DNA of 64,000 nucleotides, taken from contig JAUNSO010000005.1 in assembly GCA_030539165.1 (NCBI GenBank), positions 1 through 64,000 of the forward strand, read 5' to 3'. The translations under genes were made by a program, and so were the position numbers. The notes beneath the pieces were generated by a model. The model was given only the letters and a program-made list of their open reading frames with translations. It was not told where the DNA came from and ran no database searches. The DNA comes from a bacterium. Its GTDB lineage: Bacteria > Bacillota > Clostridia > Lachnospirales > Lachnospiraceae. How positions within the stretch are numbered: position 1 is the stretch's first letter; every line of letters begins with the position of its first letter. Positions 1 through 64,000 of this stretch are shown here, piece by piece.

Positions 1-16
1 TCTCTATGCAATATCT

Positions 17-766
17 CTATGCAGCTTCCTTTGCAGTGATCATGATATCGTCAAAAATACCTTCCTGCATAATCAGAATCTTGCCAATCTTCATCAGTTC
101 CAATATGACAAGGAACGTTACCACCACTTCCATCTTGGTCGGCTGAGCCTCCAGCAGGTTCCTGAAGCTGAATTTCTTGTGTGTCTTTACATACTCCTCA
201 ATATAGACCGTTTTCTCTTCCATATTGATCTCATCTTTTTCAATCTTACCGAATTTGCTGCGCAGAGGATCTACTTTATCCTCCTGCTTTTTAATAATGG
301 ATTTGAAAATCTGATTCAGCTTTGCCAGATCCATATCTCCTACCAGCGCATCATAATCGATCGGTTGTGAATAATCCGCTACTTCCTTTGGCATCGTCGG
401 ATTTTTAAATACATTTTTGCCTGCATCAATCTGCTTATCTCGCAGCTCATAGGCCATATATTTATACATTTTATATTCAATCAGTTTCTGTACCAGCTCT
501 GCTCTCGGATCCTCTTCTTCTCCATCCTCGTTGACTTCCTTCGGCAGCAGCATCTTACACTTGATATCCAGTAATGTAGCTGCCATCACCAGAAATTCAC
601 TCATGACATCCAGATCCTGCGTATCCATCTGTTTGATATATTCCAGATACTGTTCTGTGATCAGGACAATCGGTATATCATAAATATCCACCTTATTCTT
701 CTCAATCAAATGCAGCAGCAGATCCAGCGGACCCTCAAATGTCTGTAATTTGAATGTTAAATCCAT
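17..766 (-). CDS. scpA: Segregation and condensation protein A (ScpA)
   Basis: Kleisin subunit of the bacterial SMC-ScpA-ScpB condensin, which compacts and segregates the chromosome. The N-terminus carries the family hallmark FEGPLDLLLHLI near residue 9, and the C-terminal part is a winged-helix-like segment ending a few bases from the window edge. The reading frame stays open further upstream, but the ATG at 766 is chosen because GGGGG lies six bases before it and the homologous protein begins there (249 aa). Only 11 bp separate it from the phosphoesterase gene upstream, so the two are probably cotranscribed. scpB would be expected just beyond position 1 but is not in the window. Confidence 0.95.
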   Translation of the reverse strand: MDLTFKLQTFEGPLDLLLHLIEKNKVDIYDIPIVLITEQYLEYIKQMDTQDLDVMSEFLVMAATLLDIKCKMLLPKEVNEDGEEEDPRAELVQKLIEYKMYKYMAYELRDKQIDAGKNVFKNPTMPKEVADYSQPIDYDALVGDMDLAKLNQIFKSIIKKQEDKVDPLRSKFGKIEKDEINMEEKTVYIEEYVKTHKKFSFRNLLEAQPTKMEVVVTFLVILELMKIGKILIMQEGIFDDIMITAKEAA

Positions 767-777
767 TTTTATCCCCC

Positions 778-1656
778 TTAGGAATTTCCCTTTGTTTTTT
801 TCAGATCTACACAGAGTACCTCTGCCCGGTTCCAAATACGAATCGGTATCGTGTGGGACCCGATTCCCCGGCTCAGCAGCATTGTCGTTCTGCCACTTTG
901 AAACTCCCCTGCATCATATTTTGGGAACAGCTTCAGCTGAGGAGATACTACACCGCCCAGCAACGGAAGCTGCATAACGCCACCATGAATATGCCCTGAA
1001 ACGATTAGATCAGGCTCCCATGCTGCATATTCTGGAAAATGCTCCGGGTTGTGTGCCAGCAGGATCGTATAATCCTCTTTGTTCACATCCCCAAAAATAT
1101 TTTGTAAATAATCCGGCGGCAGATGATTTGTGATCAGCTTGCGGTAATACTCATGTTCGAGATCCAGTCCATATACTGTAATGCCAGCCTCTGGTATCCT
1201 GACAGTCTCATTTTCCATGATATGCACACCATATGCTGCCAGTTGCCTGCTCAGATCCTCATATTGTCCTGGGAAAACATCCGGCTGTCTTTTAAATTTT
1301 TCTTCATGATTACCCATTCCATAATAAACGGGATACTTCTTTGCAAGCTTTCCTATGAACTGTATCGTTGGCGTATAGTCATAATGCAGCTCCATTGAGG
1401 AGGTCACCATGTCACCGGCAAACATAACCGCATCGGGATGGAGATCATCGATTGCTTCTAAAAGAGGTTCATTGTGTTCACCAAATACTTTATCATGAAG
1501 ATCAGACAAAAAAACAATCCTGTATTGCTCTCTGGATAAACAGGCTGAATGATATTCATAAAAAGAAATACAGAACTCCTTGCTTTCTTTATAAATCATG
1601 ATTGCTGCCACGGCTGCCAGTACTGCTACTGTGCCGATGATTCCTGCTATCAGCAT
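778..1656 (-). CDS. Membrane-anchored calcineurin-like metallophosphoesterase (YkuE/YaeI type)
   Basis: 292 aa. One N-terminal membrane helix (about residues 2-21) is followed by a binuclear metallophosphoesterase fold. The metal-binding motifs appear in the expected order: SDLHD near residue 50, GDMV near 80, GNHE near 116 and GHIHGG near 222. Family relatives act on lipid-linked or small phosphoesters at the membrane surface; the substrate here is unknown. GGGGA sits six bases before the ATG. The gene lies between a D,D-carboxypeptidase and scpA on the same strand. Confidence 0.85.
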   Translation of the reverse strand: MLIAGIIGTVAVLAAVAAIMIYKESKEFCISFYEYHSACLSREQYRIVFLSDLHDKVFGEHNEPLLEAIDDLHPDAVMFAGDMVTSSMELHYDYTPTIQFIGKLAKKYPVYYGMGNHEEKFKRQPDVFPGQYEDLSRQLAAYGVHIMENETVRIPEAGITVYGLDLEHEYYRKLITNHLPPDYLQNIFGDVNKEDYTILLAHNPEHFPEYAAWEPDLIVSGHIHGGVMQLPLLGGVVSPQLKLFPKYDAGEFQSGRTTMLLSRGIGSHTIPIRIWNRAEVLCVDLKKTKGNS

Positions 1657-1760
1657 ACATCGTCCCCGAATCTAAATGTGTGGCATTTATCGTTGTGCCC
1701 CACAATATCTTGTATTATATCATGGTTTTTTTCAGAATTCAATGAAAAAAACAGTTCCAT

Positions 1761-2912
1761 TTACAACAGTATATGACCTGCTGCTTTTTTCAAATAATCA
1801 AAATATCCGGCTTTCTCCATGGATTCTGCGTATACGATCGGTACGCGTCCAATCTCTTTTCCGCCAAGCATATACACTGCCTCCCCTGCTACATCGCCTT
1901 CCTTGACCGGTGCCTTTGCCTTTTCCTGCAGCCTAACTTCCTTCGTTACAGATGCAAGATTTTCCCCTTCAAAGGCCAGAAACCGAAATTCGCCTGTATA
2001 GCGGATGTCTATATCGCTCTCGATTGCTCCTGCGATCAGCTGTGGTGCCAGAGTGTCCTGATTTTCATCTGTATACAGCTGGCTCACCCCAAAGCCATAA
2101 TTCAGAAGTGCCACCGCATCCTTAAATCTCACCTGATGATCCGGGGCTGCCATAATCACCGCAATCAAATCAATTCCGTTATTACGTGCAGTGGCGGATA
2201 CACAATACTTGGCAAGTGAAGTAGAGCCTGTTTTCAGACCTGTCGTATGTGTATACTGCCGCACCAGCTTGTTTGTATTTGTCAGTCCAAATTCGGAGCT
2301 CCCTTTTGCTGTATTATGTATGATATTTTCCATCCAGATCATTGAATATTTCTCATATTCCGGGTGATGCGTGATCAGTTCTCTGGACATCATGGCGATA
2401 TCGCGTGCAGTGGTGACATGCCCCTCCACATCCAGACCATTGCAGTTCACAAAGTTTGTATTTTTCATGCCCAGACCGGCCGCCCGCTCGTTCATTTTCT
2501 TAACGAATTCCTCTTCGCTTCCACACACGTACTCTGCCATAGCCACAGAGGCATCGTTTGCTGATGCTACGGCAATACATTTGATCATCGTCTCGACCGT
2601 CTGTTTTTCAAAAGGCTCCAGAAAGACCTGCGAACCGCCCATGGAAGCAGCATATTCTGATACAGAAACTTCGTCTGTCAGTTTGATCCTGCCCGCCTCC
2701 AGCGCATCAAAAATCAGCAGCATAGTCATGATCTTTGTGATACTGGCAGGCGGCAGTACCGAATCTGCTTCTTTCTCATAGATTACCGTTCCTGTTGATG
2801 CTTCCATCAATATCACCGATGGAGAAGCAGTCTCGATTGAATCAAACCCTGTCATTGTAGCAAAGGATACTATCAGCAGTAATATGGCCGTCCATCGTTT
2901 CCATAATTTCAT
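1761..2912 (-). CDS. D-alanyl-D-alanine carboxypeptidase (class A low-molecular-mass PBP, DacF/PBP5 type)
   Basis: Trims the terminal D-Ala from peptidoglycan pentapeptides outside the membrane. 383 aa with a signal peptide (about residues 1-22). The three penicilloyl-transferase motifs are present: SITK (Ser57 nucleophile), SAN (118-120) and KTG (228-230). A beta-rich C-terminal domain follows and ends in an amphipathic helix that would anchor the protein to the membrane. The ribosome-binding site before the ATG is poor compared with its neighbours. A TATAAT-like hexamer lies in the 107 bp upstream, but I see no convincing -35 box. Housekeeping and sporulation-specific members of the family cannot be told apart here. 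Confidence 0.9.
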   Translation of the reverse strand: MKLWKRWTAILLLIVSFATMTGFDSIETASPSVILMEASTGTVIYEKEADSVLPPASITKIMTMLLIFDALEAGRIKLTDEVSVSEYAASMGGSQVFLEPFEKQTVETMIKCIAVASANDASVAMAEYVCGSEEEFVKKMNERAAGLGMKNTNFVNCNGLDVEGHVTTARDIAMMSRELITHHPEYEKYSMIWMENIIHNTAKGSSEFGLTNTNKLVRQYTHTTGLKTGSTSLAKYCVSATARNNGIDLIAVIMAAPDHQVRFKDAVALLNYGFGVSQLYTDENQDTLAPQLIAGAIESDIDIRYTGEFRFLAFEGENLASVTKEVRLQEKAKAPVKEGDVAGEAVYMLGGKEIGRVPIVYAESMEKAGYFDYLKKAAGHILL

Positions 2913-2981
2913 ATCTCATACGCTCGTCAAATTGTTGTTATTAACATTATATTGTACGAATGATACTGATAGAACCGCACA

Positions 2982-3010
2982 AAAACAGGACAGCTGTCCT
3001 GTCCTGTTTT
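2982..3010 (-). terminator. Intrinsic terminator of the diguanylate cyclase gene
   Basis: Eleven-bp perfect stem (AAAACAGGACA pairing with TGTCCTGTTTT), seven-nt loop, followed on the minus strand by a T-run. It lies ten bases past the stop codon of the GGDEF gene. Confidence 0.8.
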
Positions 3011-3019
3011 GATTTTGTC

Positions 3020-4111
3020 CTATACGATTTTTTGATCCTGCACGACCTGATTCTTCCCATTCTTCTTGCCGATATACAGCAATTCGTCTGCCTTCGCTAC
3101 GACCCGTTCCAGATCTGTCTCTCCATAATTTCCGCAGACACCGAAGGTCATGGTCGCATATATCTTTCCTGATTTGCCCTCAACACTGACTGTCTCGATC
3201 TTCTTTCGTATTCCTTCTATTCTTTCATATGCAAGATTTCGCGGCATATTGGGCATGACGATTACGATTTCTTCTCCGCCCCACCGACACACAATATCCT
3301 TCTCTCGCACCATATTGCGAATGATATCTGACATACTGACGAGGATCGCGTCCCCGATCTCATGACCCCATTTATCATTGATCAGCTTAAAGTCATCAAT
3401 ATCACCAATTGCGACACAATATGTAAAATTCTCATTCGAGCTGCGTTCCAGATAGTCAAACTGATTATAAAGACTGCGTCTGTTTGAAAGACCTGTCAGA
3501 TAATCCTCCTGTGCCTGTTCCTTGAGCTCTTCATTGTCCTTGGAAAGCATTGCTCTGTACAACAGATTTGAATGATTCACTGTATTCGCCAGTACATACG
3601 CTCCAATAAAGAATATGCATATATTGATGAGATAAATCATTCGAACCACTGCCTCGTCCGCTTTTGGATAAATCGGTTCCATATTGAAGGTAATGATTCG
3701 AAGGATGATATATACCACCGCCTGCATCACTCCATACAGCTGTATGAATTTGATGTTATTCAACACCTTCATAAAAATTGCAGTAAACAGAAATATGAAG
3801 TAATACTGAAAGCCATAATTCCATCCAAAAAATATCACAGCAAGCCCCATGTGAATCAATATTTCCAGATTCAACGCAAGGAAATGCACATTCGGTGTCA
3901 GATGGAACTTCTTAATATACAAAACTGTATACAGTAAAACACTGCATATATTTAAAATTGCAAACAGTTTGATTCCATGATAGATAAAGGCAATAAGCAA
4001 AATGATATGTGCTGTCAGACAACCTGTCATCACATAGCGAAACATCCTGTCTACAATTGTCGCTACTGCCACATTTGCCTTTGATTCAGTTTTGATTTCA
4101 TCTGTCTCCAT
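3020..4111 (-). CDS. Membrane diguanylate cyclase (GGDEF domain)
   Basis: Makes cyclic di-GMP from two GTP. About 363 aa: six predicted membrane helices in residues 25-180, a short coiled linker (about 185-202), then a GGDEF domain. The active-site loop is GGEEI (278-282) and should be catalytically competent. An RxxD inhibitory site (REKD, 269-272) sits exactly five residues upstream, so product feedback is expected. The membrane part matches no named sensor domain I know. An upstream in-frame ATG at 4126 exists, but GGGGGAT lies eight bases before the ATG at 4111, so the shorter form is preferred. Confidence 0.9.
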   Translation of the reverse strand: METDEIKTESKANVAVATIVDRMFRYVMTGCLTAHIILLIAFIYHGIKLFAILNICSVLLYTVLYIKKFHLTPNVHFLALNLEILIHMGLAVIFFGWNYGFQYYFIFLFTAIFMKVLNNIKFIQLYGVMQAVVYIILRIITFNMEPIYPKADEAVVRMIYLINICIFFIGAYVLANTVNHSNLLYRAMLSKDNEELKEQAQEDYLTGLSNRRSLYNQFDYLERSSNENFTYCVAIGDIDDFKLINDKWGHEIGDAILVSMSDIIRNMVREKDIVCRWGGEEIVIVMPNMPRNLAYERIEGIRKKIETVSVEGKSGKIYATMTFGVCGNYGETDLERVVAKADELLYIGKKNGKNQVVQDQKIV

Positions 4112-4142
4112 GTCAAAATCCCCCATGAGTTTCAGTGAAAAA

Positions 4143-4170
4143 AGTCCTTGATCATACGACCAAGGACTTA
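4143..4170 (-). terminator. Intrinsic terminator after rpsU
   Basis: Stem AAGTCCTTG / CAAGGACTT with a ten-nt loop, followed on the minus strand by seven T residues (plus-strand A-run 4138-4144). It lies just past the rpsU stop and ends that transcript before the GGDEF gene. Confidence 0.85.
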
Positions 4171-4177
4171 CTTTACT

Positions 4178-4354
4178 TTAGTTATATTTTCTTTTTCTTG
4201 CTGCTTCTGACTTTTTCTTACGTCTTACGCTTGGCTTCTCATAATGCTCTCTCTTGCGGATCTCCTGCTGGATACCGGCCTTAGCACAGTTTCTTTTAAA
4301 ACGACGTAAAGCGCTATCTAAAGTCTCATTATCTTTTACGATTACATTTGACAT
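4178..4354 (-). CDS. rpsU: 30S ribosomal protein S21
   Basis: 58-residue, very basic protein of the small ribosomal subunit, placed near the anti-Shine-Dalgarno region of 16S rRNA. The sequence from [12 protein letters not shown] to a lysine/arginine-rich tail is typical of S21. The frame is open further upstream, but the ATG at 4354 matches the family N-terminus. A GGGAGG element is 14 bases upstream, a rather long spacing, with AGGTG closer in. It has its own strong promoter and terminator, so it forms a one-gene transcript downstream of alaS. Confidence 0.95.
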
Positions 4355-4433
4355 AGTCTCACACCTAACCTCCCCTCCAGTCCTATATTGTGCATCATAC
4401 GACTGTACGGGTATTTTCATTGCACTATATAAG

Positions 4434-4461
4434 ATTATAGCATAATTTCCAATTTCGTCAA
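4434..4461 (-). promoter_or_regulatory. Sigma-A type promoter of rpsU
   Basis: On the minus strand TTGACG (4461-4456), a 16-bp spacer and TATAAT (4439-4434), about 80 bases upstream of the rpsU ATG. The match to consensus is strong. Confidence 0.75.
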
Positions 4462-4497
4462 CTATTTTTTTCTGATTTCATTCACTCTGTTTGATCG

Positions 4498-7140
4498 TCA
4501 TGATTTCAGCTGGCCTTCCAGCACCTTAGCTGCCTCTGCAAGCGCTGCATCAGCCCCTGCCGGATTCTTTCCGCCTGCTTGAGCCATGTTCGGACGTCCA
4601 CCGCCGCCACCGCCTACTAATCCTGCGATACCCTTAATCAGATTGCCGGCATGTGCACCCTTTGTCATAGCGCCGTCTGTGGCCATGGCAATCAGATTCA
4701 CCTTTCCGTCTGTCGTCGAGATCAACACAACGACTCCTTCACCCAGCTTTTCCTTCAACTGGTCACCAAGGTCTCGCAGTCCATTCATGTCTACTCCGTC
4801 CACTTTAGTTGCCAGCAATTTCACATTTTTGATTTCTGTCACCTGATCCATGACATCGCCCAGTGCATCTTTGGCTGCCTTACTCTTCAAAGAATCAATT
4901 TCGCTCTGCAGAGTCTTCATCTCTGCCATCATATGCTCAAGCTTCTCTGTCAAAGCTGCCGGATTTGTCTTAACGATCTTGGCTGCTTTGTCAACAGTAG
5001 CCTCAAGCTCCTTGTAATATGCGAATACCCCGTTGCCGGTCAGTGCTTCTATTCTTCTGACGCCTGCTGCAATACCTGCCTCGGAAACAATCTTAAATGC
5101 TGCAATCGTACTTGTGTTCTTTACATGTGTACCACCACAAAGCTCTGTTGAAAAGTCTCCCATTTTTACGACGCGTACCTTTTCGCCATATTTTTCTCCA
5201 AACAAAGCCATTGCGCCCGTCTTTTTTGCGTCTTCTATGGACATCTCCTGTGTATCGACAATCAGACCTGCCATGATTTCATCATTCACGATCTGCTCTA
5301 CCCGCGCCAGTTCCTCCGATGTCATGGCAGAGAAATGACTGAAGTCAAAACGCAGTCTGTCAGCATTTACAAATGAGCCTGCCTGCTCTACATGGGTACC
5401 GAGTACCGTACGAAGTGCCTTCTGCAGCAGATGTGTCGCGCTGTGATTCTTGCAGGTACTGTTTCTGTTTGTCTCATCTACCGCCAGTGTCACCTGATCG
5501 CCCTTTTTGAACATGCCGCTGATCACCTTGCCGATATGACCGACTTTGCCGCCTGCGAGCTTCACGGTATCTTCTACTTTAAATTCACCGCCGTCTGTGG
5601 ATATGATTCCTGTATCTGCAGACTGTCCGCCCATAGTTGCATAAAATGGTGTTTCCTTTACGAGAATGGTGCCGACCTGTCCGTCTGTCAATGCGTCAAC
5701 GATCTCATCCTCTGTCGTCAAGGCTGTGATTTCTGACTGATGTGTCAGTCTGTCATAGCCTACAAAAGCCGATGTCAGTGCAGGATCCAGTTCCTCATAT
5801 ACTGTTGCATCTGCACCCATATAATTTGTGACCTTGCGTGCTTTACGTGCCTGTTCCTTCTGTTCCTTCATGGCCTTCGCAAAGCCCTCTTCATCCACAC
5901 CAAGATTCTTTTCTTCCAGGATCTCTTTGGTCAGATCAAGCGGGAAGCCATAGGTATCATGCAGCTTAAATGCATCCTGACCATCCAGAACCGTCTTGCC
6001 GGACTGTTTCATGTCTTCACACATATCATTTAAAATACTCAGACCCTGATCGATGGTCTTGTTAAATTTATTTTCTTCTTCTGTTAATACGTTAAAGATA
6101 AAATCTTTCTTGTCAAACAGCTCCGGATAGCCATCCTTGGAGCCCTCTATCACTGTCTCTGACAGTTTTGCAAGGAAAGCGCCCTGTATTCCGAGCAGTC
6201 TGCCATGTCTGCTGGCACGTCTGATGATTCTGCGAAGAACATAGCCGCGTCCTTCATTAGACGGCATGATTCCATCTGAAATCATAAAAGAAGCAGAACG
6301 TATATGATCTGTCACAATTCGGATAGAAACATCCCATTTATACTCCTGGTGATATTCCTTGCCTGCAAGCTCACATACCTTCTGGCGAAGCGCGAAGATC
6401 GTATCTACGTCGAAGATAGAATCTACATCCTGAACGACTGCAGCCAGACGCTCCAGACCCATACCGGTATCAATATTTTTACTTTCTAACAGCTCATAGT
6501 TTCCTTTTCCGTCACCATCGAACTGTGTAAATACATTGTTCCATATCTCAATATATCTGTCACACTCACATCCGACTGTACAGTCAGGCTTACCGCAGCC
6601 ATACTTCTCTCCACGATCATAATATACCTCTGAACAGGGGCCGCACGGACCTGAGCCATGCTCCCAGAAATTATCCTCTTTACCAAAACGGAAAATGCGC
6701 TCTGCCGGAACTCCGATTTCCTGATTCCAGATATCAAATGCTTCATCATCCTCTAAATATACAGAAGGATACAGTCTGTCTGCTTCTAATCCGACTACCT
6801 CAGTCAGAAACTCCCATGTCCAGCCGATTGCTTCGTGTTTAAAATAATCCCCGAATGAGAAATTGCCCAGCATTTCAAAAAAAGTACCATGGCGTGCAGT
6901 CTTTCCAATATTTTCGATATCGCCTGTACGGATACACTTCTGACATGTTGCCACTCTCTTGCAGGGAGGCACCTCCTGTCCCGTAAAATATGGCTTTAAC
7001 GGTGCCATACCGGCGTTAATCAAGAGCAGACTGTTATCGTTATGCGGTACAAGAGAAAAACTTCTCATGACCAGATGTCCCTTGCTCTCAAAGAAATCTA
7101 AAAACATTTGTCTTAATTCATTTACACCGTACTTTTTCAC
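4498..7140 (-). CDS. alaS: Alanyl-tRNA synthetase
   Basis: Charges tRNA-Ala and clears Ser/Gly mischarging. About 880 aa, the usual length. Order of parts: class II catalytic domain, tRNA-recognition helices, an editing domain with the metal-binding HSATH motif near residue 570 and CGGTH near 670, then a DHHA1-type C-terminal domain with a glycine-rich loop. Start is GTG at 7140: GGGAGG lies seven bases upstream and the protein then begins VKKYGVNELRQMF as in homologues; codons upstream of this do not fit. The 82-bp gap to the MFS gene is too short for a T-box leader, and none is seen. Confidence 0.97.
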   Translation of the reverse strand: MKKYGVNELRQMFLDFFESKGHLVMRSFSLVPHNDNSLLLINAGMAPLKPYFTGQEVPPCKRVATCQKCIRTGDIENIGKTARHGTFFEMLGNFSFGDYFKHEAIGWTWEFLTEVVGLEADRLYPSVYLEDDEAFDIWNQEIGVPAERIFRFGKEDNFWEHGSGPCGPCSEVYYDRGEKYGCGKPDCTVGCECDRYIEIWNNVFTQFDGDGKGNYELLESKNIDTGMGLERLAAVVQDVDSIFDVDTIFALRQKVCELAGKEYHQEYKWDVSIRIVTDHIRSASFMISDGIMPSNEGRGYVLRRIIRRASRHGRLLGIQGAFLAKLSETVIEGSKDGYPELFDKKDFIFNVLTEEENKFNKTIDQGLSILNDMCEDMKQSGKTVLDGQDAFKLHDTYGFPLDLTKEILEEKNLGVDEEGFAKAMKEQKEQARKARKVTNYMGADATVYEELDPALTSAFVGYDRLTHQSEITALTTEDEIVDALTDGQVGTILVKETPFYATMGGQSADTGIISTDGGEFKVEDTVKLAGGKVGHIGKVISGMFKKGDQVTLAVDETNRNSTCKNHSATHLLQKALRTVLGTHVEQAGSFVNADRLRFDFSHFSAMTSEELARVEQIVNDEIMAGLIVDTQEMSIEDAKKTGAMALFGEKYGEKVRVVKMGDFSTELCGGTHVKNTSTIAAFKIVSEAGIAAGVRRIEALTGNGVFAYYKELEATVDKAAKIVKTNPAALTEKLEHMMAEMKTLQSEIDSLKSKAAKDALGDVMDQVTEIKNVKLLATKVDGVDMNGLRDLGDQLKEKLGEGVVVLISTTDGKVNLIAMATDGAMTKGAHAGNLIKGIAGLVGGGGGGRPNMAQAGGKNPAGADAALAEAAKVLEGQLKS

Positions 7141-7222
7141 TGTACTTCCTCCCGGATGCTTCAAATATTTCTTTCATTTCTGAACATTAATAGATTATAG
7201 TTATTTTTCCCTGCATTGTCAA

Positions 7223-8434
7223 TTATGCTTTTCTTTTTCTGAGTGCCGCGATTCCCATAGCCATGGCTACCGGAAAGACAATCGCAAATAGCATTCCTGT
7301 TTTCAGTGGACTCCCGGTCAGCTGTAACAGACTGTCCATTCCGCCTTTTTCCGTACTGCCGGAAATCAATCCAACCAATGACGGACCTGAGGAGCAGCCA
7401 ACGTCACCGCCTAATGCAAGCAATGCATACATCGCTGTACCACCTGCTCTGCAGTACTCTCCTGCCAGGCTGAACACACCCGGCCACATAATACCGACTG
7501 AGAATCCGCACACTGCACATCCCATCAGGGATAAGACCGGATTTGGTGCAAAAACCGTGATCAAATAGCTGATGATACACAGGATACTGCTTCCAACTAT
7601 GAACTTCTTCAAGTCCATACGATAGCCCCATTTGCCATAGATAGCCCTGGCAGTTCCCATACAGACAGCAAAGGCACACGGTCCGAGCAGGTCTCCCATC
7701 GTCTTGCTCACGCCCAGTCCCATCTCTGCAAACAAAGAAGACCATTGTGACATTGCCTGTTCCGAAGCTCCTGCACAGATCATCAGCAGTAACAGCAGCC
7801 AGAATATCTTCATTGTAAATACCTTTCTTAACGGTATCAGCTCATCATCCTCTACCAGCTTGCATAACGGTACTTTCGTAAACAAAACCAGATCAAGCAG
7901 CGGTACGACTGCCCAGATAACCGGCAGATACATCCAGTTTGAGATTCCGAACACATTAAAATACAATGTTGAGATCAACACCACCCCAACATGTCCCCAG
8001 CAGTAAAAGGAATGCAAAAGACTCATGGCAGAGTCCTTTTCGTCTCCCGGCAGTGCCTCGATGATCGGACTGACCAGCACTTCCAAAAGGCCTCCTCCAA
8101 TCGCATTGATCACTGTCGCAATGACCAGACCGACATATGCATTCGACATGATATTCGGTAAGATTCCAAGCGCTGTCAGGCCAATGGCTGATAATACAAA
8201 GGCGGCTATGGAACAGATCCGGTATCCCAGTCTGTCCACAAACTTCACAGACACAAAATCCACCAGAATCTGTACACAGAAGTTAATCGAAATTAAACCG
8301 CTGATTGCAGCAAGGGATATTCCAAACTGATTATGAAATGTTAAAAATAACAATGGTGCCAGGTTATTAATAATCGCCTGGGTAATGTATCCGATATAGC
8401 AGGCATATTTTGTATGCTTGTATGTCAGCTTCAT
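7223..8434 (-). CDS. Major facilitator superfamily permease
   Basis: 403 aa with about twelve hydrophobic helices in two halves joined by a charged loop near residue 200 (CKLVEDDELIPLRK). It resembles sugar or small-metabolite MFS carriers. No substrate can be read from the sequence. GGAGA lies seven bases before the ATG. It starts 28 bp after asnA ends and lies 82 bp upstream of alaS, so the three may share a transcript; a link between its substrate and asparagine is only a guess. Confidence 0.85.
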   Translation of the reverse strand: MKLTYKHTKYACYIGYITQAIINNLAPLLFLTFHNQFGISLAAISGLISINFCVQILVDFVSVKFVDRLGYRICSIAAFVLSAIGLTALGILPNIMSNAYVGLVIATVINAIGGGLLEVLVSPIIEALPGDEKDSAMSLLHSFYCWGHVGVVLISTLYFNVFGISNWMYLPVIWAVVPLLDLVLFTKVPLCKLVEDDELIPLRKVFTMKIFWLLLLLMICAGASEQAMSQWSSLFAEMGLGVSKTMGDLLGPCAFAVCMGTARAIYGKWGYRMDLKKFIVGSSILCIISYLITVFAPNPVLSLMGCAVCGFSVGIMWPGVFSLAGEYCRAGGTAMYALLALGGDVGCSSGPSLVGLISGSTEKGGMDSLLQLTGSPLKTGMLFAIVFPVAMAMGIAALRKRKA

Positions 8435-8462
8435 ATTTCGTTCTCCAACTCAGATCTTTCTA

Positions 8463-9473
8463 TTATAATAGATGAACTCCATGCTCTTCTGCATATGCTG
8501 TCACATCATCCGGCCAGATAGAGCTCTGCACCTCTCCAATGTGTGCTTTCTTCAGGAAGAACATACAGATTCTGGACTGACCGATACCTCCACCGATCGT
8601 ATAAGGCAGTTTTCCCTCCAACAGAGCCTTTTGAAAGGGAAGCTCTGATCTCTGCGGGCAGCCGGCCTTGACTAACTGCTCCTTTAATGCCTTCTCATCT
8701 ACTCTGATTCCCATGGAGGAAAGCTCCAGTCCGATTCCGAGTAACGGATAATCCACTATAATATCTCCGTTTAGACTCCAGTCATCGTAGTCCGGCGCGC
8801 GTCCGTCATGTCTCTCTCCTGATGCCAGCTTATCACCGATCTGCATGATAAAGACTGCACCATATTTTTTAGCCGCTTCATGTTCACGTTCTTTTCCGGT
8901 CATAGACGGATATGCATCCTCTAATTCCTGTGTTGTGATAAATGTGATCTCAGCCGGCAATACCTTTTTAATTTCCGGATATCTGGCATTGATAAATACT
9001 TCTGTATTTTTGAGTGCCTCATACACCTTACATACGATACTCTTCAGTGTATCCATAGTGCGCTCGTCTTGATCGATGATACGTTCCCAGTCCCATTGAT
9101 CCACATAGATAGAATGAATATTATCTGTATCCTCATCGCGTCTGATCGCACTCATATCCGTATAAAGGCCTTCACCATGTGCAAAACCGTATTTCTGCAG
9201 AGCCATTCTCTTCCACTTTGCAAGCGAATGTACGATTTCCACCTTTGCATCGTCCTGCTCCTTGATTCCAAAAGAAACCGGCCGTTCCACACCATTCAGA
9301 TTATCATTCAAGCCGGACTCCGGCTTTACAAATAAAGGTGCTGATACTCTTGTCAGATTCAGCTCTTTTGCAAGCGCTCTCTCAAAATAATCCTTTACAT
9401 CCTTGATTGCGATCTCTGTTTCTTTAATCGTTCCGTTACACTGATATCCTTCCGGAATTATGATATTTTCCAT
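8463..9473 (-). CDS. asnA: Aspartate--ammonia ligase (AsnA)
   Basis: Makes asparagine from aspartate, ammonia and ATP; a class II aminoacyl-tRNA-synthetase-like enzyme found in many anaerobes. 336 aa, close to the E. coli length of 330. The conserved run of residues around FVKPESGLNDNLNGVERPV and the C-terminal GGGIGQSRICMFFL (class II motif 3-like) are present. The ATG at 9473 is chosen because AGGAGG precedes it at ideal spacing. A stable hairpin lies in the leader (9514-9540). Confidence 0.95.
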   Translation of the reverse strand: MENIIIPEGYQCNGTIKETEIAIKDVKDYFERALAKELNLTRVSAPLFVKPESGLNDNLNGVERPVSFGIKEQDDAKVEIVHSLAKWKRMALQKYGFAHGEGLYTDMSAIRRDEDTDNIHSIYVDQWDWERIIDQDERTMDTLKSIVCKVYEALKNTEVFINARYPEIKKVLPAEITFITTQELEDAYPSMTGKEREHEAAKKYGAVFIMQIGDKLASGERHDGRAPDYDDWSLNGDIIVDYPLLGIGLELSSMGIRVDEKALKEQLVKAGCPQRSELPFQKALLEGKLPYTIGGGIGQSRICMFFLKKAHIGEVQSSIWPDDVTAYAEEHGVHLL

Positions 9474-9513
9474 TGATAGATCCTCCTGACGCTGATTGTT
9501 TTGCAAATGAAAC

Positions 9514-9540
9514 GGCACGCATCACACATTGACGCGTGCC
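9514..9540 (-). promoter_or_regulatory. Leader hairpin of asnA
   Basis: An 11-bp stem with one G-U pair (GGCACGCGTCA / TGATGCGTGCC on the minus strand) and a five-nt loop, about 40 bases before the asnA start. No U-run follows, so it is not an obvious terminator. It may stabilise the mRNA or act as a regulatory structure. Confidence 0.5.
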
Positions 9541-9550
9541 AACTTGATTC

Positions 9551-9579
9551 ATTTTATCACGTTCTGAACCGTTTTTCCA
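9551..9579 (-). promoter_or_regulatory. Possible asnA promoter
   Basis: TGGAAA (9579-9574), 17-bp spacer, TAAAAT (9556-9551) on the minus strand. Each hexamer is only a partial match, but position and spacing fit a start just before the leader hairpin. Confidence 0.4.
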
Positions 9580-9619
9580 GTCCTAAGATAAAAATAGGCT
9601 GTTCTGAAATCTCATAACA

Positions 9620-10156
9620 TTAATATCTTGCCTTGATCTTTGAAATTCCGTTTTGCAGCCATATCACGATTGCAAACAGGAAAAAGGACATCATCACATT
9701 CATGGAACTGTCCATGGAGGTTCCAATGATCAGATTCTGGATTCCTATGATCAATTCCAGTATCTGAAGCAGTCTTCCGAGTCTGATCCACCTTTTCATC
9801 ATTGTCCGGTAGGAGGATGCATCCGTATAAATCTCATACTCTCCGATCGGCAGAGACTCATCATACTTCTTTCTGAGATAATTCCAGCCGTTATAGGTGG
9901 TGTTGACATATTCCCAGCCCTGCTCCTCAAACAGTTCGATATATCTGTTCTTCTCATCAGAGCCGTTTTTGATGTCCGGATTATAATCAATTTTGTGGAT
10001 ATAGCGGATGCTGCTGTCCTGTTCATAGATTGTGTGAAAGCAGCCACCCTTCAATAGCTGCCATCCCTGCTCTGACTGTCTGTTCAGGGCAAGCTCTTCC
10101 ATTTCTACGTTCCATGCAGCATATGCGGCATAAGATGTTTTGATATTCCTGCTCAT
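9620..10156 (-). CDS. DUF2812 domain membrane protein
   Basis: 178 aa: a soluble N-terminal domain of about 115 residues with the aromatic-rich DUF2812 pattern (NxQSEQGWQLLKGG, EEQGWEYVNTTYNGWNYLRKK), then two C-terminal membrane helices (about 130-172). Such proteins are typically encoded next to PadR regulators and are thought to act as their partner or sensor; the function is not established. Its ATG overlaps the end of the padR gene by four bases, so translation is coupled. Confidence 0.8.
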   Translation of the reverse strand: MSRNIKTSYAAYAAWNVEMEELALNRQSEQGWQLLKGGCFHTIYEQDSSIRYIHKIDYNPDIKNGSDEKNRYIELFEEQGWEYVNTTYNGWNYLRKKYDESLPIGEYEIYTDASSYRTMMKRWIRLGRLLQILELIIGIQNLIIGTSMDSSMNVMMSFFLFAIVIWLQNGISKIKARY

Positions 10157-10503
10157 GATTGTTCCTCCGTTATGCCTGAGGCAGTGTCAATGACCTGATC
10201 CGCGCTTGCAAGAAGCTCACGCAGTCTCTCTATTTCACTATCCAGTACTTCTTTTCCAAGCTCTGTCAGTTCATACTTTCTTTTGTTCTTTTCATCCGTG
10301 CCTCCGGATATCACTTCTCTGATCCAGTCCTTTTTCAACATATTGCTCACTGCGCCATACATCGTTCCGGAGCCGATCTTAACACGCCCTCCCGACAGCT
10401 TCAGTGATTCCTGCATGATTCCGTATCCATGCAGAGGATTGTGATACATACATAGTAAAATGTAAAAATAGCTTTCCGTTAATGGTTCAGACTTTGGCTG
10501 CAT
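10153..10503 (-). CDS. PadR family transcriptional regulator
   Basis: 116 aa winged-helix repressor of the PadR family: TESYFYILLCMYHNPLHGYGIM, then the wing region with KIGSGTMYGAVSNM and a short C-terminal dimerisation helix. AAGGAG lies seven bases before the ATG at 10503. The gene overlaps the CPBP protease gene by 17 bp and the DUF2812 gene by four bp, giving one tightly coupled operon. The repeated operator in the shared promoter (11468-11510) is the natural candidate for autoregulation; that link is inferred. Confidence 0.9.
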   Translation of the reverse strand: MQPKSEPLTESYFYILLCMYHNPLHGYGIMQESLKLSGGRVKIGSGTMYGAVSNMLKKDWIREVISGGTDEKNKRKYELTELGKEVLDSEIERLRELLASADQVIDTASGITEEQS

Positions 10504-11431
10504 CTTGTGTCTCCTTTTTTGAAAATACTTTCTGCATAACAATGACTCCTGCTGTCAAGATGACAGCTGCCGCAAACCAGACTCCATCCCGGTCTGTAAT
10601 CTCCTCCGGTATCAGGTTGATGATTCTGGGCATAAAATTATAGAGCATATGAAACAGGATGGTCGGTATGACCGAGCGATACTGATAAGATAAATAGCCG
10701 GTTACCATAGCCAGTGGTATGACATACAGCCCCTGTACGAGATTGCCGTGCAGAATCCCAAAGCATACGGATTCGATCAACAGCACTGCAATCATGGGAA
10801 AGTAGCTTTCCAGTCTTCTTTGAATCAGTCCACGCACCAGACACTCTTCTGCAACCGGTGCAAAAAGAAGCGACATAATCAGTGTTAACGGGCCGTCTTC
10901 AAATACCAGCTCTGCCATATCGAGATACTGGTCTAATGTATCAGGCAGTGCATAGCCAATCAGTAATGTAGTGCAAACTGCTATTGTATAGCAGGCAACC
11001 GCCGTCAGTATAAACAGTGCTGTTTTACTCGGTGTAAATGCTGATTTCATCGTTTCTTTGATCTGCGCCATCGCACAATGCTTTGCATGTTTCAGTTTAT
11101 ACCATAATCCAAAGGTCACTGCCATTGCAAAAGAAGCCGCTGCACTGACTAGATTGATAATACCGCTGTCTTCCAGAATCTTAGTCATCTCATCAGGTGA
11201 CACATCAGCGCTGAATCTGGATTCAAGCACAGCCTGAATCAGCAAAAAGATCCCTGCAGCTCCTCCTATGATGATTTGTATTCCAAACGCCAATGCAATC
11301 AATCCAGCGGCATACAGAATCGCTTTATACCATTTTTTCTGTAAGTTCTTGACCGGATATTCCTTTTCTGCTTGTGTTTCTGCTTCCACTTGTATTTCTT
11401 CTGTTTGTGTTAACTGCTCATTCTCGTTCAT
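10487..11431 (-). CDS. CPBP family intramembrane glutamic endopeptidase
   Basis: About 314 aa. An acidic N-terminal tail (residues 1-35) precedes about eight membrane helices. The CPBP motifs are present: EECLVRG (EExxxR) and FGILHGNLVQG supplying the His/Asn positions, so the protein is probably proteolytically active. Substrate unknown; family members process membrane-bound prepeptides or give bacteriocin immunity. Two adjacent ATGs exist (11434, 11431); AGGAG is spaced better for 11431. First gene of the CPBP-padR-DUF2812 operon. Confidence 0.85.
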   Translation of the reverse strand: MNENEQLTQTEEIQVEAETQAEKEYPVKNLQKKWYKAILYAAGLIALAFGIQIIIGGAAGIFLLIQAVLESRFSADVSPDEMTKILEDSGIINLVSAAASFAMAVTFGLWYKLKHAKHCAMAQIKETMKSAFTPSKTALFILTAVACYTIAVCTTLLIGYALPDTLDQYLDMAELVFEDGPLTLIMSLLFAPVAEECLVRGLIQRRLESYFPMIAVLLIESVCFGILHGNLVQGLYVIPLAMVTGYLSYQYRSVIPTILFHMLYNFMPRIINLIPEEITDRDGVWFAAAVILTAGVIVMQKVFSKKETQDAAKV

Positions 11432-11467
11432 CATTGATCTCCTATCTATTTTATATGTGTCGTTTGT

Positions 11468-11518
11468 CGACATATCATCTACTCGACATATCGTACCACG
11501 ACATATGTCGCCTGTCAA
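11468..11518 (-). promoter_or_regulatory. Promoter with repeated operator of the PadR operon
   Basis: Minus strand: TTGACA (11518-11513), 17-bp spacer, TACGAT (11495-11490). The spacer holds a perfect 12-bp palindrome CGACATATGTCG (11499-11510). CGACATAT recurs in the same orientation at 11484-11491 and 11468-11475, giving a 15-16 bp period. An inverted relative CGACACATAT follows on the minus strand. This layout is what a repressor-controlled promoter looks like. Confidence 0.75.
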
Positions 11519-11729
11519 CATATTTTTTATTTTATTTGAACTTTATTTTTGTTTTAGAATCCGTACACGATTTTGTCACATTTTCCTTTTATACTATGAA
11601 CTATCAAATGAAGTTAACAGCGAACATGTTCGGACAAAATGCGCATACTGACTTACAGAGCGTGTTTGACTGATTAGCTTCGACAAACAACAATTTCCCT
11701 TCATATAGATTTTTCTCCTTATCTCCAAG
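11519..11729. other. Intergenic region with no gene
   Basis: AT-rich spacer between the PadR-operon promoter and the pyk terminator. It contains one 12-bp palindrome CGAACATGTTCG (11621-11632) of unknown role. I see no credible coding sequence or RNA gene. Confidence 0.5.
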
Positions 11730-11762
11730 AAAAGGATGCCGCTTCAAACCCGGCATCCTTTT
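11730..11762 (-). terminator. Terminator downstream of pyk
   Basis: Twelve-bp perfect stem AAAAGGATGCCG / CGGCATCCTTTT with a nine-nt loop. It lies 31 bases beyond the pyk stop. The U-run is better on the plus strand, but no plus-strand gene ends here, so it probably serves pyk. Confidence 0.65.
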
Positions 11763-11792
11763 TTATTTCCATTCTTCTGTTCTGTTTTATGA

Positions 11793-13217
11793 TTAAGTAT
11801 AGCTGACCGTTTCCACACGGAGCAGGTTCGTTCCTCCCGGTGTATCCAACGGTACACCTGCTGCGATTACCACCGTATCTCCTGTCTCCACAACATCAAT
11901 CTGCTTTGCACATGCAATGGCATGATCAAACAACTCCTCCTGTGTCTGCTGGTAACGCGCAAGCACCGGATATACACCCCAGGATAAAGCCAGCTGATGA
12001 AAGGTCTTAAGCTCCGGAGTTGCGGCAACGATAGGCTCCTGTGGCCGGAACTTTGACATACGCCGTGCTGTCTGTCCATATTTCGTAACTGCTATAATTG
12101 CCTTTGCTCCTATATCACGTGCCGTCGTACAGGCAGCATCACATACCGCATTGGTGATATCATTCTGGTCCATGACATATCTGACAGAATTCTTCTTGAT
12201 CTCAAAATAATCCTTTTCAGCCTGGCGCGCTATCTTAGCCATTACCTCCACTGTCAGAACCGGATACTTGCCCATTGCCGTCTCACCTGACAGCATGACT
12301 GCACTGGTTCCATCAAAGACTGCATTTGCAACGTCCGTAATCTCGGCTCTTGTCGGATGAGGATGTTCGATCATGGACTCCAGCATCTGTGTGGCTGTAA
12401 TGACCATCTTTCCTGCCTTATAGCATGCTGTAATAAATTTCTTCTGCAGACCCGGAAGACGCTCATACTCTACCTCAACACCCATATCTCCTCTTGCTAC
12501 CATGATACCGTCAGAATGACTGAGTATCGCCTCAAAATTTTCGATTCCTTCCACATTTTCAATCTTGGAGATCAGTTTGATATTCTTTCCACCATAATAA
12601 TCCACAAAATTTCTGAGTTCTTTGATATCCTCCTCACAGCGCACAAAAGACGCCGCTATAAAATCAACATCCTGTTCCACACCAAAACGCACGTCATCCT
12701 TATCTGCCTGACTCATATATGGCATATTCAGGTGAACGCACGGAACATTGATCCCCTTATGGTTGCTGACCATACCGCCATTGATGACATCGCAGATAAT
12801 ATCCGTATCTGTGCATTCCTTAACGCGCAGTTCTATACTGCCATCATCAATCAAAACCGTATTTCCCGGCTCCAGATCCTGCGGCAGCTCCTTGTAGGTA
12901 ATGGAAACAATCTCTTCTGTTCCCATGACATCCCGTGTCGTTAAAGTAAACTGTGCACCCTCCTTCAGTTCCACTCTTTCCTGTTCAAAATCACCGGTTC
13001 TGATCTCCGGACCCTTTGTATCAAGCATGATTGCCAGTGGAACTCCGACATCCTCTCTGATCCTCTTGACCATATCGATGGTTTCCTGATGATACTCATG
13101 TGTACCATGTGAAAAATTCAGTCTGGCAACGTTCATACCCTTGTCTATCATTTGTCTGAGTACATCCTCCTGTCTGCTCGCAGGCCCTAATGTACAGACA
13201 ATTTTAGTTTTCTTCAT
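11793..13217 (-). CDS. pyk: Pyruvate kinase
   Basis: Converts PEP and ADP to pyruvate and ATP, the last glycolytic step. 474 aa, the classical length, without the extra C-terminal PEP-utiliser domain seen in Bacillus. Recognisable segments are KIVCTLGPAS, NVARLNFSHG, DTKGPEIRTG and the metal/substrate loop ISKIENVEGIENF, followed by MVARGDMGVE and the ATQMLESM signature. ACGGAGGG precedes the ATG. The next large gene on the strand is pyruvate phosphate dikinase, which runs the PEP-pyruvate reaction in the other direction or with PPi. Confidence 0.97.
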   Translation of the reverse strand: MKKTKIVCTLGPASRQEDVLRQMIDKGMNVARLNFSHGTHEYHQETIDMVKRIREDVGVPLAIMLDTKGPEIRTGDFEQERVELKEGAQFTLTTRDVMGTEEIVSITYKELPQDLEPGNTVLIDDGSIELRVKECTDTDIICDVINGGMVSNHKGINVPCVHLNMPYMSQADKDDVRFGVEQDVDFIAASFVRCEEDIKELRNFVDYYGGKNIKLISKIENVEGIENFEAILSHSDGIMVARGDMGVEVEYERLPGLQKKFITACYKAGKMVITATQMLESMIEHPHPTRAEITDVANAVFDGTSAVMLSGETAMGKYPVLTVEVMAKIARQAEKDYFEIKKNSVRYVMDQNDITNAVCDAACTTARDIGAKAIIAVTKYGQTARRMSKFRPQEPIVAATPELKTFHQLALSWGVYPVLARYQQTQEELFDHAIACAKQIDVVETGDTVVIAAGVPLDTPGGTNLLRVETVSYT

Positions 13218-13339
13218 AATACCCTCCGTTCATATCTGTTTCATCTATATACTTTGTATAGTTTAACATAAGTTTCTAAATATTCCTACCCGGCAGTCAT
13301 AAAAAAAATGTTTAGATTTTGACTTGTAAAATTTTCCTG

Positions 13340-13378
13340 TTTACAAATAAGAGTTGTATCTGTTATGATAGATACAAC
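13340..13378 (+). promoter_or_regulatory. Promoter and dyad operator of the small plus-strand gene
   Basis: TTTACA (13340-13345), 18-bp spacer, TATGAT (13364-13369). A perfect 9-8-9 inverted repeat, GTTGTATCT-N8-AGATACAAC (13353-13361 / 13370-13378), brackets the -10 box so that the spacer of the dyad contains it. This is typical repressor-site geometry. Confidence 0.7.
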
Positions 13379-13417
13379 CAAATTTTGTATTCTTACCGGA
13401 TACAGCAAGGAGTCAAT

Positions 13418-13579
13418 ATGGACAAAGAACCAAATCATGATATACAAAAGCAATTCACTGATGAAAACTTCACGGAAGACATATCTCTTGGACAGTTCGC
13501 TGAAGAACTACTAAAGTTGGACGAAACCCAGCGCCAGGAACTTGTTCAATATGCAAAGAAACTGCAAAACAAATCCTAA
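13418..13579 (+). CDS. Small acidic helical protein of unknown function
   Basis: 53 aa, one of very few plus-strand genes. I do not recognise the family. It is rich in Asp/Glu/Gln/Lys and reads as one or two amphipathic helices (SLGQFAEELLKLDETQRQEL), with no membrane segment or cysteines. The case that it is real: AAGGAG five bases before the ATG, a good promoter with a perfect dyad operator upstream (13340-13378), and a strong terminator 36 bases after the stop. It is divergent from pyk and convergent with ppdK. It could be a small regulator or a DNA- or protein-binding peptide; nothing in the sequence decides. Confidence 0.7.
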   Translation: MDKEPNHDIQKQFTDENFTEDISLGQFAEELLKLDETQRQELVQYAKKLQNKS

Positions 13580-13615
13580 TTCCCACTCCATATAAATGCA
13601 TCAATCAATATCCGT

Positions 13616-13665
13616 ACAAACAAACAGAACGAGTACAAATATCTGTACTCGTTCTGTTTGTTTGT
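13616..13665. terminator. Bidirectional terminator between the small gene and ppdK
   Basis: A perfect 22-bp stem with a six-nt loop (13616-13637 / 13644-13665). It serves the plus-strand small gene and the minus-strand ppdK, whose stop is 12 bases away. Confidence 0.85.
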
Positions 13666-13676
13666 CAATTCATTCT

Positions 13677-16301
13677 CTATTTAGCTGCTCCAAGTGCCGC
13701 CTGTGCTGCCGCCAGTCTTGCAATCGGAACTCTGAACGGTGAACAGGACACATAATCCAGTCCCACCTTATTACAGAATTCAATCGAAGCAGGGTCTCCT
13801 CCGTGCTCACCACAGATCCCCAGATGCAGATCCGGTCTCGTAGCACGTCCCTTCATCGCTGCCATCTCGACTAACTGTCCCACACCATTTTGATCAAGCT
13901 TTGCAAACGGATCAGACTCATAAATCTTTGACTTATAATATGCATCCAGGAACTTTCCTGCATCATCTCTGGAGAATCCAAATGTCATCTGGGTCAGATC
14001 ATTTGTTCCAAATGAGAAGAACTCAGCCTCCTCAGCAATCTCATTTGCCAGCAGTGCTGCTCTCGGAATTTCGATCATCGTACCGACATGGTAAACAATA
14101 TCAGAATTCTTCTCTTTCTTCACAAGCTCTGCAACTTCCACTACCGCATCCTTCACATATTTCAGTTCTTTCTTATCTCCGACAAGAGGAATCATAATCT
14201 CCGGTTCAATGTGATATCCCTTCTCGTTCTTCACTTCAATGGCAGCTTCCATGACTGCTCTTGTCTGCATCTTGGCAATCTCAGGATAAGTCACTGCCAG
14301 ACGACATCCGCGGTGTCCCATCATCGGATTAAATTCATGCAGGGCATCACAGGTTTCCTTCACCTGCTGAACAGTCAGATTCATACGCTTTGCAAGTTCC
14401 TCAATATCCTTCTCTTCGGTCGGCACGAATTCATGAAGAGGCGGATCTAAGAAACGGATTGTAACAGGTCTGCCCTCCATAGCCTCGTAAATACCCTTGA
14501 AGTCCTCTTTCTGGTAAGGAATCAGTCCAATCAGTGCATCTGTACGTTCTTCTACAGTGGTAGACAGAATCATCTGGCGAATCTTCGGTATTCTCTCCGG
14601 TTCAAAGAACATATGCTCTGTACGGCAGAGTCCGATACCTTCCGCGCCAAGCTTGACTGCATTTCTTGCATCTGCAGGCGTATCTGCATTGGTTCTGACC
14701 TTCAGCCTTCTGTACTGGTCTGCCCAGCCCATAATACGTCCGAAGTTGCCGCCGATCTTAGCCTCCTCTGTCTGAATGTCTCCCAGATAAATCTTACCGG
14801 TAGAGCCATCTAAAGAGATATAGTCACCCTCGACGATTGTCTCCCCGCCGAGCTTAAATACCTTTGCTGCTTCATCAATCTGAATCTCACCACAGCCTGA
14901 TACACACGCTGTACCCATGCCACGTGCCACAACAGCTGCGTGTGATGTCATACCACCGCGGACAGTCAGGATACCCTCTGCAGCATGCATGCCTTCTATA
15001 TCCTCCGGAGAAGTCTCCAGTCTTACAAGAACAACTCTTTCTCCTGTTTCATGATGTGCCTTAGCTTCATCAGCAGTGAAATAGACACGTCCTGCAGCAG
15101 CTCCCGGTGAAGCAGGCAGTGCCTGTCCGAGCAGCTTGCCATCCTTCAGTGCCTGTGGTACAAATGTCGGATGCAGCAGCTGATCCAGAGACTTTGCCTC
15201 AATTCTCATAACGGCTTCTTCCGGAGTAATCATTCCTTCATCTACGAGATCACAGGCAATCTGCAGTGCTGCCGGAGCTGTTCTCTTACCATTACGTGTC
15301 TGTAAGAAGAATAACTTCTCATCCTCAATGGTAAATTCCATATCCTGCATATCACGATAGTGATTCTCTAATTTATTTGCAATCTCCATAAACTGCTTGT
15401 AGACATTCGGCATATCCTCTTCCAGCTTCGTAATCGGCTGCGGTGTTCTGATTCCTGCCACAACATCCTCACCCTGTGCATTGATCAGATATTCTCCGAA
15501 AATGCCCTTCGCTCCGGTAGATGGATTTCTGGTAAAAGCAACGCCTGTTCCGGACTTGTCTCCCGTATTGCCGAATACCATAGCCTGTACACTGACAGCT
15601 GTTCCCCAGTCACCCGGAATGTCATTCATTCTTCTGTATACGATGGCTCTCGGATTATCCCAAGATCTAAATACAGCCTTGACTGCCTCCATCAGCTGAA
15701 TCTTCGGATCCTGTGGGAATTCCTCGCCCATTTTTTCTTTATAAATGCCTTTATATTTCGCGATAACCTCTTTCAGATCATCTGCAGTCAGCTCTGTATC
15801 GAATTTGTAGCCCTTGGAGGACTTCATATCATCAAGAATTCCTTCGAAGAAGGTCTTGCTCATTTCCATAACAACATCTGAGAACATCTGAATGAATCTT
15901 CTGTAAGAATCATAAGCAAATCTCGGATTTCCTGTTTTCTTTGCAAAGCCCTCGACTGCAATGTCATTTAATCCAAGGTTCAGTATTGTATCCATCATAC
16001 CCGGCATAGATGCGCGCGCTCCGGAACGTACAGATACAAGCAGCGGATTCTCTGTATCCCCAAATTTCTTGCCCTGCTGCTCCTCCAGTTTAGCAAGAGC
16101 TTCAAAGATCTGGCTCTTTATCTCATCATTGATTGTCTTTCCACTGTTATAATACTCTGTACAAGCCTCAGTGGTAACAGTAAAACCCTGTGGGATCGGC
16201 AATCCCAGATTGGTCATCTCGGCAAGATTACATCCCTTTCCACCCAGCAGATTTCTCATCTGTGCACTGCCTTCTTTGAATAAATAAACCCATTTTGTCA
16301 T
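13677..16301 (-). CDS. ppdK: Pyruvate, phosphate dikinase
   Basis: Interconverts pyruvate, ATP and phosphate with PEP, AMP and PPi. 874 aa, as in the well-studied clostridial enzyme. Parts in order: ATP-grasp nucleotide-binding domain, the phosphohistidine swivel domain with GGMTSHAAVVARG around residue 455 (catalytic His), and the TIM-barrel PEP/pyruvate domain with GICGEHGGDP near the C-terminus. GGGAGGA precedes the ATG. It has its own promoter and a leader of about 200 nt containing a terminator-like hairpin (16348-16376), so expression may be controlled by attenuation. Confidence 0.97.
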   Translation of the reverse strand: MTKWVYLFKEGSAQMRNLLGGKGCNLAEMTNLGLPIPQGFTVTTEACTEYYNSGKTINDEIKSQIFEALAKLEEQQGKKFGDTENPLLVSVRSGARASMPGMMDTILNLGLNDIAVEGFAKKTGNPRFAYDSYRRFIQMFSDVVMEMSKTFFEGILDDMKSSKGYKFDTELTADDLKEVIAKYKGIYKEKMGEEFPQDPKIQLMEAVKAVFRSWDNPRAIVYRRMNDIPGDWGTAVSVQAMVFGNTGDKSGTGVAFTRNPSTGAKGIFGEYLINAQGEDVVAGIRTPQPITKLEEDMPNVYKQFMEIANKLENHYRDMQDMEFTIEDEKLFFLQTRNGKRTAPAALQIACDLVDEGMITPEEAVMRIEAKSLDQLLHPTFVPQALKDGKLLGQALPASPGAAAGRVYFTADEAKAHHETGERVVLVRLETSPEDIEGMHAAEGILTVRGGMTSHAAVVARGMGTACVSGCGEIQIDEAAKVFKLGGETIVEGDYISLDGSTGKIYLGDIQTEEAKIGGNFGRIMGWADQYRRLKVRTNADTPADARNAVKLGAEGIGLCRTEHMFFEPERIPKIRQMILSTTVEERTDALIGLIPYQKEDFKGIYEAMEGRPVTIRFLDPPLHEFVPTEEKDIEELAKRMNLTVQQVKETCDALHEFNPMMGHRGCRLAVTYPEIAKMQTRAVMEAAIEVKNEKGYHIEPEIMIPLVGDKKELKYVKDAVVEVAELVKKEKNSDIVYHVGTMIEIPRAALLANEIAEEAEFFSFGTNDLTQMTFGFSRDDAGKFLDAYYKSKIYESDPFAKLDQNGVGQLVEMAAMKGRATRPDLHLGICGEHGGDPASIEFCNKVGLDYVSCSPFRVPIARLAAAQAALGAAK

Positions 16302-16327
16302 TTTCTTCTTCCTCCCTGTAATTTGAA

Positions 16328-16441
16328 TTATAGGTTAATATAAAAAAGCCAAATTTCCCCCCTTGGGTAATTTGGCCTTTTTGCAATATTGATATTCTCT
16401 GTTCGCTTCTTTGCTCGCAATCGAATATGAATTCCGTTCAT
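16328..16441 (-). CDS. Possible 37-codon leader peptide upstream of ppdK
   Basis: ATG at 16441 to TAA at 16328, inside the ppdK leader. It begins MNGIHIRLRAKKR, is very basic, and its last codons run through the terminator hairpin at 16348-16376. AAAGGA lies upstream at slightly long spacing. A translated leader overlapping a terminator is the geometry of ribosome-mediated attenuation. I know no homologue, and it could be a chance frame. Confidence 0.35.
   Translation of the reverse strand: MNGIHIRLRAKKRTENINIAKRPNYPRGEIWLFYINL
16342..16376 (-). terminator. Terminator-like hairpin in the ppdK leader
   Basis: GCCAAATT (16376-16369) pairs with AATTTGGC (16355-16348) on the minus strand, with a C/G-rich apical part and six T residues following (16347-16342). 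It lies between the ppdK promoter and the ppdK start, so it would terminate the leader unless antiterminated. Confidence 0.65.
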
Positions 16442-16513
16442 ACAATATCCTTTTATAAGTTGTATTTGTGACACCGACAAATGTGTTTTATTGTCTCCCC
16501 ATCACGCACAAAA

Positions 16514-16542
16514 ATTATATCATAAAGATTTTTGTATGTCTA
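16514..16542 (-). promoter_or_regulatory. Strong promoter of ppdK
   Basis: Minus strand TAGACA (16542-16537), 17-bp spacer, TATAAT (16519-16514). The predicted start near 16507 gives a leader of about 205 nt before the ppdK ATG. Nothing else of note lies in 16543-16639. Confidence 0.75.
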
Positions 16543-16639
16543 GCACTAATTTTGTATAATCTCCACTTTTTGCATAACATAATTCATTCATTATAGAACA
16601 ATATTCACTTAGGAAGTCTGATTTGAACTGTAAATGAGG

Positions 16640-18028
16640 TTAAAATGTAAATTTATCCGCAAAGTAGCTGTCGAGATCTTCTATGGCGATTCTCTCCTGT
16701 TCCATGGTATCACGCTCTCTGACTGTTACCTTTTGATCTGTCTCAGACTCAAAATCATAAGTGATGCAGAACGGTGTTCCGATCTCATCCTGTCTTCTGT
16801 ATCTCTTTCCGATGTTTCCCCTGTCATCAAATTCGCAGTTATACTTCTTGCTTAGTTCCATAAAGATTTTCTCTGCGCCTTCATTCAGCTTCTTAGACAA
16901 CGGAAGCACACCGATCTTGATCGGAGCAAGCGCCGGATGGAAATGCAGTACGGTTCTGACATCTCCTTCACCGATTTCTTCCTCGTCATATGCACCACAT
17001 AAAAATGCCAGGAACATACGCTCAACGCCAAGTGACGGCTCAATCACATAAGGAATATATTTTTCTCTCTTCTCATCATCAAAGTAGGACAGATCCTCAC
17101 CTGATACATTCTGATGCTGTGTCAGATCATAATTCGTTCTGTCTGCGATACCCCACAGCTCACCCCATCCAAACGGGAAGAGGAACTCTATATCAGAGGT
17201 CGCCTTAGAGTAGAATGATAATTCCTCAGCATCATGATCTCTGACTCTCATCTCCTCTTTTTTCATGCCCAGTGACTGCAGAAAATCTATACAGAACTGT
17301 TTCCAGTATGCAAACCACTCCAGATCTGTATCCGGCTCGCAGAAGAATTCCATTTCCATCTGTTCAAACTCACGCACACGGAAGATAAAGTTGCCCGGTG
17401 TAATCTCATTTCGGAAAGACTTTCCGACCTGACAGATACCAAACGGGATTTTCTTTCTGGAGGTACGCTGTACATTTTTAAAGTTTACAAAGATGCCCTG
17501 TGCAGTTTCCGGTCTCAGATATACCGTATTCTTTGCATCCTCGGTAACGCCCTGAAATGTCTTGAACATCAGATTAAACTGACGGATATCTGTAAAGTTG
17601 TGCTTGCCGCAGGTCGGACATGCGATATTATGCTCACGGATGTACTCCATCATCTGTTCCTGTGTCCATCCATCTACAGAGCTCTCAAGTGTAATTTTGT
17701 TTGCTGCAGCATAGTCCTCGATCAGCTTATCCGCTCTGAATCTCTCATGACATTCCTTACAATCCATCAGAGGATCTGAAAAGCTGCCCAGATGTCCGGA
17801 AGCGACCCATGTCTGCGGATTCATCAAAATGGCACAGTCCACACCTACATTATATGGACTTTCCATCACGAACTTCTGCCACCATGCCTTTTTGACATTG
17901 TTCTTTAATTCTACACCAAGATTTCCAAAATCCCATGTATTTGCAAGTCCGCCATAGATCTCTGAACCCGGATATACGAATCCCCTTGCCTTTGCCAGTG
18001 CTACGATTTTGTCCATTGTCTTTTCCAT
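16640..18028 (-). CDS. glyQS: Glycyl-tRNA synthetase, single-chain dimeric type
   Basis: Charges tRNA-Gly. 462 aa, the alpha-2 form (not the two-gene glyQ/glyS form). The class II core is clear: the N-terminus [22 protein letters not shown], motif 2 around [21 protein letters not shown] and motif 3 near [14 protein letters not shown] CxxC...CxxC-like insertion ([20 protein letters not shown]) fits the zinc site seen in this family. AGAGGA precedes the ATG. Only 53 bp separate it from the lipoprotein gene, so there is no T-box. Confidence 0.96.
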
Positions 18029-18081
18029 ATGATTTTCCTCTATTCCTTTATATTTTCATTTGTTATAATGATCTGATTATG

Positions 18082-18675
18082 CTACTTGAGAACAATATAT
18101 GCAAAGCCCTCTGCCTCATCTGATATCCTTGCATGGGTATCATTTATGATATCTACATTTGCGCTCTTATACAGAATCTTTTTATATGTGATGACATCAA
18201 CATGCTCTTCCAAAATCAAAATTTTATTTTTCCCCATCTCCAGAAGTGCATTTTTGTCCGCAGTCTTGTCGTCTGCTATATTTTTCAATGTGACATCAAG
18301 ATCATATCCGGCTTCATAGGCATCGGCTATTGTTCCGAAATAACCATCCGTTTCATTAAATGCAGCATAATCCTGTATTGTTTTAAAATCTATAAACACC
18401 TTCGCCATGCCATCCGTCACCTGATACTGTGATAACACTGCACTTTTCATATCGCCTGTACTCTGGTTGTAGGCTGTCAGCTCTTTATTAGTCATCGTCT
18501 GCAGCTCAGTCGCGTCATAATAGCCTGCTGTAAATTCCTCCACAATGGCATCTGTGATACTGCCGTCCTTGTGTACGAAGACCGTTGTCGTGTCTGCATC
18601 AGTCTTTTTCTCGGTACACCCACACACCATAAATATACATAAAATCAGTATCAGACTGATTATCTTTTGCTTCAT
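18082..18675 (-). CDS. Putative lipoprotein, unknown function
   Basis: 197 aa. The signal peptide ends in a lipobox (VCGC, Cys near residue 20), so it should be lipid-anchored outside the membrane. The rest is soluble, mixed alpha/beta, with a pattern of short ionic segments (FVHKDGSITDAIVEEF, ILILEEHVDVITYKKILY). I do not recognise a named domain. It lies 22 bp after recO and 53 bp before glyQS on the same strand. Confidence 0.75.
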   Translation of the reverse strand: MKQKIISLILILCIFMVCGCTEKKTDADTTTVFVHKDGSITDAIVEEFTAGYYDATELQTMTNKELTAYNQSTGDMKSAVLSQYQVTDGMAKVFIDFKTIQDYAAFNETDGYFGTIADAYEAGYDLDVTLKNIADDKTADKNALLEMGKNKILILEEHVDVITYKKILYKSANVDIINDTHARISDEAEGFAYIVLK

Positions 18676-18697
18676 GATTGTCTGTACCCTCCTCTGG

Positions 18698-19387
18698 TCA
18701 ACACCTATCCGTTATTATATCGAAGTTATCTTGGTTTTTCAACATACAATTTTCCAATACTTCCAGACTCTTAAATTTCCTGTCTATGTATTTTCTTCTG
18801 CACTGCGCCGCCAGTTCCGTAACCTGCTGCAGTACCGCATCCGATACATTAAATGTATACAGCTTTTCAATGGTGGAGTTTACGATATATTCAACCGTAT
18901 AGACAGCACTCTCACTCATCTGTTGCTTCACCGGAATTCCAGGGAATTCACCATTCACGACCATTGCTTTGATTTCAAAAACAGTCCTGACCAGTGCATT
19001 GGGGATTGACGGCTGGGTGATCGCACGCAGAGATTGAAATAACAGCTTCAGCAGCTCCCGCTCATCATTGTTTTCTCTTGCATAATAATCTGCAAATTCC
19101 ATAAAATACATGCCCAGATAGGCACCCTCAAAATCCATGCGCAGTTCTTCAAAATAATAACTGATATCAGCCTCGAGTACCGTATAGGATTTTCCCTCGT
19201 ATACTTTAAATGTACCAAAAGAAAAAGGATTGGTTCCTGCCATTAACCGGCTGTTCTGCCGTCTTGCTCCCTTGGCAAATGCAGTAATCTTTCCTCTTTC
19301 TCTGGTCAATATTACAATTCTCTTATCATACTCACCGATAGGACCCGCCTGCAGTACCATGCCTGTCAGAAGGATATAATCTCTCAC
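18698..19387 (-). CDS. recO: DNA repair protein RecO
   Basis: Mediator that helps load RecA on SSB-coated single-stranded DNA in RecFOR recombination. About 229 aa: N-terminal OB fold (TGMVLQAGPIGEYDKRIVILT, then GKITAFAKGARR), then a helical C-terminal domain. The start is taken as GTG at 19387, with GAGGA eight bases upstream and the usual short extension before the first beta strand. The first 56 bp overlap the end of the yqzL-like gene. The order era-yqzL-recO matches Bacillus. Confidence 0.92.
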   Translation of the reverse strand: MRDYILLTGMVLQAGPIGEYDKRIVILTRERGKITAFAKGARRQNSRLMAGTNPFSFGTFKVYEGKSYTVLEADISYYFEELRMDFEGAYLGMYFMEFADYYARENNDERELLKLLFQSLRAITQPSIPNALVRTVFEIKAMVVNGEFPGIPVKQQMSESAVYTVEYIVNSTIEKLYTFNVSDAVLQQVTELAAQCRRKYIDRKFKSLEVLENCMLKNQDNFDIITDRC

Positions 19388-19505
19388 TGCCGCTTTCCTC
19401 TTTTCGTTTCCATGCCAGCTCTGCTTCTGCCTCCACACGGTTTCGGTAGTTCAAATAATCAGATACGCTTCCCGAATTTTCAAACTTCATCCAGTTCTCG
19501 TCCAT
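19332..19505 (-). CDS. YqzL-like small protein
   Basis: 57 aa. It begins MDENWMKFENSGSVSDYLNYR, which resembles the short N-terminal pattern (aromatic, then SG-S-xxYL) of the YqzL family, and it sits at the same place, between era and recO. AGGAGG lies nine bases before the ATG at 19505. The last 18 codons are read from the start of recO in another frame, so the tail is probably not conserved. Function unknown. Confidence 0.65.
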   Translation of the reverse strand: MDENWMKFENSGSVSDYLNYRNRVEAEAELAWKRKEESGSERLYPSDRHGTAGGSYR

Positions 19506-19604
19506 AACCGTACTCCTCCTATTGCTGCTTATCCATAACTGTCCATTACCTTTACAGTTACGCTTTTGTTTCTTTACAATATAGAGTGTACTTTTTTTCA
19601 ATTA

Positions 19605-20510
19605 TTACTCTGTATCTTTTTGGTTATAGCCGAAGTTTTTCAACAGAAAATCGCTGTCACGCCAGTCCTTTTTCACTTTGACCCACAGCTGCAGATTAAC
19701 CTTGCTCTCCAGCAGATCCTCAATCTCATAACGTGCTGCTGACCCGATCTTTTTCAGCATGGCACCGCCTTTTCCGATGATAATTCCTTTATGAGAATCC
19801 CGTTCACAGATGATGGTTGCTTCAATATCAACAATCTGTTTACGATATTTCATGCTTTCGATGCATACCGCAATGCCGTGAGGCACCTCTTCGTCCAGAC
19901 ATTTTAATGCCTTCTCCCGGATCAGTTCTGCCACGATCTGCCGTTCCGGCTGATCGGTAATGGTATCTTCATCGTAAAATGGAACTCCATACGGAAGATA
20001 CTTCATGATGACCTTGATCAGTTCATCAGTATTATGACCCTTCAATGCAGATACAGGTACAATTTCTGCAAAATTGCAGATATCCTTGTATGCATCAATG
20101 AATTTCAGGATTTCGTCTTTTTTGACTGTATCTGTTTTGTTGATTACAAGAATGACCGGTACTTTTACCTTCTGCAGCTTCTCGGCTATCATGCGCTCAC
20201 CGGCCCCGATAAAGGTAGACGGCTCGACGAGCCAGCATACAACGTCCACATCATTAACGGAACGTGTTGCCATAGATACCATATAGTCTCCCAAACGGTT
20301 TTTCGATTTGTGAATACCGGGAGTATCCACGAACACAATCTGCCCCTCATCACAGGTATAGACGGTCTGGATGCGATTTCTGGTTGTCTGCGGTTTATCT
20401 GAGGTAATGGCGATTTTCTGTCCGATCAGATAGTTCATCAATGTGGATTTGCCCACATTCGGACGGCCGATCAACGTCACAAAGCCTGCTTTATACTGTT
20501 CATTCATCAT
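19605..20510 (-). CDS. era: GTPase Era
   Basis: Essential GTPase that binds the 3' end of 16S rRNA during 30S assembly. About 301 aa. The GTPase motifs are GRPNVGKST (G1), DTPG (G3) and NKTD (G4), followed by a C-terminal KH domain with GKGGAMLKKIG. Two adjacent ATGs (20510, 20507) are possible; both have AGGAA upstream. The start overlaps the stop of the DUF4349 gene, so translation is likely coupled. Confidence 0.97.
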   Translation of the reverse strand: MMNEQYKAGFVTLIGRPNVGKSTLMNYLIGQKIAITSDKPQTTRNRIQTVYTCDEGQIVFVDTPGIHKSKNRLGDYMVSMATRSVNDVDVVCWLVEPSTFIGAGERMIAEKLQKVKVPVILVINKTDTVKKDEILKFIDAYKDICNFAEIVPVSALKGHNTDELIKVIMKYLPYGVPFYDEDTITDQPERQIVAELIREKALKCLDEEVPHGIAVCIESMKYRKQIVDIEATIICERDSHKGIIIGKGGAMLKKIGSAARYEIEDLLESKVNLQLWVKVKKDWRDSDFLLKNFGYNQKDTE

Positions 20511-21541
20511 TTTGTTTCCTGTCGCGGCTGCTGATTCTGTGCCTGCTGCTGTTGCTGTACCTGCCGCTGTGGATTCTGTACCTGCTGCTGTTGCTGATTC
20601 TGCATCATATACTGTCTTTGCTGCTCTAATCTCTGAGCCTGCTTTTTCTTGTTAGACTTTATGATTGCACGGATGATCAGGAAAATCACAAAGATGATAA
20701 GTGCCCATACGATCAGGAACGGCAGCGCAATGATCAGTCCGACAATGAAATCAAGGAAGCCCTCACCCACACCATACATACTGTCCACGAAGCCTCTGGT
20801 CATCTTTTCCCATCTGGTGGCTTCTACCTGAGGTGCATAGGTTTTCACTTCATTGATATTGATCTGAACCGTGCTGTAATCCACAAGATTATCATATGTA
20901 CGCAGCTGAGATTCGTAGGACTGCAGTTCATATCTGACCTCAGACAGTCTGCTTTCCAGTGCGATCACTGTATCAACACTGTCAGCCTCTGCGAGCAGTT
21001 CATTTAGACGATCCTGTTCGATCTGCAGGGACTCTACTCTGGACTTTGTATCCACATACTGCAGGGTGATGTCCTCTGCTGACTCCGTTTTATTGGTCAC
21101 ATTTGACATTTCAGCCACATTGCTTACAAATGTGTCCAGTTTATCACTTGGAATACGTGCTTTGATATTTGCATAGCCTGCATCAACAGATGCATACTCA
21201 GCATATCCACCGTACTCTGCTATCCTGTCGTTGATATTCTGAAGCATTTCCTTCATATTCTCTGTCTCAACGCTCATATCCACATTTCTGATCAGCTTTC
21301 TGTTATCTGCCACTGAAACAGACTCGCTGCTGCTATCCTCAGCTACTGCAGCCGTATTCTCTGCTCCGTCCATATCATACGACTCAGATGTATAGACATC
21401 ATCCGTAGCATAATCATACATCGGCTCCTCAGCCGGTGCTGCTTCCTCTAAATAATAGTCGGCTGCCTTGCTTCCGCAGCCCCCCAGCACCACCATCACG
21501 GCCAGCCCTGCCAGCACACTCATTACAATCCCTTTTCTCAT
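20507..21541 (-). CDS. DUF4349 lipoprotein with a glutamine-rich tail
   Basis: 344 aa. Lipobox (LGGCG) near residue 22, an acidic linker, the DUF4349 domain (about 80-245) that includes a coiled-coil hairpin (QIEQDRLNELLAEA and following), a membrane helix near 265-290, a basic stop-transfer segment, then a Gln-rich cytoplasmic tail of about 45 residues. Family members are envelope proteins of unknown role. The tail is encoded by degenerate CTG/TTG repeats (plus strand, 20520-20640). Good AGGAGG before the ATG; it precedes era with a four-base overlap. Confidence 0.8.
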   Translation of the reverse strand: MRKGIVMSVLAGLAVMVVLGGCGSKAADYYLEEAAPAEEPMYDYATDDVYTSESYDMDGAENTAAVAEDSSSESVSVADNRKLIRNVDMSVETENMKEMLQNINDRIAEYGGYAEYASVDAGYANIKARIPSDKLDTFVSNVAEMSNVTNKTESAEDITLQYVDTKSRVESLQIEQDRLNELLAEADSVDTVIALESRLSEVRYELQSYESQLRTYDNLVDYSTVQININEVKTYAPQVEATRWEKMTRGFVDSMYGVGEGFLDFIVGLIIALPFLIVWALIIFVIFLIIRAIIKSNKKKQAQRLEQQRQYMMQNQQQQQVQNPQRQVQQQQQAQNQQPRQETK

Positions 21542-21565
21542 AAGTTCCTCCTTTTGGCATACGCC

Positions 21566-24484
21566 TTAAAATAAATTCTCTGTATATGAAAACAATGCTT
21601 TCTGTTCCTCTATCTTTTCTTCTCCACCCAGTACACAAAGCATATTCTGCGAGATCATAGCCTCTACATGGCCGGCAAGACTCTTGATTTTCTCCTCACT
21701 GACAGACAATACCGCATCTCTTTCCCTTTGGATATCCTCATAGGTCTCATGTGCCAGATAGGATGTCAATGCCCTGCTTCCCTCTGCTGACGGACTCAGC
21801 GGGAGATCCAGATCGCTGACTGCACCGATAATATACTTGGTCATCGTTCTCTCATCTGCTGTAAAAGACTTCAGATACGCAACCGCGCCATGATAAACCT
21901 CCAGTGTCTTTTCCAGATTCGGATCTCTGTATGATACAAAATAAGAATCTCCGACCTTTGAAAATGAATTCATGCAGCCGTAGGCACCACCCTTGACACG
22001 CACGTTATTCCACAGATAATCATATCCCAGAATCACCTTCATAACCTTGAGTGCTCCCGTATACGGCAGTCCCGCTTTTTTATAGTTTCCTGCCACTGCC
22101 ACATACTGTACCTTGGAGGAGGTCTTGAACCCTTCATTTTTCGTTTCGGTTGTGATCGTATAATCTTCCGCTGTAACCGGCTCTGTATACAGCTGTTTCT
22201 TGAACGGTTCTATCTCACACTCCAGTTTGGCGTAGCCCTCATCATTTGCCGTATAGTCCACCATCAGATTTTCAGGTCTGAAGATATACTTCATCAGCTT
22301 CTGCAGCTTAGCTGTCAGATCTGCCTTTTCTTCCTCGAAATGACTTTCCAGACGGTCAACCAGGCGATAAAATTCCAGTCCGCTCATCATGTCTGACAGC
22401 TTTGCAGTCTTAGAGCAGTAAGACAAAGCCCTCAGTGCTGCCGTAGAGTGGCCTGACGATGTCATGCTCATCTGGATCCGGCTCTTCAGCATGGCAAGGA
22501 TCTCATATAATCTCTTTTCATCCGTAAAGTCCGATGTAAAGAGAATTTCACTGATCATCCGGAATGCAAAGTCCAGTCTGCCATAGAGTACCTTGGCACG
22601 AACCTCAAATTTAAGCTGATAGGCGTCATCCTTTCTGGCATCCGCATAGGATGTCACACCTGCACTGATACCGCCGCTGTTCCGGTTGATTTCATTAAAC
22701 AAATCGCCGTAGCTGTAGTGTTCTGTGCTGATAAAGCCCAGTACATTCTTTAATATTCCCATATAGGATATCAGCTCATAGGGCACATCCTTCGTATCAA
22801 ACAGCAGATTCAGGTATCCGATTCCGTTTGTAAACAGATTGTGCTGTAATACAAGCGTATTGGCAACATGCTTTTCTGTCAGGATAAAAGGCTGCGCCTT
22901 CCGGTCTATATCTTCTCTTTGCAGCAGAGGAATCGTTTCCAGCTCTTCTTTCGTACTCGGCTCCTCCTGATAGCGGATCAGATTCTCCGTCTGCAGCACC
23001 ATCTGCTTGATTTCATCAGCCGACAGACCGGCCTTATATGCAGCCAGACGCTCTGCTTCCTTTTGATCCAGCTCTGCAGTCAGTCCTCTTTTGGGCTCTA
23101 CAATGACAATAGAACCATGTGTATTATCGATCAGATACTTTTGTATCAGCTCTTCAAAATATCCGCTGTCTACCTTGCTCTTAATAAACGCAAATGTCTC
23201 CAGCTCTTCAATATGCATAAACGGCTTTGTCTCATCATACAGCCAGCTGTCATATGCCTGCAGTCCATACATCAGACCCTTTGGATAAGAGCCGTAATCA
23301 GCTTCTCTGTATCGGAACTCGTAATAATTGATACCGGCTAACAGCGCCTTTTGATCCATACCATTCTTGACAATACCCTGCAGCACTTCGCGAATGGTGT
23401 CAAGAAATGCGTTCAGATCTGATCGGTTCGCATTCTTGGCAATCACTGAAAAATATGGCTGGTATACACCATTTTCATAGGTACTCATGATATCCTTGCC
23501 TATTTTTCTATCCAGAAGTGCCTGCTTTAACGGAGCTCCCGGTGCAGCCAGAAGTGCATACTCTATGATCTGAAATGCCAGATAGAGTTCACGGTTCAGA
23601 CTTGTATCAATGACAAGATTATAGGACAGATACGTATTATCCTCCAAGGGTTCCTCATTTGTGATTGAATACTCCTTTGTCTTTGTAACGATTTCTGAGA
23701 ATCCCTTTTGCAGGCTGATGGAGGAGTCGATCTGAATTTTGTCAAAGCTGCTCAAATACTCCTGATCCATCCATATCAGCTTCTCTTCCATATCCATATC
23801 ACCGTAGAGATAAATATAAGAATTGGATGGATGATAATAGGTTCTGTGAAACTCCAGAAACTTCTCATAAGTCAGTTTCGGTATATCAGCAGGGTCTCCG
23901 CCTGATTCAAAGGAATATGCAGTGTCCGGAAACAATGTATTAAACACCTCTCTGTCCAGCATATCATCCGGTGAAGAAAATGCTCCCTTCATTTCATTAT
24001 ATACAACACCATTGATTTCGATGGGCGCCTTCTCATCCTCTATTTCATAGTGCCAGCCCTCCTGTCGGAATATCTCTTCTCTTTGATAGATATTCGGATA
24101 GAACACTGCATCCAGATAGACATGCATCAGATTCTGAAAATCCTTGTCATTGCAGCTGGCTACCGGATATACCGTCTTGTCCGGATAGGTCATCGCATTC
24201 AGAAATGTATTCAGAGAGCCCTTCACGAGCTCCACAAACGGATCCTTTGCCGGAAAATTCTTTGAACCACACAGTACGGAATGCTCCAGTATATGCGGTA
24301 GTCCGGTACTGTCATATGGCGGAGTCCGAAACCCGATGGAAAATACTTTATTACGGTCATCATTTGACAACAGCAGTACATTGGCTCCTGTTTTTTTGTG
24401 ACGCATCAGATATCCTCTGGAATTCAGATCCTTAACATCTCTTTCCTCTATCAGTTCATATGCTTTCATATTTGATAAACTCAT
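21566..24484 (-). CDS. M16C zinc peptidase (presequence-protease type)
   Basis: 972 aa, the full PreP/M16C length. The inverted zinc motif HxxEH (HILEH) lies near residue 65, and the family segment FVELVKGSLNTFLNAMTYPDKTVYPVAS follows. Two M16 halves form a clam-shell chamber; an M16C-associated domain lies in the middle. There is no signal peptide, so it likely degrades short peptides in the cytoplasm. It lies between the rhomboid-like gene (30 bp upstream) and the DUF4349 lipoprotein. Confidence 0.93.
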   Translation of the reverse strand: MSLSNMKAYELIEERDVKDLNSRGYLMRHKKTGANVLLLSNDDRNKVFSIGFRTPPYDSTGLPHILEHSVLCGSKNFPAKDPFVELVKGSLNTFLNAMTYPDKTVYPVASCNDKDFQNLMHVYLDAVFYPNIYQREEIFRQEGWHYEIEDEKAPIEINGVVYNEMKGAFSSPDDMLDREVFNTLFPDTAYSFESGGDPADIPKLTYEKFLEFHRTYYHPSNSYIYLYGDMDMEEKLIWMDQEYLSSFDKIQIDSSISLQKGFSEIVTKTKEYSITNEEPLEDNTYLSYNLVIDTSLNRELYLAFQIIEYALLAAPGAPLKQALLDRKIGKDIMSTYENGVYQPYFSVIAKNANRSDLNAFLDTIREVLQGIVKNGMDQKALLAGINYYEFRYREADYGSYPKGLMYGLQAYDSWLYDETKPFMHIEELETFAFIKSKVDSGYFEELIQKYLIDNTHGSIVIVEPKRGLTAELDQKEAERLAAYKAGLSADEIKQMVLQTENLIRYQEEPSTKEELETIPLLQREDIDRKAQPFILTEKHVANTLVLQHNLFTNGIGYLNLLFDTKDVPYELISYMGILKNVLGFISTEHYSYGDLFNEINRNSGGISAGVTSYADARKDDAYQLKFEVRAKVLYGRLDFAFRMISEILFTSDFTDEKRLYEILAMLKSRIQMSMTSSGHSTAALRALSYCSKTAKLSDMMSGLEFYRLVDRLESHFEEEKADLTAKLQKLMKYIFRPENLMVDYTANDEGYAKLECEIEPFKKQLYTEPVTAEDYTITTETKNEGFKTSSKVQYVAVAGNYKKAGLPYTGALKVMKVILGYDYLWNNVRVKGGAYGCMNSFSKVGDSYFVSYRDPNLEKTLEVYHGAVAYLKSFTADERTMTKYIIGAVSDLDLPLSPSAEGSRALTSYLAHETYEDIQRERDAVLSVSEEKIKSLAGHVEAMISQNMLCVLGGEEKIEEQKALFSYTENLF

Positions 24485-24514
24485 TGATATGCCTCTCTTT
24501 TTCTGTTTTGATAC

Positions 24515-25372
24515 TTACTTTATGTGTTTATGAGTAAACAGATGCTCCTGACAATACTCATAATTTCCGTTGCACTTGGAACAAAACCTGAATTCCAGCG
24601 TCGGATCATCCTCTTCTGTTCTGCCGCAGATTGCACATTTATGCTTCGTCACGGTTCGCGCACGGTTCACCTGCTGGTGGTATACCTTTTTCCGGTGGAT
24701 TTCCTTCGGCGTGATACGCTTCATATTGCGTGTCGAAAGGAAAAACAGGATAAAGTTCAGTAATGATGCTGCAATGGCCACTCTGATCTCTGCACCACCC
24801 ATAATAAAGCTGTATGCAAGGATCGCACCATATACATAGGCCATCCATTTGATCTTGATTGGAATAATAAACCAGAACAAAATCTGCATATCAGGATAAT
24901 TGGCGGCAAATGCAAGGAATATAGACATATTGACATAGTATGTGGAAATCATCATGCTGATGATCATTCCGTATCCATATGCATTGCCCGGATTCGGATC
25001 CATGCCTGTCCGGACAAGATATAGTGCAAATGCACCAATGGCCGTAAACAGCATACCCGACAATATATACGCATTGTATCGGAACGCTCCCCATGTCCTC
25101 TCCAGTGTTGTTCCAAGCGAATAATAGAAATATAGCATGATCGCCAGGAATATAACATTATAATCGCTGGGGGGAATCAGCATCCATGTAACGAGTCTCC
25201 AGATCTGTCCATGCAGTATCTCATATGGATTCAGACTGAGCCAGTTTGTGATTGACGGTGAAAATATCTGCATCACATAACCGATTGCATATCCTCCTAT
25301 AATATAAAGAGAAAGATTATTGATGGCATATCGCCCGATTTTCTTCTCTAAACGGTTCAGAAATTTACTCAT
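24515..25372 (-). CDS. Rhomboid/derlin-like membrane protein with a C-terminal zinc ribbon
   Basis: 285 aa. About six membrane helices (residues 15-225) in rhomboid-like order, including the derlin-like IWRLVTWML loop and YSLGTTLERTWG. The catalytic GxSG serine and the partner histidine are not found, so it is probably a non-catalytic rhomboid. After a basic linker the C-terminus carries a zinc-ribbon pattern: CxxC (CAIC), CxxC (CSKC), then CQEH and a His-rich end. Start is the ATG at 25372, seven bases after GAGGTG. It begins the M16C-DUF4349-era gene run. Confidence 0.75.
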   Translation of the reverse strand: MSKFLNRLEKKIGRYAINNLSLYIIGGYAIGYVMQIFSPSITNWLSLNPYEILHGQIWRLVTWMLIPPSDYNVIFLAIMLYFYYSLGTTLERTWGAFRYNAYILSGMLFTAIGAFALYLVRTGMDPNPGNAYGYGMIISMMISTYYVNMSIFLAFAANYPDMQILFWFIIPIKIKWMAYVYGAILAYSFIMGGAEIRVAIAASLLNFILFFLSTRNMKRITPKEIHRKKVYHQQVNRARTVTKHKCAICGRTEEDDPTLEFRFCSKCNGNYEYCQEHLFTHKHIK

Positions 25373-25429
25373 GTAATACACCTCATCCTTAATTGACCAG
25401 CGCCATTTTGGCGCGTTTCGCCTCTTGGT

Positions 25430-25458
25430 ATTGTACCATTGCAGCGAATAAATGTAAA
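25430..25458 (-). promoter_or_regulatory. Promoter of the rhomboid-like gene
   Basis: Minus strand TTTACA (25458-25453), 17-bp spacer, TACAAT (25435-25430). A short GC-rich hairpin (GCGCCA / TGGCGC, about 25401-25415) lies in the resulting leader. Confidence 0.65.
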
Positions 25459-25521
25459 CATGACCATATCAAATTTAATCTTTGCGATATACTTTTTTTA
25501 GAATTTGGTCAGGACTTCCGA

Positions 25522-25550
25522 TTGCACTTTTAAAAACCATGTCGTATAAT
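25522..25550 (+). promoter_or_regulatory. Promoter of the 1410-residue protein gene
   Basis: TTGCAC (25522-25527), 17-bp spacer, TATAAT (25545-25550), about 55 bases upstream of the AAAGGAGG ribosome site. Divergent from the rhomboid-like promoter. Confidence 0.75.
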
Positions 25551-25611
25551 GTAAAATGGTCTGCACAGACAAACTATATAAATAAGAAACAGAAATAAAG
25601 GAGGCACGGAA

Positions 25612-28600
25612 ATGGCCTTACATAAACTCGGAATTGACATTGGGTCCACGACCGTCAAAATAGCTGTTATCAATGATAAAAATGAACTGCTCTTCTCTGA
25701 TTATGAGCGTCATTTTGCAAATATACGGGAAACTCTGGCAAGTCTGCTTTCCAAGGCATACAGTCAGCTTGGAGAATTGGAGATCTCACCGATGATCACA
25801 GGCTCCGGTGGTCTGACGCTTGCCAACCATCTGCAGGTTCCATTTGTACAGGAGGTCATAGCGGTATCTACCGCACTCTCCGATTATGCTCCCCAGACGG
25901 ATGTAGCCATTGAACTCGGCGGCGAGGATGCCAAGATTATTTATTTTGAAGGCGGCAATGTAGAACAGCGCATGAACGGAATCTGTGCCGGTGGTACAGG
26001 CTCCTTTATTGATCAGATGGCTTCATTGCTCCAGACGGACGCCATGGGGCTGAACGAATATGCCAAAAATTATCAGTCTCTCTATACCATAGCTGCCCGT
26101 TGCGGTGTATTTGCCAAATCAGATATCCAGCCGCTCATCAATGACGGTGCAACAAAAGAAGATCTTGCGGCATCTATCTTTCAGGCGGTTGTCAATCAGA
26201 CGATCAGTGGTCTGGCCTGTGGTAAGCCAATCCGCGGTCATGTTGCATTTCTTGGCGGACCTCTGCACTTTCTTTCAGAATTAAAGGCTTCATTTATCCG
26301 TACATTAAAACTGGATGATGAGCATATTATAGCACCTGAGCATTCACACCTGTTTGCTGCCATAGGCTCTGCATTGAATTATCATACAGATGTCGTCACG
26401 ACTCTGTCTGATATGGTTGCCAGACTATCCGGCGATATCAAGATGGAATTCGAGGTGGAACGTATGGAACCGCTCTTTGCTTCCAAAAAGGACTATGCAG
26501 CCTTTGAAGAGCGCCACAATGCACATTGCGTAGTCACCGCACCATTAAAGGACTATGAGGGCAACTGCTTTCTCGGAATTGATGCCGGCTCTACCACGAC
26601 CAAGGTGGCTCTTGTCGGTGAGGATGGCTCTCTTTTGTATTCTTTCTACAGCAACAATAACGGCAGTCCTCTTGCTACGACGATCCGTTCCATCAAGGAG
26701 ATCTATCATTTGCTGCCGCCCAGTGCATCTATTGTACATTCCTGCTCCACCGGTTACGGTGAAGCTCTGATCAAGGCAGCGCTGATGCTGGATGAGGGAG
26801 AGGTTGAGACCGTTTCTCATTATTATGCTGCTGCATTTTTCGAGCCCGATGTGGACTGTATTCTGGACATCGGCGGTCAGGATATGAAATGCATCAAGAT
26901 CAAGAATCACACCGTTGACAGTGTACAGCTAAATGAGGCATGCTCCTCCGGCTGTGGATCCTTTATTGAAACATTTGCCAAGTCTCTGAACTACAGCGTA
27001 CAGGACTTCGCGCAGGCTGCTCTTTTTGCAAAGCATCCGATTGATCTTGGCACACGCTGTACCGTTTTCATGAATTCCAAGGTAAAGCAGGCACAAAAGG
27101 AAGGCGCCGGTGTGGATGACATCTCTGCCGGACTTGCCTATTCCGTTATCAAAAATGCCCTGTTCAAGGTGATCAAAGTCTCCGATGCCTCACAGCTTGG
27201 CTCCCGCATCGTCGTACAGGGTGGTACATTTTATAATGATGCCGTACTGCGCAGCTTTGAAAAAATAGCCGACTGTGATGTCATACGTCCTGATATTGCC
27301 GGTATTATGGGTGCCTTTGGTGCCGCACTGATTGCAAGAGAACGACATACTGAAAACTATGTATCCACCATGCTGTCCATCGATAAGATCAATGCACTGG
27401 AGTTTTCGACGAGTATGGCAAAATGCAAGGGCTGTACCAATAACTGCCGTCTGACCATCAATAAATTCACAGGCGGTCGTCAGTATATCTCCGGCAATCG
27501 TTGCGAACGTGGAATCGGAAAGACAAAAAATGAAAACAATATCCCGAATCTGTTTGAATATAAAGAACAGCGTCTCTTTTCCTACGAGCCGCTGCCGATT
27601 GATGAAGCACCCCGAGGCAGAATCGGAGTTCCGCGTGTATTAAACATGTATGAAAACTATCCGTTCTGGTTTACATTCCTGACCGAACTCGGATTTCAGG
27701 TCGTGCTCTCACCCAGTTCGACACATAAGATCTATGAGCTCGGTATCGAGTCGATCCCAAGTGAATCAGAATGTTATCCTGCCAAGCTCGTGCACGGGCA
27801 TATTGCATGGCTGATCAGGCAGGGCGTTCCGGCCATCTTCTATCCCTCTCTGTTTTATGAGAGAAATGAAACTCCGGATGCCAATAATCATTATAATTGT
27901 CCGATTGTAACCTCCTATCCGGAAAACATCAAAAATAATATGGATGAAATCCAGCATGGTGATGTGCGGTTTATCAATCCATTCATGTCATTTCGGGATG
28001 AGGCAGTGATCGCTGACCGGCTCAAGGAGGCTTTTCCGGAGATATCAGATAATGATATCGTGATCGCAGTTCATGCCGGATGGACAGAGCTTGAAAATGC
28101 CCATCATGATATTCAGTCAAAGGGAGAAGAGGTACTGCGCTATCTTGAGGAAACAGGAAGACGCGGTATTGTTCTGGCCGGCAGGCCCTATCATATCGAC
28201 CCGGAGATCAATCACGGCATTCCTGAACTGATTACTTCCTATGATGTAGCTGTACTCACAGAGGATTCCGTGGCGCATCTGGCACCGGTAGAACGTCCCC
28301 TGCGTGTATCTGATCAGTGGATGTACCATACCAGACTGTATAATGCAGCAAATTTCGTCAGAACCCGAGACGATCTGGAGCTTGTACAGCTGAATTCATT
28401 TGGCTGTGGACTGGATGCCGTTACGACAGATCAGGTCAGCGAGATTCTGACCGGCTCTGATAAAATCTATACATGCCTGAAAATCGACGAAGTGAACAAC
28501 CTTGGAGCAGCCAGGATCCGTATTCGCTCCCTGCTCTCAGCCATTAAAGTACGTGAGCGCAAACAGATGAAGCGTGAAATACATTCCTCTGCATATCATC

Positions 28601-29844
28601 GCCGGGTTTTCACAGAAGAAATGCGTAAAAATTATACCATTCTGTGTCCGCAGATGTCCCCGATTCATTTTGATGTTATGCAGCCTGCATTTGAAGCATC
28701 CGGATACCACTTTGTCCTGCTGCAGAATGCCACAAAGGATGCCATTAATGTCGGTTTGAAATATGTCAATAATGATGCTTGTTATCCCTCTCTGCTTGTA
28801 GTCGGACAGATCATGGAAGCAATCCTGTCCGGTGAATATGATCTGAACCGTACCGCTGTTATGATGTCACAGACAGGCGGCGGATGTCGTGCGACGAATT
28901 ATATTGCCTTTATCCGGCGTGCGCTTGCCATGGCCGGTTATCCTCAGGTACCCGTTATTTCTCTGAGTTTTGTAGGACTAGAAAGCAATCCTGGATTTAA
29001 AATTGATGCAAAGCTGCTATCCCGCGCACTCTGTGCTGTTGAGTTCGGTGATATTTTCATGCGCTGCCTCTACCATACACGGCCTTATGAGGCCGTACCC
29101 GGTTCTGCTGATGCGCTGCACATGAAATGGCAGAAAATCTGCCGTGAGTTTGTCGGCGGCAGTCGATTCAGTCTATTGAAATACGGAAGAATGTGCAGAC
29201 AAATTATTCGTGATTTTGACGCCCTTCCCATCAAAGAAGATCTGAAGAAGCCACGTGTCGGAATCGTTGGTGAGATTTTAGTCAAGTTCTCTCCGACTGC
29301 AAATAATGACCTTGTGAAGCTGTTGGAGTCAGAGGGTGCAGAGGCTGTTGTCCCTGAGCTGATTGATTTCCTGCTGTACTGCTTCTATAACCAGATTTAT
29401 AAAGCAAAAAATTTCGGTACCTCCAAAAAAGATGCCCGAAACAGCAAACTCTATATCTGGGCATTGGAGCGATTTCGTTCTCCTGCCGTCAAAGCCTTTC
29501 AAAAAAGCCGGCGCTTTGCACCTCCATCCTCGATCTACTCAACCGCGGATCAGGCCTCTGCCATTGTATCTCTTGGAAACCAGACCGGTGAAGGATGGTT
29601 CCTGACTGGCGAGATGTTGGAGCTGATCCATGCCGGAGTCAACAATATCGTCTGCACACAGCCGTTTGCCTGTCTCCCGAACCATGTTGTCGGAAAAGGT
29701 GTCATCAAGGAGCTGCGTCATCGCTATCCACTCTCCAATATCGTAGCGATTGATTACGATCCGGGAGCCAGTGAAGTGAATCAGCTGAACCGCATCAAGC
29801 TGATGCTGTCTACGGCTCATAAAAATATCGATCAGAATTCATAA
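25612..29844 (+). CDS. Giant acyl-CoA dehydratase activase-related protein (2 x BcrAD/BadFG + DUF2229 + HgdB-like)
   Basis: 1410 aa. Two ASKHA ATPase domains of the BadF/BadG/BcrA/BcrD class come first (DIGSTTVK near residue 9; [10 protein letters not shown] near 321), each with a cysteine in the usual iron-sulfur ligand position ([16 protein letters not shown]). A Cys cluster follows (CKGCTNNC near 604, GNRCERG), then DUF2229 (about 665 on) and a 2-hydroxyacyl-CoA dehydratase-like region (about 1005 on, with NDACYPS and GGGCRATNY). Family chemistry is ATP-driven one-electron reduction through a [4Fe-4S] cluster; this fused form has no known substrate. Strong promoter, AAAGGAGG site and terminator make it a single-gene unit. 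Confidence 0.85.
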
Positions 29845-29886
29845 AAAACCATCTGTCATATGGAAGCATATATGACAGATGGTTTT
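29845..29886. terminator. Bidirectional terminator
   Basis: Perfect 17-bp stem (29845-29861 / 29870-29886) with an eight-nt loop, ending in T-runs on both strands. It ends the 1410-residue gene and the convergent signalling gene. Confidence 0.85.
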
Positions 29887-31773
29887 CTATTTACGTGTAT
29901 TCAGATAAGCTTCTATACTCTTGAGTAATTCCCTGAATTCAAATATATAATCCTGAGTATTTGCGGCAATATACTGGTTGTCCTCATTCAGACAGGCCTG
30001 CTCCAGCTTTTCTGCCTTACCGGCCAGCTCTACAGCTCCGATGCCCTTGCATGCAGAGTCCATAGCATGTGTAAATATCCTGAAGCGCATTCTGTCATAA
30101 TGCTGATAAAAATCTTCCAGATCCTTGACCATGTCCTTCATATCCTTCAGGAAATTATGAAGCAGTGCAAGATACATTGTCTCGTTATCACCAATGTATT
30201 TTGATGCGAGCTTTTCATCTATGCCTTTGATTCCAAAGCTTGTGGGCAGTGTCGGTATTTCCTCCTCTGGCACAGTCTCCTGTTGCTTATCTGCCGTCAC
30301 ACGATTCCACAGCCATCTTGTCAGAATATCACTTAAACTCTTAACAGAAACCGGCTTTGAAAGGAAATCATTAAACCGTACCTTCAAAAACTCTGTCAGA
30401 CTGTCTTCAATACTGGTCGATGTACAGAACACGATCGGTACAATGCTGAAATAATCGCCATCCATCGCCCGGATCTGCTTTGTTGTCTCTACGCCATCCA
30501 TATCCGGCATCATATGATCGATAAAGATCATATCATATCTGTGACCATTCTCCAGCAGCTGTATCGCTTCCTCGCCGCTGTATGCCCGTTCCGTCTGCAT
30601 CTGAAACGGTTTCATGACACTCTCTAACAGCTTCAGAGTGGATGGACTGTCATCCACCAGCAGGATTTTAGCACCCTCCGTCACTGCTATATTTTCCGTA
30701 ATATTGGATTCCGGTGTTGTCTCTTCTGCCGCAAGTTCATGATTTGGTGCCTGACCCACATTGTCTAACCGGTATACTGTCACAATATAGGTGAAAACTT
30801 CTCCGTAGGCATCATATACATTCTGAACCGTCAGGTTGCATCTTCTCCCTGTCGGATTGTATATTCCTGTTACAGAGTAAGCCCCCGTATGCGGTGTGAA
30901 AAAATCCTTCGCAGTTCCTCCGCTGAAAGTAAATAAATCCGTCATCAGTCTTCCTATGAGAGGATCTTTTTCTTCCACTGACGCAATCACAGCACATTTA
31001 TTCATGAAAACTACCATGCCTTCATCATCGCAGACCACAACCGGCTCATTGCTGTTCGATTCCAGCACCTCAGAATAATCCTTTTCACATATTTCCAGTG
31101 CATCATGACTAAAATATGCCTTTTTCAGACACCAGACTGTCACCACCATGAATAACGATCGAAACGGAATCACCTTGAGATTCATAAAATACATGATGGT
31201 CTCTCCCGCATCTGCCACCAGAGTCAAGATACATACAATCATGATCAGCTGATAGATTACCCGTTCCCTCTTTCTGGAACGTCTGTTTCTATAAGAAAAC
31301 ACCATGGAAATAATATAATAAACATAGAGCAGGCATAGGATTGCCATCACAACAATTCTAAACGGCGGCTCGTACAACTGACCCCTTTCCCATGATTCTA
31401 TATGTCTCAGTCCGCCCTGCAGCATGACATCTACAATATAATAAATGATGCCCAGATATAATACAATCGATGTATACAGGGTGGTCTTCTTCGCATCCGT
31501 ATCCAGCAGAAACGCAAGCAGATAGACCGTGATACCCATAAATGCAATACCCGTGCACCAGGCAACCGCCTCCAGAGTGTGACGTGTGATACTCTCTTGC
31601 ATGACAACGATGGCTGAATAACAAACATTGTTGATCATACCTGCCAGACACAGATAAAAAAACATTCTGATATGGATATTCTTATTTGATGTCTTGCTGA
31701 TAAAATCCATTCCCTGTGCAATGGTCATAATACTGACACATAGTAATAATCCACATATTATGATTGATAACAT
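29887..31773 (-). CDS. Membrane signalling protein with receiver and HPt domains but no kinase
   Basis: 628 aa. About seven membrane helices (1-220), a PAS-like domain (about 230-340), a receiver domain (about 367-490: LLVDD, phospho-acceptor Asp in FIDHMMPDMDG, VFCTS, LSKPV) and a C-terminal HPt-like helical bundle with the candidate phospho-histidine in FTHAMDSACKGIG. No HisKA or HATPase domain is present, so it must exchange phosphate with another kinase or regulator. AGGGGGAG precedes the ATG. It lies 27 bp upstream of ligA's end in a tail-to-head arrangement. Confidence 0.85.
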   Translation of the reverse strand: MLSIIICGLLLCVSIMTIAQGMDFISKTSNKNIHIRMFFYLCLAGMINNVCYSAIVVMQESITRHTLEAVAWCTGIAFMGITVYLLAFLLDTDAKKTTLYTSIVLYLGIIYYIVDVMLQGGLRHIESWERGQLYEPPFRIVVMAILCLLYVYYIISMVFSYRNRRSRKRERVIYQLIMIVCILTLVADAGETIMYFMNLKVIPFRSLFMVVTVWCLKKAYFSHDALEICEKDYSEVLESNSNEPVVVCDDEGMVVFMNKCAVIASVEEKDPLIGRLMTDLFTFSGGTAKDFFTPHTGAYSVTGIYNPTGRRCNLTVQNVYDAYGEVFTYIVTVYRLDNVGQAPNHELAAEETTPESNITENIAVTEGAKILLVDDSPSTLKLLESVMKPFQMQTERAYSGEEAIQLLENGHRYDMIFIDHMMPDMDGVETTKQIRAMDGDYFSIVPIVFCTSTSIEDSLTEFLKVRFNDFLSKPVSVKSLSDILTRWLWNRVTADKQQETVPEEEIPTLPTSFGIKGIDEKLASKYIGDNETMYLALLHNFLKDMKDMVKDLEDFYQHYDRMRFRIFTHAMDSACKGIGAVELAGKAEKLEQACLNEDNQYIAANTQDYIFEFRELLKSIEAYLNTRK

Positions 31774-31800
31774 GACTGACTCCCCCTCTTACACCGGATA

Positions 31801-33804
31801 TCATCCACGGTTCAGCATTTGTATAAATTCTTCTTCTGATATCACAGGTACTCCAAGCTCTTTTGCTTTTTTATTTTTCGATGATCCTGATGTTGTATCA
31901 TTGTTGATCAGATAATCTGTCTTGGCCGTTACACTGCCGGTTGCTTTGCCGCCTGCCTGCTCGATTACTTCCTTTAATGCATCCCGGTTCGTATAGTGTT
32001 CTACGCTCCCTGTGATGACAAAAGTCAGTCCCTGCAGTGACTGTGCAGCCTGATCCGTTTCCGGCTTTTCGATTTCCAATTCTCTGCATAAATGCTCAAA
32101 GGATGTCCTGTTGGCAGGATCTTCAAAGTACTCTGTAAAGGATCGTGCAATGATCTCTCCTACCCCGTCTATCGCGCTCAGTTCTTCTACCGTTGCCCGC
32201 TGCAGCCTGTCCAGATCATAGTCCAGTTCCTTACATATCATTTTAGCATTCGCCAGTCCCACATTCAAGATGCCGATTCCGTAAATCAGACGCGGCAGTG
32301 TCGTATGACGGGCTGTTTCTATGCTGCTCAGCAGATTGATGTAAGATTTCTCTCCAAATCCTTCTGTCTGGACAATCTGTTCCTTATGTTCAGACAGCTT
32401 GAAAATATCGGCAAATTCATGAATCAGTCCCATTGCAATGAACTTCTCCAGAGTGGCCTCTGACAAGCCATCAATGTTCAATGCATTTCTGCTGACCAGC
32501 AATGTGAAGGCTTTGATTTTCTTTGCAGGGCAGCCTGGATTCACGCAGTACAAAGTCTGTACCTCTCCTACATGCTTGATTTCTGTATTCTCTCCACAGG
32601 CGGGACACTTTTCAGGGATGTCCTGCAGTCCGCTCTGAGTCAAATTTTCAGCGATTTGCGGAATGATCATGTTTGCCTTATAGACTGTTATGGTATCACC
32701 GATTCCAAGTCTTAAAGCCTTCATAATACTGATATTGTGTACAGAAGCCCTGCTGACTGTGGTTCCCTCCAGCTCAACCGGTTCAAATATGGCTACGGGA
32801 TTGATCAGTCCTGTCCGGCTGGGACTCCATTCTATCTCCAGCAGTCTTGTTTCCCGCAGTTCATCCTGCCACTTAAAGGCTATGGAATCCCGTGGAAACT
32901 TCGCCGTCGTTCCAAGTGATTTCCCGTACTCCAACTCCTCATAGGAAAGCACCAGTCCGTCTGACGGTACTTCATTATCTTGAATAGCATCTGCAAAGTA
33001 CTGGATGGTATCTAAGATATTTTTCTCATCTACATGTCTGTATTCCACTACAGTAAACCCCTGTCTGCGCAGAAATTCAAACTGTTCGCTTCTGGAATCA
33101 TGGAACTCCACATGTTCTGCCTTTACGAGTGAAAATGCATAAAACTGTACATTACGCTTCGCAGTGATTTCATTATTCAGCTGGCGCACCGAACCACTGC
33201 AGAGATTACGTGGATTTTTATATTTTGCTTCTGCTTCTTCTATCTCTTCATTGATTTTGTTGAAATCCGCATAGGTAATCACGGCCTCACCACGTAGAAT
33301 CAGTTCTTCCTGATAGGGAATATGAAGCGGTATATTTTTAAATACGCGTGCATTATTGGTAATGACCTCACCGATTTCTCCGTTACCTCTCGTAACCGCC
33401 TTAAACAGCTCCCCGTCACGATAAGTCAGCACGATCGTCAAGCCGTCCAGCTTCCACGACAGCAGTGCCTCTCTGCCGTTCAGCCATTCTCTGAGAGCCT
33501 CTCTGTCTTTCGTTTTATCAAGTGAAAGCATGGGCTTTTCATGTCGTTCCTTGGGCAGTTCATCAACAGACTCATATCCGACCTGTCTGCTCGGACTGTC
33601 TGCATAGACCATCCCTGTTTTCTCTTCCAGTTCGAGCAGTTCATCATAAAGTCTGTCATAGTCAAAATTGCTCATGATCTCTGTATCATCCTGATAATAC
33701 GCTCTGGATGCCTTATTTAAGATCTGTATCAATTCCCTGATACGCGTGATGTCTTCCTGCTGTCCATTTATCTGATTGTTATTTTTGTCTGTCTCCATAG
33801 TCAT
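31801..33804 (-). CDS. ligA: NAD-dependent DNA ligase LigA
   Basis: Seals nicks in DNA using NAD+. 667 aa. N-terminal Ia/adenylation domain with the adenylated lysine in WKLDG (Lys118), OB fold, a four-cysteine zinc finger (CPACG...CVNPGC, around 400-425), helix-hairpin-helix repeats and a C-terminal BRCT domain (GLTFVITGSVEHYTNRD). AGGAG lies six bases before the ATG at 33804. The 114 bp upstream are an unusual CAATC-rich tract. Confidence 0.97.
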   Translation of the reverse strand: MTMETDKNNNQINGQQEDITRIRELIQILNKASRAYYQDDTEIMSNFDYDRLYDELLELEEKTGMVYADSPSRQVGYESVDELPKERHEKPMLSLDKTKDREALREWLNGREALLSWKLDGLTIVLTYRDGELFKAVTRGNGEIGEVITNNARVFKNIPLHIPYQEELILRGEAVITYADFNKINEEIEEAEAKYKNPRNLCSGSVRQLNNEITAKRNVQFYAFSLVKAEHVEFHDSRSEQFEFLRRQGFTVVEYRHVDEKNILDTIQYFADAIQDNEVPSDGLVLSYEELEYGKSLGTTAKFPRDSIAFKWQDELRETRLLEIEWSPSRTGLINPVAIFEPVELEGTTVSRASVHNISIMKALRLGIGDTITVYKANMIIPQIAENLTQSGLQDIPEKCPACGENTEIKHVGEVQTLYCVNPGCPAKKIKAFTLLVSRNALNIDGLSEATLEKFIAMGLIHEFADIFKLSEHKEQIVQTEGFGEKSYINLLSSIETARHTTLPRLIYGIGILNVGLANAKMICKELDYDLDRLQRATVEELSAIDGVGEIIARSFTEYFEDPANRTSFEHLCRELEIEKPETDQAAQSLQGLTFVITGSVEHYTNRDALKEVIEQAGGKATGSVTAKTDYLINNDTTSGSSKNKKAKELGVPVISEEEFIQMLNRG

Positions 33805-33807
33805 TGA

Positions 33808-33900
33808 CTGCTCCTGATTGATATTATATTGATTGATTTTCTGCTGATTGGCTGATCTTATTGGTGATTGCTAGATTGGTTTTATTATGATTGTTTTTTC
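33808..33900. repeat. Low-complexity GATTG/CAATC-rich tract
   Basis: Many short copies of TGATT/GATTG, irregularly spaced, between ligA and the pseudouridine synthase gene. A TATAAT lies inside it on the minus strand and could be part of the ligA promoter. No regular spacer-repeat pattern. Confidence 0.5.
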
Positions 33901-33918
33901 ATTTATGTGTTTGTGTTG

Positions 33919-34683
33919 TTATTTATCTGTCTGCTTTATTATAATTCTATTTGCTTTGTTACAGTTCTGCTTGTCTTGAACAAGGTGTTTCATCTTTAGG
34001 CATTCTTCTTGTGTCAGCTCTCTATATTGGCCTGCCTTGAGTTTCCCAAGTTCAATATTCATGACACGCACCCTGACCAGCTTCATCACCCGGTAGCCAT
34101 GCTGTTCACACATTCGTCTGATCTGCCTGTTCAGTCCCTGCGTCAGTATAATACGAAACGAAGTTTCAGTCAGTTTTTCTGTCTGACATGCTCTGGTTGT
34201 GACATCCAGTTCTTCCAGATAAACACCTGCCTGCATCTTTTCCAGAAAATCCTTTGTCACTGCTTTATCAACAGAAACGATATACTCCTTTTCATGACCG
34301 TTTGCTCCCCGCATCATCTGATGCTGCAGTTCTCCGTCATTTGTCATGATGACAAGTCCTTCTGACTCTTTATCCAGCCTGCCGCAATACGTAATGCGAA
34401 CGGGGTAATGTATATAATCAATGATATTCTTCTTTTCCCTTTTCTCAGAGGTACATACGATTCCTCTCGGTTTATAAAAGGCAAGGTAAACTTTTTCTTC
34501 CCTGATTCCTATCGTTTTTCCGTCACACGTCACCGTTTGTCCAGCCTCAATCTTCATCCCCGTCACTGCAGGCTGCCCATCCACCATGACTCTTCCCTGC
34601 TCAATCAGGCGATCTGCTTCACGTCGCGAGCAGATGCCGGCCTCCGCCAGATATTTATTTAACCGTATGGATTCTTCCTGCAT
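33919..34683 (-). CDS. RluF/RsuA-family 23S rRNA pseudouridine synthase
   Basis: About 254 aa. N-terminal S4 RNA-binding domain (IRLNKYLAEAGICSRREADRL), then a pseudouridine synthase domain with the catalytic aspartate in GRLDKESEGL and the C-terminal GLNRQIRRMC signature. The overall pattern is closest to RluF, which modifies a uridine in 23S rRNA domain V; RluB is the alternative. Two neighbouring ATGs exist (34686, 34683); spacing from GGAGG favours the second. The last 15 residues are basic and lie in AT-rich sequence. Confidence 0.9.
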   Translation of the reverse strand: MQEESIRLNKYLAEAGICSRREADRLIEQGRVMVDGQPAVTGMKIEAGQTVTCDGKTIGIREEKVYLAFYKPRGIVCTSEKREKKNIIDYIHYPVRITYCGRLDKESEGLVIMTNDGELQHQMMRGANGHEKEYIVSVDKAVTKDFLEKMQAGVYLEELDVTTRACQTEKLTETSFRIILTQGLNRQIRRMCEQHGYRVMKLVRVRVMNIELGKLKAGQYRELTQEECLKMKHLVQDKQNCNKANRIIIKQTDK

Positions 34684-34703
34684 CATGACCTCCGTATCGT
34701 TGT

Positions 34704-34838
34704 CAGAACTCTCCCCTCTACACTAGGAGTATCGCAACGAGAACTCTCCCCTCTCCATTAGGGGTGTCATCGTTCGGGGTGGGTTCCCTTCGGGAAACCC
34801 CGAACATATTCATTGCTTCGCAACGAGAACTCTCCCCT
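34704..34838. repeat. Short direct repeats and a GC-rich hairpin
   Basis: A 20-bp repeat (CGCAACGAGAACTCTCCCCT) occurs at 34733-34752 and 34819-34838, with a partial copy (AGAACTCTCCCCT) at 34705-34717. Between the full copies is a GC-rich hairpin with GTTCGGGG / CCCCGAAC arms (about 34771-34804). It looks like a dispersed repetitive element rather than coding sequence. Confidence 0.6.
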
Positions 34839-34912
34839 AATAGTATCATGAATGTTTGGGTTTCACAATCGAGATTTTGTACTCTTGGTGGTTTACATAA
34901 TGCAATATTCAT
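34718..34912 (-). CDS. Possible 64-residue protein next to the left inverted repeat
   Basis: ATG at 34912 preceded by AAAAAGGAGGG at ideal spacing, the main reason to list it. The protein begins MNIALCKPPRVQNLDCETQ. Its second half is read through the repeat cluster at 34704-34838, so it may be a truncated gene start running into repetitive DNA. I do not recognise a family. Confidence 0.35.
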   Translation of the reverse strand: MNIALCKPPRVQNLDCETQTFMILLGESSRCEAMNMFGVSRREPTPNDDTPNGEGRVLVAILLV

Positions 34913-34958
34913 GTAGATTCCCTCCTTTTTAGCTGCTTAATTCAATTATGTCGGTATA

Positions 34959-35296
34959 ATGGACAAGAGTAACCTGCAAACATAGATTAAATTCCAAAAC
35001 ATGGCTTCCCAATCAGCCAATCTCCTTGCTTTGGACAAGCTATGTCTCTGCCACTTGATAAGCATTCCAAACATCACAAGATTTCCAAACTTTTTGGAAT
35101 GCTTATCATCACTATTCGCCCCACTTCTCCAAAGAAGAGCTTCCTTGTATCTATAATGATAGCTGTTTGGAATCGCCATCAGTAATACATCACATCAGTT
35201 GTCCAATATAGGCCAGCTACGAAAAGCTGATCAGTTATTGAACAACAAGCTATTATAAATCAAGTGATTCAAACTATGTGAAAGAGATCATTCACT
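34959..35296 (-). repeat. Left arm of a long inverted repeat flanking the catalase island
   Basis: Homologous, in opposite orientation, to 37739-38078, with long identical stretches and scattered substitutions and small indels. It contains a 78-codon open frame (35179-34946) that begins MAIPNSYHYRYKE and has no ribosome site. A 16-bp perfect stem lies at 35056-35071 / 35093-35108. TTGGACAAC-like ends (35206-35198, and a degenerate ATGGACAAG at 34959-34967) bound about 248 bp of it. Confidence 0.85.
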
Positions 35297-35304
35297 GTTC
35301 ATAG

Positions 35305-35342
35305 AAAAAAGTTCTGGAAGAGAGTTTTCTCTCAACCAGAAC
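35305..35342 (-). terminator. Terminator of the cytidylate-kinase-like gene
   Basis: GTTCTGG / CCAGAAC outer stem, an AA/AA internal loop, GAGAG / CTCTC inner stem with a TTTT loop, then six T residues on the minus strand. It lies 80 bases after the kinase stop, just inside the left repeat arm. Confidence 0.8.
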
Positions 35343-35421
35343 CCTTTATTTTATATAAGTTTGGCAGCAATCCCTGTACAAAATGAATTGCGAAACGATT
35401 TGTGTGCAGCAACTGACTGCT

Positions 35422-36027
35422 TCAGCTGACACCCACAATATCAGCCAGTATGCTGACGCAGCGGTCAATGCCAAGTGAACTGCTGTCCAGACAGATATCG
35501 AAATGAGTGCTGTCACCCCATTTATAGCCGGAATGGGTAGTATAAAAGCCACTGCGGCGTTTGTCGGTTTTCTTGAGTACCTCGACAGCTTCTTCATGGG
35601 TCAGCTTTTCATTCTGGATAGAACGCTGAATGCGAAAATCTGTGTCGGCATGAATGAATACTTTCAGACAGTCAGGGTGATCTTTCAATATATAACCGGC
35701 GCATCTGCCGACAATGACACAAGGGTCAGCTGCCGTTACTTCTTCAATGATATTTTTTTCTTCATAGAAGAGTCTGTCAACCAGAGGCATATTATTAATA
35801 TTTCTGGAAGAACCACCAAATGGTGTCTGGGATAGATTGAAAATAATACTGTTCGGCCCTGTTTCTTCAAGATCAGAAATATAGATATGCGGAATCTCCA
35901 GCCGTTTTGCTGCCATAACCAAAATATTGTGGTCGTAGAGCTTATAGTTCAGAGCCTTGGCAAGACGCCTTCCAATCTCATTGCCACCGCTGCAGTATTG
36001 ACGCTCAATCGTGATATACTGATACAT
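35422..36027 (-). CDS. Cytidylate kinase-like family protein
   Basis: 201 aa, the usual length of the Cytidylate_kin_2 family. It starts MYQYITIERQYCSGGNEIG: the family's P-loop-like segment, here with Cys where Gly is common and, as usual in this family, no classical Walker lysine. Central FxxxD/FIHAD and RxxxR features resemble nucleoside monophosphate kinases, but the substrate is unknown. Start ATG 36027 is chosen because AGGGG lies eight bases upstream. It follows the catalase gene by 219 bp; a TATACA-17-TATAAT promoter candidate lies near 36131-36159. It lies inside the inverted-repeat island. Confidence 0.85.
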   Translation of the reverse strand: MYQYITIERQYCSGGNEIGRRLAKALNYKLYDHNILVMAAKRLEIPHIYISDLEETGPNSIIFNLSQTPFGGSSRNINNMPLVDRLFYEEKNIIEEVTAADPCVIVGRCAGYILKDHPDCLKVFIHADTDFRIQRSIQNEKLTHEEAVEVLKKTDKRRSGFYTTHSGYKWGDSTHFDICLDSSSLGIDRCVSILADIVGVS

Positions 36028-36246
36028 TTCAATCGCCCCTTTCATCATTTTGTACATTGTGACTCACTATATTCAAAGTTTTGATCAATTCATTGGATTA
36101 GTATTGATTTAATTGTAACTATATTATAGCAGAAATCAGTATAATTGTATAGGCGAAAACGTCATTACAGCCACATTGTCAGTTATCAATAAAATCAATG
36201 CGATTATAATCAACCAATAAGCAGCAATGCATTTTCCAAAAATCAA

Positions 36247-37683
36247 TTACAGATTAGGCTTATACATCCTCATAGCCCTCAGAACCATATTGGCCCATTC
36301 AGGAGAGGCTTTTGCAAGGTGATTGATGACGCGTTGAATAATATCACGCTTACAGGTACAGAGTTCAACAGCGATGTTATCGGCCAGGTGTGCTTTCTCC
36401 TCCGGAGAATAAGAGAGATATTGCAGACCCGCCTGATAGAAATCATTTTGCTTTGTAATGGGTGTGCGTCCTATATATCCTTCAATATACTCCGGTTTTG
36501 CCTGCGGAATATCTGCCGGACATGGACGGTTGTTATTTAGTGAGTTCGGAGAATAATTAATTGGCTCAGGGTCGAACAGATAAGTCATTTCACCATCTCT
36601 CTGATTATTATCCACAGGAGAGATAGAACGATTCACCGGCAGCTGTGCAAAGTTGGCACCAATACGGTAGCGCTGCGTATCAAGGTAGGAGAAAGAACGT
36701 CCCTGGAGCATTTTATCTGCTGACAAGGCAACACCCGGTACGATGTTACCCGGACAGAAAGCAGATTGTTCTACCTCAGCGAAAAAGTTCTCAGGATTTT
36801 TATTCAAAGTCATCATGCCGACTTTGATCAGAGGAAAACGATCCTCAGGCCACGTCTTGGTATCATCCAGTGGATCAAAAGGCAAATCATCCAGATCACA
36901 AGTCTGCATGATTTGCACACACAGCTCATACCGTGGAAATTTTCCGCATTTGATTGTTTCATATAAATTACGGACTGCTATATCAGGGTCAGATCCGGCG
37001 AGTCTCTCGGCCTCCTGACGTGTAATGGTCTCCAGTCCCTGCATTGTCTTCCAGTGATACTTAATATAGAACCGCTCTCCATTTGCATTGATCCAGATGT
37101 AAGTGTTGACTCCAAATCCGTCAATGTGTGAGTAATCCTTGATCGTACCACGGTCAGAATAAAGCCATGCAATCATATGGGTTGATTCGGGCGTCAGCGA
37201 AATAAAGTCCCAGAAACGTTCAGGATCCTTCAGATTGGTGTTTGGTGCAGGCTTTAAGGAGTGGATGACATCAGGAAACTTGATACCATCACGAATAAAA
37301 AATACAGGCAGGTCATTGCCGACGATGTCATAGATGCCCTGATTCGTATAGAATTTGACTGCGAACCCTCGTGGATCACGCACTGTATCCGCAGATCCTT
37401 TGGAGCCGATGACGGTAGAAAACCGGACAAAAACTTTTGTTGTATGATTTGCACCTTGTAGAAAATCAGCAAATGTATACTTGCTCATGCATTGGTATGT
37501 CGTGAACTGTCCAAAGGCACCGGCACCCTTGGCATGTACGACACGCTCCGGTACACGTTCTCTGTCAAAGTGAGCAATTTTATCAATCTGATGGATATCC
37601 TCCAGCAGTACCGGGCCTTCAGGGCCTACAGTCAGCGAATTCATATCATTTGGGACAGGTCGTCCCAGTGAATCTGTCATCAT
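36247..37683 (-). CDS. Haem catalase, small-subunit (clade 3) type
   Basis: Splits hydrogen peroxide to water and oxygen in the cytoplasm. 478 aa, full length for the small-subunit group. Catalytic residues are in place: distal His50 in ERVVHAKGAGAFG, Asn123 in VGNDLPVFFIRD, and the proximal haem ligand Tyr333 in RSFSYLDTQRYRIG with Arg329. Every segment of the catalase core is intact, so it should be functional if haem is available. AAGGA lies about ten bases before the ATG. Catalase is uncommon in strict anaerobes of this group. The long inverted repeats around it suggest acquisition as an accessory module. Confidence 0.96.
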   Translation of the reverse strand: MMTDSLGRPVPNDMNSLTVGPEGPVLLEDIHQIDKIAHFDRERVPERVVHAKGAGAFGQFTTYQCMSKYTFADFLQGANHTTKVFVRFSTVIGSKGSADTVRDPRGFAVKFYTNQGIYDIVGNDLPVFFIRDGIKFPDVIHSLKPAPNTNLKDPERFWDFISLTPESTHMIAWLYSDRGTIKDYSHIDGFGVNTYIWINANGERFYIKYHWKTMQGLETITRQEAERLAGSDPDIAVRNLYETIKCGKFPRYELCVQIMQTCDLDDLPFDPLDDTKTWPEDRFPLIKVGMMTLNKNPENFFAEVEQSAFCPGNIVPGVALSADKMLQGRSFSYLDTQRYRIGANFAQLPVNRSISPVDNNQRDGEMTYLFDPEPINYSPNSLNNNRPCPADIPQAKPEYIEGYIGRTPITKQNDFYQAGLQYLSYSPEEKAHLADNIAVELCTCKRDIIQRVINHLAKASPEWANMVLRAMRMYKPNL

Positions 37684-37738
37684 ATTATGAGATTCCTTTA
37701 ATCATTGTTCTATAGATAGAGTATGAATTTTAGGGCAT

Positions 37739-38078
37739 TTTGTGAATGATTTTCCTTATATCAGTTTAAATCACTTTATTGATAATAGCTTGTTGTTCAA
37801 TAACCGATCAGTTTGGCGCAGCTGGCCTATATTGGACAACTGATGTGATGCATTACTGATGGCGACTCCAAACAACTATCATTCTGATACAAGAAAGCTC
37901 TTCTTTGGAGAAGTAGAGGTAAATAGTGATGATAAGCATTCCAAAAAGTTCGAAAATCTTGTGATGTTTGGAATGCTTATCAAGTGGCAGAGACATGACT
38001 TGTCCAAAGCAAGGAGATTGGCGACAAAAAAATCAGGTTTTGGAATGCAATCATGAATATATGAGAGGTGTTGTCCAA
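37739..38078 (+). repeat. Right arm of the long inverted repeat flanking the catalase island
   Basis: Mirror partner of 34959-35296. It contains a 65-codon frame (37859-38056) that begins MATPNNYHSDT, homologous to the left-arm frame but kept in register only by two compensating indels, with no ribosome site. A perfect 16-bp stem lies at 37930-37945 / 37967-37982. TTGGACAAC (37832-37840) and its exact complement GTTGTCCAA (38070-38078) bound 247 bp. The inner part also overlaps the region upstream of the catalase gene. Confidence 0.85.
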
Positions 38079-38221
38079 AAAGTGGTTAGCCCCGAAAATT
38101 TAAAAATAAGTTGCTAAGATAAGAGTGACTATATAATACGCATATTACTTGCGTATTATAATCTCGTTCTCGCAATATAGTCCATTTTCTTTTGGTAATA
38201 ATCAACAAAGTGCAAAAACAA
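38079..38221. other. Intergenic spacer with an AT-rich palindrome
   Basis: Holds an 11-bp perfect inverted repeat TATAATACGCA / TGCGTATTATA (38132-38142 / 38150-38160) with a seven-nt centre. No gene is visible. Confidence 0.5.
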
Positions 38222-38262
38222 AAGTGCCGCATTTGATCCATTTCTGACCTCATGCGGCACTT
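38222..38262 (-). terminator. Terminator of gdhA
   Basis: Eleven-bp stem AAGTGCCGCAT / ATGCGGCACTT followed by a T-rich run on the minus strand, 24 bases after the gdhA stop. Confidence 0.8.
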
Positions 38263-38285
38263 CATTATTTATACATTTTTTACTC

Positions 38286-39753
<1,468 letters not shown>

Positions 39754-39759
39754 ATGCAG

Positions 39760-39788
39760 ATTATATAACGTCTTATTTAAATTGACAA
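39760..39788 (-). promoter_or_regulatory. Distal promoter upstream of gdhA
   Basis: Minus strand TTGTCA (39788-39783), 17-bp spacer, TATAAT (39765-39760). A strong match that leads directly into the terminator hairpin. Confidence 0.7.
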
Positions 39789-39815
39789 GTACTTTTTTAA
39801 AATTTTTTTCATTTA

Positions 39816-40256
39816 TTAAAGATACTGCTTCAAACGCTCTATGCTCTTCTCTTCAAAATCCATCAATTCCTTAGCGATTTCCATAGCAAACTTCCCTGCT
39901 GTATCATTATGATTCACCGCTTTGCACATATCTGTGATTCCCCGGTTGCTGCCCTGGATCATCAGCTCCGCGATGTGACTTGTGCTTTTATTCATGGCGG
40001 TATTCATGTGAATGCCTGCCTTCAGCATACCTGTCCCGACAGAACTGGCCTGCCCCGGACGTTCTCCCGCCTCCTGCAGCATGCCTCGTGCTCTGTTTCT
40101 GTATTCTGTATATTTCAAAGCCTGTCTGTTCAGATCCAGCATCAGTCTGTCATCATATACCTTCTCACCGATCGTTTGTATTGCCTCCAGACCCATCTGT
40201 GCATTTTTCTGAACTTCACGCAATACATTTCTGTCTTCTCTCGTCATAGATTCCAT
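39816..40256 (-). CDS. Small helical protein of unknown function
   Basis: 146 aa, almost all predicted helix, with no signal peptide or membrane segment. Four long helices are suggested (DRNVLREVQKNAQMGLEAI, LDLNRQALKYTEYRNRARGML, a Gly/Ser turn, then HMNTAMNKSTSHIAELMI and the C-terminal FAMEIAKELMDFEEKSIERL). The layout recalls ferritin-like bundles or PA2169/DUF2383-type proteins, but a di-iron ligand set is not evident. GGAGG lies three bases before the first ATG; a second ATG at 40247 is an alternative. Confidence 0.7.
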   Translation of the reverse strand: MESMTREDRNVLREVQKNAQMGLEAIQTIGEKVYDDRLMLDLNRQALKYTEYRNRARGMLQEAGERPGQASSVGTGMLKAGIHMNTAMNKSTSHIAELMIQGSNRGITDMCKAVNHNDTAGKFAMEIAKELMDFEEKSIERLKQYL

Positions 40257-40404
40257 CCGCCTCCACTTTATATCTGTATTTATTTTCTATTATCTGCTTC
40301 AATCTATTTTTTATTCATTTGCAGCGATTCAAAGCCATGCAGATTTTATTTGAAATTGTGCTGAATGTGTGCATTCATTTAAGAATCAAGAGCACACCAC
40401 AAAA

Positions 40405-40430
40405 AAGAATCCGGAAAATCCCGGATTCTT
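40405..40430 (-). terminator. Terminator of the SH3-domain protein gene
   Basis: Perfect ten-bp stem AAGAATCCGG / CCGGATTCTT with a six-nt loop and a T-run on the minus strand, 28 bases after the stop. Confidence 0.85.
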
Positions 40431-40458
40431 CTTATTACAAGCTGTTGATACGCTCAGT

Positions 40459-41691
40459 CTATTCTACAAAATCTGCTTTCACATAAGCTGTTGAACCTTT
40501 GTAGTCGATCTTGCACCAGCCGTTTGATTTTTCAATCAGGTCAAACTGCTCGCCACGATAGGCAACGCCCAGTTTATTTCCTGTTTCGCTTGCGGACTCT
40601 CTGATATTCACTGTATCCTTAACAGTAATCTTGCCGGACGTAGTCGCTGTCGTTGCAGACCCTGAATCAGTTGCTCCTGCTTCATCTGTACTCTCAGCAT
40701 CTGTCCCGGCATCTCCTGCTGCGGCATCTCCTGCCTCACCACCGGCTGCTTCTACTACTTCCAGAAATTCTGTCTTAATATATGCCTCTGTTCCGTTATA
40801 ATCGATCTTGCTCCAGCCATTCTCAAGAGCCTCCAGCTGTGTAAAGGTATCACCGATTTCAGCCTTTCCCAGTGCATCTGACTCGGTACTTGCTGACTTT
40901 CTGATATTGACCTTATCAACTGTCTTCACCGTAATCACGCTCGGAACCTCCTCCACAGGAGTCTCCTCCACCGGCTGTGCTGCTTCTGCCTGTGCATTCA
41001 GTGCATTCTTAACTGCTGTATTGATTTCATCCGGTAATCCCGCAACCAGTGTTGCAAGTGCCGGATCGGAAGCTACAGCATCATCATACTTTGTCTGAAC
41101 CTCTTTTAACAGCTCAACAACATCATCCTGTACAGCCAAAGCCTTAAAATACTCCTCCGTCTGTCCATCTGCCGCCTCTTTGTTAATATAAAGCGCACCT
41201 GCTTCATTTGTACACACATAAACAGATGTCAATGCAGGAGCCAGCGTATCAATATCCTTGAACTTAATATCATATCCTACGATTGCAAGATAGGAATTCG
41301 GTTCGGGGCCGATCTTTGTGTAAACCTTATAATTCTGAAATCCGTCATAATGCTTGGCTGTTTCCTGTATACGAAATCTTTCTTCTTCGGTCATGGTATT
41401 GCTTAATGATGCCATTGTATCAGCATCTCCGGCAGCCATTGCAGAACAGTAATTCTCTAAAAGCGTATTCACTGCAGGATATGCATCCACCTCATATTTA
41501 TCAGTAGGTACTTCAACGCTGCTTTCTGTGGCAGCATCAGCTGCTTCACTATCAGCCTGTGATGTCTTTTTCTTACCATTCAATGCAAATACAATCAATA
41601 GGACAACCAATACAACGAACAGACCGCCCACGATAAAATAACGATAATACTTTGCAAAGAACTCTCTTATCCCGTTATTTGCCATGCCCAT
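40459..41691 (-). CDS. Membrane-anchored protein with two bacterial SH3 domains
   Basis: About 410 aa. A short cytoplasmic N-terminus, one membrane helix (about residues 16-38), a soluble NTF2-like or helical region (about 75-230), an Ala/Glu/Val-rich linker, then two SH3_3 domains (VDKVNIRKSAS...NGWSKIDYNG and KDTVNIRESAS...NGWCKIDYKG) separated by an Ala/Gly/Asp/Thr-rich spacer. Such domains bind the cell wall. The frame runs back through the tRNA gene, so the start is placed at the ATG 41691, eleven bases after AAGGA. Confidence 0.85.
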   Translation of the reverse strand: MGMANNGIREFFAKYYRYFIVGGLFVVLVVLLIVFALNGKKKTSQADSEAADAATESSVEVPTDKYEVDAYPAVNTLLENYCSAMAAGDADTMASLSNTMTEEERFRIQETAKHYDGFQNYKVYTKIGPEPNSYLAIVGYDIKFKDIDTLAPALTSVYVCTNEAGALYINKEAADGQTEEYFKALAVQDDVVELLKEVQTKYDDAVASDPALATLVAGLPDEINTAVKNALNAQAEAAQPVEETPVEEVPSVITVKTVDKVNIRKSASTESDALGKAEIGDTFTQLEALENGWSKIDYNGTEAYIKTEFLEVVEAAGGEAGDAAAGDAGTDAESTDEAGATDSGSATTATTSGKITVKDTVNIRESASETGNKLGVAYRGEQFDLIEKSNGWCKIDYKGSTAYVKADFVE

Positions 41692-41731
41692 ATTATAATA
41701 CATCCTTTCATATGACTTGTCCGAAATAACT

Positions 41732-41753
41732 GCCCTGTTACGAATAACAGGGC
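41732..41753 (-). terminator. Hairpin immediately downstream of tRNA-Arg
   Basis: Perfect nine-bp stem GCCCTGTTA / TAACAGGGC with a four-nt loop, two bases past the tRNA 3' end. The following T-run is weak, so it may be a processing signal or a partial terminator that allows transcription into the SH3 gene. Confidence 0.5.
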
Positions 41754-41755
41754 TA

Positions 41756-41828
41756 TGCACCCGAGAGGATTCGAACCCCCGACACATGGCACCGGAAACC
41801 ACTGCTCTATCCCCTGAGCTACGAGTGC
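41756..41828 (-). tRNA. tRNA-Arg (anticodon CCG)
   Basis: 73 nt. All arms fold: acceptor GCACTCG / CGGGTGC, D-stem GCTC / GAGC, anticodon stem GTGGT / GCCAT with loop TTCCGGT (anticodon CCG), T-stem GGGGG / CCTCT around TTCGAAT. The discriminator base is A; the 3' CCA is not encoded. CCG reads the CGG arginine codon. Confidence 0.95.
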
Positions 41829-41865
41829 TCATGCGAAATCAGTATTCCAATTTCGCACATGTTTA

Positions 41866-41894
41866 ATGATACCATAGCATAGAGAAAAATTCAA
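41866..41894 (-). promoter_or_regulatory. Promoter of tRNA-Arg
   Basis: Minus strand TTGAAT (41894-41889), 17-bp spacer, TATCAT (41871-41866). A seven-bp inverted repeat (GCGAAAT / ATTTCGC, 41834-41857) lies between it and the tRNA. Confidence 0.6.
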
Positions 41895-41923
41895 ATGAAA
41901 ATATTGTGTTTATTACAAAATTG

Positions 41924-42895
41924 TTACATACTCATGACTTCCTGTCTGTCCCGCGAATAATAATAAACATGATCCGCCAGTATTTCTTCTGCCTGCACCT
42001 GCGACGCATTGACCTCCTGAACCATCTGTGTCAGGCGTTCATATCCGCGTCGCTCACATGTCGGTATGAGGATTACCTCATGTATACTGCTCGGAATAAT
42101 AAACAGATCCTGATCAATCTGATCTGCAAATTCTGCCAGAACATCCTGATACAGCAGACAGGCGGCACCATTGACCTTCTCCCTGTTTGATAATACATAC
42201 ATGGGGATCTCTCCGTCCATTCCACTGACCTTATGCAGAATCGACTCTGCAAACTCTACGATCTCCTCCTCATCCGGGTAATCTGTGCCGATGTCTGTTG
42301 ACAGCTCCGCACGCAGTCGATCTACGAGCATTTCTCTCATGATCTCCTCCATACCTTTGATCTGATACCCCAGTATTTTCTTTGTATTTCTCTTGGCCGC
42401 CAGATACAGATCCTCTGTCGTTACATGCCAGAGCTCCATATGTTTGTTGTGTACCAGAATGGTTGCTGATCCAATCTCATCATGCAGAACGATACAGTAA
42501 AATACAATTGCCAGATCCAGATACTGCACATGAGGAATCTCCATCAGCAGTTCCTCATTCTTTTCCAGACTGACCAGCTTATACAGCAGCCGTTCACTGA
42601 CCTTTTGATAATCGGTAAAAAAATCGATGTTGATGCCCGTATCCAGTCTGCTGCTCTCATACTGCCTGATGATCTCAACAATGATATCGCTCAGTTCCCG
42701 TCCCTTATTGTATGCTGCATAGTATCCCTCCAGATAAATCGTCGGAGAGATGTTTCTGTCCTTGGGGATGATTGCAAGTCCATGCAGTCTGACAGCATTA
42801 TTCTTGAGCACTGTTTCTTCAGTAACCTTTGCGGTGTCTCCCACATATTCCTCTATACTGTTCTTAATCTGTCTGATAAAATCGTTGTATTCCAT
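41924..42895 (-). CDS. DUF5688 family protein
   Basis: 323 aa, cytoplasmic, of the DUF5688 family, which is common in Lachnospiraceae and of unknown function. It has conserved-looking stretches (RLHGLAIIPKDRNISPTIYLEGYYAAY, GRELSDIIVEIIRQYE and MYVLSNREKVNGAACLLY). The start at 42895 is chosen because GAAGG lies eight bases upstream. It is preceded by efp and its terminator, so it probably has its own promoter. Confidence 0.8.
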   Translation of the reverse strand: MEYNDFIRQIKNSIEEYVGDTAKVTEETVLKNNAVRLHGLAIIPKDRNISPTIYLEGYYAAYNKGRELSDIIVEIIRQYESSRLDTGINIDFFTDYQKVSERLLYKLVSLEKNEELLMEIPHVQYLDLAIVFYCIVLHDEIGSATILVHNKHMELWHVTTEDLYLAAKRNTKKILGYQIKGMEEIMREMLVDRLRAELSTDIGTDYPDEEEIVEFAESILHKVSGMDGEIPMYVLSNREKVNGAACLLYQDVLAEFADQIDQDLFIIPSSIHEVILIPTCERRGYERLTQMVQEVNASQVQAEEILADHVYYYSRDRQEVMSM

Positions 42896-42973
42896 ACCTG
42901 TTACCTTCCCTTTCATTGTGGATCGGGCAACAGGAGCATTCCTTGTGACAAGAACACTTTCCTAATCAAAAAA

Positions 42974-43000
42974 CAATAGGAAAGGCTCGCTTTCCTATTG
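42974..43000 (-). terminator. Terminator of efp
   Basis: Perfect 11-bp stem CAATAGGAAAG / CTTTCCTATTG, five-nt loop, six T residues on the minus strand. Confidence 0.9.
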
Positions 43001-43036
43001 TCATCACAAAGAAAAATAACGGTATGCATGTCCAGC

Positions 43037-43594
43037 TTATACTCTGGATAAATACTCACCTGTTCTGGTATCAATCTTAATCACATCATTCTGATCAACA
43101 AACAGAGGTACATATACTGTAGCGCCTGTCTCAACTACTGCTGGCTTGGTTGCACCCTGTGCTGTATCTCCTTTGAAGCCCGGCTCTGTCTCTGTAATCT
43201 CCAGTTCCACGAACAGGGGCGGCTCGATTGCAAATACGTTTCCGTTGTGTGAGCACACCTTAACCATTTCGTTTTCCTTGACAAACTTCAGTGCATCGCC
43301 TACTGACTCTGCTGATAATGCGATCTGCTCGTATGTCTCCATATTCATGAAGTTATACAAGTCACCGTCTGCATATAAATACTGCATGTCGTTTCTATCG
43401 ATACGTGCGGCCGGAAACTTCTCCGTCGGTCTGAATGTCTTCTCAACCACACCGCCACTCTTGATATTTTTTAACTTTGTTCTGACAAAGGCTGCTCCTT
43501 TGCCCGGTTTTACGTGTTGAAACTCAATAATCTGATAGATATTATTATCCATCTCAAGTGTCAAGCCATTTCTAAAATCGCCTGCTGATATCAT
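43037..43594 (-). CDS. efp: Elongation factor P
   Basis: Relieves ribosome stalling at polyproline stretches. 185 aa, three beta-barrel domains. The tip loop reads [12 protein letters not shown] with Lys32 at the position modified in other bacteria; no modification enzyme is visible here. The C-terminal [11 protein letters not shown] is typical. AAGGAGG precedes the ATG. The aroQ gene ends 68 bp upstream. Confidence 0.97.
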
Positions 43595-43662
43595 GTAGAT
43601 ATTCCTCCTTAATACGTTCCGTTAATAATTCCTTACTAGTTTATACTATATGACATCATATT

Positions 43663-44112
43663 TCAACAACTTTTTTTATTGAAATCAATCAGCCAGTCAA
43701 TTGCCTCGATATATCCGTTAAAGCCATGTCCCTTGATTAAGAGATTGCATGCTGCAGCTGTAACGGTTTTGTGTCTCCATTCCTCCGGCCGCTCTGTGAT
43801 ATCTGAAATATGTACCTCTACCTTCGGTGTCGGCACAGAATTTAATGCATCCATCAATGCATAGCTATAGTGTCCGTAAGCTCCCGGGTTGATTACGATA
43901 CCCTTGACTTCCTCTTCATAGTAGCTTTCCTGTATTTTATCAATGATTGCACCTTCATAATTACTCTGAAATGTCTCTACCAGAATATTTTCCTTGGCGC
44001 CTTTTTTTGCAATCATCTGACACAGAAAGTCATAATCCTCCCTGCCGTACACATCTACCTCCCGAATCCCCAAGAAGTTCAAATTAGGTCCGTTGATAAT
44101 CAATATCTTCAT
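43663..44112 (-). CDS. aroQ: 3-dehydroquinate dehydratase, type II
   Basis: Third step of the shikimate pathway. 149 aa with the flavodoxin-like fold: NGPNLNFLGIREVDVYG, NPGAYGHYSYALMDAL and EVHISDITERPEEWRHKTV. These match the catalytic segments, with some substitutions in usually invariant spots (for example the H-I-S-D in place of H-x-S-N). The last residues are Cys-rich and short. It follows aroK by 18 bp in an aroE-aroK-aroQ operon. Confidence 0.9.
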   Translation of the reverse strand: MKILIINGPNLNFLGIREVDVYGREDYDFLCQMIAKKGAKENILVETFQSNYEGAIIDKIQESYYEEEVKGIVINPGAYGHYSYALMDALNSVPTPKVEVHISDITERPEEWRHKTVTAAACNLLIKGHGFNGYIEAIDWLIDFNKKSC

Positions 44113-44130
44113 AATATCTCTTCCCTTCTG

Positions 44131-44634
44131 TTATTGTAAACGTATGATTTCCTGCACGATTTCCTCAACTGTCATATGATCTGCTGCAATCGTAATATCC
44201 GCCAGCGACTGATAAGTCGGTGCCCGGAGTGCCAGCAGCTTATAGATCATCTCGGTCGCATCATCACCTGATAACAGTGGTCTGTCTGAGTTTCCCTTCA
44301 GTCTGTTGATCACTGTCTGCTCGCTTACTTTCAAGTATACCACTTTTCCGCACTTTTTCAAATATTTATGATTGCTGCCTGTCATCGGCAGTCCTCCGCC
44401 GACAGAAAGGACAGTGTGATCCATGGTTCCTGACACCTCTTCCATGATCAGTGTTTCAAGCTGTCTGAAATATCCCTCCCCGTTCTGGGCAAAGATATCA
44501 GCGACAGTCATAGACTCTCCCGCCTCGATCAGCTGATCTGTATCAGCAAACGTATAGCCCAGCGTCTGTGCCAGCAGCTGTCCCACCGTTGTCTTTCCGG
44601 AGCCCATAAATCCAATCAGTACGATATTGTTCAT
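44131..44634 (-). CDS. aroK: Shikimate kinase
   Basis: Phosphorylates shikimate at the 3-hydroxyl with ATP. 167 aa. The Walker A motif is GFMGSGKTT; the shikimate-binding DTDQLIE, the GGG loop (SVGGGLP) and the lid RPLL follow. It overlaps aroE by four bases (ATGA), so translation is coupled. Confidence 0.95.
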   Translation of the reverse strand: MNNIVLIGFMGSGKTTVGQLLAQTLGYTFADTDQLIEAGESMTVADIFAQNGEGYFRQLETLIMEEVSGTMDHTVLSVGGGLPMTGSNHKYLKKCGKVVYLKVSEQTVINRLKGNSDRPLLSGDDATEMIYKLLALRAPTYQSLADITIAADHMTVEEIVQEIIRLQ

Positions 44635-45515
44635 CCGATCAATCCTTTCTCAGTCAGTTCCCCCAGCAGTTCCTTCACCACTTGATCTGGTACTGTATGC
44701 CCGGTCCACAGCTCATAGGATGCAATTGCCTGACCGATCAGCATCATGCTGCCATTCACGGCCTTTGCCCCTTCCGCCTCTGCCAGCTTCATAAACCTTG
44801 TCTGTCTGGGCGTATAAATCAGATCTACGGCACATTTCAACTGTCTGTAAAACTCCCGGGATTCTGTCACTGCTTCATCCGTGTTCGGAAACAGCCCTAC
44901 AGAAGTACATTGAAATGCTATATATCCATTCCCCTGCAGCCTCTCAAGCTCCTCCAGTCCCAGTACCCGTATCTCCGGCCCGGCTGATGTCCCACTGCCG
45001 ATGCCATTTTGCACTGCCTCTGCAAGTGCTCTTGCTTTTTCTTGATTCCGGTTGATCAGATACAGCTCACAGGCTCCATCTGATGCACACATCATAGCCG
45101 CCGCCCTCGCAGCGCCTCCGGCACCCAGGATTACCACACGTTCGCCTGCTACAGTAATTCCCGCTTCCCGCAGCTCACGTCTAAGTCCGGTTACGTCAGT
45201 GTTGTACCCCTTGAAACCATGCTCTGTCCGTACCAGTGTGTTGACCGCACCGATCTTGGCTGCCTCATCGTCGATATCAGTCAGGGCCTCCATGACTGCG
45301 CTTTTATACGGAACCGTCACATTCATGCCTGCTATTCCAAGTGCATAAGCGCCTTTCACCGCCGTATGAATATCATTTTGAACCTCAAACGGCAGATAAG
45401 CCAGATTGTCTCCCATCTGCTCTGCCAGAAAATGATGGATGACCGGTGACATCGTATGTCTCACAGGATTGCCGATGATTCCAAGTACCCGCGTATTTCC
45501 GTCTATTTCATGCAT
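44631..45515 (-). CDS. aroE: Shikimate dehydrogenase
   Basis: Reduces 3-dehydroshikimate with NADPH. 294 aa. Substrate-side motifs are GNPVRHTMSPVIHHF and NVTVPYKSAV (catalytic Lys); the NADP Rossmann motif is LGAGGAARAA. AGAGGG precedes the ATG. Its start overlaps the end of the EamA-YqeG fusion gene by 13 bp. The yqeG-aroE neighbourhood also occurs in Bacillus. Confidence 0.96.
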   Translation of the reverse strand: MHEIDGNTRVLGIIGNPVRHTMSPVIHHFLAEQMGDNLAYLPFEVQNDIHTAVKGAYALGIAGMNVTVPYKSAVMEALTDIDDEAAKIGAVNTLVRTEHGFKGYNTDVTGLRRELREAGITVAGERVVILGAGGAARAAAMMCASDGACELYLINRNQEKARALAEAVQNGIGSGTSAGPEIRVLGLEELERLQGNGYIAFQCTSVGLFPNTDEAVTESREFYRQLKCAVDLIYTPRQTRFMKLAEAEGAKAVNGSMMLIGQAIASYELWTGHTVPDQVVKELLGELTEKGLIG

Positions 45516-46897
45516 GTCTGTACCCTCTTTTTATAAAAATGCAATACAATTCTTTCTAATACTCTCTTTAATACGATCTGTATTTCTTCCTTCGGATGGA
45601 TTGGTTTTACCAGTATGTTGCGTATTCCGGCATTTTTAGCACCCCAGACATCGGTAAATAACTGGTCTCCGATCAAAATCGTTGTATCTGCATCACAATT
45701 CATTTGTTCCATAGCCTTCAGGTAGCCTGCAGCACCCGGCTTATTGGCCTTATGAATATACTCTGCCTGCACTACATCATTAAACATCTTCACACGTGGC
45801 TCCTTATTATTGGATAACAGCAGAATCCTGAACCCCAGTTCCTTCAAATGTGCAAACAACGCTATGCTTCTTTCATCCGCCGGAGCCCCATGGGGAACAA
45901 GCGTGTTGTCAATATCAAAAATAATTCCCCTGTAGCCCTCCTGATAAAGACTGTCATAATCAATCACATACGCTGACTCCATATAAGCATCCGGATAGAA
46001 AGCGGCAAAGAATCCGTTTTTCCCCGGTTTTGTCTCATTCAGCACGATTGCAATGAAAATCAGTGTACAGCCGATCACCATCTTTCCGCTCATGACCTCA
46101 TGCAGAAAAATAGCAGAGCATAACACACCAAATACAGACTCCGTTGACATCAACAGCGATGCCGTCGCCGGTTTCAGATATTTCTGACATACATTTTGCA
46201 GCAGAAAAGCAATCATTGTAGAGAACAGTCCAAGATACAGCATGGAAATAATCACGGAGCTGTTTTGAACGGCTTCCACAGGAAATGCTCCGCCTGCCGT
46301 CAAAGCCGCAATCCATGAATAAACCGCTGCAAACACCATCTGCAGTACGGCAATCAGTACGGGATCATCTGTTTCTGTATACTGATCAATATAAATAATC
46401 TGAAATGCAAAGAGAATTCCACATGCCAGAGTCAGGATATCTCCTATATTGACGCTGAGGTCTCCCTCCAATGTCAGAAGTCCGATTCCGGCAATCGCAA
46501 TAAATGCCGATATCACACAATATCGATCCGGCTTTCTTTTTTTTAAAATCCATCCCAGAAATGGAACCACAACCACATATACAGTCGTCAGGAAAGCATT
46601 CTTTCCCGCTGTGGTATAGTCACATCCGATTGTCTGTACCAGATAGGCTGCAAACAGAAAAAAACCTACGATTGCTCCATGTAATAATATCTTTTGATTG
46701 ATCTTCCTCATCCGCCTGATAAAGACAAGTGACAGCATAACTCCGGCTATTGTAAATCGAAATGCCAGCATATAGATCGGTGGAACATAATCCAGTGAAT
46801 TTTTCACAACTACAAATGCAAAGCCCCATACAAATGCAGTCACCAGCAACCCGAACCCTGCAAACAATTTTACTTTTCTAGTAACAATCTGACCCAT
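45503..46897 (-). CDS. EamA (DMT) permease fused to a YqeG-type HAD phosphatase
   Basis: 464 aa in one frame. Residues about 10-292 form ten membrane helices with two EamA repeats of the drug/metabolite transporter superfamily. Residues about 300-464 are a complete YqeG-like HAD-IIIA domain: FYPDAYMESAYVIDYDSLY, then FDIDNTLV (catalytic DxD), LLLSNNKE, the lysine in KANKPG, and IGDQLFTDVWGAK. Separate YqeG proteins are normally about 170 aa and begin at this FYPD segment, so the join is end to end. No start codon or ribosome site is visible at the junction. Confidence 0.85.
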   Translation of the reverse strand: MGQIVTRKVKLFAGFGLLVTAFVWGFAFVVVKNSLDYVPPIYMLAFRFTIAGVMLSLVFIRRMRKINQKILLHGAIVGFFLFAAYLVQTIGCDYTTAGKNAFLTTVYVVVVPFLGWILKKRKPDRYCVISAFIAIAGIGLLTLEGDLSVNIGDILTLACGILFAFQIIYIDQYTETDDPVLIAVLQMVFAAVYSWIAALTAGGAFPVEAVQNSSVIISMLYLGLFSTMIAFLLQNVCQKYLKPATASLLMSTESVFGVLCSAIFLHEVMSGKMVIGCTLIFIAIVLNETKPGKNGFFAAFYPDAYMESAYVIDYDSLYQEGYRGIIFDIDNTLVPHGAPADERSIALFAHLKELGFRILLLSNNKEPRVKMFNDVVQAEYIHKANKPGAAGYLKAMEQMNCDADTTILIGDQLFTDVWGAKNAGIRNILVKPIHPKEEIQIVLKRVLERIVLHFYKKRVQTCMK

Positions 46898-46991
46898 TTT
46901 ATATCATACTCCCTTACCTGATTATCAACTCATTCTATCAAATCAAGTCATTTCTGTAAACCACAAAGTCATTTCGGACACGCACATACAA

Positions 46992-47020
46992 AAGGACAAA
47001 CCAAATATCGGTTTGTCCTT
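46992..47020 (-). terminator. Terminator of the 151-residue orphan gene
   Basis: Eleven-bp stem AAGGACAAACC / GGTTTGTCCTT with a seven-nt loop, then a short T-run on the minus strand. Confidence 0.8.
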
Positions 47021-47035
47021 CGAAAGAGGGATTAT

Positions 47036-47491
47036 TTAAAACATTTCTGCCGGAAACTTCTGAAATACAAGGCCATCCTCGTCATTGACGATATTGCTTC
47101 CTGACCCCACAAAGTATTGATACTGCTCCAGCATGGAGTCCTTTCTCATATCTGAAATAGCCTTTTCTACATCCAGGCCTGCAAGCGAACTGTCACGGCC
47201 TACCAGATTGATATCCTCATCGCGGTTAAACTTTAAGGAAATATCCTGTAGGTCTGAGGCTGCTGTTCTGTCAGCCAGTCCTGATTCCTGTACCGGTGAT
47301 AATGTAGATAGAACTTCCTGATTTTGTACTTCCTGTTGTCTTTGGGCTTCTCTGTCTCTGACACCCGGCTGTTGCGCACCCACATCTGTCTTTGGGACAT
47401 CCTGTCCTGCGATGGGGATTCTGCTGAGTGCATTCTGTGACTGATAGCTTTGGAATAAATCATATTGACCATTCAATCCGTTGATTGCCAT
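47036..47491 (-). CDS. Hypothetical protein, 151 residues
   Basis: I do not recognise it. It begins MAINGLNGQYDLFQSYQSQN and has a Gln/Glu/Val-rich middle (about 40-65). A more ordered C-terminal part follows (SLAGLDVEKAISDMRKDSMLEQYQYFVGS, ending FQKFPAEMF). No signal peptide or membrane segment. The style recalls secretion- or flagellum-associated small proteins, but no motif supports that. Start 47491 is spaced well from AGGAGG. It has a strong promoter and a terminator, so it is a single-gene unit. Confidence 0.7.
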   Translation of the reverse strand: MAINGLNGQYDLFQSYQSQNALSRIPIAGQDVPKTDVGAQQPGVRDREAQRQQEVQNQEVLSTLSPVQESGLADRTAASDLQDISLKFNRDEDINLVGRDSSLAGLDVEKAISDMRKDSMLEQYQYFVGSGSNIVNDEDGLVFQKFPAEMF

Positions 47492-47543
47492 ATGAATCAT
47501 TCCTCCTTTGTAATAAATTGATTAACATAATCTGTTACCATTA

Positions 47544-47572
47544 ATTATACTATAACCGATTTGTCTTTGCAA
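47544..47572 (-). promoter_or_regulatory. Promoter of the 151-residue orphan gene
   Basis: Minus strand TTGCAA (47572-47567), 17-bp spacer, TATAAT (47549-47544). Confidence 0.7.
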
Positions 47573-47621
47573 TCAATTTATCGACATAAAAAGGAGTTTT
47601 CTTAACCGCTTCACTAAAAAT

Positions 47622-48383
47622 TCACATAGTACTTTCTTCCATGGAAATCCCTGCTGAATACAGTAATTGTTTCGTATATTCATGCTGCGGATGGAAATAA
47701 ACATCATCTGTGCTGCCCTGCTCCACGATCCTGCCGCCTCTCATGACCATCACGCGGGTGCATAGCTGATATACCACCTTCAGATCATGGGATATAAAAA
47801 GCATGGCGATTCCCAGATCATGATTGATCTGCTTCAAAAGCTCTATGATCTGTGCCTGTACCGTCACATCCAGGGCTGATACCGGTTCATCTGCAATCAG
47901 CAGCTGGGGGTTCAGTACCAGAGCTTCTGCAATACAGACTCTCTGCCGCTGTCCTCCTGACAGTTCATTTGGGTATCGTTCTCCGAATTTTTCGTCCAGT
48001 CCGACTCTGCGCAATCTGCGCAGTACCTTGGCATTTCTCTCTTCCTCTGTCATCCCGCCTCTGATGCGAAGCGGTTCTTCGATGATCCAGCCCACTTTTT
48101 TTGCAGGATTCAGCGAGCCATACGGATCCTGAAATACCATCTGCGGATGTTCGGAGTGATGGAGGATGTTTCCGTCAATATCCTTGACCATTCCGAGGAT
48201 GGCTTTTCCCAGTGTCGACTTTCCACAGCCGCTCTCCCCGACCAGACCTACGATTTCCCCTCTTTCCATATGAAAGGAAACATCATGCAGGATCTGCTTC
48301 CGTGCTTTTGCATCGGCGAACAGTCTTTCCTTCTCTTTGTAATATGCATTTAAATGACTGACTTCCAGAATCAGATTATCCAT
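47622..48383 (-). CDS. Peptide/nickel-type ABC transporter ATPase (DppF/NikE position)
   Basis: 253 aa. Walker A GESGCGKST, Q-loop MVFQDPYGSLNP, signature LSGGQRQR, Walker B LLIADEP and the H-loop LFISHDL are all present. It is shorter than typical OppF/DppF (about 320 aa) because the C-terminal extension is missing; NikE-like ATPases have this length. Last gene of the five-gene importer. The ribosome site is weak (GTGAG). Confidence 0.92.
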   Translation of the reverse strand: MDNLILEVSHLNAYYKEKERLFADAKARKQILHDVSFHMERGEIVGLVGESGCGKSTLGKAILGMVKDIDGNILHHSEHPQMVFQDPYGSLNPAKKVGWIIEEPLRIRGGMTEEERNAKVLRRLRRVGLDEKFGERYPNELSGGQRQRVCIAEALVLNPQLLIADEPVSALDVTVQAQIIELLKQINHDLGIAMLFISHDLKVVYQLCTRVMVMRGGRIVEQGSTDDVYFHPQHEYTKQLLYSAGISMEESTM

Positions 48384-48412
48384 ATATTTCAGTTCTCACT
48401 TTTCCAACAATG

Positions 48413-49210
48413 TTATCTCATCTCAAAGTTTCTGACAATCTTCGGTATTGCCTTGATCAGATTCTGTGTATACAGCTCCTGCGGGTGATGAAAGATCTGT
48501 TCTGTTTCACCCTGTTCCACGATTCTGCCCTGATACATCACAAGGACGCGCTCGCACAGCTGCTTTACCAGACTCAGATCATGGGATATAAAAAGAATCG
48601 CCGTATTCTGCTTATGATTAATGCGCTTCAACAGCTCTATGATCTGTGCCTGCACCGTCACATCCAACGCCGTTGTCGGCTCATCAGCAATCATCAGCTT
48701 GGGTTTACAGATCACAGCAGCCGCAATCATCACTCTCTGGCGCATACCACCTGACAGCTCATGCGGATACATATGGTATACCTTCTCCGGCTCTGGAAGC
48801 TCCACATCTGACAGTGCCTCAATCGCCTTTTCATATCGCTCCGTCTTTGTCATGCCGGTATGGATACGCAAGCTCTCCTCCACCTGCCAGCCAATCTTCC
48901 TGACCGGATTCAGAGATGTCATAGGCTCCTGAAAGATCATGCTGATTTCATTGCCCTGCAGACTGCGCAGCTTTGCACGCTCACATGTCAAAAGTTCCGT
49001 TCCGTTAAAAACAATCTGTCCCCTCTTCTGCATGTCATGTCGTGACAGCAGCCCGGCAATCGCCAGTGCACTCATCGTCTTGCCTGATCCGGACTCTCCG
49101 ACAATGCCTACGATATCCCCCGGATCCATGTGCAGATCAAAGTCATATACGACCGTTTCCGGTATCAGATGATCATGAAATTCAATATTCAGATCTACAA
49201 CATCCAGCAT
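48413..49210 (-). CDS. Peptide/nickel-type ABC transporter ATPase (DppD/NikD position)
   Basis: 265 aa. Walker A GESGSGKT, Q-loop IFQEPMTSLNP, signature LSGGMRQR, Walker B LMIADEP and H-loop LFISHDL. Like its partner it lacks the long C-terminal extension of Opp/Dpp ATPases. AAAGGAAGG precedes the ATG, which overlaps the permease stop by one base. Confidence 0.92.
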   Translation of the reverse strand: MLDVVDLNIEFHDHLIPETVVYDFDLHMDPGDIVGIVGESGSGKTMSALAIAGLLSRHDMQKRGQIVFNGTELLTCERAKLRSLQGNEISMIFQEPMTSLNPVRKIGWQVEESLRIHTGMTKTERYEKAIEALSDVELPEPEKVYHMYPHELSGGMRQRVMIAAAVICKPKLMIADEPTTALDVTVQAQIIELLKRINHKQNTAILFISHDLSLVKQLCERVLVMYQGRIVEQGETEQIFHHPQELYTQNLIKAIPKIVRNFEMR

Positions 49211-50010
49211 TAGTACCTTCCTTTCAGACCTTCAGACAATAATGCAAATCCAAGAATCAGCAGTACGATCATCAATCCCGGAAACAACGCACACCATGGG
49301 GCTGAAAACAAAAATGCCTGTGACTCTGACAGCATTCTGCCCAGACTTGCATCCGGCGGCTGTACTCCGATTCCGAGAAAACTCATGCTTGCTTCTGCCA
49401 GCACAGCATTGTTAAAACCGATGATCACCGATGACAATAAAACAGGCCATGCATTTGGCAGTATATGAACAAACATAATGCGAACCGCACCGGCTCCCAT
49501 CAGTTTTGCACTCTGTACATAATCCAGATTTCTGTAATGGATGAATTCTCCGCGCACAATACGTGCAAAGCTCGGAATGAATACAATTCCCAATGCAATA
49601 ATGACATTATACTTTCCGCTTCCCATGATACTGATAAAGACAAGTGCCACCAGGATGCTTGGAAATGCCAGAACGGCATCATTGAACCGCATCAGGATCT
49701 CATCCGCCACACCTCCATAATAGCCGGTCACTGCACCGAGCACAGTTCCGGTTCCGGCACCGATGCCAATCGTGCACAAGGCAATCAGCAGCGTGGTTCC
49801 TGTGCCCTTCAGGATGCGGCTAAAGATATCACGTCCGAAATTATCGCATCCCATCAGATGCCGGAGTGATACCCCCGCAAATTTGTCCGCAGGGTTCATG
49901 GCATCCGGGTCATAGGGTGTATAAAAAATCCCCACGATGACTAACAGCACAATGAGTGCCGTCAGGACTGCTCCGATATAAAAGCTATAGTCTCTTTTTT
50001 TCAGTTTCAC
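49210..50010 (-). CDS. Peptide/nickel-type ABC transporter permease (DppC/NikC type)
   Basis: 266 aa. An N-terminal helix, then the TM1 permease domain with about five more helices. The EAA-like coupling loop is around EASMSFLGIGVQPPDASLG. It follows the DppB-type gene by three bases. Confidence 0.92.
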   Translation of the reverse strand: MKLKKRDYSFYIGAVLTALIVLLVIVGIFYTPYDPDAMNPADKFAGVSLRHLMGCDNFGRDIFSRILKGTGTTLLIALCTIGIGAGTGTVLGAVTGYYGGVADEILMRFNDAVLAFPSILVALVFISIMGSGKYNVIIALGIVFIPSFARIVRGEFIHYRNLDYVQSAKLMGAGAVRIMFVHILPNAWPVLLSSVIIGFNNAVLAEASMSFLGIGVQPPDASLGRMLSESQAFLFSAPWCALFPGLMIVLLILGFALLSEGLKGRY

Positions 50011-50013
50011 GCT

Positions 50014-50964
50014 CTACTGTCCCCTCACTCTTGGATCCAGAATCTGATAAACAATGTCTACTACATAATTAATGATAATCACAATGACTGCAATGCATAC
50101 AATAATAGCCTGTACCACAGGATAATCACGATTGGAAATGGACGTGATCAGCAGTCTGCCAAGACCCGGTATGGAAAATACCTGTTCGATAATGATGGAG
50201 CCTGCCACGATATCTGCCAGTGTCATTCCCAAAAAGGTAACAACCGGTATCATCGCGTTCTTCAGTACATGATGATACAGTACGCCATTGGTTCGGTTGC
50301 CTCTGCTGTAGGCTGTACGCACATAATCCAGCTGCATTTCTGATAATAATGATCCCTGCAGCATTTTCGTTGCCATGGCAAGTTTCGGCACCGCTATGGC
50401 CACTGCCGGGAAGAATAAATACCCGATAAAACCTCCTATATTGGACGTATAGGACACAAAGCCGCCCGGTGTAAACCATCGGAGAACAATTCCAAATAAA
50501 TAGGTAAACAAAATACCCATGAAGAACGGCGGAACTGACATCGCGATCTGATTGAGAACATTGACAGCCTTGGTGACTGGCTTGTCTTTATGCTTTGCTG
50601 TATAGATGCCCAAAGGCACAGCGCCTGCTACAATCATGATAAAGGACATCAGTGTCAGTGTCAGTGTGATCGGAAGTTTACCTGCCAGCATACTGCTGAC
50701 GGACATATGATAGCTGTAGGACTCACCCATATCTCCAAAAAAGAAATCTCCAAGCCATGACAGATACCGCACCGGCATCGGACGGTTTAGTCCCAGCTTG
50801 TCCTGTAATGCTGCGATCTTTTCAGGTGTAGCCTGTGTTCCCAGCATTTTGATTGCCGGATCTCCCGGAATGATCTGAAATGCAAAAAAGGCGAGAAGTG
50901 AGACCAGCAGTAAAGTTAGTATAAAAGTAACTGACTTCTTTACAACATATCTCATCTTCTTCAC
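50014..50964 (-). CDS. Peptide/nickel-type ABC transporter permease (DppB/NikB type)
   Basis: 316 aa with about six membrane helices. The N-terminal periplasmic segment GDPAIKMLGTQATPEKIAALQDKLGLN is the usual DppB pattern, and the C-terminus has the coupling loop and IEQVFSIPGLGRLL. It forms the heteromeric channel with the DppC-type protein. Confidence 0.93.
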   Translation of the reverse strand: MKKMRYVVKKSVTFILTLLLVSLLAFFAFQIIPGDPAIKMLGTQATPEKIAALQDKLGLNRPMPVRYLSWLGDFFFGDMGESYSYHMSVSSMLAGKLPITLTLTLMSFIMIVAGAVPLGIYTAKHKDKPVTKAVNVLNQIAMSVPPFFMGILFTYLFGIVLRWFTPGGFVSYTSNIGGFIGYLFFPAVAIAVPKLAMATKMLQGSLLSEMQLDYVRTAYSRGNRTNGVLYHHVLKNAMIPVVTFLGMTLADIVAGSIIIEQVFSIPGLGRLLITSISNRDYPVVQAIIVCIAVIVIIINYVVDIVYQILDPRVRGQ

Positions 50965-50978
50965 CTCTTTTGAAAGAC

Positions 50979-52499
50979 TTACTTCTGGGTTTGTTCCTTC
51001 AATCTGATCTTGCTCATATCCTGTACATACAACGGATAAAATTCATATCCCTCATACTTGCTGTTCAGTGCTACAAACTCTGCCATATCCTGAATATAAA
51101 CATTCGCGGCATCCTCTGTCAGAATCGTCTCGAGCTGCTTATAAAGCTCTGTCTGCTGCTCTGCATCATTGCAGGTAATGGCATTCGCATAGACCTTGTC
51201 ATACTCCGGATTGTTAAAGTTGATAAAATTATTGCCGGCCGTCGATTCAAAACGATCCAGCAAAGCTCTTGCTGTCAATTCCGCTGCGTCCACTCCGATG
51301 ACTGTAGACTCGTAGTTGCGGTCTGCATAGACATCTGACAGCCAGCTGCTCCACTCTATCAGCTCTATACTTGCATCAATATTGATTGCCTTTAATTGCT
51401 CCACAAGCACCTGTGCTGTGTCAATATGAGGCTGGTAGTTGCTGGGTACTGTGATGGTCATGGAAAATCCGTTTTCATACCCGGCTTCCTTCATCAGCTC
51501 CTTTGCTTTGTCCAGATCCTGATTATATACATCTGCAAGCTCCGGTATATAATACTTGCCAAACGCCGGGAACATCGAGCTTCCGATTTCCGTTCCCTTA
51601 CCATCGAATGTCAGGTCAAAAATCTCCTGCTGGTTCACTGCATAGCACATTGCCTGACGTACTCTGACATCATCGAACGGCTTCACCGCATTGTTCAGAT
51701 AAAGTGCCTGTACCAGATTCATCGTGCCTTCATAGATATCAAATTGATCATCCAGCTCATTGATCTGTGCCGAGGTCAGTCTCGCATACATATCGATTGA
51801 GCCGCCTCGCAGATCCATCACGATCGTATCCGTATTCGGGCATACCTTGAAAATCACATTTTCAATATATGCAGGTGTGCCCCAGTAGTCATCAAACCGT
51901 TTTACAACAAAGTTCTCCTGTGGAGAACGTGATACATACAGATACGGTCCTGTACCGATCGGCTCCGTATCGGGGCTTGCATTGTCTGCCGGCAGAATTG
52001 CCGTTGTCATGTAGGACAGAAAATCGTTATTTGGTTCCTTTAGTACGATTTCAATCGTCCTGTCATCAGGCGTTTCAATACGCTCAATATTAGAATACGC
52101 CTCTACCAACGGATCTCCGTCTGTGGTATCGGCGCATTTTTCTATGCTGTATTTCACGTCCTCTACCGTAACGGGATTTCCATTGTGGAACTTGATGCCC
52201 TCTCTCAAGGTGAATGTAAATGTCTTCTCATCCTCTGATACTGCATATTCGCTCGCTACTGCAGGGATTAAATTACCATCTGAATCAGGCTTTACAAGGC
52301 CCTCATAAATGTTAAATAATACTTCCTTAGTTCCTGCCGCAACTGCTACGTGTGGGTCAAGACTGTCTTCCAGGTCCTGTGGAATACCTACCACAATCTG
52401 TGAAGAATCACTTGCCTTATCACCTGAGCATCCGCCCAGTGCAATAGTCAGTGTGAGTAACACCATCACCATGAGAGCATTTGTCATGCTCTTTTTCAT
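50979..52499 (-). CDS. Peptide/nickel-type ABC transporter substrate-binding lipoprotein
   Basis: 506 aa, SBP family 5. Signal peptide with lipobox (LGGCS, Cys near residue 24). Typical segments are YEGLVKPDSDGNLIPAVASEY and FTLREGIKFHNGNPVTVEDVKYS. Start ATG 52499 is preceded by GAGGAG; upstream codons lie in the promoter. The ligand (oligopeptide, dipeptide or metal chelate) cannot be told from the sequence. First gene of the operon, behind a perfect 13-bp dyad (52537-52576). Confidence 0.92.
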   Translation of the reverse strand: MKKSMTNALMVMVLLTLTIALGGCSGDKASDSSQIVVGIPQDLEDSLDPHVAVAAGTKEVLFNIYEGLVKPDSDGNLIPAVASEYAVSEDEKTFTFTLREGIKFHNGNPVTVEDVKYSIEKCADTTDGDPLVEAYSNIERIETPDDRTIEIVLKEPNNDFLSYMTTAILPADNASPDTEPIGTGPYLYVSRSPQENFVVKRFDDYWGTPAYIENVIFKVCPNTDTIVMDLRGGSIDMYARLTSAQINELDDQFDIYEGTMNLVQALYLNNAVKPFDDVRVRQAMCYAVNQQEIFDLTFDGKGTEIGSSMFPAFGKYYIPELADVYNQDLDKAKELMKEAGYENGFSMTITVPSNYQPHIDTAQVLVEQLKAINIDASIELIEWSSWLSDVYADRNYESTVIGVDAAELTARALLDRFESTAGNNFINFNNPEYDKVYANAITCNDAEQQTELYKQLETILTEDAANVYIQDMAEFVALNSKYEGYEFYPLYVQDMSKIRLKEQTQK

Positions 52500-52536
52500 G
52501 TGTGTTATCTCCTCTTCTAAAAAATAGTATAAAAAT

Positions 52537-52576
52537 GGTGTATTGTATAATACCGTAACATTGTATACAATACACC
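52537..52576 (-). promoter_or_regulatory. Perfect dyad in the ABC-operon promoter region
   Basis: GGTGTATTGTATA (52537-52549) and its exact complement TATACAATACACC (52564-52576), 14 bases apart. One half also contains the smaller palindrome TTGTATACAA (52561-52570), a core seen in GntR-family operators. TTGTAT- and TATACA/TATACT-like hexamers lie within and just after it. Likely a repressor-controlled promoter. Confidence 0.6.
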
Positions 52577-52617
52577 ACCTATTCGTCAAGTACTTTGTTA
52601 AAAAAAAATCAATCTTT

Positions 52618-53067
52618 TTATTCCAATACTTTTTTCAGCTCATCCATAAAGGTATTGATGTCCTTGAATTCTCTGTAAACAGAAGCAAATCTGACATATG
52701 CAACTGCCTCCAGATCCTTCAGCTTGTTCATCACCAGTTCTCCGATCACGGCACTGGATACTTCCTTTTCTTCTCTGCTGAAAATGTCTGTTTCTACTTC
52801 ATCGATCAACTGTGTGATCTGTGCTGCCGATATCGGTCTCTTGTGGCACGCACGCAATACTCCTGCTTCGATCTTAGAGCGGTCATAGGTTTCTCTGTTA
52901 TTATCCTTCTTAATAATAATCAAAGGAATAGTCTCAACCTTCTCATAAGTTGTAAATCTCTTATCGCATTCATCGCATACACGCCGACGACGAATGGAAT
53001 TATTGTCGTCCGCCGGACGACTGTCAATGACTCTCGTATTCTCGTGGCCACAAAATGGACATTTCAT
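52618..53067 (-). CDS. nrdR: Transcriptional repressor NrdR
   Basis: Represses ribonucleotide reductase genes in response to ATP/dATP. 149 aa: zinc ribbon (Cys3, Cys6, Cys31, Cys34), then an ATP-cone. AGGGAG precedes the ATG. It has its own promoter (53132-53161). No ribonucleotide reductase gene lies in the window. Confidence 0.96.
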   Translation of the reverse strand: MKCPFCGHENTRVIDSRPADDNNSIRRRRVCDECDKRFTTYEKVETIPLIIIKKDNNRETYDRSKIEAGVLRACHKRPISAAQITQLIDEVETDIFSREEKEVSSAVIGELVMNKLKDLEAVAYVRFASVYREFKDINTFMDELKKVLE

Positions 53068-53131
53068 CGTATCTCCCTCTCATTCTCTCTTTTGTTTTTG
53101 CCATAATATGATACAACACCCTTACCTGTTC

Positions 53132-53161
53132 AGTATAATCCAAGATGTAGTATTATGTCAA
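53132..53161 (-). promoter_or_regulatory. Promoter of nrdR
   Basis: Minus strand TTGACA (53161-53156), 18-bp spacer, TATACT (53137-53132). Confidence 0.7.
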
Positions 53162-53243
53162 CTCTAACTTTCCATATATATGCCAATTTATTATATTTTC
53201 AGAGACATGGTTTACGTTTTTCCGATTTTATGTTGATTACAGG

Positions 53244-53480
53244 TTATCGTTCCGGAATATCCACTAATATGATGTCCGGACCGATCTGCTTGATCTGACA
53301 GAATGGAATGACGCAGTCACTGTCTGAGCAGAACAATGTGCAGATGCTTTTTCGTTCAGGCACGATAATATCCCTGACACATCCTGTACAGACATCTATT
53401 TCCAGATCCCCGATATACCCGATCTTCTTGCAGCTTTTGATATTGACAACTTCTTTTTCCTTTAGCTCTGACAATCTCAT
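53244..53480 (-). CDS. YlmC/YmxH family PRC-barrel protein
   Basis: 78 aa, one PRC-barrel-like domain. It begins MRLSELKEKEVVNIKSCKKIG, the pattern of the YlmC/YmxH sporulation-associated family, and lies just after sigG as in many spore formers. Role unknown. Start ATG 53480 is eight bases after AGAGG; the GTG and TTG codons upstream in frame are less suitable. Confidence 0.85.
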   Translation of the reverse strand: MRLSELKEKEVVNIKSCKKIGYIGDLEIDVCTGCVRDIIVPERKSICTLFCSDSDCVIPFCQIKQIGPDIILVDIPER

Positions 53481-53510
53481 CAAAAGCACCTCTATCCTCT
53501 TTAATATATA

Positions 53511-54290
53511 CTATGCAGTCAGATAATTTTTCATTACCTTCAAAGCATTTTTCTCCAGTCTGCTGACCTGTGCCTGTGATATGCCGATATAGTCTGCCAC
53601 CTCCATCTGTGTCTTGCCTTCAAAGAACCGCAGCTGTATGATTTCATGTTCACGACTGCTCAGTTTTTTCATTGCTTCGCTCAAAGACAACTGTTCTATC
53701 CAGTTTTCTTCCTTATTCTTTTTATCGCTGATCTGATCCATGACATAAAGGGTATCTCCGCCCTCTGTGTATACCGGTTCGTAGAGGCTCATCGGGTTCT
53801 GTATGGCATCCAGGGCAAATACCACATCCTCCTTGGATATGCCGATCTCTGCAGCGATCTCTACAATCGTGGGTTCCTTGAGATTCCTCTTGGTCAATCC
53901 CTCTTTTGCATAAATGGCTTTATATGCTGTGTCCTTGAGAGATCTGCTCACACGTATGGTATGGTTATCGCGCAGAAATCTTCTGATCTCACCAATGATC
54001 ATAGGCACTGCATAGGTACTGAATTTCACATTCAGGGTAGAATCAAAATTATCAATTGCCTTGATCAGTCCGATACAGCCGATCTGGAACAGATCATCCA
54101 CATTTTCATTGCTGCCCGAAAACCGCTTGATCACACTGAGTACCAGCCTCAGATTTCCTTTGATATATTCCTCTCTTGCCGTATGGTCTCCTGCTTGTAT
54201 CTTCGCAAATAATGCTTCCTTCTCCTGTGTCTTCAGCAGCGGGAGCTTAGACGTATTCACCCCGCATATTTCGACTTTTCCTTGCACCAT
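53511..54290 (-). CDS. sigG: RNA polymerase sporulation sigma factor G
   Basis: Forespore-specific late sigma factor. 259 aa. It begins with the SigG-type N-terminus (KVEICGVNTSKLPLL). Region 2 (GNLRLVLSVIKRF...DDLFQIGCIGLIKAIDNFD), region 3 and region 4 helix-turn-helix (TQMEVADYIGISQAQVSRLEK) follow. A GGAGG site precedes the ATG. It lies 69 bp after sigE, the conserved spoIIG order. Confidence 0.96.
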   Translation of the reverse strand: MVQGKVEICGVNTSKLPLLKTQEKEALFAKIQAGDHTAREEYIKGNLRLVLSVIKRFSGSNENVDDLFQIGCIGLIKAIDNFDSTLNVKFSTYAVPMIIGEIRRFLRDNHTIRVSRSLKDTAYKAIYAKEGLTKRNLKEPTIVEIAAEIGISKEDVVFALDAIQNPMSLYEPVYTEGGDTLYVMDQISDKKNKEENWIEQLSLSEAMKKLSSREHEIIQLRFFEGKTQMEVADYIGISQAQVSRLEKNALKVMKNYLTA

Positions 54291-54359
54291 TTTGTGAACG
54301 CCTCCTATCTAATAAAATCATTCACAAAACGGTCTGAAAATATTCACCAAAAGTACAAA

Positions 54360-55097
54360 CTATTCGAATCTCACGATCTCCTTTTTCAATCGTTTGATGA
54401 TCTTCTTTTCCAGTCTGGAAATGTAGGACTGGGAGATGCCAAGCAAGGTGGCAACCTCCTTTTGGGTCAGCTCCTCTCCACTGTCTGATTCGAGTCCATA
54501 TCTGAGATTTACAATTGTCCTTTCACGGTCGGACAGCTTGTCAATGGCCCTGTTCAAAAGATTTCTTTCCACTTCATTTTCAATGTCCTTGTATATCACA
54601 TCCTCTTCTGTCCCTAAAATATCCGACAGCAGCAGCTCATTGCCATCCCAGTCTACATTCAGCGGCTCATCAATAGACACCTCCAGCTTTGTCTTTGAAT
54701 TGCGTCTCAAATACATCAGTATTTCATTTTCTATACAGCGTGAAGCATAAGTCGCCAGTTTGATTTTCTTGTCCCTGTCGAATGTATTAATCGCCTTGAT
54801 CAGGCCAATGGTTCCTATTGATATCAGATCCTCTACACCGACTCCTGTATTATCAAACTTCTTTGCTATGTACACGACCAGTCTCAGGTTGTGTTCAATT
54901 AATATGGTTTTGGCCTCCTGATCATACTCTGTCCCGAGATCATCTATCACCTCACACTCTTCATCCGCCTCCAGCGGAGCCGGCAGTACCTCTGCCCCGC
55001 CTATATAGTGAATCTCACCCGGTTCCCCTCCGAGCAATGTAGATTTTGCGATCATTTTAAACCGGAAGCAACCCGGCATTGCTATTTTAAACAGCAT
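54360..55097 (-). CDS. sigE: RNA polymerase sporulation sigma factor E (pro-sigma-E)
   Basis: Mother-cell early sigma factor. 245 aa. A hydrophobic/amphipathic N-terminal pro-segment (about residues 1-25, [18 protein letters not shown]) must be removed by SpoIIGA. Regions 2 ([30 protein letters not shown]) and 4 ([21 protein letters not shown]) are complete. AGGAGG precedes ATG 55097. It lies 14 bp after spoIIGA. Confidence 0.96.
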
Positions 55098-55111
55098 ATG
55101 TTCTCCTCCTA

Positions 55112-55918
55112 TCAAATCGTTATGTTCGGGTGCAGGATCATCTCATATTTCCCGTTCCTCGAAACCTTCTGTTCACAGATCCCTATGACCGGATTGCTGA
55201 TGATCATTGTTTCCTCGTTCATCCATACCTGCATCTGATCAGCCGTAAAGCCATGCAGGATGCCGCCCGGATTTCCAACAGAATAGTATGGGATGACACG
55301 GTAGTTTTCAGGTCGTTCACAGTAATGCAGCTTTACGGCCTGAGCCTGTTCCAGTATACAGACAGGCTTTCCACTGATAGGCTCTGTCAGCATATTTCCG
55401 GTATCGTACAATCCGTTGACTTCAGTCTCATACCCCCGATATGTGAGTTTTACCCGATACACGCTTCCTTCCCTGCGCCAAATACGTTTCCACAGGTCAT
55501 ACACACCCAGACCGGCCAGATACGATACTCCTGTCAGTATCAGAAATCCGGTCATATCTATGCGTCTTTCCCCCACAAAAAAAGGAGTCTGACAGATCCA
55601 CTCCATAAAACCGCCCAATACAAATGTGAAACCATACGCCAGAACCAATGCCTTCACGTACAGATGCCATTTCCTGATACGGAAAACAAACCAGATGACC
55701 AGCCATCTTCCGCACAGATGCGCAATCATCAGTTTGAACAGGTACGGCATCGCCGGCATCATATATACGATGCAGACCATGAGACTGGCAAATACACAAC
55801 CGGCTGCGAGCCTGATATGACTCGTTCGATACTTCAGAATTTTAGACAGCATCGAGAGTACTATGTATTCCGGCAGCAGATTCACAAGAAAGATCATATC
55901 AATATATATCTCATACAT
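55112..55918 (-). CDS. spoIIGA: Sigma-E processing peptidase SpoIIGA
   Basis: Membrane aspartic protease that cleaves pro-sigma-E. 268 aa: five membrane helices in residues 1-140, then a cytoplasmic aspartic-protease half with the active-site DTGN (172-175). The start ATG 55918 matches the family N-terminus, but the only strong ribosome site (GAGGAGG) is about 18 bases away and is ideally spaced for an out-of-frame ATG at 55926. Transcribed from a promoter with an unusually long spacer (55971-56003). Confidence 0.93.
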
Positions 55919-55926
55919 AGATCCAT
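55894..55926 (-). other. Ten-codon upstream frame overlapping the spoIIGA start
   Basis: ATG at 55926, eight bases after AGGAGG, reads [10 protein letters not shown] then TGA at 55896-55894. It overlaps the spoIIGA ATG in another frame, so ribosomes starting here would have to reinitiate to make SpoIIGA. Confidence 0.4.
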
Positions 55927-55970
55927 TTTGTCTGCCTCCTCTCGCTGCGATATTGTTGTCCCGTTCATTT

Positions 55971-56003
55971 ACTATAAATCATTTTCTCTGCGATATTTGT
56001 CAA
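55971..56003 (-). promoter_or_regulatory. spoIIG promoter with a 21-bp spacer
   Basis: Minus strand TTGACA (56003-55998), 21-bp spacer, TATAGT (55976-55971). The Bacillus spoIIG promoter, activated by phosphorylated Spo0A, also has consensus-like boxes with an over-long spacer. TTTGACA here is one base off a reverse Spo0A box. Confidence 0.6.
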
Positions 56004-56022
56004 ACGATGGTGTGCACACAAA

Positions 56023-56052
56023 AAAACCGTCCGGGAAACCCCAGACGGTTTT
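56023..56052 (-). terminator. Terminator of ftsZ
   Basis: AAAACCGTC / GACGGTTTT stem with an inner G/C-rich part, followed by T residues on the minus strand, 11 bases after the ftsZ stop. Confidence 0.85.
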
Positions 56053-56062
56053 GATGATTTGA

Positions 56063-57439
56063 TTATTTATTATTTTTCAGAAAATCCGGAATCTTGATTG
56101 CCTTGGATTCGATCTTGCTCTCGATAGGAGCCTGCGGTCTCTGCACTCCGCCGAACTGATTCATCGGAGTCGGAATCGGCTGCTGAACCTGCTGCTGACG
56201 CTGCATAGGCTGTCCCATTCCCATACCGCCCATAGGCTGTGCGCCGCCCTGCATCATTCCCATATTGCCCGGCTGCTGCATCGGAGGCTGCTGTCCCATT
56301 CCCATGCCGCCCATAGGCTGATGCATCGGCTGCTGTCCCATAGGTGCCTGTCCTGCTCCACCCATTGGTGCTGCATTGTGTGTCGGCGGCTGCGTTCCAA
56401 AGCCTGTCGCCATACCACCCTGACGCTGTGAATATGTATAACCTGTAGAATATCTGTTCATAGCGGACTGTGCTGCTGATACAGACTGCTGCATATCCAG
56501 ACCTGTTGCAATTACGGTAATCGTGCAGGCATCTGACATTCTGTCATCATACATGGCACCGAATATAATATTGGCTGTGTCTCCTGACAGATCCTGTACA
56601 TAGCTGACTGCATCATTGGCATCCATCAATGTGATATCGCCTGATACGTTGATGATCACATGTGAAGCTCCTGATATCGTTGTCTCCAGCAGCGGACTGG
56701 CAACTGCCTGTTTCACTGCCTCCAGAGCCTTATCGTCACCCTTTGCAAAACCGATACCGATATGAGCGACACCCTTATCCTGCATAACCGTCTGTACATC
56801 GGCAAAGTCCAGATTGATCAGAGCTGGAACATTAATCAGATCAGTGATGCCCTGTACTGCCTGCTGCAGCACTTCATCTGCCTTCTTTAATGCCTCCGGC
56901 ATGGTTGTCCTTCTGTCAACGATCTCTAACAGCTTATCATTCGGGATAACGATCAGTGTATCTACATTCTCTTTTAACTTCTCAATACCACTGACAGCGT
57001 TGACCATACGTGTCTTTGCCTCGAATTTAAATGGCTTGGTCACTACGCCTACAGTCAGAATACCCATATCCTTTGCTACCTGTGCCACAACCGGAGCTGC
57101 ACCTGTACCGGTACCGCCGCCCATTCCACAGGTTACGAATACCATATCTGCTCCCTTAATCGCACTTGTAATCTCTTCAATACTTTCCTCTGCAGCCTTC
57201 TCACCGATTTCCGGCTTGGCACCTGCTCCGAGTCCTTTTGTCAGCTTGTCCCCTATCTGTAACAGTCTGGGAGACTTGCATAACTGCAGAGCCTGCTTAT
57301 CTGTATTGATTCCGATAAACTCAACTCCTGCTATATTTTCATCGATCATTCTATTTACTGCGTTATTACCTGCTCCACCGACCCCTATTACTATAATCTT
57401 TGCAGCAGACTCAGCCTCGTTCGTTTTTATTTCAAGCAA
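56063..57439 (-). CDS. ftsZ: Cell division protein FtsZ
   Basis: Tubulin-like GTPase that forms the division ring. 458 aa, longer than usual because of its linker. The GTP-binding signature GGGTGTG is at 107-113. The globular core ends near residue 318. A Met/Gly/Gln/Pro-rich linker follows (about 325-430, including PMGGMGMGQ twice), then the conserved C-terminal peptide [11 protein letters not shown] that binds partner proteins. The start is TTG at 57439 with AGGAGG eight bases upstream; there is no nearby ATG. Confidence 0.97.
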
Positions 57440-57513
57440 GGTTACTTCCTCCTTCTTATGCCGACGCTTATATTTATTTATACTCCTACTTATAATACAA
57501 TCATATTGATACT

Positions 57514-57542
57514 ATCATATAATTTTTTTAGCGATTTATCAA
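57514..57542 (-). promoter_or_regulatory. Promoter of ftsZ
   Basis: Minus strand TTGATA (57542-57537), 17-bp spacer, TATGAT (57519-57514), about 75 bases before the TTG start. It separates ftsZ from the divIB transcript. Confidence 0.7.
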
Positions 57543-57598
57543 CCTAAATTTAAAAATTTCTTATATTTTTTGTATATTTTGCAACAATTCATCCAGTT

Positions 57599-58315
57599 TT
57601 AATCCTTTTGAAACGTGAATGTCTCATTATCACCGGAGTAATTTTCCATATGAAGTGTTCCGCTCAGCCCGTTCAGCTTGGGCAGCAGGTACTGAAGCTT
57701 GTTGATTTTCTCGTCCAGATTCTCACTTGTTCCAAGATAGATCCTGGCACTTTTAAAGTATAGCGTAATATGATCGCTTGTGTCAAAGTAAATTCTATCC
57801 GTTGTAACTCCATATTTTGTTAGCAGCTGTGTGATGTTCAATATCAGTTTGAAAACAGACTCATCCTCCACCGGCAGCTTTTCATGCAGTACAACATGAT
57901 CAAAGGTCAGTCCGGTTACAAACGGGATTCCCGACATCTGCTCTGTGGAGCTTTCAACGATAATACCATCCTTGTCAAAATACAAATACCTGCCCAGAAA
58001 TTCCACGTAACCGGCAACTGCTTTTTCATATACATGAATCACCAAAGTATCCGTAGATTTCAGCTCTACCTCCATTTTTTCAATAAACGGTATATCCTCG
58101 ATAGACTGGTTTCTGTATTTAAAGTAATAGTACAAGGTGCTGTTGCCAAACTTCCCGTCCAGCACCATTGCCTCTATTTCCTCATCCGTATAATGTTCAT
58201 TTCCATCGACCTGAACAGCCGTCACTGTATAATTTGCCTTCAAGATGGCGACTAACAATCCCACTGCGACGAATACAATAGCCGATATGAGAAATATTTT
58301 CTGTATTCTGCTCAT
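57599..58315 (-). CDS. divIB: Cell division protein FtsQ/DivIB
   Basis: 238 aa bitopic membrane protein: a short cytoplasmic start, one helix (about 6-26), an extracellular POTRA domain (YTVTAVQVDGNEHYTDEEIEAMV) and the FtsQ domain (about 95-225). It joins FtsL/DivIC in the divisome. AGGGA precedes the ATG. It starts 13 bp after murA ends. Confidence 0.88.
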   Translation of the reverse strand: MSRIQKIFLISAIVFVAVGLLVAILKANYTVTAVQVDGNEHYTDEEIEAMVLDGKFGNSTLYYYFKYRNQSIEDIPFIEKMEVELKSTDTLVIHVYEKAVAGYVEFLGRYLYFDKDGIIVESSTEQMSGIPFVTGLTFDHVVLHEKLPVEDESVFKLILNITQLLTKYGVTTDRIYFDTSDHITLYFKSARIYLGTSENLDEKINKLQYLLPKLNGLSGTLHMENYSGDNETFTFQKD

Positions 58316-58328
58316 GGTTCATCCCTGT

Positions 58329-59594
58329 CTATAAATACTTGATTGAAGCCGAAAGCTCCTTCAGATCCTTCACGATATCCTCATGACCGCGTTTGATAAA
58401 ATGCGCATTTTCCACGATTGTCGTCTGCTGGGCCATCAGTCCTGCTATTACCAGTGCTGCCCCACCCCGCAGCTCACTTGCCTGCAGTGTTGTGCCCTGT
58501 AGTCTCGGAACGCTCTCGATCACAGCTTCTCTGTCCTGTATTGTAATATGAGCGCCCATTTTTTGCAACTCACCAACGATTTTATAGCGTTCCTCAAATA
58601 TCGTTTCCAAAATCCTGCTCGTACCGTCTGCCGTTGTCAGTACTGTCATGAGCTGTGACTGCAGATCGGTGGGAAAGCCCGGATATTCCTTTGTTTCAAG
58701 ATATTCAACTGCATGAACAGCCTGTTCGGCATCTATCACCAACCCGATCCTGTCTGCATGTCTGATTCTGCTGACTCTGGCGCCCATACTCTGGATAATT
58801 TTAATGAATGCATCCATTTGATGAATCGGCGCATCATACAAAATGGTGCTGCCCCGCGTCGCCACTGTAGCCAGCGAATAGGTCCCTGCCACAATTCTGT
58901 CTGCCGGTATCTCATACGTCGTCTGCTGCAGTCTCCTGACACCGTTGATTTCGATCGTCTCCGTACCGGCTCCTGTGATTCTGGCTCCTGCATGATTTAA
59001 ATAATCGCACAATGCCGCTATTTCCGGTTCTCTAGCGGCTCCGTTGATCCTCGTCCTGCCTCGCGCTGTTACTGCCGCCAGTATGATATTCTCCGTTGTA
59101 CCCACGCTAGGCAGTGCAAGATCCAGCGTAGCCCCTGTGAGTCCGGATGTCTGCGCACTCAAGGTCTTCTCATGCGTCTCAATATGCACATTCATCGTCT
59201 GCAGTGCAGCGATATGCATGTCAATCGGACGCTTTCCGATGATACATCCTCCCGGATACGGTACCTGTACCCTTCCGTTTCTTCCGAGCACAGAGCCCAG
59301 CAGAATAATGGAAGAACGCATCTTTCCGGCATACTGTTCTGCAATTTCATATCCGTCGCAGTCAGCTGCATCAATCACCAGAACATCTTCATCCTCCCAG
59401 AAGACCGTGCATCCTATCTCTCTGAGAATATGAAGCATATATATAATATCCAGAATCTTCGGGCAACGATAAAGTCTTGTTTTGCCCTTTACAAGCACTG
59501 TCGCTGCCAGAATCGGCAGTGCAGCATTTTTTGATCCCTGTATCCTTGTTTCCCCGTATAAGGGTCTTCCTCCGCATACCATAATAGAATCCAA
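58329..59594 (-). CDS. murA: UDP-N-acetylglucosamine 1-carboxyvinyltransferase
   Basis: First committed step of peptidoglycan synthesis. 421 aa. The catalytic cysteine is Cys117 in PGGCIIGKRPIDMH, so the enzyme should be fosfomycin-sensitive; QGSKNAALPILAA at the N-terminus is the UDP-GlcNAc loop. The start is TTG at 59594 (AGGG six bases upstream; the protein then reads MDSIMVCGG, matching homologues); the first ATG is four codons later and poorly spaced. It occupies the place where murG/murB are found in Bacillus. Confidence 0.93.
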   Translation of the reverse strand: MDSIMVCGGRPLYGETRIQGSKNAALPILAATVLVKGKTRLYRCPKILDIIYMLHILREIGCTVFWEDEDVLVIDAADCDGYEIAEQYAGKMRSSIILLGSVLGRNGRVQVPYPGGCIIGKRPIDMHIAALQTMNVHIETHEKTLSAQTSGLTGATLDLALPSVGTTENIILAAVTARGRTRINGAAREPEIAALCDYLNHAGARITGAGTETIEINGVRRLQQTTYEIPADRIVAGTYSLATVATRGSTILYDAPIHQMDAFIKIIQSMGARVSRIRHADRIGLVIDAEQAVHAVEYLETKEYPGFPTDLQSQLMTVLTTADGTSRILETIFEERYKIVGELQKMGAHITIQDREAVIESVPRLQGTTLQASELRGGAALVIAGLMAQQTTIVENAHFIKRGHEDIVKDLKELSASIKYL

Positions 59595-59667
59595 GCTGTT
59601 CCCTCATACAAACAACACTTATTCTATTTATATGCGTTTTTCAGACAATCGTGCCTGTTACCGTTCG

Positions 59668-60831
59668 CTATTTTTCGAGCTTGATGCTGCGCGATACACT
59701 GAGCACCATTCCGATCTCGATCAGCAGGAACACAACCGAGGAGCCTCCATAACTGATAAACGGAAGTGTAATACCTGTATTCGGAATCGAATTTGTTACA
59801 ACCGCAATATTCAGTATGACCTGTATCGACATGTGTGCCATGGTTCCTACTACTAACAGTGCCCCAAATAAATCCTGGGCATTATTTGCGATGACCATGA
59901 ATCTCCAGATCAGCAGCATAAACAGAATGATGACAGCAATGGCTCCGAACAGTCCCAGCTCTTCACAGATGATGGAAAAGATCATATCATTCTGCGCCTC
60001 AGGCAGGAACCCCAGCTTCTGCATACTCTGTCCCAGCCCCTTCCCGAACAGTCCGCCTGAGCCGATCGCATAGAGTGCCTGCAGTGTCTGGAATCCGCTT
60101 CCGCTGGACTACGCTTCCGGATTCAGCCATGCCTTGATACGGGAAAATCGATACGACATATCCTCCGGGATGATCCCCTTGGCAATTGCCAGTACCATGA
60201 CTGCGGATACAAAGATCACACACAATGCGCCCAACACATAGCCTTTGTAATCAGGACTTGCCACAAACAGCATCATCAGTACGATTCCAAAAATAATGAT
60301 TGCGGAGCTCAGATTACTCGTGATGATCAGTATCTCTCCGGAAATAGGCACAGCCCAGAATACTGTGAATAAAAAGCCTTTTTTATTCCTGATTCTGGTT
60401 CCCATCTTACATACCAGTGACGCGAAAAATATAATCATGCCGACCTTTGCAACCTCTGCCGGCTGCAGTGACATACCGCCCAGATTCAGCCATCTTCTGG
60501 CTCCATTGGCGGAATAGCCTAACGGTGTCATAACCAGTGCGATCATAACTGCTGATACGATATAAGCCAGCATGGCAAAACGTTCCCAGATATGATAATC
60601 TACACAGGCCACAATGACCATGACGATGACACCCAGTATCGTTGCCTTGATCTGCTTCTTTAAATAAAATGCAGAGTCTCCAAAATCAAGGTTTGCCTCA
60701 TAGGAGCTCGTACTGTAGAGCATGACAAGACCAAAGCATATTAAAAAGATGACAATAAACAACAGTGTATAGTCAAAAAAGAATTTCTGTTTCGTTCGTT
60801 GTCTTCTGACTCCATCACGTCTTCCAGCCAT
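59668..60831 (-). pseudogene. ftsW: ftsW/spoVE (SEDS glycosyltransferase) interrupted by an in-frame TAG
   Basis: Lipid II polymerase of the SEDS family, for septal or spore-cortex wall. Codons 1-240 (ATG 60831) encode the first seven or so helices and end ...RFSRIKAWLNPEA, then TAG at 60111-60109. The same frame continues without a shift for 28 codons (SSGSGFQTLQALYAIGSGG...) to Met at 60024 and 117 more residues that contain the family's PFISYGGSS region. The total of about 387 codons is a normal FtsW length, so one nonsense codon is the only defect. It could be a real mutation, a base-calling error or a suppressed stop. GGGGAG at the end of murD serves the start. Confidence 0.85.
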
Positions 60832-60838
60832 GCACCAT

Positions 60839-62206
60839 TCACTCCCCGAGTTTGTTTACCAGTTCCTTGAAGATTCTTCCACGTTCTTCGTAGTTTTTGA
60901 ACATACCCCAGCTGGCACATGCCGGTGATAATAAAACCGCATCCCCCGCAGAGGCCTTTTCTGAAATATACGCCATAGCTTCTTCCAGACTTTCTTCAAA
61001 GACAATGCTTTGAAAGCCGTGTGCCCTCGCACAGTCTGCAATGGCAGTTCTGGTCGCACCCAGCAGGATCAGTTCCTTGACCTTTCCGTCAAATGCCTCG
61101 ATCCATTCATCATAGGTTGCTCCCTTGTCATATCCGCCGCCGATCAGGTATGTCGGCTTTACCATTGCCTGTATTCCTTTGATGGCTGCATCTACATTGG
61201 TACCCTTGGAATCATTATAGTAGTCAACACCGCGTTTCGTCGCTACAAACTCGATTCTGTGTTCCACAGCATGAAAGACCTTCACTGCTGCAATGATGGT
61301 ATCCATCGGAACCCCATATGCATCGGTCATTGCCATCGCTGCCATGATGTTCTCATAGCTGTGTGTGCCTAACAGCAATGTATCATGTATATTCAGTAAT
61401 GCTTCTGACACTCCGTTTGCAGCCTTATAGATGATGTCATCCTGTAAATAGAACCCGTCCTGCAGCGCTCTTGCTGAACTGAAGTATACCACCTTCGCTT
61501 TTGTGTGTTCTCCGAAGGAACGCGTCACTTCATCTTCATAATTTAAGACAATTGTCTCATTTGCAGTCTGGTTCATTGCGATTTTTTCTTTGACTGCTAT
61601 ATAGTTTTCCAGTGAATGATGTCTGTCAATATGATCCGGAGTAATATTCAAAATAGCACTGACAGCCGGTCTGAACTGTTCTATCGTTTCCAGCTGAAAG
61701 CTGCTGATTTCTGCTACTGTTACAGAGTCAGGTGCCGTATTCAGAACCTCTCCCGTATATGGACTGCCGATGTTGCCCACGACAAATGTGTGTCCGTTTG
61801 CCGCCTGCATGATCTCACCTGTCAGAGCTGTTGTCGTTGTTTTTCCGTTTGTTCCGGTGATGGCGATCACATGCCCCTGTTCAAATGCATAAGCAAGTTC
61901 GATCTCACCCCATACCTTGATGCCACGGCCTGCGAAGCGCCTGACAAATGTGCTGTCGACAGGAACCCCCGGACTCAGAACCAGACGTTCTATGGAGTTT
62001 TCCACGTCTTCCGGCAGCTCTCCAATGTATACAGGTACCTGTCGATCCGTACCCAGCTTCTCTCTGATATCGTCTGCGTTCAGTTTTTCATTCCCGTCAT
62101 ACAGGATCGGGATTGCCTGTGCTTTTAACAGTAGCCTGACTGCACCGATACCGCTGATACCTGTACCGATTACCAGTACTGTCTGATTCTTCAATATGTT
62201 ATTCAT
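60839..62206 (-). CDS. murD: UDP-N-acetylmuramoylalanine--D-glutamate ligase
   Basis: Adds D-Glu to UDP-MurNAc-L-Ala. 455 aa with the three Mur-ligase domains: a Rossmann-like N-terminus (VLVIGTGISGIGA), ATP-binding GTNGKTT (118-124) and the C-terminal domain (DSKGTN, LSPACASWGMFKNYEERG). It starts 21 bp after mraY ends and is followed by ftsW after seven bases. Confidence 0.97.
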   Translation of the reverse strand: MNNILKNQTVLVIGTGISGIGAVRLLLKAQAIPILYDGNEKLNADDIREKLGTDRQVPVYIGELPEDVENSIERLVLSPGVPVDSTFVRRFAGRGIKVWGEIELAYAFEQGHVIAITGTNGKTTTTALTGEIMQAANGHTFVVGNIGSPYTGEVLNTAPDSVTVAEISSFQLETIEQFRPAVSAILNITPDHIDRHHSLENYIAVKEKIAMNQTANETIVLNYEDEVTRSFGEHTKAKVVYFSSARALQDGFYLQDDIIYKAANGVSEALLNIHDTLLLGTHSYENIMAAMAMTDAYGVPMDTIIAAVKVFHAVEHRIEFVATKRGVDYYNDSKGTNVDAAIKGIQAMVKPTYLIGGGYDKGATYDEWIEAFDGKVKELILLGATRTAIADCARAHGFQSIVFEESLEEAMAYISEKASAGDAVLLSPACASWGMFKNYEERGRIFKELVNKLGE

Positions 62207-62227
62207 ATGCTACCTCTGTTCAATCTA

Positions 62228-63184
62228 TTATAATGCCATCAGCCCGATCAGGCATAATACAGCCGTCACGATTGAAAATACCGCTACTACTCTGGTTTCT
62301 GACCAGCCGCAAAGCTCAAAATGATGATGGATCGGTGCCATCTTGAAAATTCTCTTTCCACCTGATATCTTAAAATATCCCACCTGCAGCATAACAGAAA
62401 CTACTTCCATCAGATAGATAAACGCAACGATCAGCAGGAACAACGGCATCTGCAGCACATATGCTGTGGCCGCCACAAAACCTCCCAGTGCCAATGAGCC
62501 GGTATCTCCCATAAAGACGCTTGCAGGATACACATTAAACAACAGGAACCCAAGCAGTGCTCCGACTACAGCCAGAGTGATCGGCTCGATACCGCTGGAA
62601 ACTCCGATTGCCACGACAGAGAAAAAGGTTGCGATCAGAACCGTTACACTGGATGCAAGACCGTCCAGACCATCTGTGAAATTTGCACCGTTGACAGTCC
62701 CCAGCACAACGATGAATAAAAGAGGTATGTTAAAGATTCCAAAATCAATGTATTGATCCGGCATAAAAGGGATCTTCATAGCGAGGTCTATCTGTGCCAC
62801 ATTCACTACATAATATGCAAATACTCCGGTCACAACGATCTGCAGCAGCATCTTCTGCCATGCACGCAGTCCCATAGAGCGTTTCAGCACCACCTTGATA
62901 TAGTCATCCAGAAAGCCGATCAGGCCAAATCCAAGCGTCATAAATAAAATCGGCAGTATCTTGGGATCATTCCTGATATAAATCAAGGATGTGATAACAA
63001 CCGCACTCAGGATGATGACACCTCCCATTGTCGGAGTACCGCTTTTCTTTAAATGTGTCTGGGGTCCGTCATCCCGCACAGTCTGCCCCACCTTCAGCTT
63101 CCTTAAATACGGAATCACAAATGGTCCGAGCAGTACACTGATCACAAATGCAATGATTACAGGAATAAAAATTGTATTGTTCAT
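62228..63184 (-). CDS. mraY: Phospho-N-acetylmuramoyl-pentapeptide-transferase
   Basis: Makes lipid I in the membrane. 318 aa with about ten helices. Conserved loops are present: DDGPQTHLKKSGTPTMGG, FLDDYIKV (Asp pair), NFTDGLDGLA and APIHHHFELCGWSE near the C-terminus. AGAGGTG precedes the ATG. It has its own promoter behind the PBP gene. Confidence 0.96.
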   Translation of the reverse strand: MNNTIFIPVIIAFVISVLLGPFVIPYLRKLKVGQTVRDDGPQTHLKKSGTPTMGGVIILSAVVITSLIYIRNDPKILPILFMTLGFGLIGFLDDYIKVVLKRSMGLRAWQKMLLQIVVTGVFAYYVVNVAQIDLAMKIPFMPDQYIDFGIFNIPLLFIVVLGTVNGANFTDGLDGLASSVTVLIATFFSVVAIGVSSGIEPITLAVVGALLGFLLFNVYPASVFMGDTGSLALGGFVAATAYVLQMPLFLLIVAFIYLMEVVSVMLQVGYFKISGGKRIFKMAPIHHHFELCGWSETRVVAVFSIVTAVLCLIGLMAL

Positions 63185-63233
63185 CTTTTCACCTCTATAT
63201 ATACTTCTTTCGTGACCGAAGTCAGCCTAGGAT

Positions 63234-63262
63234 AGTATAAGACTTTTCCTCAAATTTATCAA
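63234..63262 (-). promoter_or_regulatory. Promoter of mraY
   Basis: Minus strand TTGATA (63262-63257), 17-bp spacer, TATACT (63239-63234), partly overlapping the end of the PBP gene region. Confidence 0.7.
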
Positions 63263-63267
63263 CCGCT

Positions 63268-64000
63268 TTATTCCTCTGTATTCTCGGGTATTTCGACTTG
63301 TTTCTCGATCTGCAGATACGGAAGGATATTCTCAAACAGTTCCCTCACGAGCGGTGCCGCTATCGTTCCCCCATAATAAATTCCCTTTGGATGATTGATG
63401 ATCAGCAATACAAGAACCTGTGGATCATCCGTCGGTGCAAAACCGATAAAGGAAGATATATATTTGCCGCTTCCCCTTGGCAGTGTCTGACTCGTTGCCG
63501 TTTTTCCTCCGATCATATAGCCCGGTACTGCTGCATTTCTCCCGGTGCCCTCTGATACGACCTTTTCCAGCATATACTGCATTTTTTCAGAGGTTTCAGA
63601 CGATATGATCCTGACATGATCCTGATATTGAAATTCCTTGACAGTCTTTTGCTCCTGATCGAGCACCTCCATTGCAAAATGTGGAGTCACTCTGGTTCCA
63701 CCATTTACGATGGAGCTGACTGTTGTTGCCAGCTGGATCGGTGTGATCTGGAAGGACTGTCCGAAGGATACGGTTGCCAGCTCTACTAGCCCGATATTTT
63801 CTTTTTGGTGCATGATCGTACCCGCTTCTCCGGGCAAATCGATTCCCGTTTTCTGCAGCAGTCCAAACTTTCTGAAATAATCATAAAAATCATTGGCTCC
63901 GATTCTAAGTCCCACTGCGACAAAGACCGGATTGCAGGAATTCATGGTTGCCTGCAGAAACGTCTGTGAACCATGACCTGCAATTTTATGGCACCGGATC
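63268..64000 (-). CDS. Class B penicillin-binding protein (FtsI/SpoVD type), C-terminal part
   Basis: Transpeptidase that cross-links peptidoglycan; the gene continues beyond the window, so only about 243 C-terminal residues are seen. The frame is open to 64000 and shows the SxN motif (MNSCNP) and the KT(G/A) motif as GGKTATSQ. No C-terminal PASTA domain follows the transpeptidase domain, which is against a full SpoVD and for an FtsI/PbpB-like form, though some SpoVD proteins also lack it. Position upstream of mraY fits either. Confidence 0.88.
   Translation of the reverse strand, partial: IRCHKIAGHGSQTFLQATMNSCNPVFVAVGLRIGANDFYDYFRKFGLLQKTGIDLPGEAGTIMHQKENIGLVELATVSFGQSFQITPIQLATTVSSIVNGGTRVTPHFAMEVLDQEQKTVKEFQYQDHVRIISSETSEKMQYMLEKVVSEGTGRNAAVPGYMIGGKTATSQTLPRGSGKYISSFIGFAPTDDPQVLVLLIINHPKGIYYGGTIAAPLVRELFENILPYLQIEKQVEIPENTEE

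Follow-up and report, generated by a model that had tools for sequence, protein, structure and literature searches.

Does the catalase gene of this Lachnospiraceae chromosome move, or flip, together with the inverted repeats around it? In the window, the whole 64,000-nucleotide stretch of DNA analysed here, the first-pass annotation had described nearly identical inverted arms on either side of a 2.4-kb segment. The arms are indeed there: pairwise alignment of 37742-38052 (plus strand) with 35295-34985 (minus strand) gave 87% identity over 313 columns (E ~1e-103). Outward of 38052 and 34985 the alignment stops, except for a terminal box at the expected distance (38071 TTGTCCAA in the right arm, 34959 ATGGACAA in the left arm). 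The two genes that had been reported between the arms were found at full length, and the expected neighbours, an RluF-like pseudouridine synthase gene and gdhA, flank the segment. Each arm contains an element with eight short boxes, placed by a ladder scorer, and the features of the segment are as follows.

34959..35206, minus strand: left-hand eight-box element, scoring 56.8 of 60 on the ladder, with box starts at 34959, 34991, 35031, 35064, 35094, 35125, 35167 and 35199
35207..35295, minus strand: inner flank of the left arm, outside the element, homologous to 37742-37831 in the arm alignment
35303..35345, minus strand: terminator-like inverted repeat with a T run, downstream of the kinase gene, read from the sequence
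35422..36057, minus strand: cytidylate-kinase-like protein (Cytidylate_kin2), 211 aa, full length, PF13189 E 1.7e-50
36247..37683, minus strand: haem catalase, 478 aa, full length, PF00199 E 3.1e-176, also PF06628
37742..37831, plus strand: inner flank of the right arm, homologous to 35207-35295, with a degenerate box at 37793
37832..38078, plus strand: right-hand eight-box element, scoring 57.7 of 60 on the ladder, with box starts at 37832, 37865, 37905, 37938, 37968, 38000, 38040 and 38071
37930..37982, no strand: predicted central hairpin, an inverted repeat that folds, with boxes 4 and 5 in 16-bp perfect arms

The 9-bp words said to bound the right arm are present at 37832 and 38070; position 37955, halfway between them, is also the centre of the perfect 16-bp palindrome 37930/37967. 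With this central palindrome excluded, each half of an arm was compared with the reverse complement of the other half: the match exceeded 500/500 shuffles in the right arm and 479/500 in the left. Each arm is therefore a quasi-palindrome in itself. The homology that had been noted beyond the 247-bp unit was also recovered, as 77 of 91 columns match between the inner flanks, about 90 bp inward. Because these 90 bp, common to both arms and specific to this locus, lie outside the element, the arms were probably derived from one another by inverted duplication at this place and diverged there, and two independent insertions are the less favoured source. The divergence is uneven: only 1/52 box positions in the aligned part changed between the arms, against 38/262 elsewhere (p = 0.01), the latter comprising 24/171 spacer columns and 14/91 inner-flank columns. 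The boxes of the arms are held by something while their surroundings change. Other repeats in the window are a 21-bp direct repeat (TCGCAACGAGAACTCTCCCCT type), present three times at 34694-34838, just upstream of the rluF-like gene, and a 300-bp direct repeat with 71% identity at 47674-47973 and 48468-48767, within two adjoining ORFs that are probably tandem gene duplicates.

A strong catalase match (E 1e-100) was found in 3/59 other genomes of the family, all in other clades and at 42–49% identity, and in the catalase tree the protein groups with Anaerosporobacter, Catenibacillus, Sarcina ventriculi and other Clostridia, in a patchy clade of anaerobic Clostridia. The branches of this clade are long, suggesting that any transfer was not recent. 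The third-position skew is −0.22 for the kinase gene, 0.03 for the catalase gene and −0.01 for gdhA, while nearly all other minus-strand genes of the window are positive; the kinase and catalase genes thus lack the leading-strand skew that most of their neighbours show, which fits foreign DNA and once-inverted DNA alike. The proposal that the catalase was acquired is thus plausible from its rarity, its tree and its skew, and is weakened by the skew of gdhA outside the arms, which is low too. The suggested functional link between kinase and catalase found no support, as kinase relatives are common, a single genome holding several paralogs, and a kinase gene close to the catalase was absent from all 80 catalase loci that were compared. 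Models of anti-phage defence matched neither gene, and the terminator-like repeat was not listed by the consensus scan.

Dispersed bacterial repeats are usually recognised through the likeness of their copies. By this route the arms would pass for unique sequence: a DNA search with the whole arm returned only the two window arms from the same genome and nothing convincing from 98 relatives, 397 genomes of the family, phages and plasmids. Two weak matches (L003 and L118, the latter within a solute-binding protein gene) were judged to be chance. A search with spaced words gave a different picture. The terminal word TWTWTTGGACAAC occurs at 32 places in the genome, several of them near contig ends, and one set of words recurs there with unchanged spacing, although the intervening DNA barely aligns. 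The half unit TTGGACAA N62-67 TTGGACAA was found 34 times and the quarter unit TTGGACAA N24-27 TTCCAA 65 times, against 0 for each in the reversed control. The ladder scorer placed 24 copies at 47.7–59.4 of 60, compared with 36.4 for the best stretch of reversed sequence; a further complete copy was found at C64:18124-18371, and C18 and C24 each hold a partial copy next to an assembly gap. The arms are therefore two members of a dispersed family of eight-box repeats whose number in this genome, at least 27, is a lower bound. The search for further copies thus failed with the whole arm and succeeded with spaced words within the genome itself. Outside it, box patterns stayed at the level of the reversed control in 396 other genomes of the family and 390 others of the class, the genus of the host being represented by one genome. 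In viral contigs the three-box pattern was absent and a 16-mer scan gave 33 stretches, the word being short enough for these to match by chance; phages and plasmids held nothing similar to the element. Although strict in its geometry, this family is nearly invisible to similarity searches, and elements of this kind may be widely missed. A literature search on palindromic intergenic repeats in Lachnospiraceae returned nothing.

The element is ~247 bp long and dyad-symmetric, with eight TTGGA-type boxes in alternating orientation. The box words are TTGGACAA/ATTCCAA and their complements, in the order TTGGACAA, ATTCCAA, TTGGACAA, ATTCCAA and, beyond the dyad, TTGGAAT, TTGTCCAA, TTGGAAT, TTGTCCAA. 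Start-to-start distances are 32–33, 40, 33, 30, 32, 41 and 31–32 bp, fixed to about 1 bp, and the spacers measure 24–25, 33, 24–25, 23–24, 24–25, 33 and 24–25 bp with few exceptions. Over all pairs of copies the boxes are 93% identical and the spacers 36% (26% if shuffled). Spacer identity rises to 60–68% within related subfamilies, which points to copying of the element, and to 77% between the window arms; near-identical recent copies were not seen. The copies on C89 and C28 carry one extra unit at 71–73 bp. That on C89 (L259 289-603), which adjoins a tRNA-like sequence, has an extra unit of 71 bp, indicating that the number of units can vary. TTGGA cores in the same orientation are separated by 73, 63 and 72–73 bp, which amounts to 6.95, 6.0 and 6.9 turns of a helix with 10.5 bp per turn, and from these three distances we infer that the boxes are helically phased.

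The 24 scored copies are intergenic among ordinary genes, except that one, on C84, overlaps the last 25 bp of a gene. Their neighbours include codY, a dapA-type gene, ispD and genes for type III glutamine synthetase, phosphofructokinase and fabF/fabG-type proteins; 18/20 scanned neighbour proteins belong to a Pfam family and 0/20 is a transposase. The genes around the copies have no common orientation, an argument against a plain terminator role. Target-site duplication showed no convincing excess in 22 copies (1/42 settings at p 0.02). The MITE-like character that had been proposed for the arms thus holds insofar as they belong to a dispersed, intergenic family of inverted repeats, and lacks the target duplication.

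Words shared at fixed distances suggest recognition by a putative protein. Because the distances between boxes of the same orientation approximate 7, 6 and 7 helical turns, this protein would assemble on duplex DNA. We consider it an even bet (probability about 0.5) that this dispersed, MITE/ERIC-like element, restricted to one lineage, carries putative protein sites in its boxes, with the catalase pair between two copies by history. Most likely, the family would owe its distribution to an ancient spread as a non-autonomous element served in trans, the copies would now be kept with their boxes intact, and the catalase and kinase genes would lie between two of them through history alone. This reading is weakened by the lack of target duplication and of near-identical recent copies, by the small number of distances (three) behind the helical phasing, and by the central hairpin with its copy-specific complementarity, which suggests that strand folding is also involved. 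A more specific proposal, which we hold only tentatively, is that one dedicated putative protein reads the eight phased TTGGA boxes at ~30 sites and folds or recombines the chromosome; if true, such a lineage-specific, genome-wide nucleoprotein system would leave the DNA between the boxes free to vary. In any case, the box ladder offers a handle for finding the protein that reads it.

The constraint on boxes and spacing in place, while spacers drift, would also be expected if a lineage-specific host DNA-binding protein assembled on the elements as an architectural or regulatory array, kept for a host function with its mobility in the past. The many housekeeping genes beside the copies and the modular extra units of 71–73 bp agree with this; the mixed orientations of the surrounding genes and the confinement to one lineage speak against it, and we regard it as a minority possibility to be taken seriously. 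The element could instead act by folding, in RNA or as a cruciform, into one long hairpin whose four stems are conserved. Nested box pairs formed in most predicted folds (24, 15, 15 and 21 of 24), the central stem is kept by differing complementary sequence in the window arms, the C86 copy and subfamily A, with one compensated change in the C88 copy, and the spacers somewhat stabilise the single-strand folds (mean z −1.8). These predictions make the central hairpin likely to be real. A fully paired hairpin found no support in the spacers, as their pairing across the dyad is not above the expectation from unrelated copies (601 vs 607.8). Against column-shuffled controls the z values of the two strands are nearly equal (−2.34 and −2.32), giving no sign of a transcribed sense, and Rfam had no match over the arms. 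A long RNA hairpin is therefore possible and not favoured, and structured RNA or a cruciform as the main role of the element seems improbable.

For the catalase segment itself, mobility seems unlikely on the present evidence. With an intact gene of patchy distribution enclosed by two inverted copies, the segment does resemble a composite MITE-type transposon in which the arms carry both genes as one unit, and integrons flanked by 439-bp MITEs provide a precedent, in which the MITEs have one and the same sequence and direction and are bounded by 5-bp duplications (PMC3934969). In our case the family lacks target duplication and none is visible by eye at the arm ends, no transposase, second catalase-kinase pair or empty site lends support, the segment occupies a single place in the genome, the arms are 13% diverged, and the 90-bp inner flank common to both is better explained by duplication in place than by two insertions. 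The composite unit that had been envisaged is thus very unlikely. Recombination between arms 2.4 kb apart could instead flip the genes, and the skew of the kinase gene is the lowest among minus-strand genes of the window. Sequence divergence between repeats lowers homologous exchange, so the 13% between the arms is expected to reduce it; the near-zero skew extends to gdhA, and no recombinase was found nearby. We give inversion hardly any weight. The locus illustrates that genes between two inverted repeats need not form a mobile unit.

The lineage-restricted element that we prefer resembles several known repeats. Like ERIC, it is an intergenic, dispersed, imperfect palindrome of about 100–250 bp. 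ERIC copies align along their whole length, whereas eight-box copies have only boxes and spacing in common, with spacers at 36%. Tn7-type ends have several like protein sites at set distances, as does each half of the eight-box element; in the latter the sites alternate in orientation and both halves are fused. MITEs are likewise short, non-coding and dispersed in many copies with inverted termini (here TTGGACAA...TTGTCCAA), and two copies may surround a gene segment as in the window, but the eight-box element lacks target duplication and near-identical copies. REP/BIME sequences are dispersed, extragenic and species-specific, and have been suggested to be non-autonomous elements and protein-binding sites (PMC2817692). 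The eight-box element is also dispersed and extragenic, with regularly spaced sites in alternating orientation; REPs are palindromes of 20–40 bp (PMC2817692), whereas eight-box sites are non-palindromic words of 7–8 bp and the whole element is one dyad of fixed length. Because each class fails on a tested feature (target duplication, whole-length homology and self-contained palindromes, respectively), the element is filed as neither MITE, ERIC nor BIME. Integron attC sites were also considered and set aside, because the ends of the boxes do not match the attC core.

The assembly seems to break at the elements, perhaps because of strain variation or folding: 6/24 copies begin less than 300 bp from a contig start (at base 38 of C7, 41 of C64, 83 of C80, 206 of C84, 79 of C86 and 289 of C89) and two partial copies lie near N runs (C18:7313-7412 and C24:4504-4603), where chance would give ~0.5. 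On C88 (L260), a second Cytidylate_kin2 gene (2062-2646) is followed 19 bp downstream by a copy at 1799-2043, much as the left arm lies downstream of the window kinase; this adjacency is probably a coincidence. The copy on C45 (L314 1351-1595) is flanked by a fabG-like and a fabF-like gene that run in the same direction, and seems to sit within an operon. On C83, three copies (L261, L262 and L263) at 38150, 68066 and 98418 are spaced nearly evenly, by ~30 kb.
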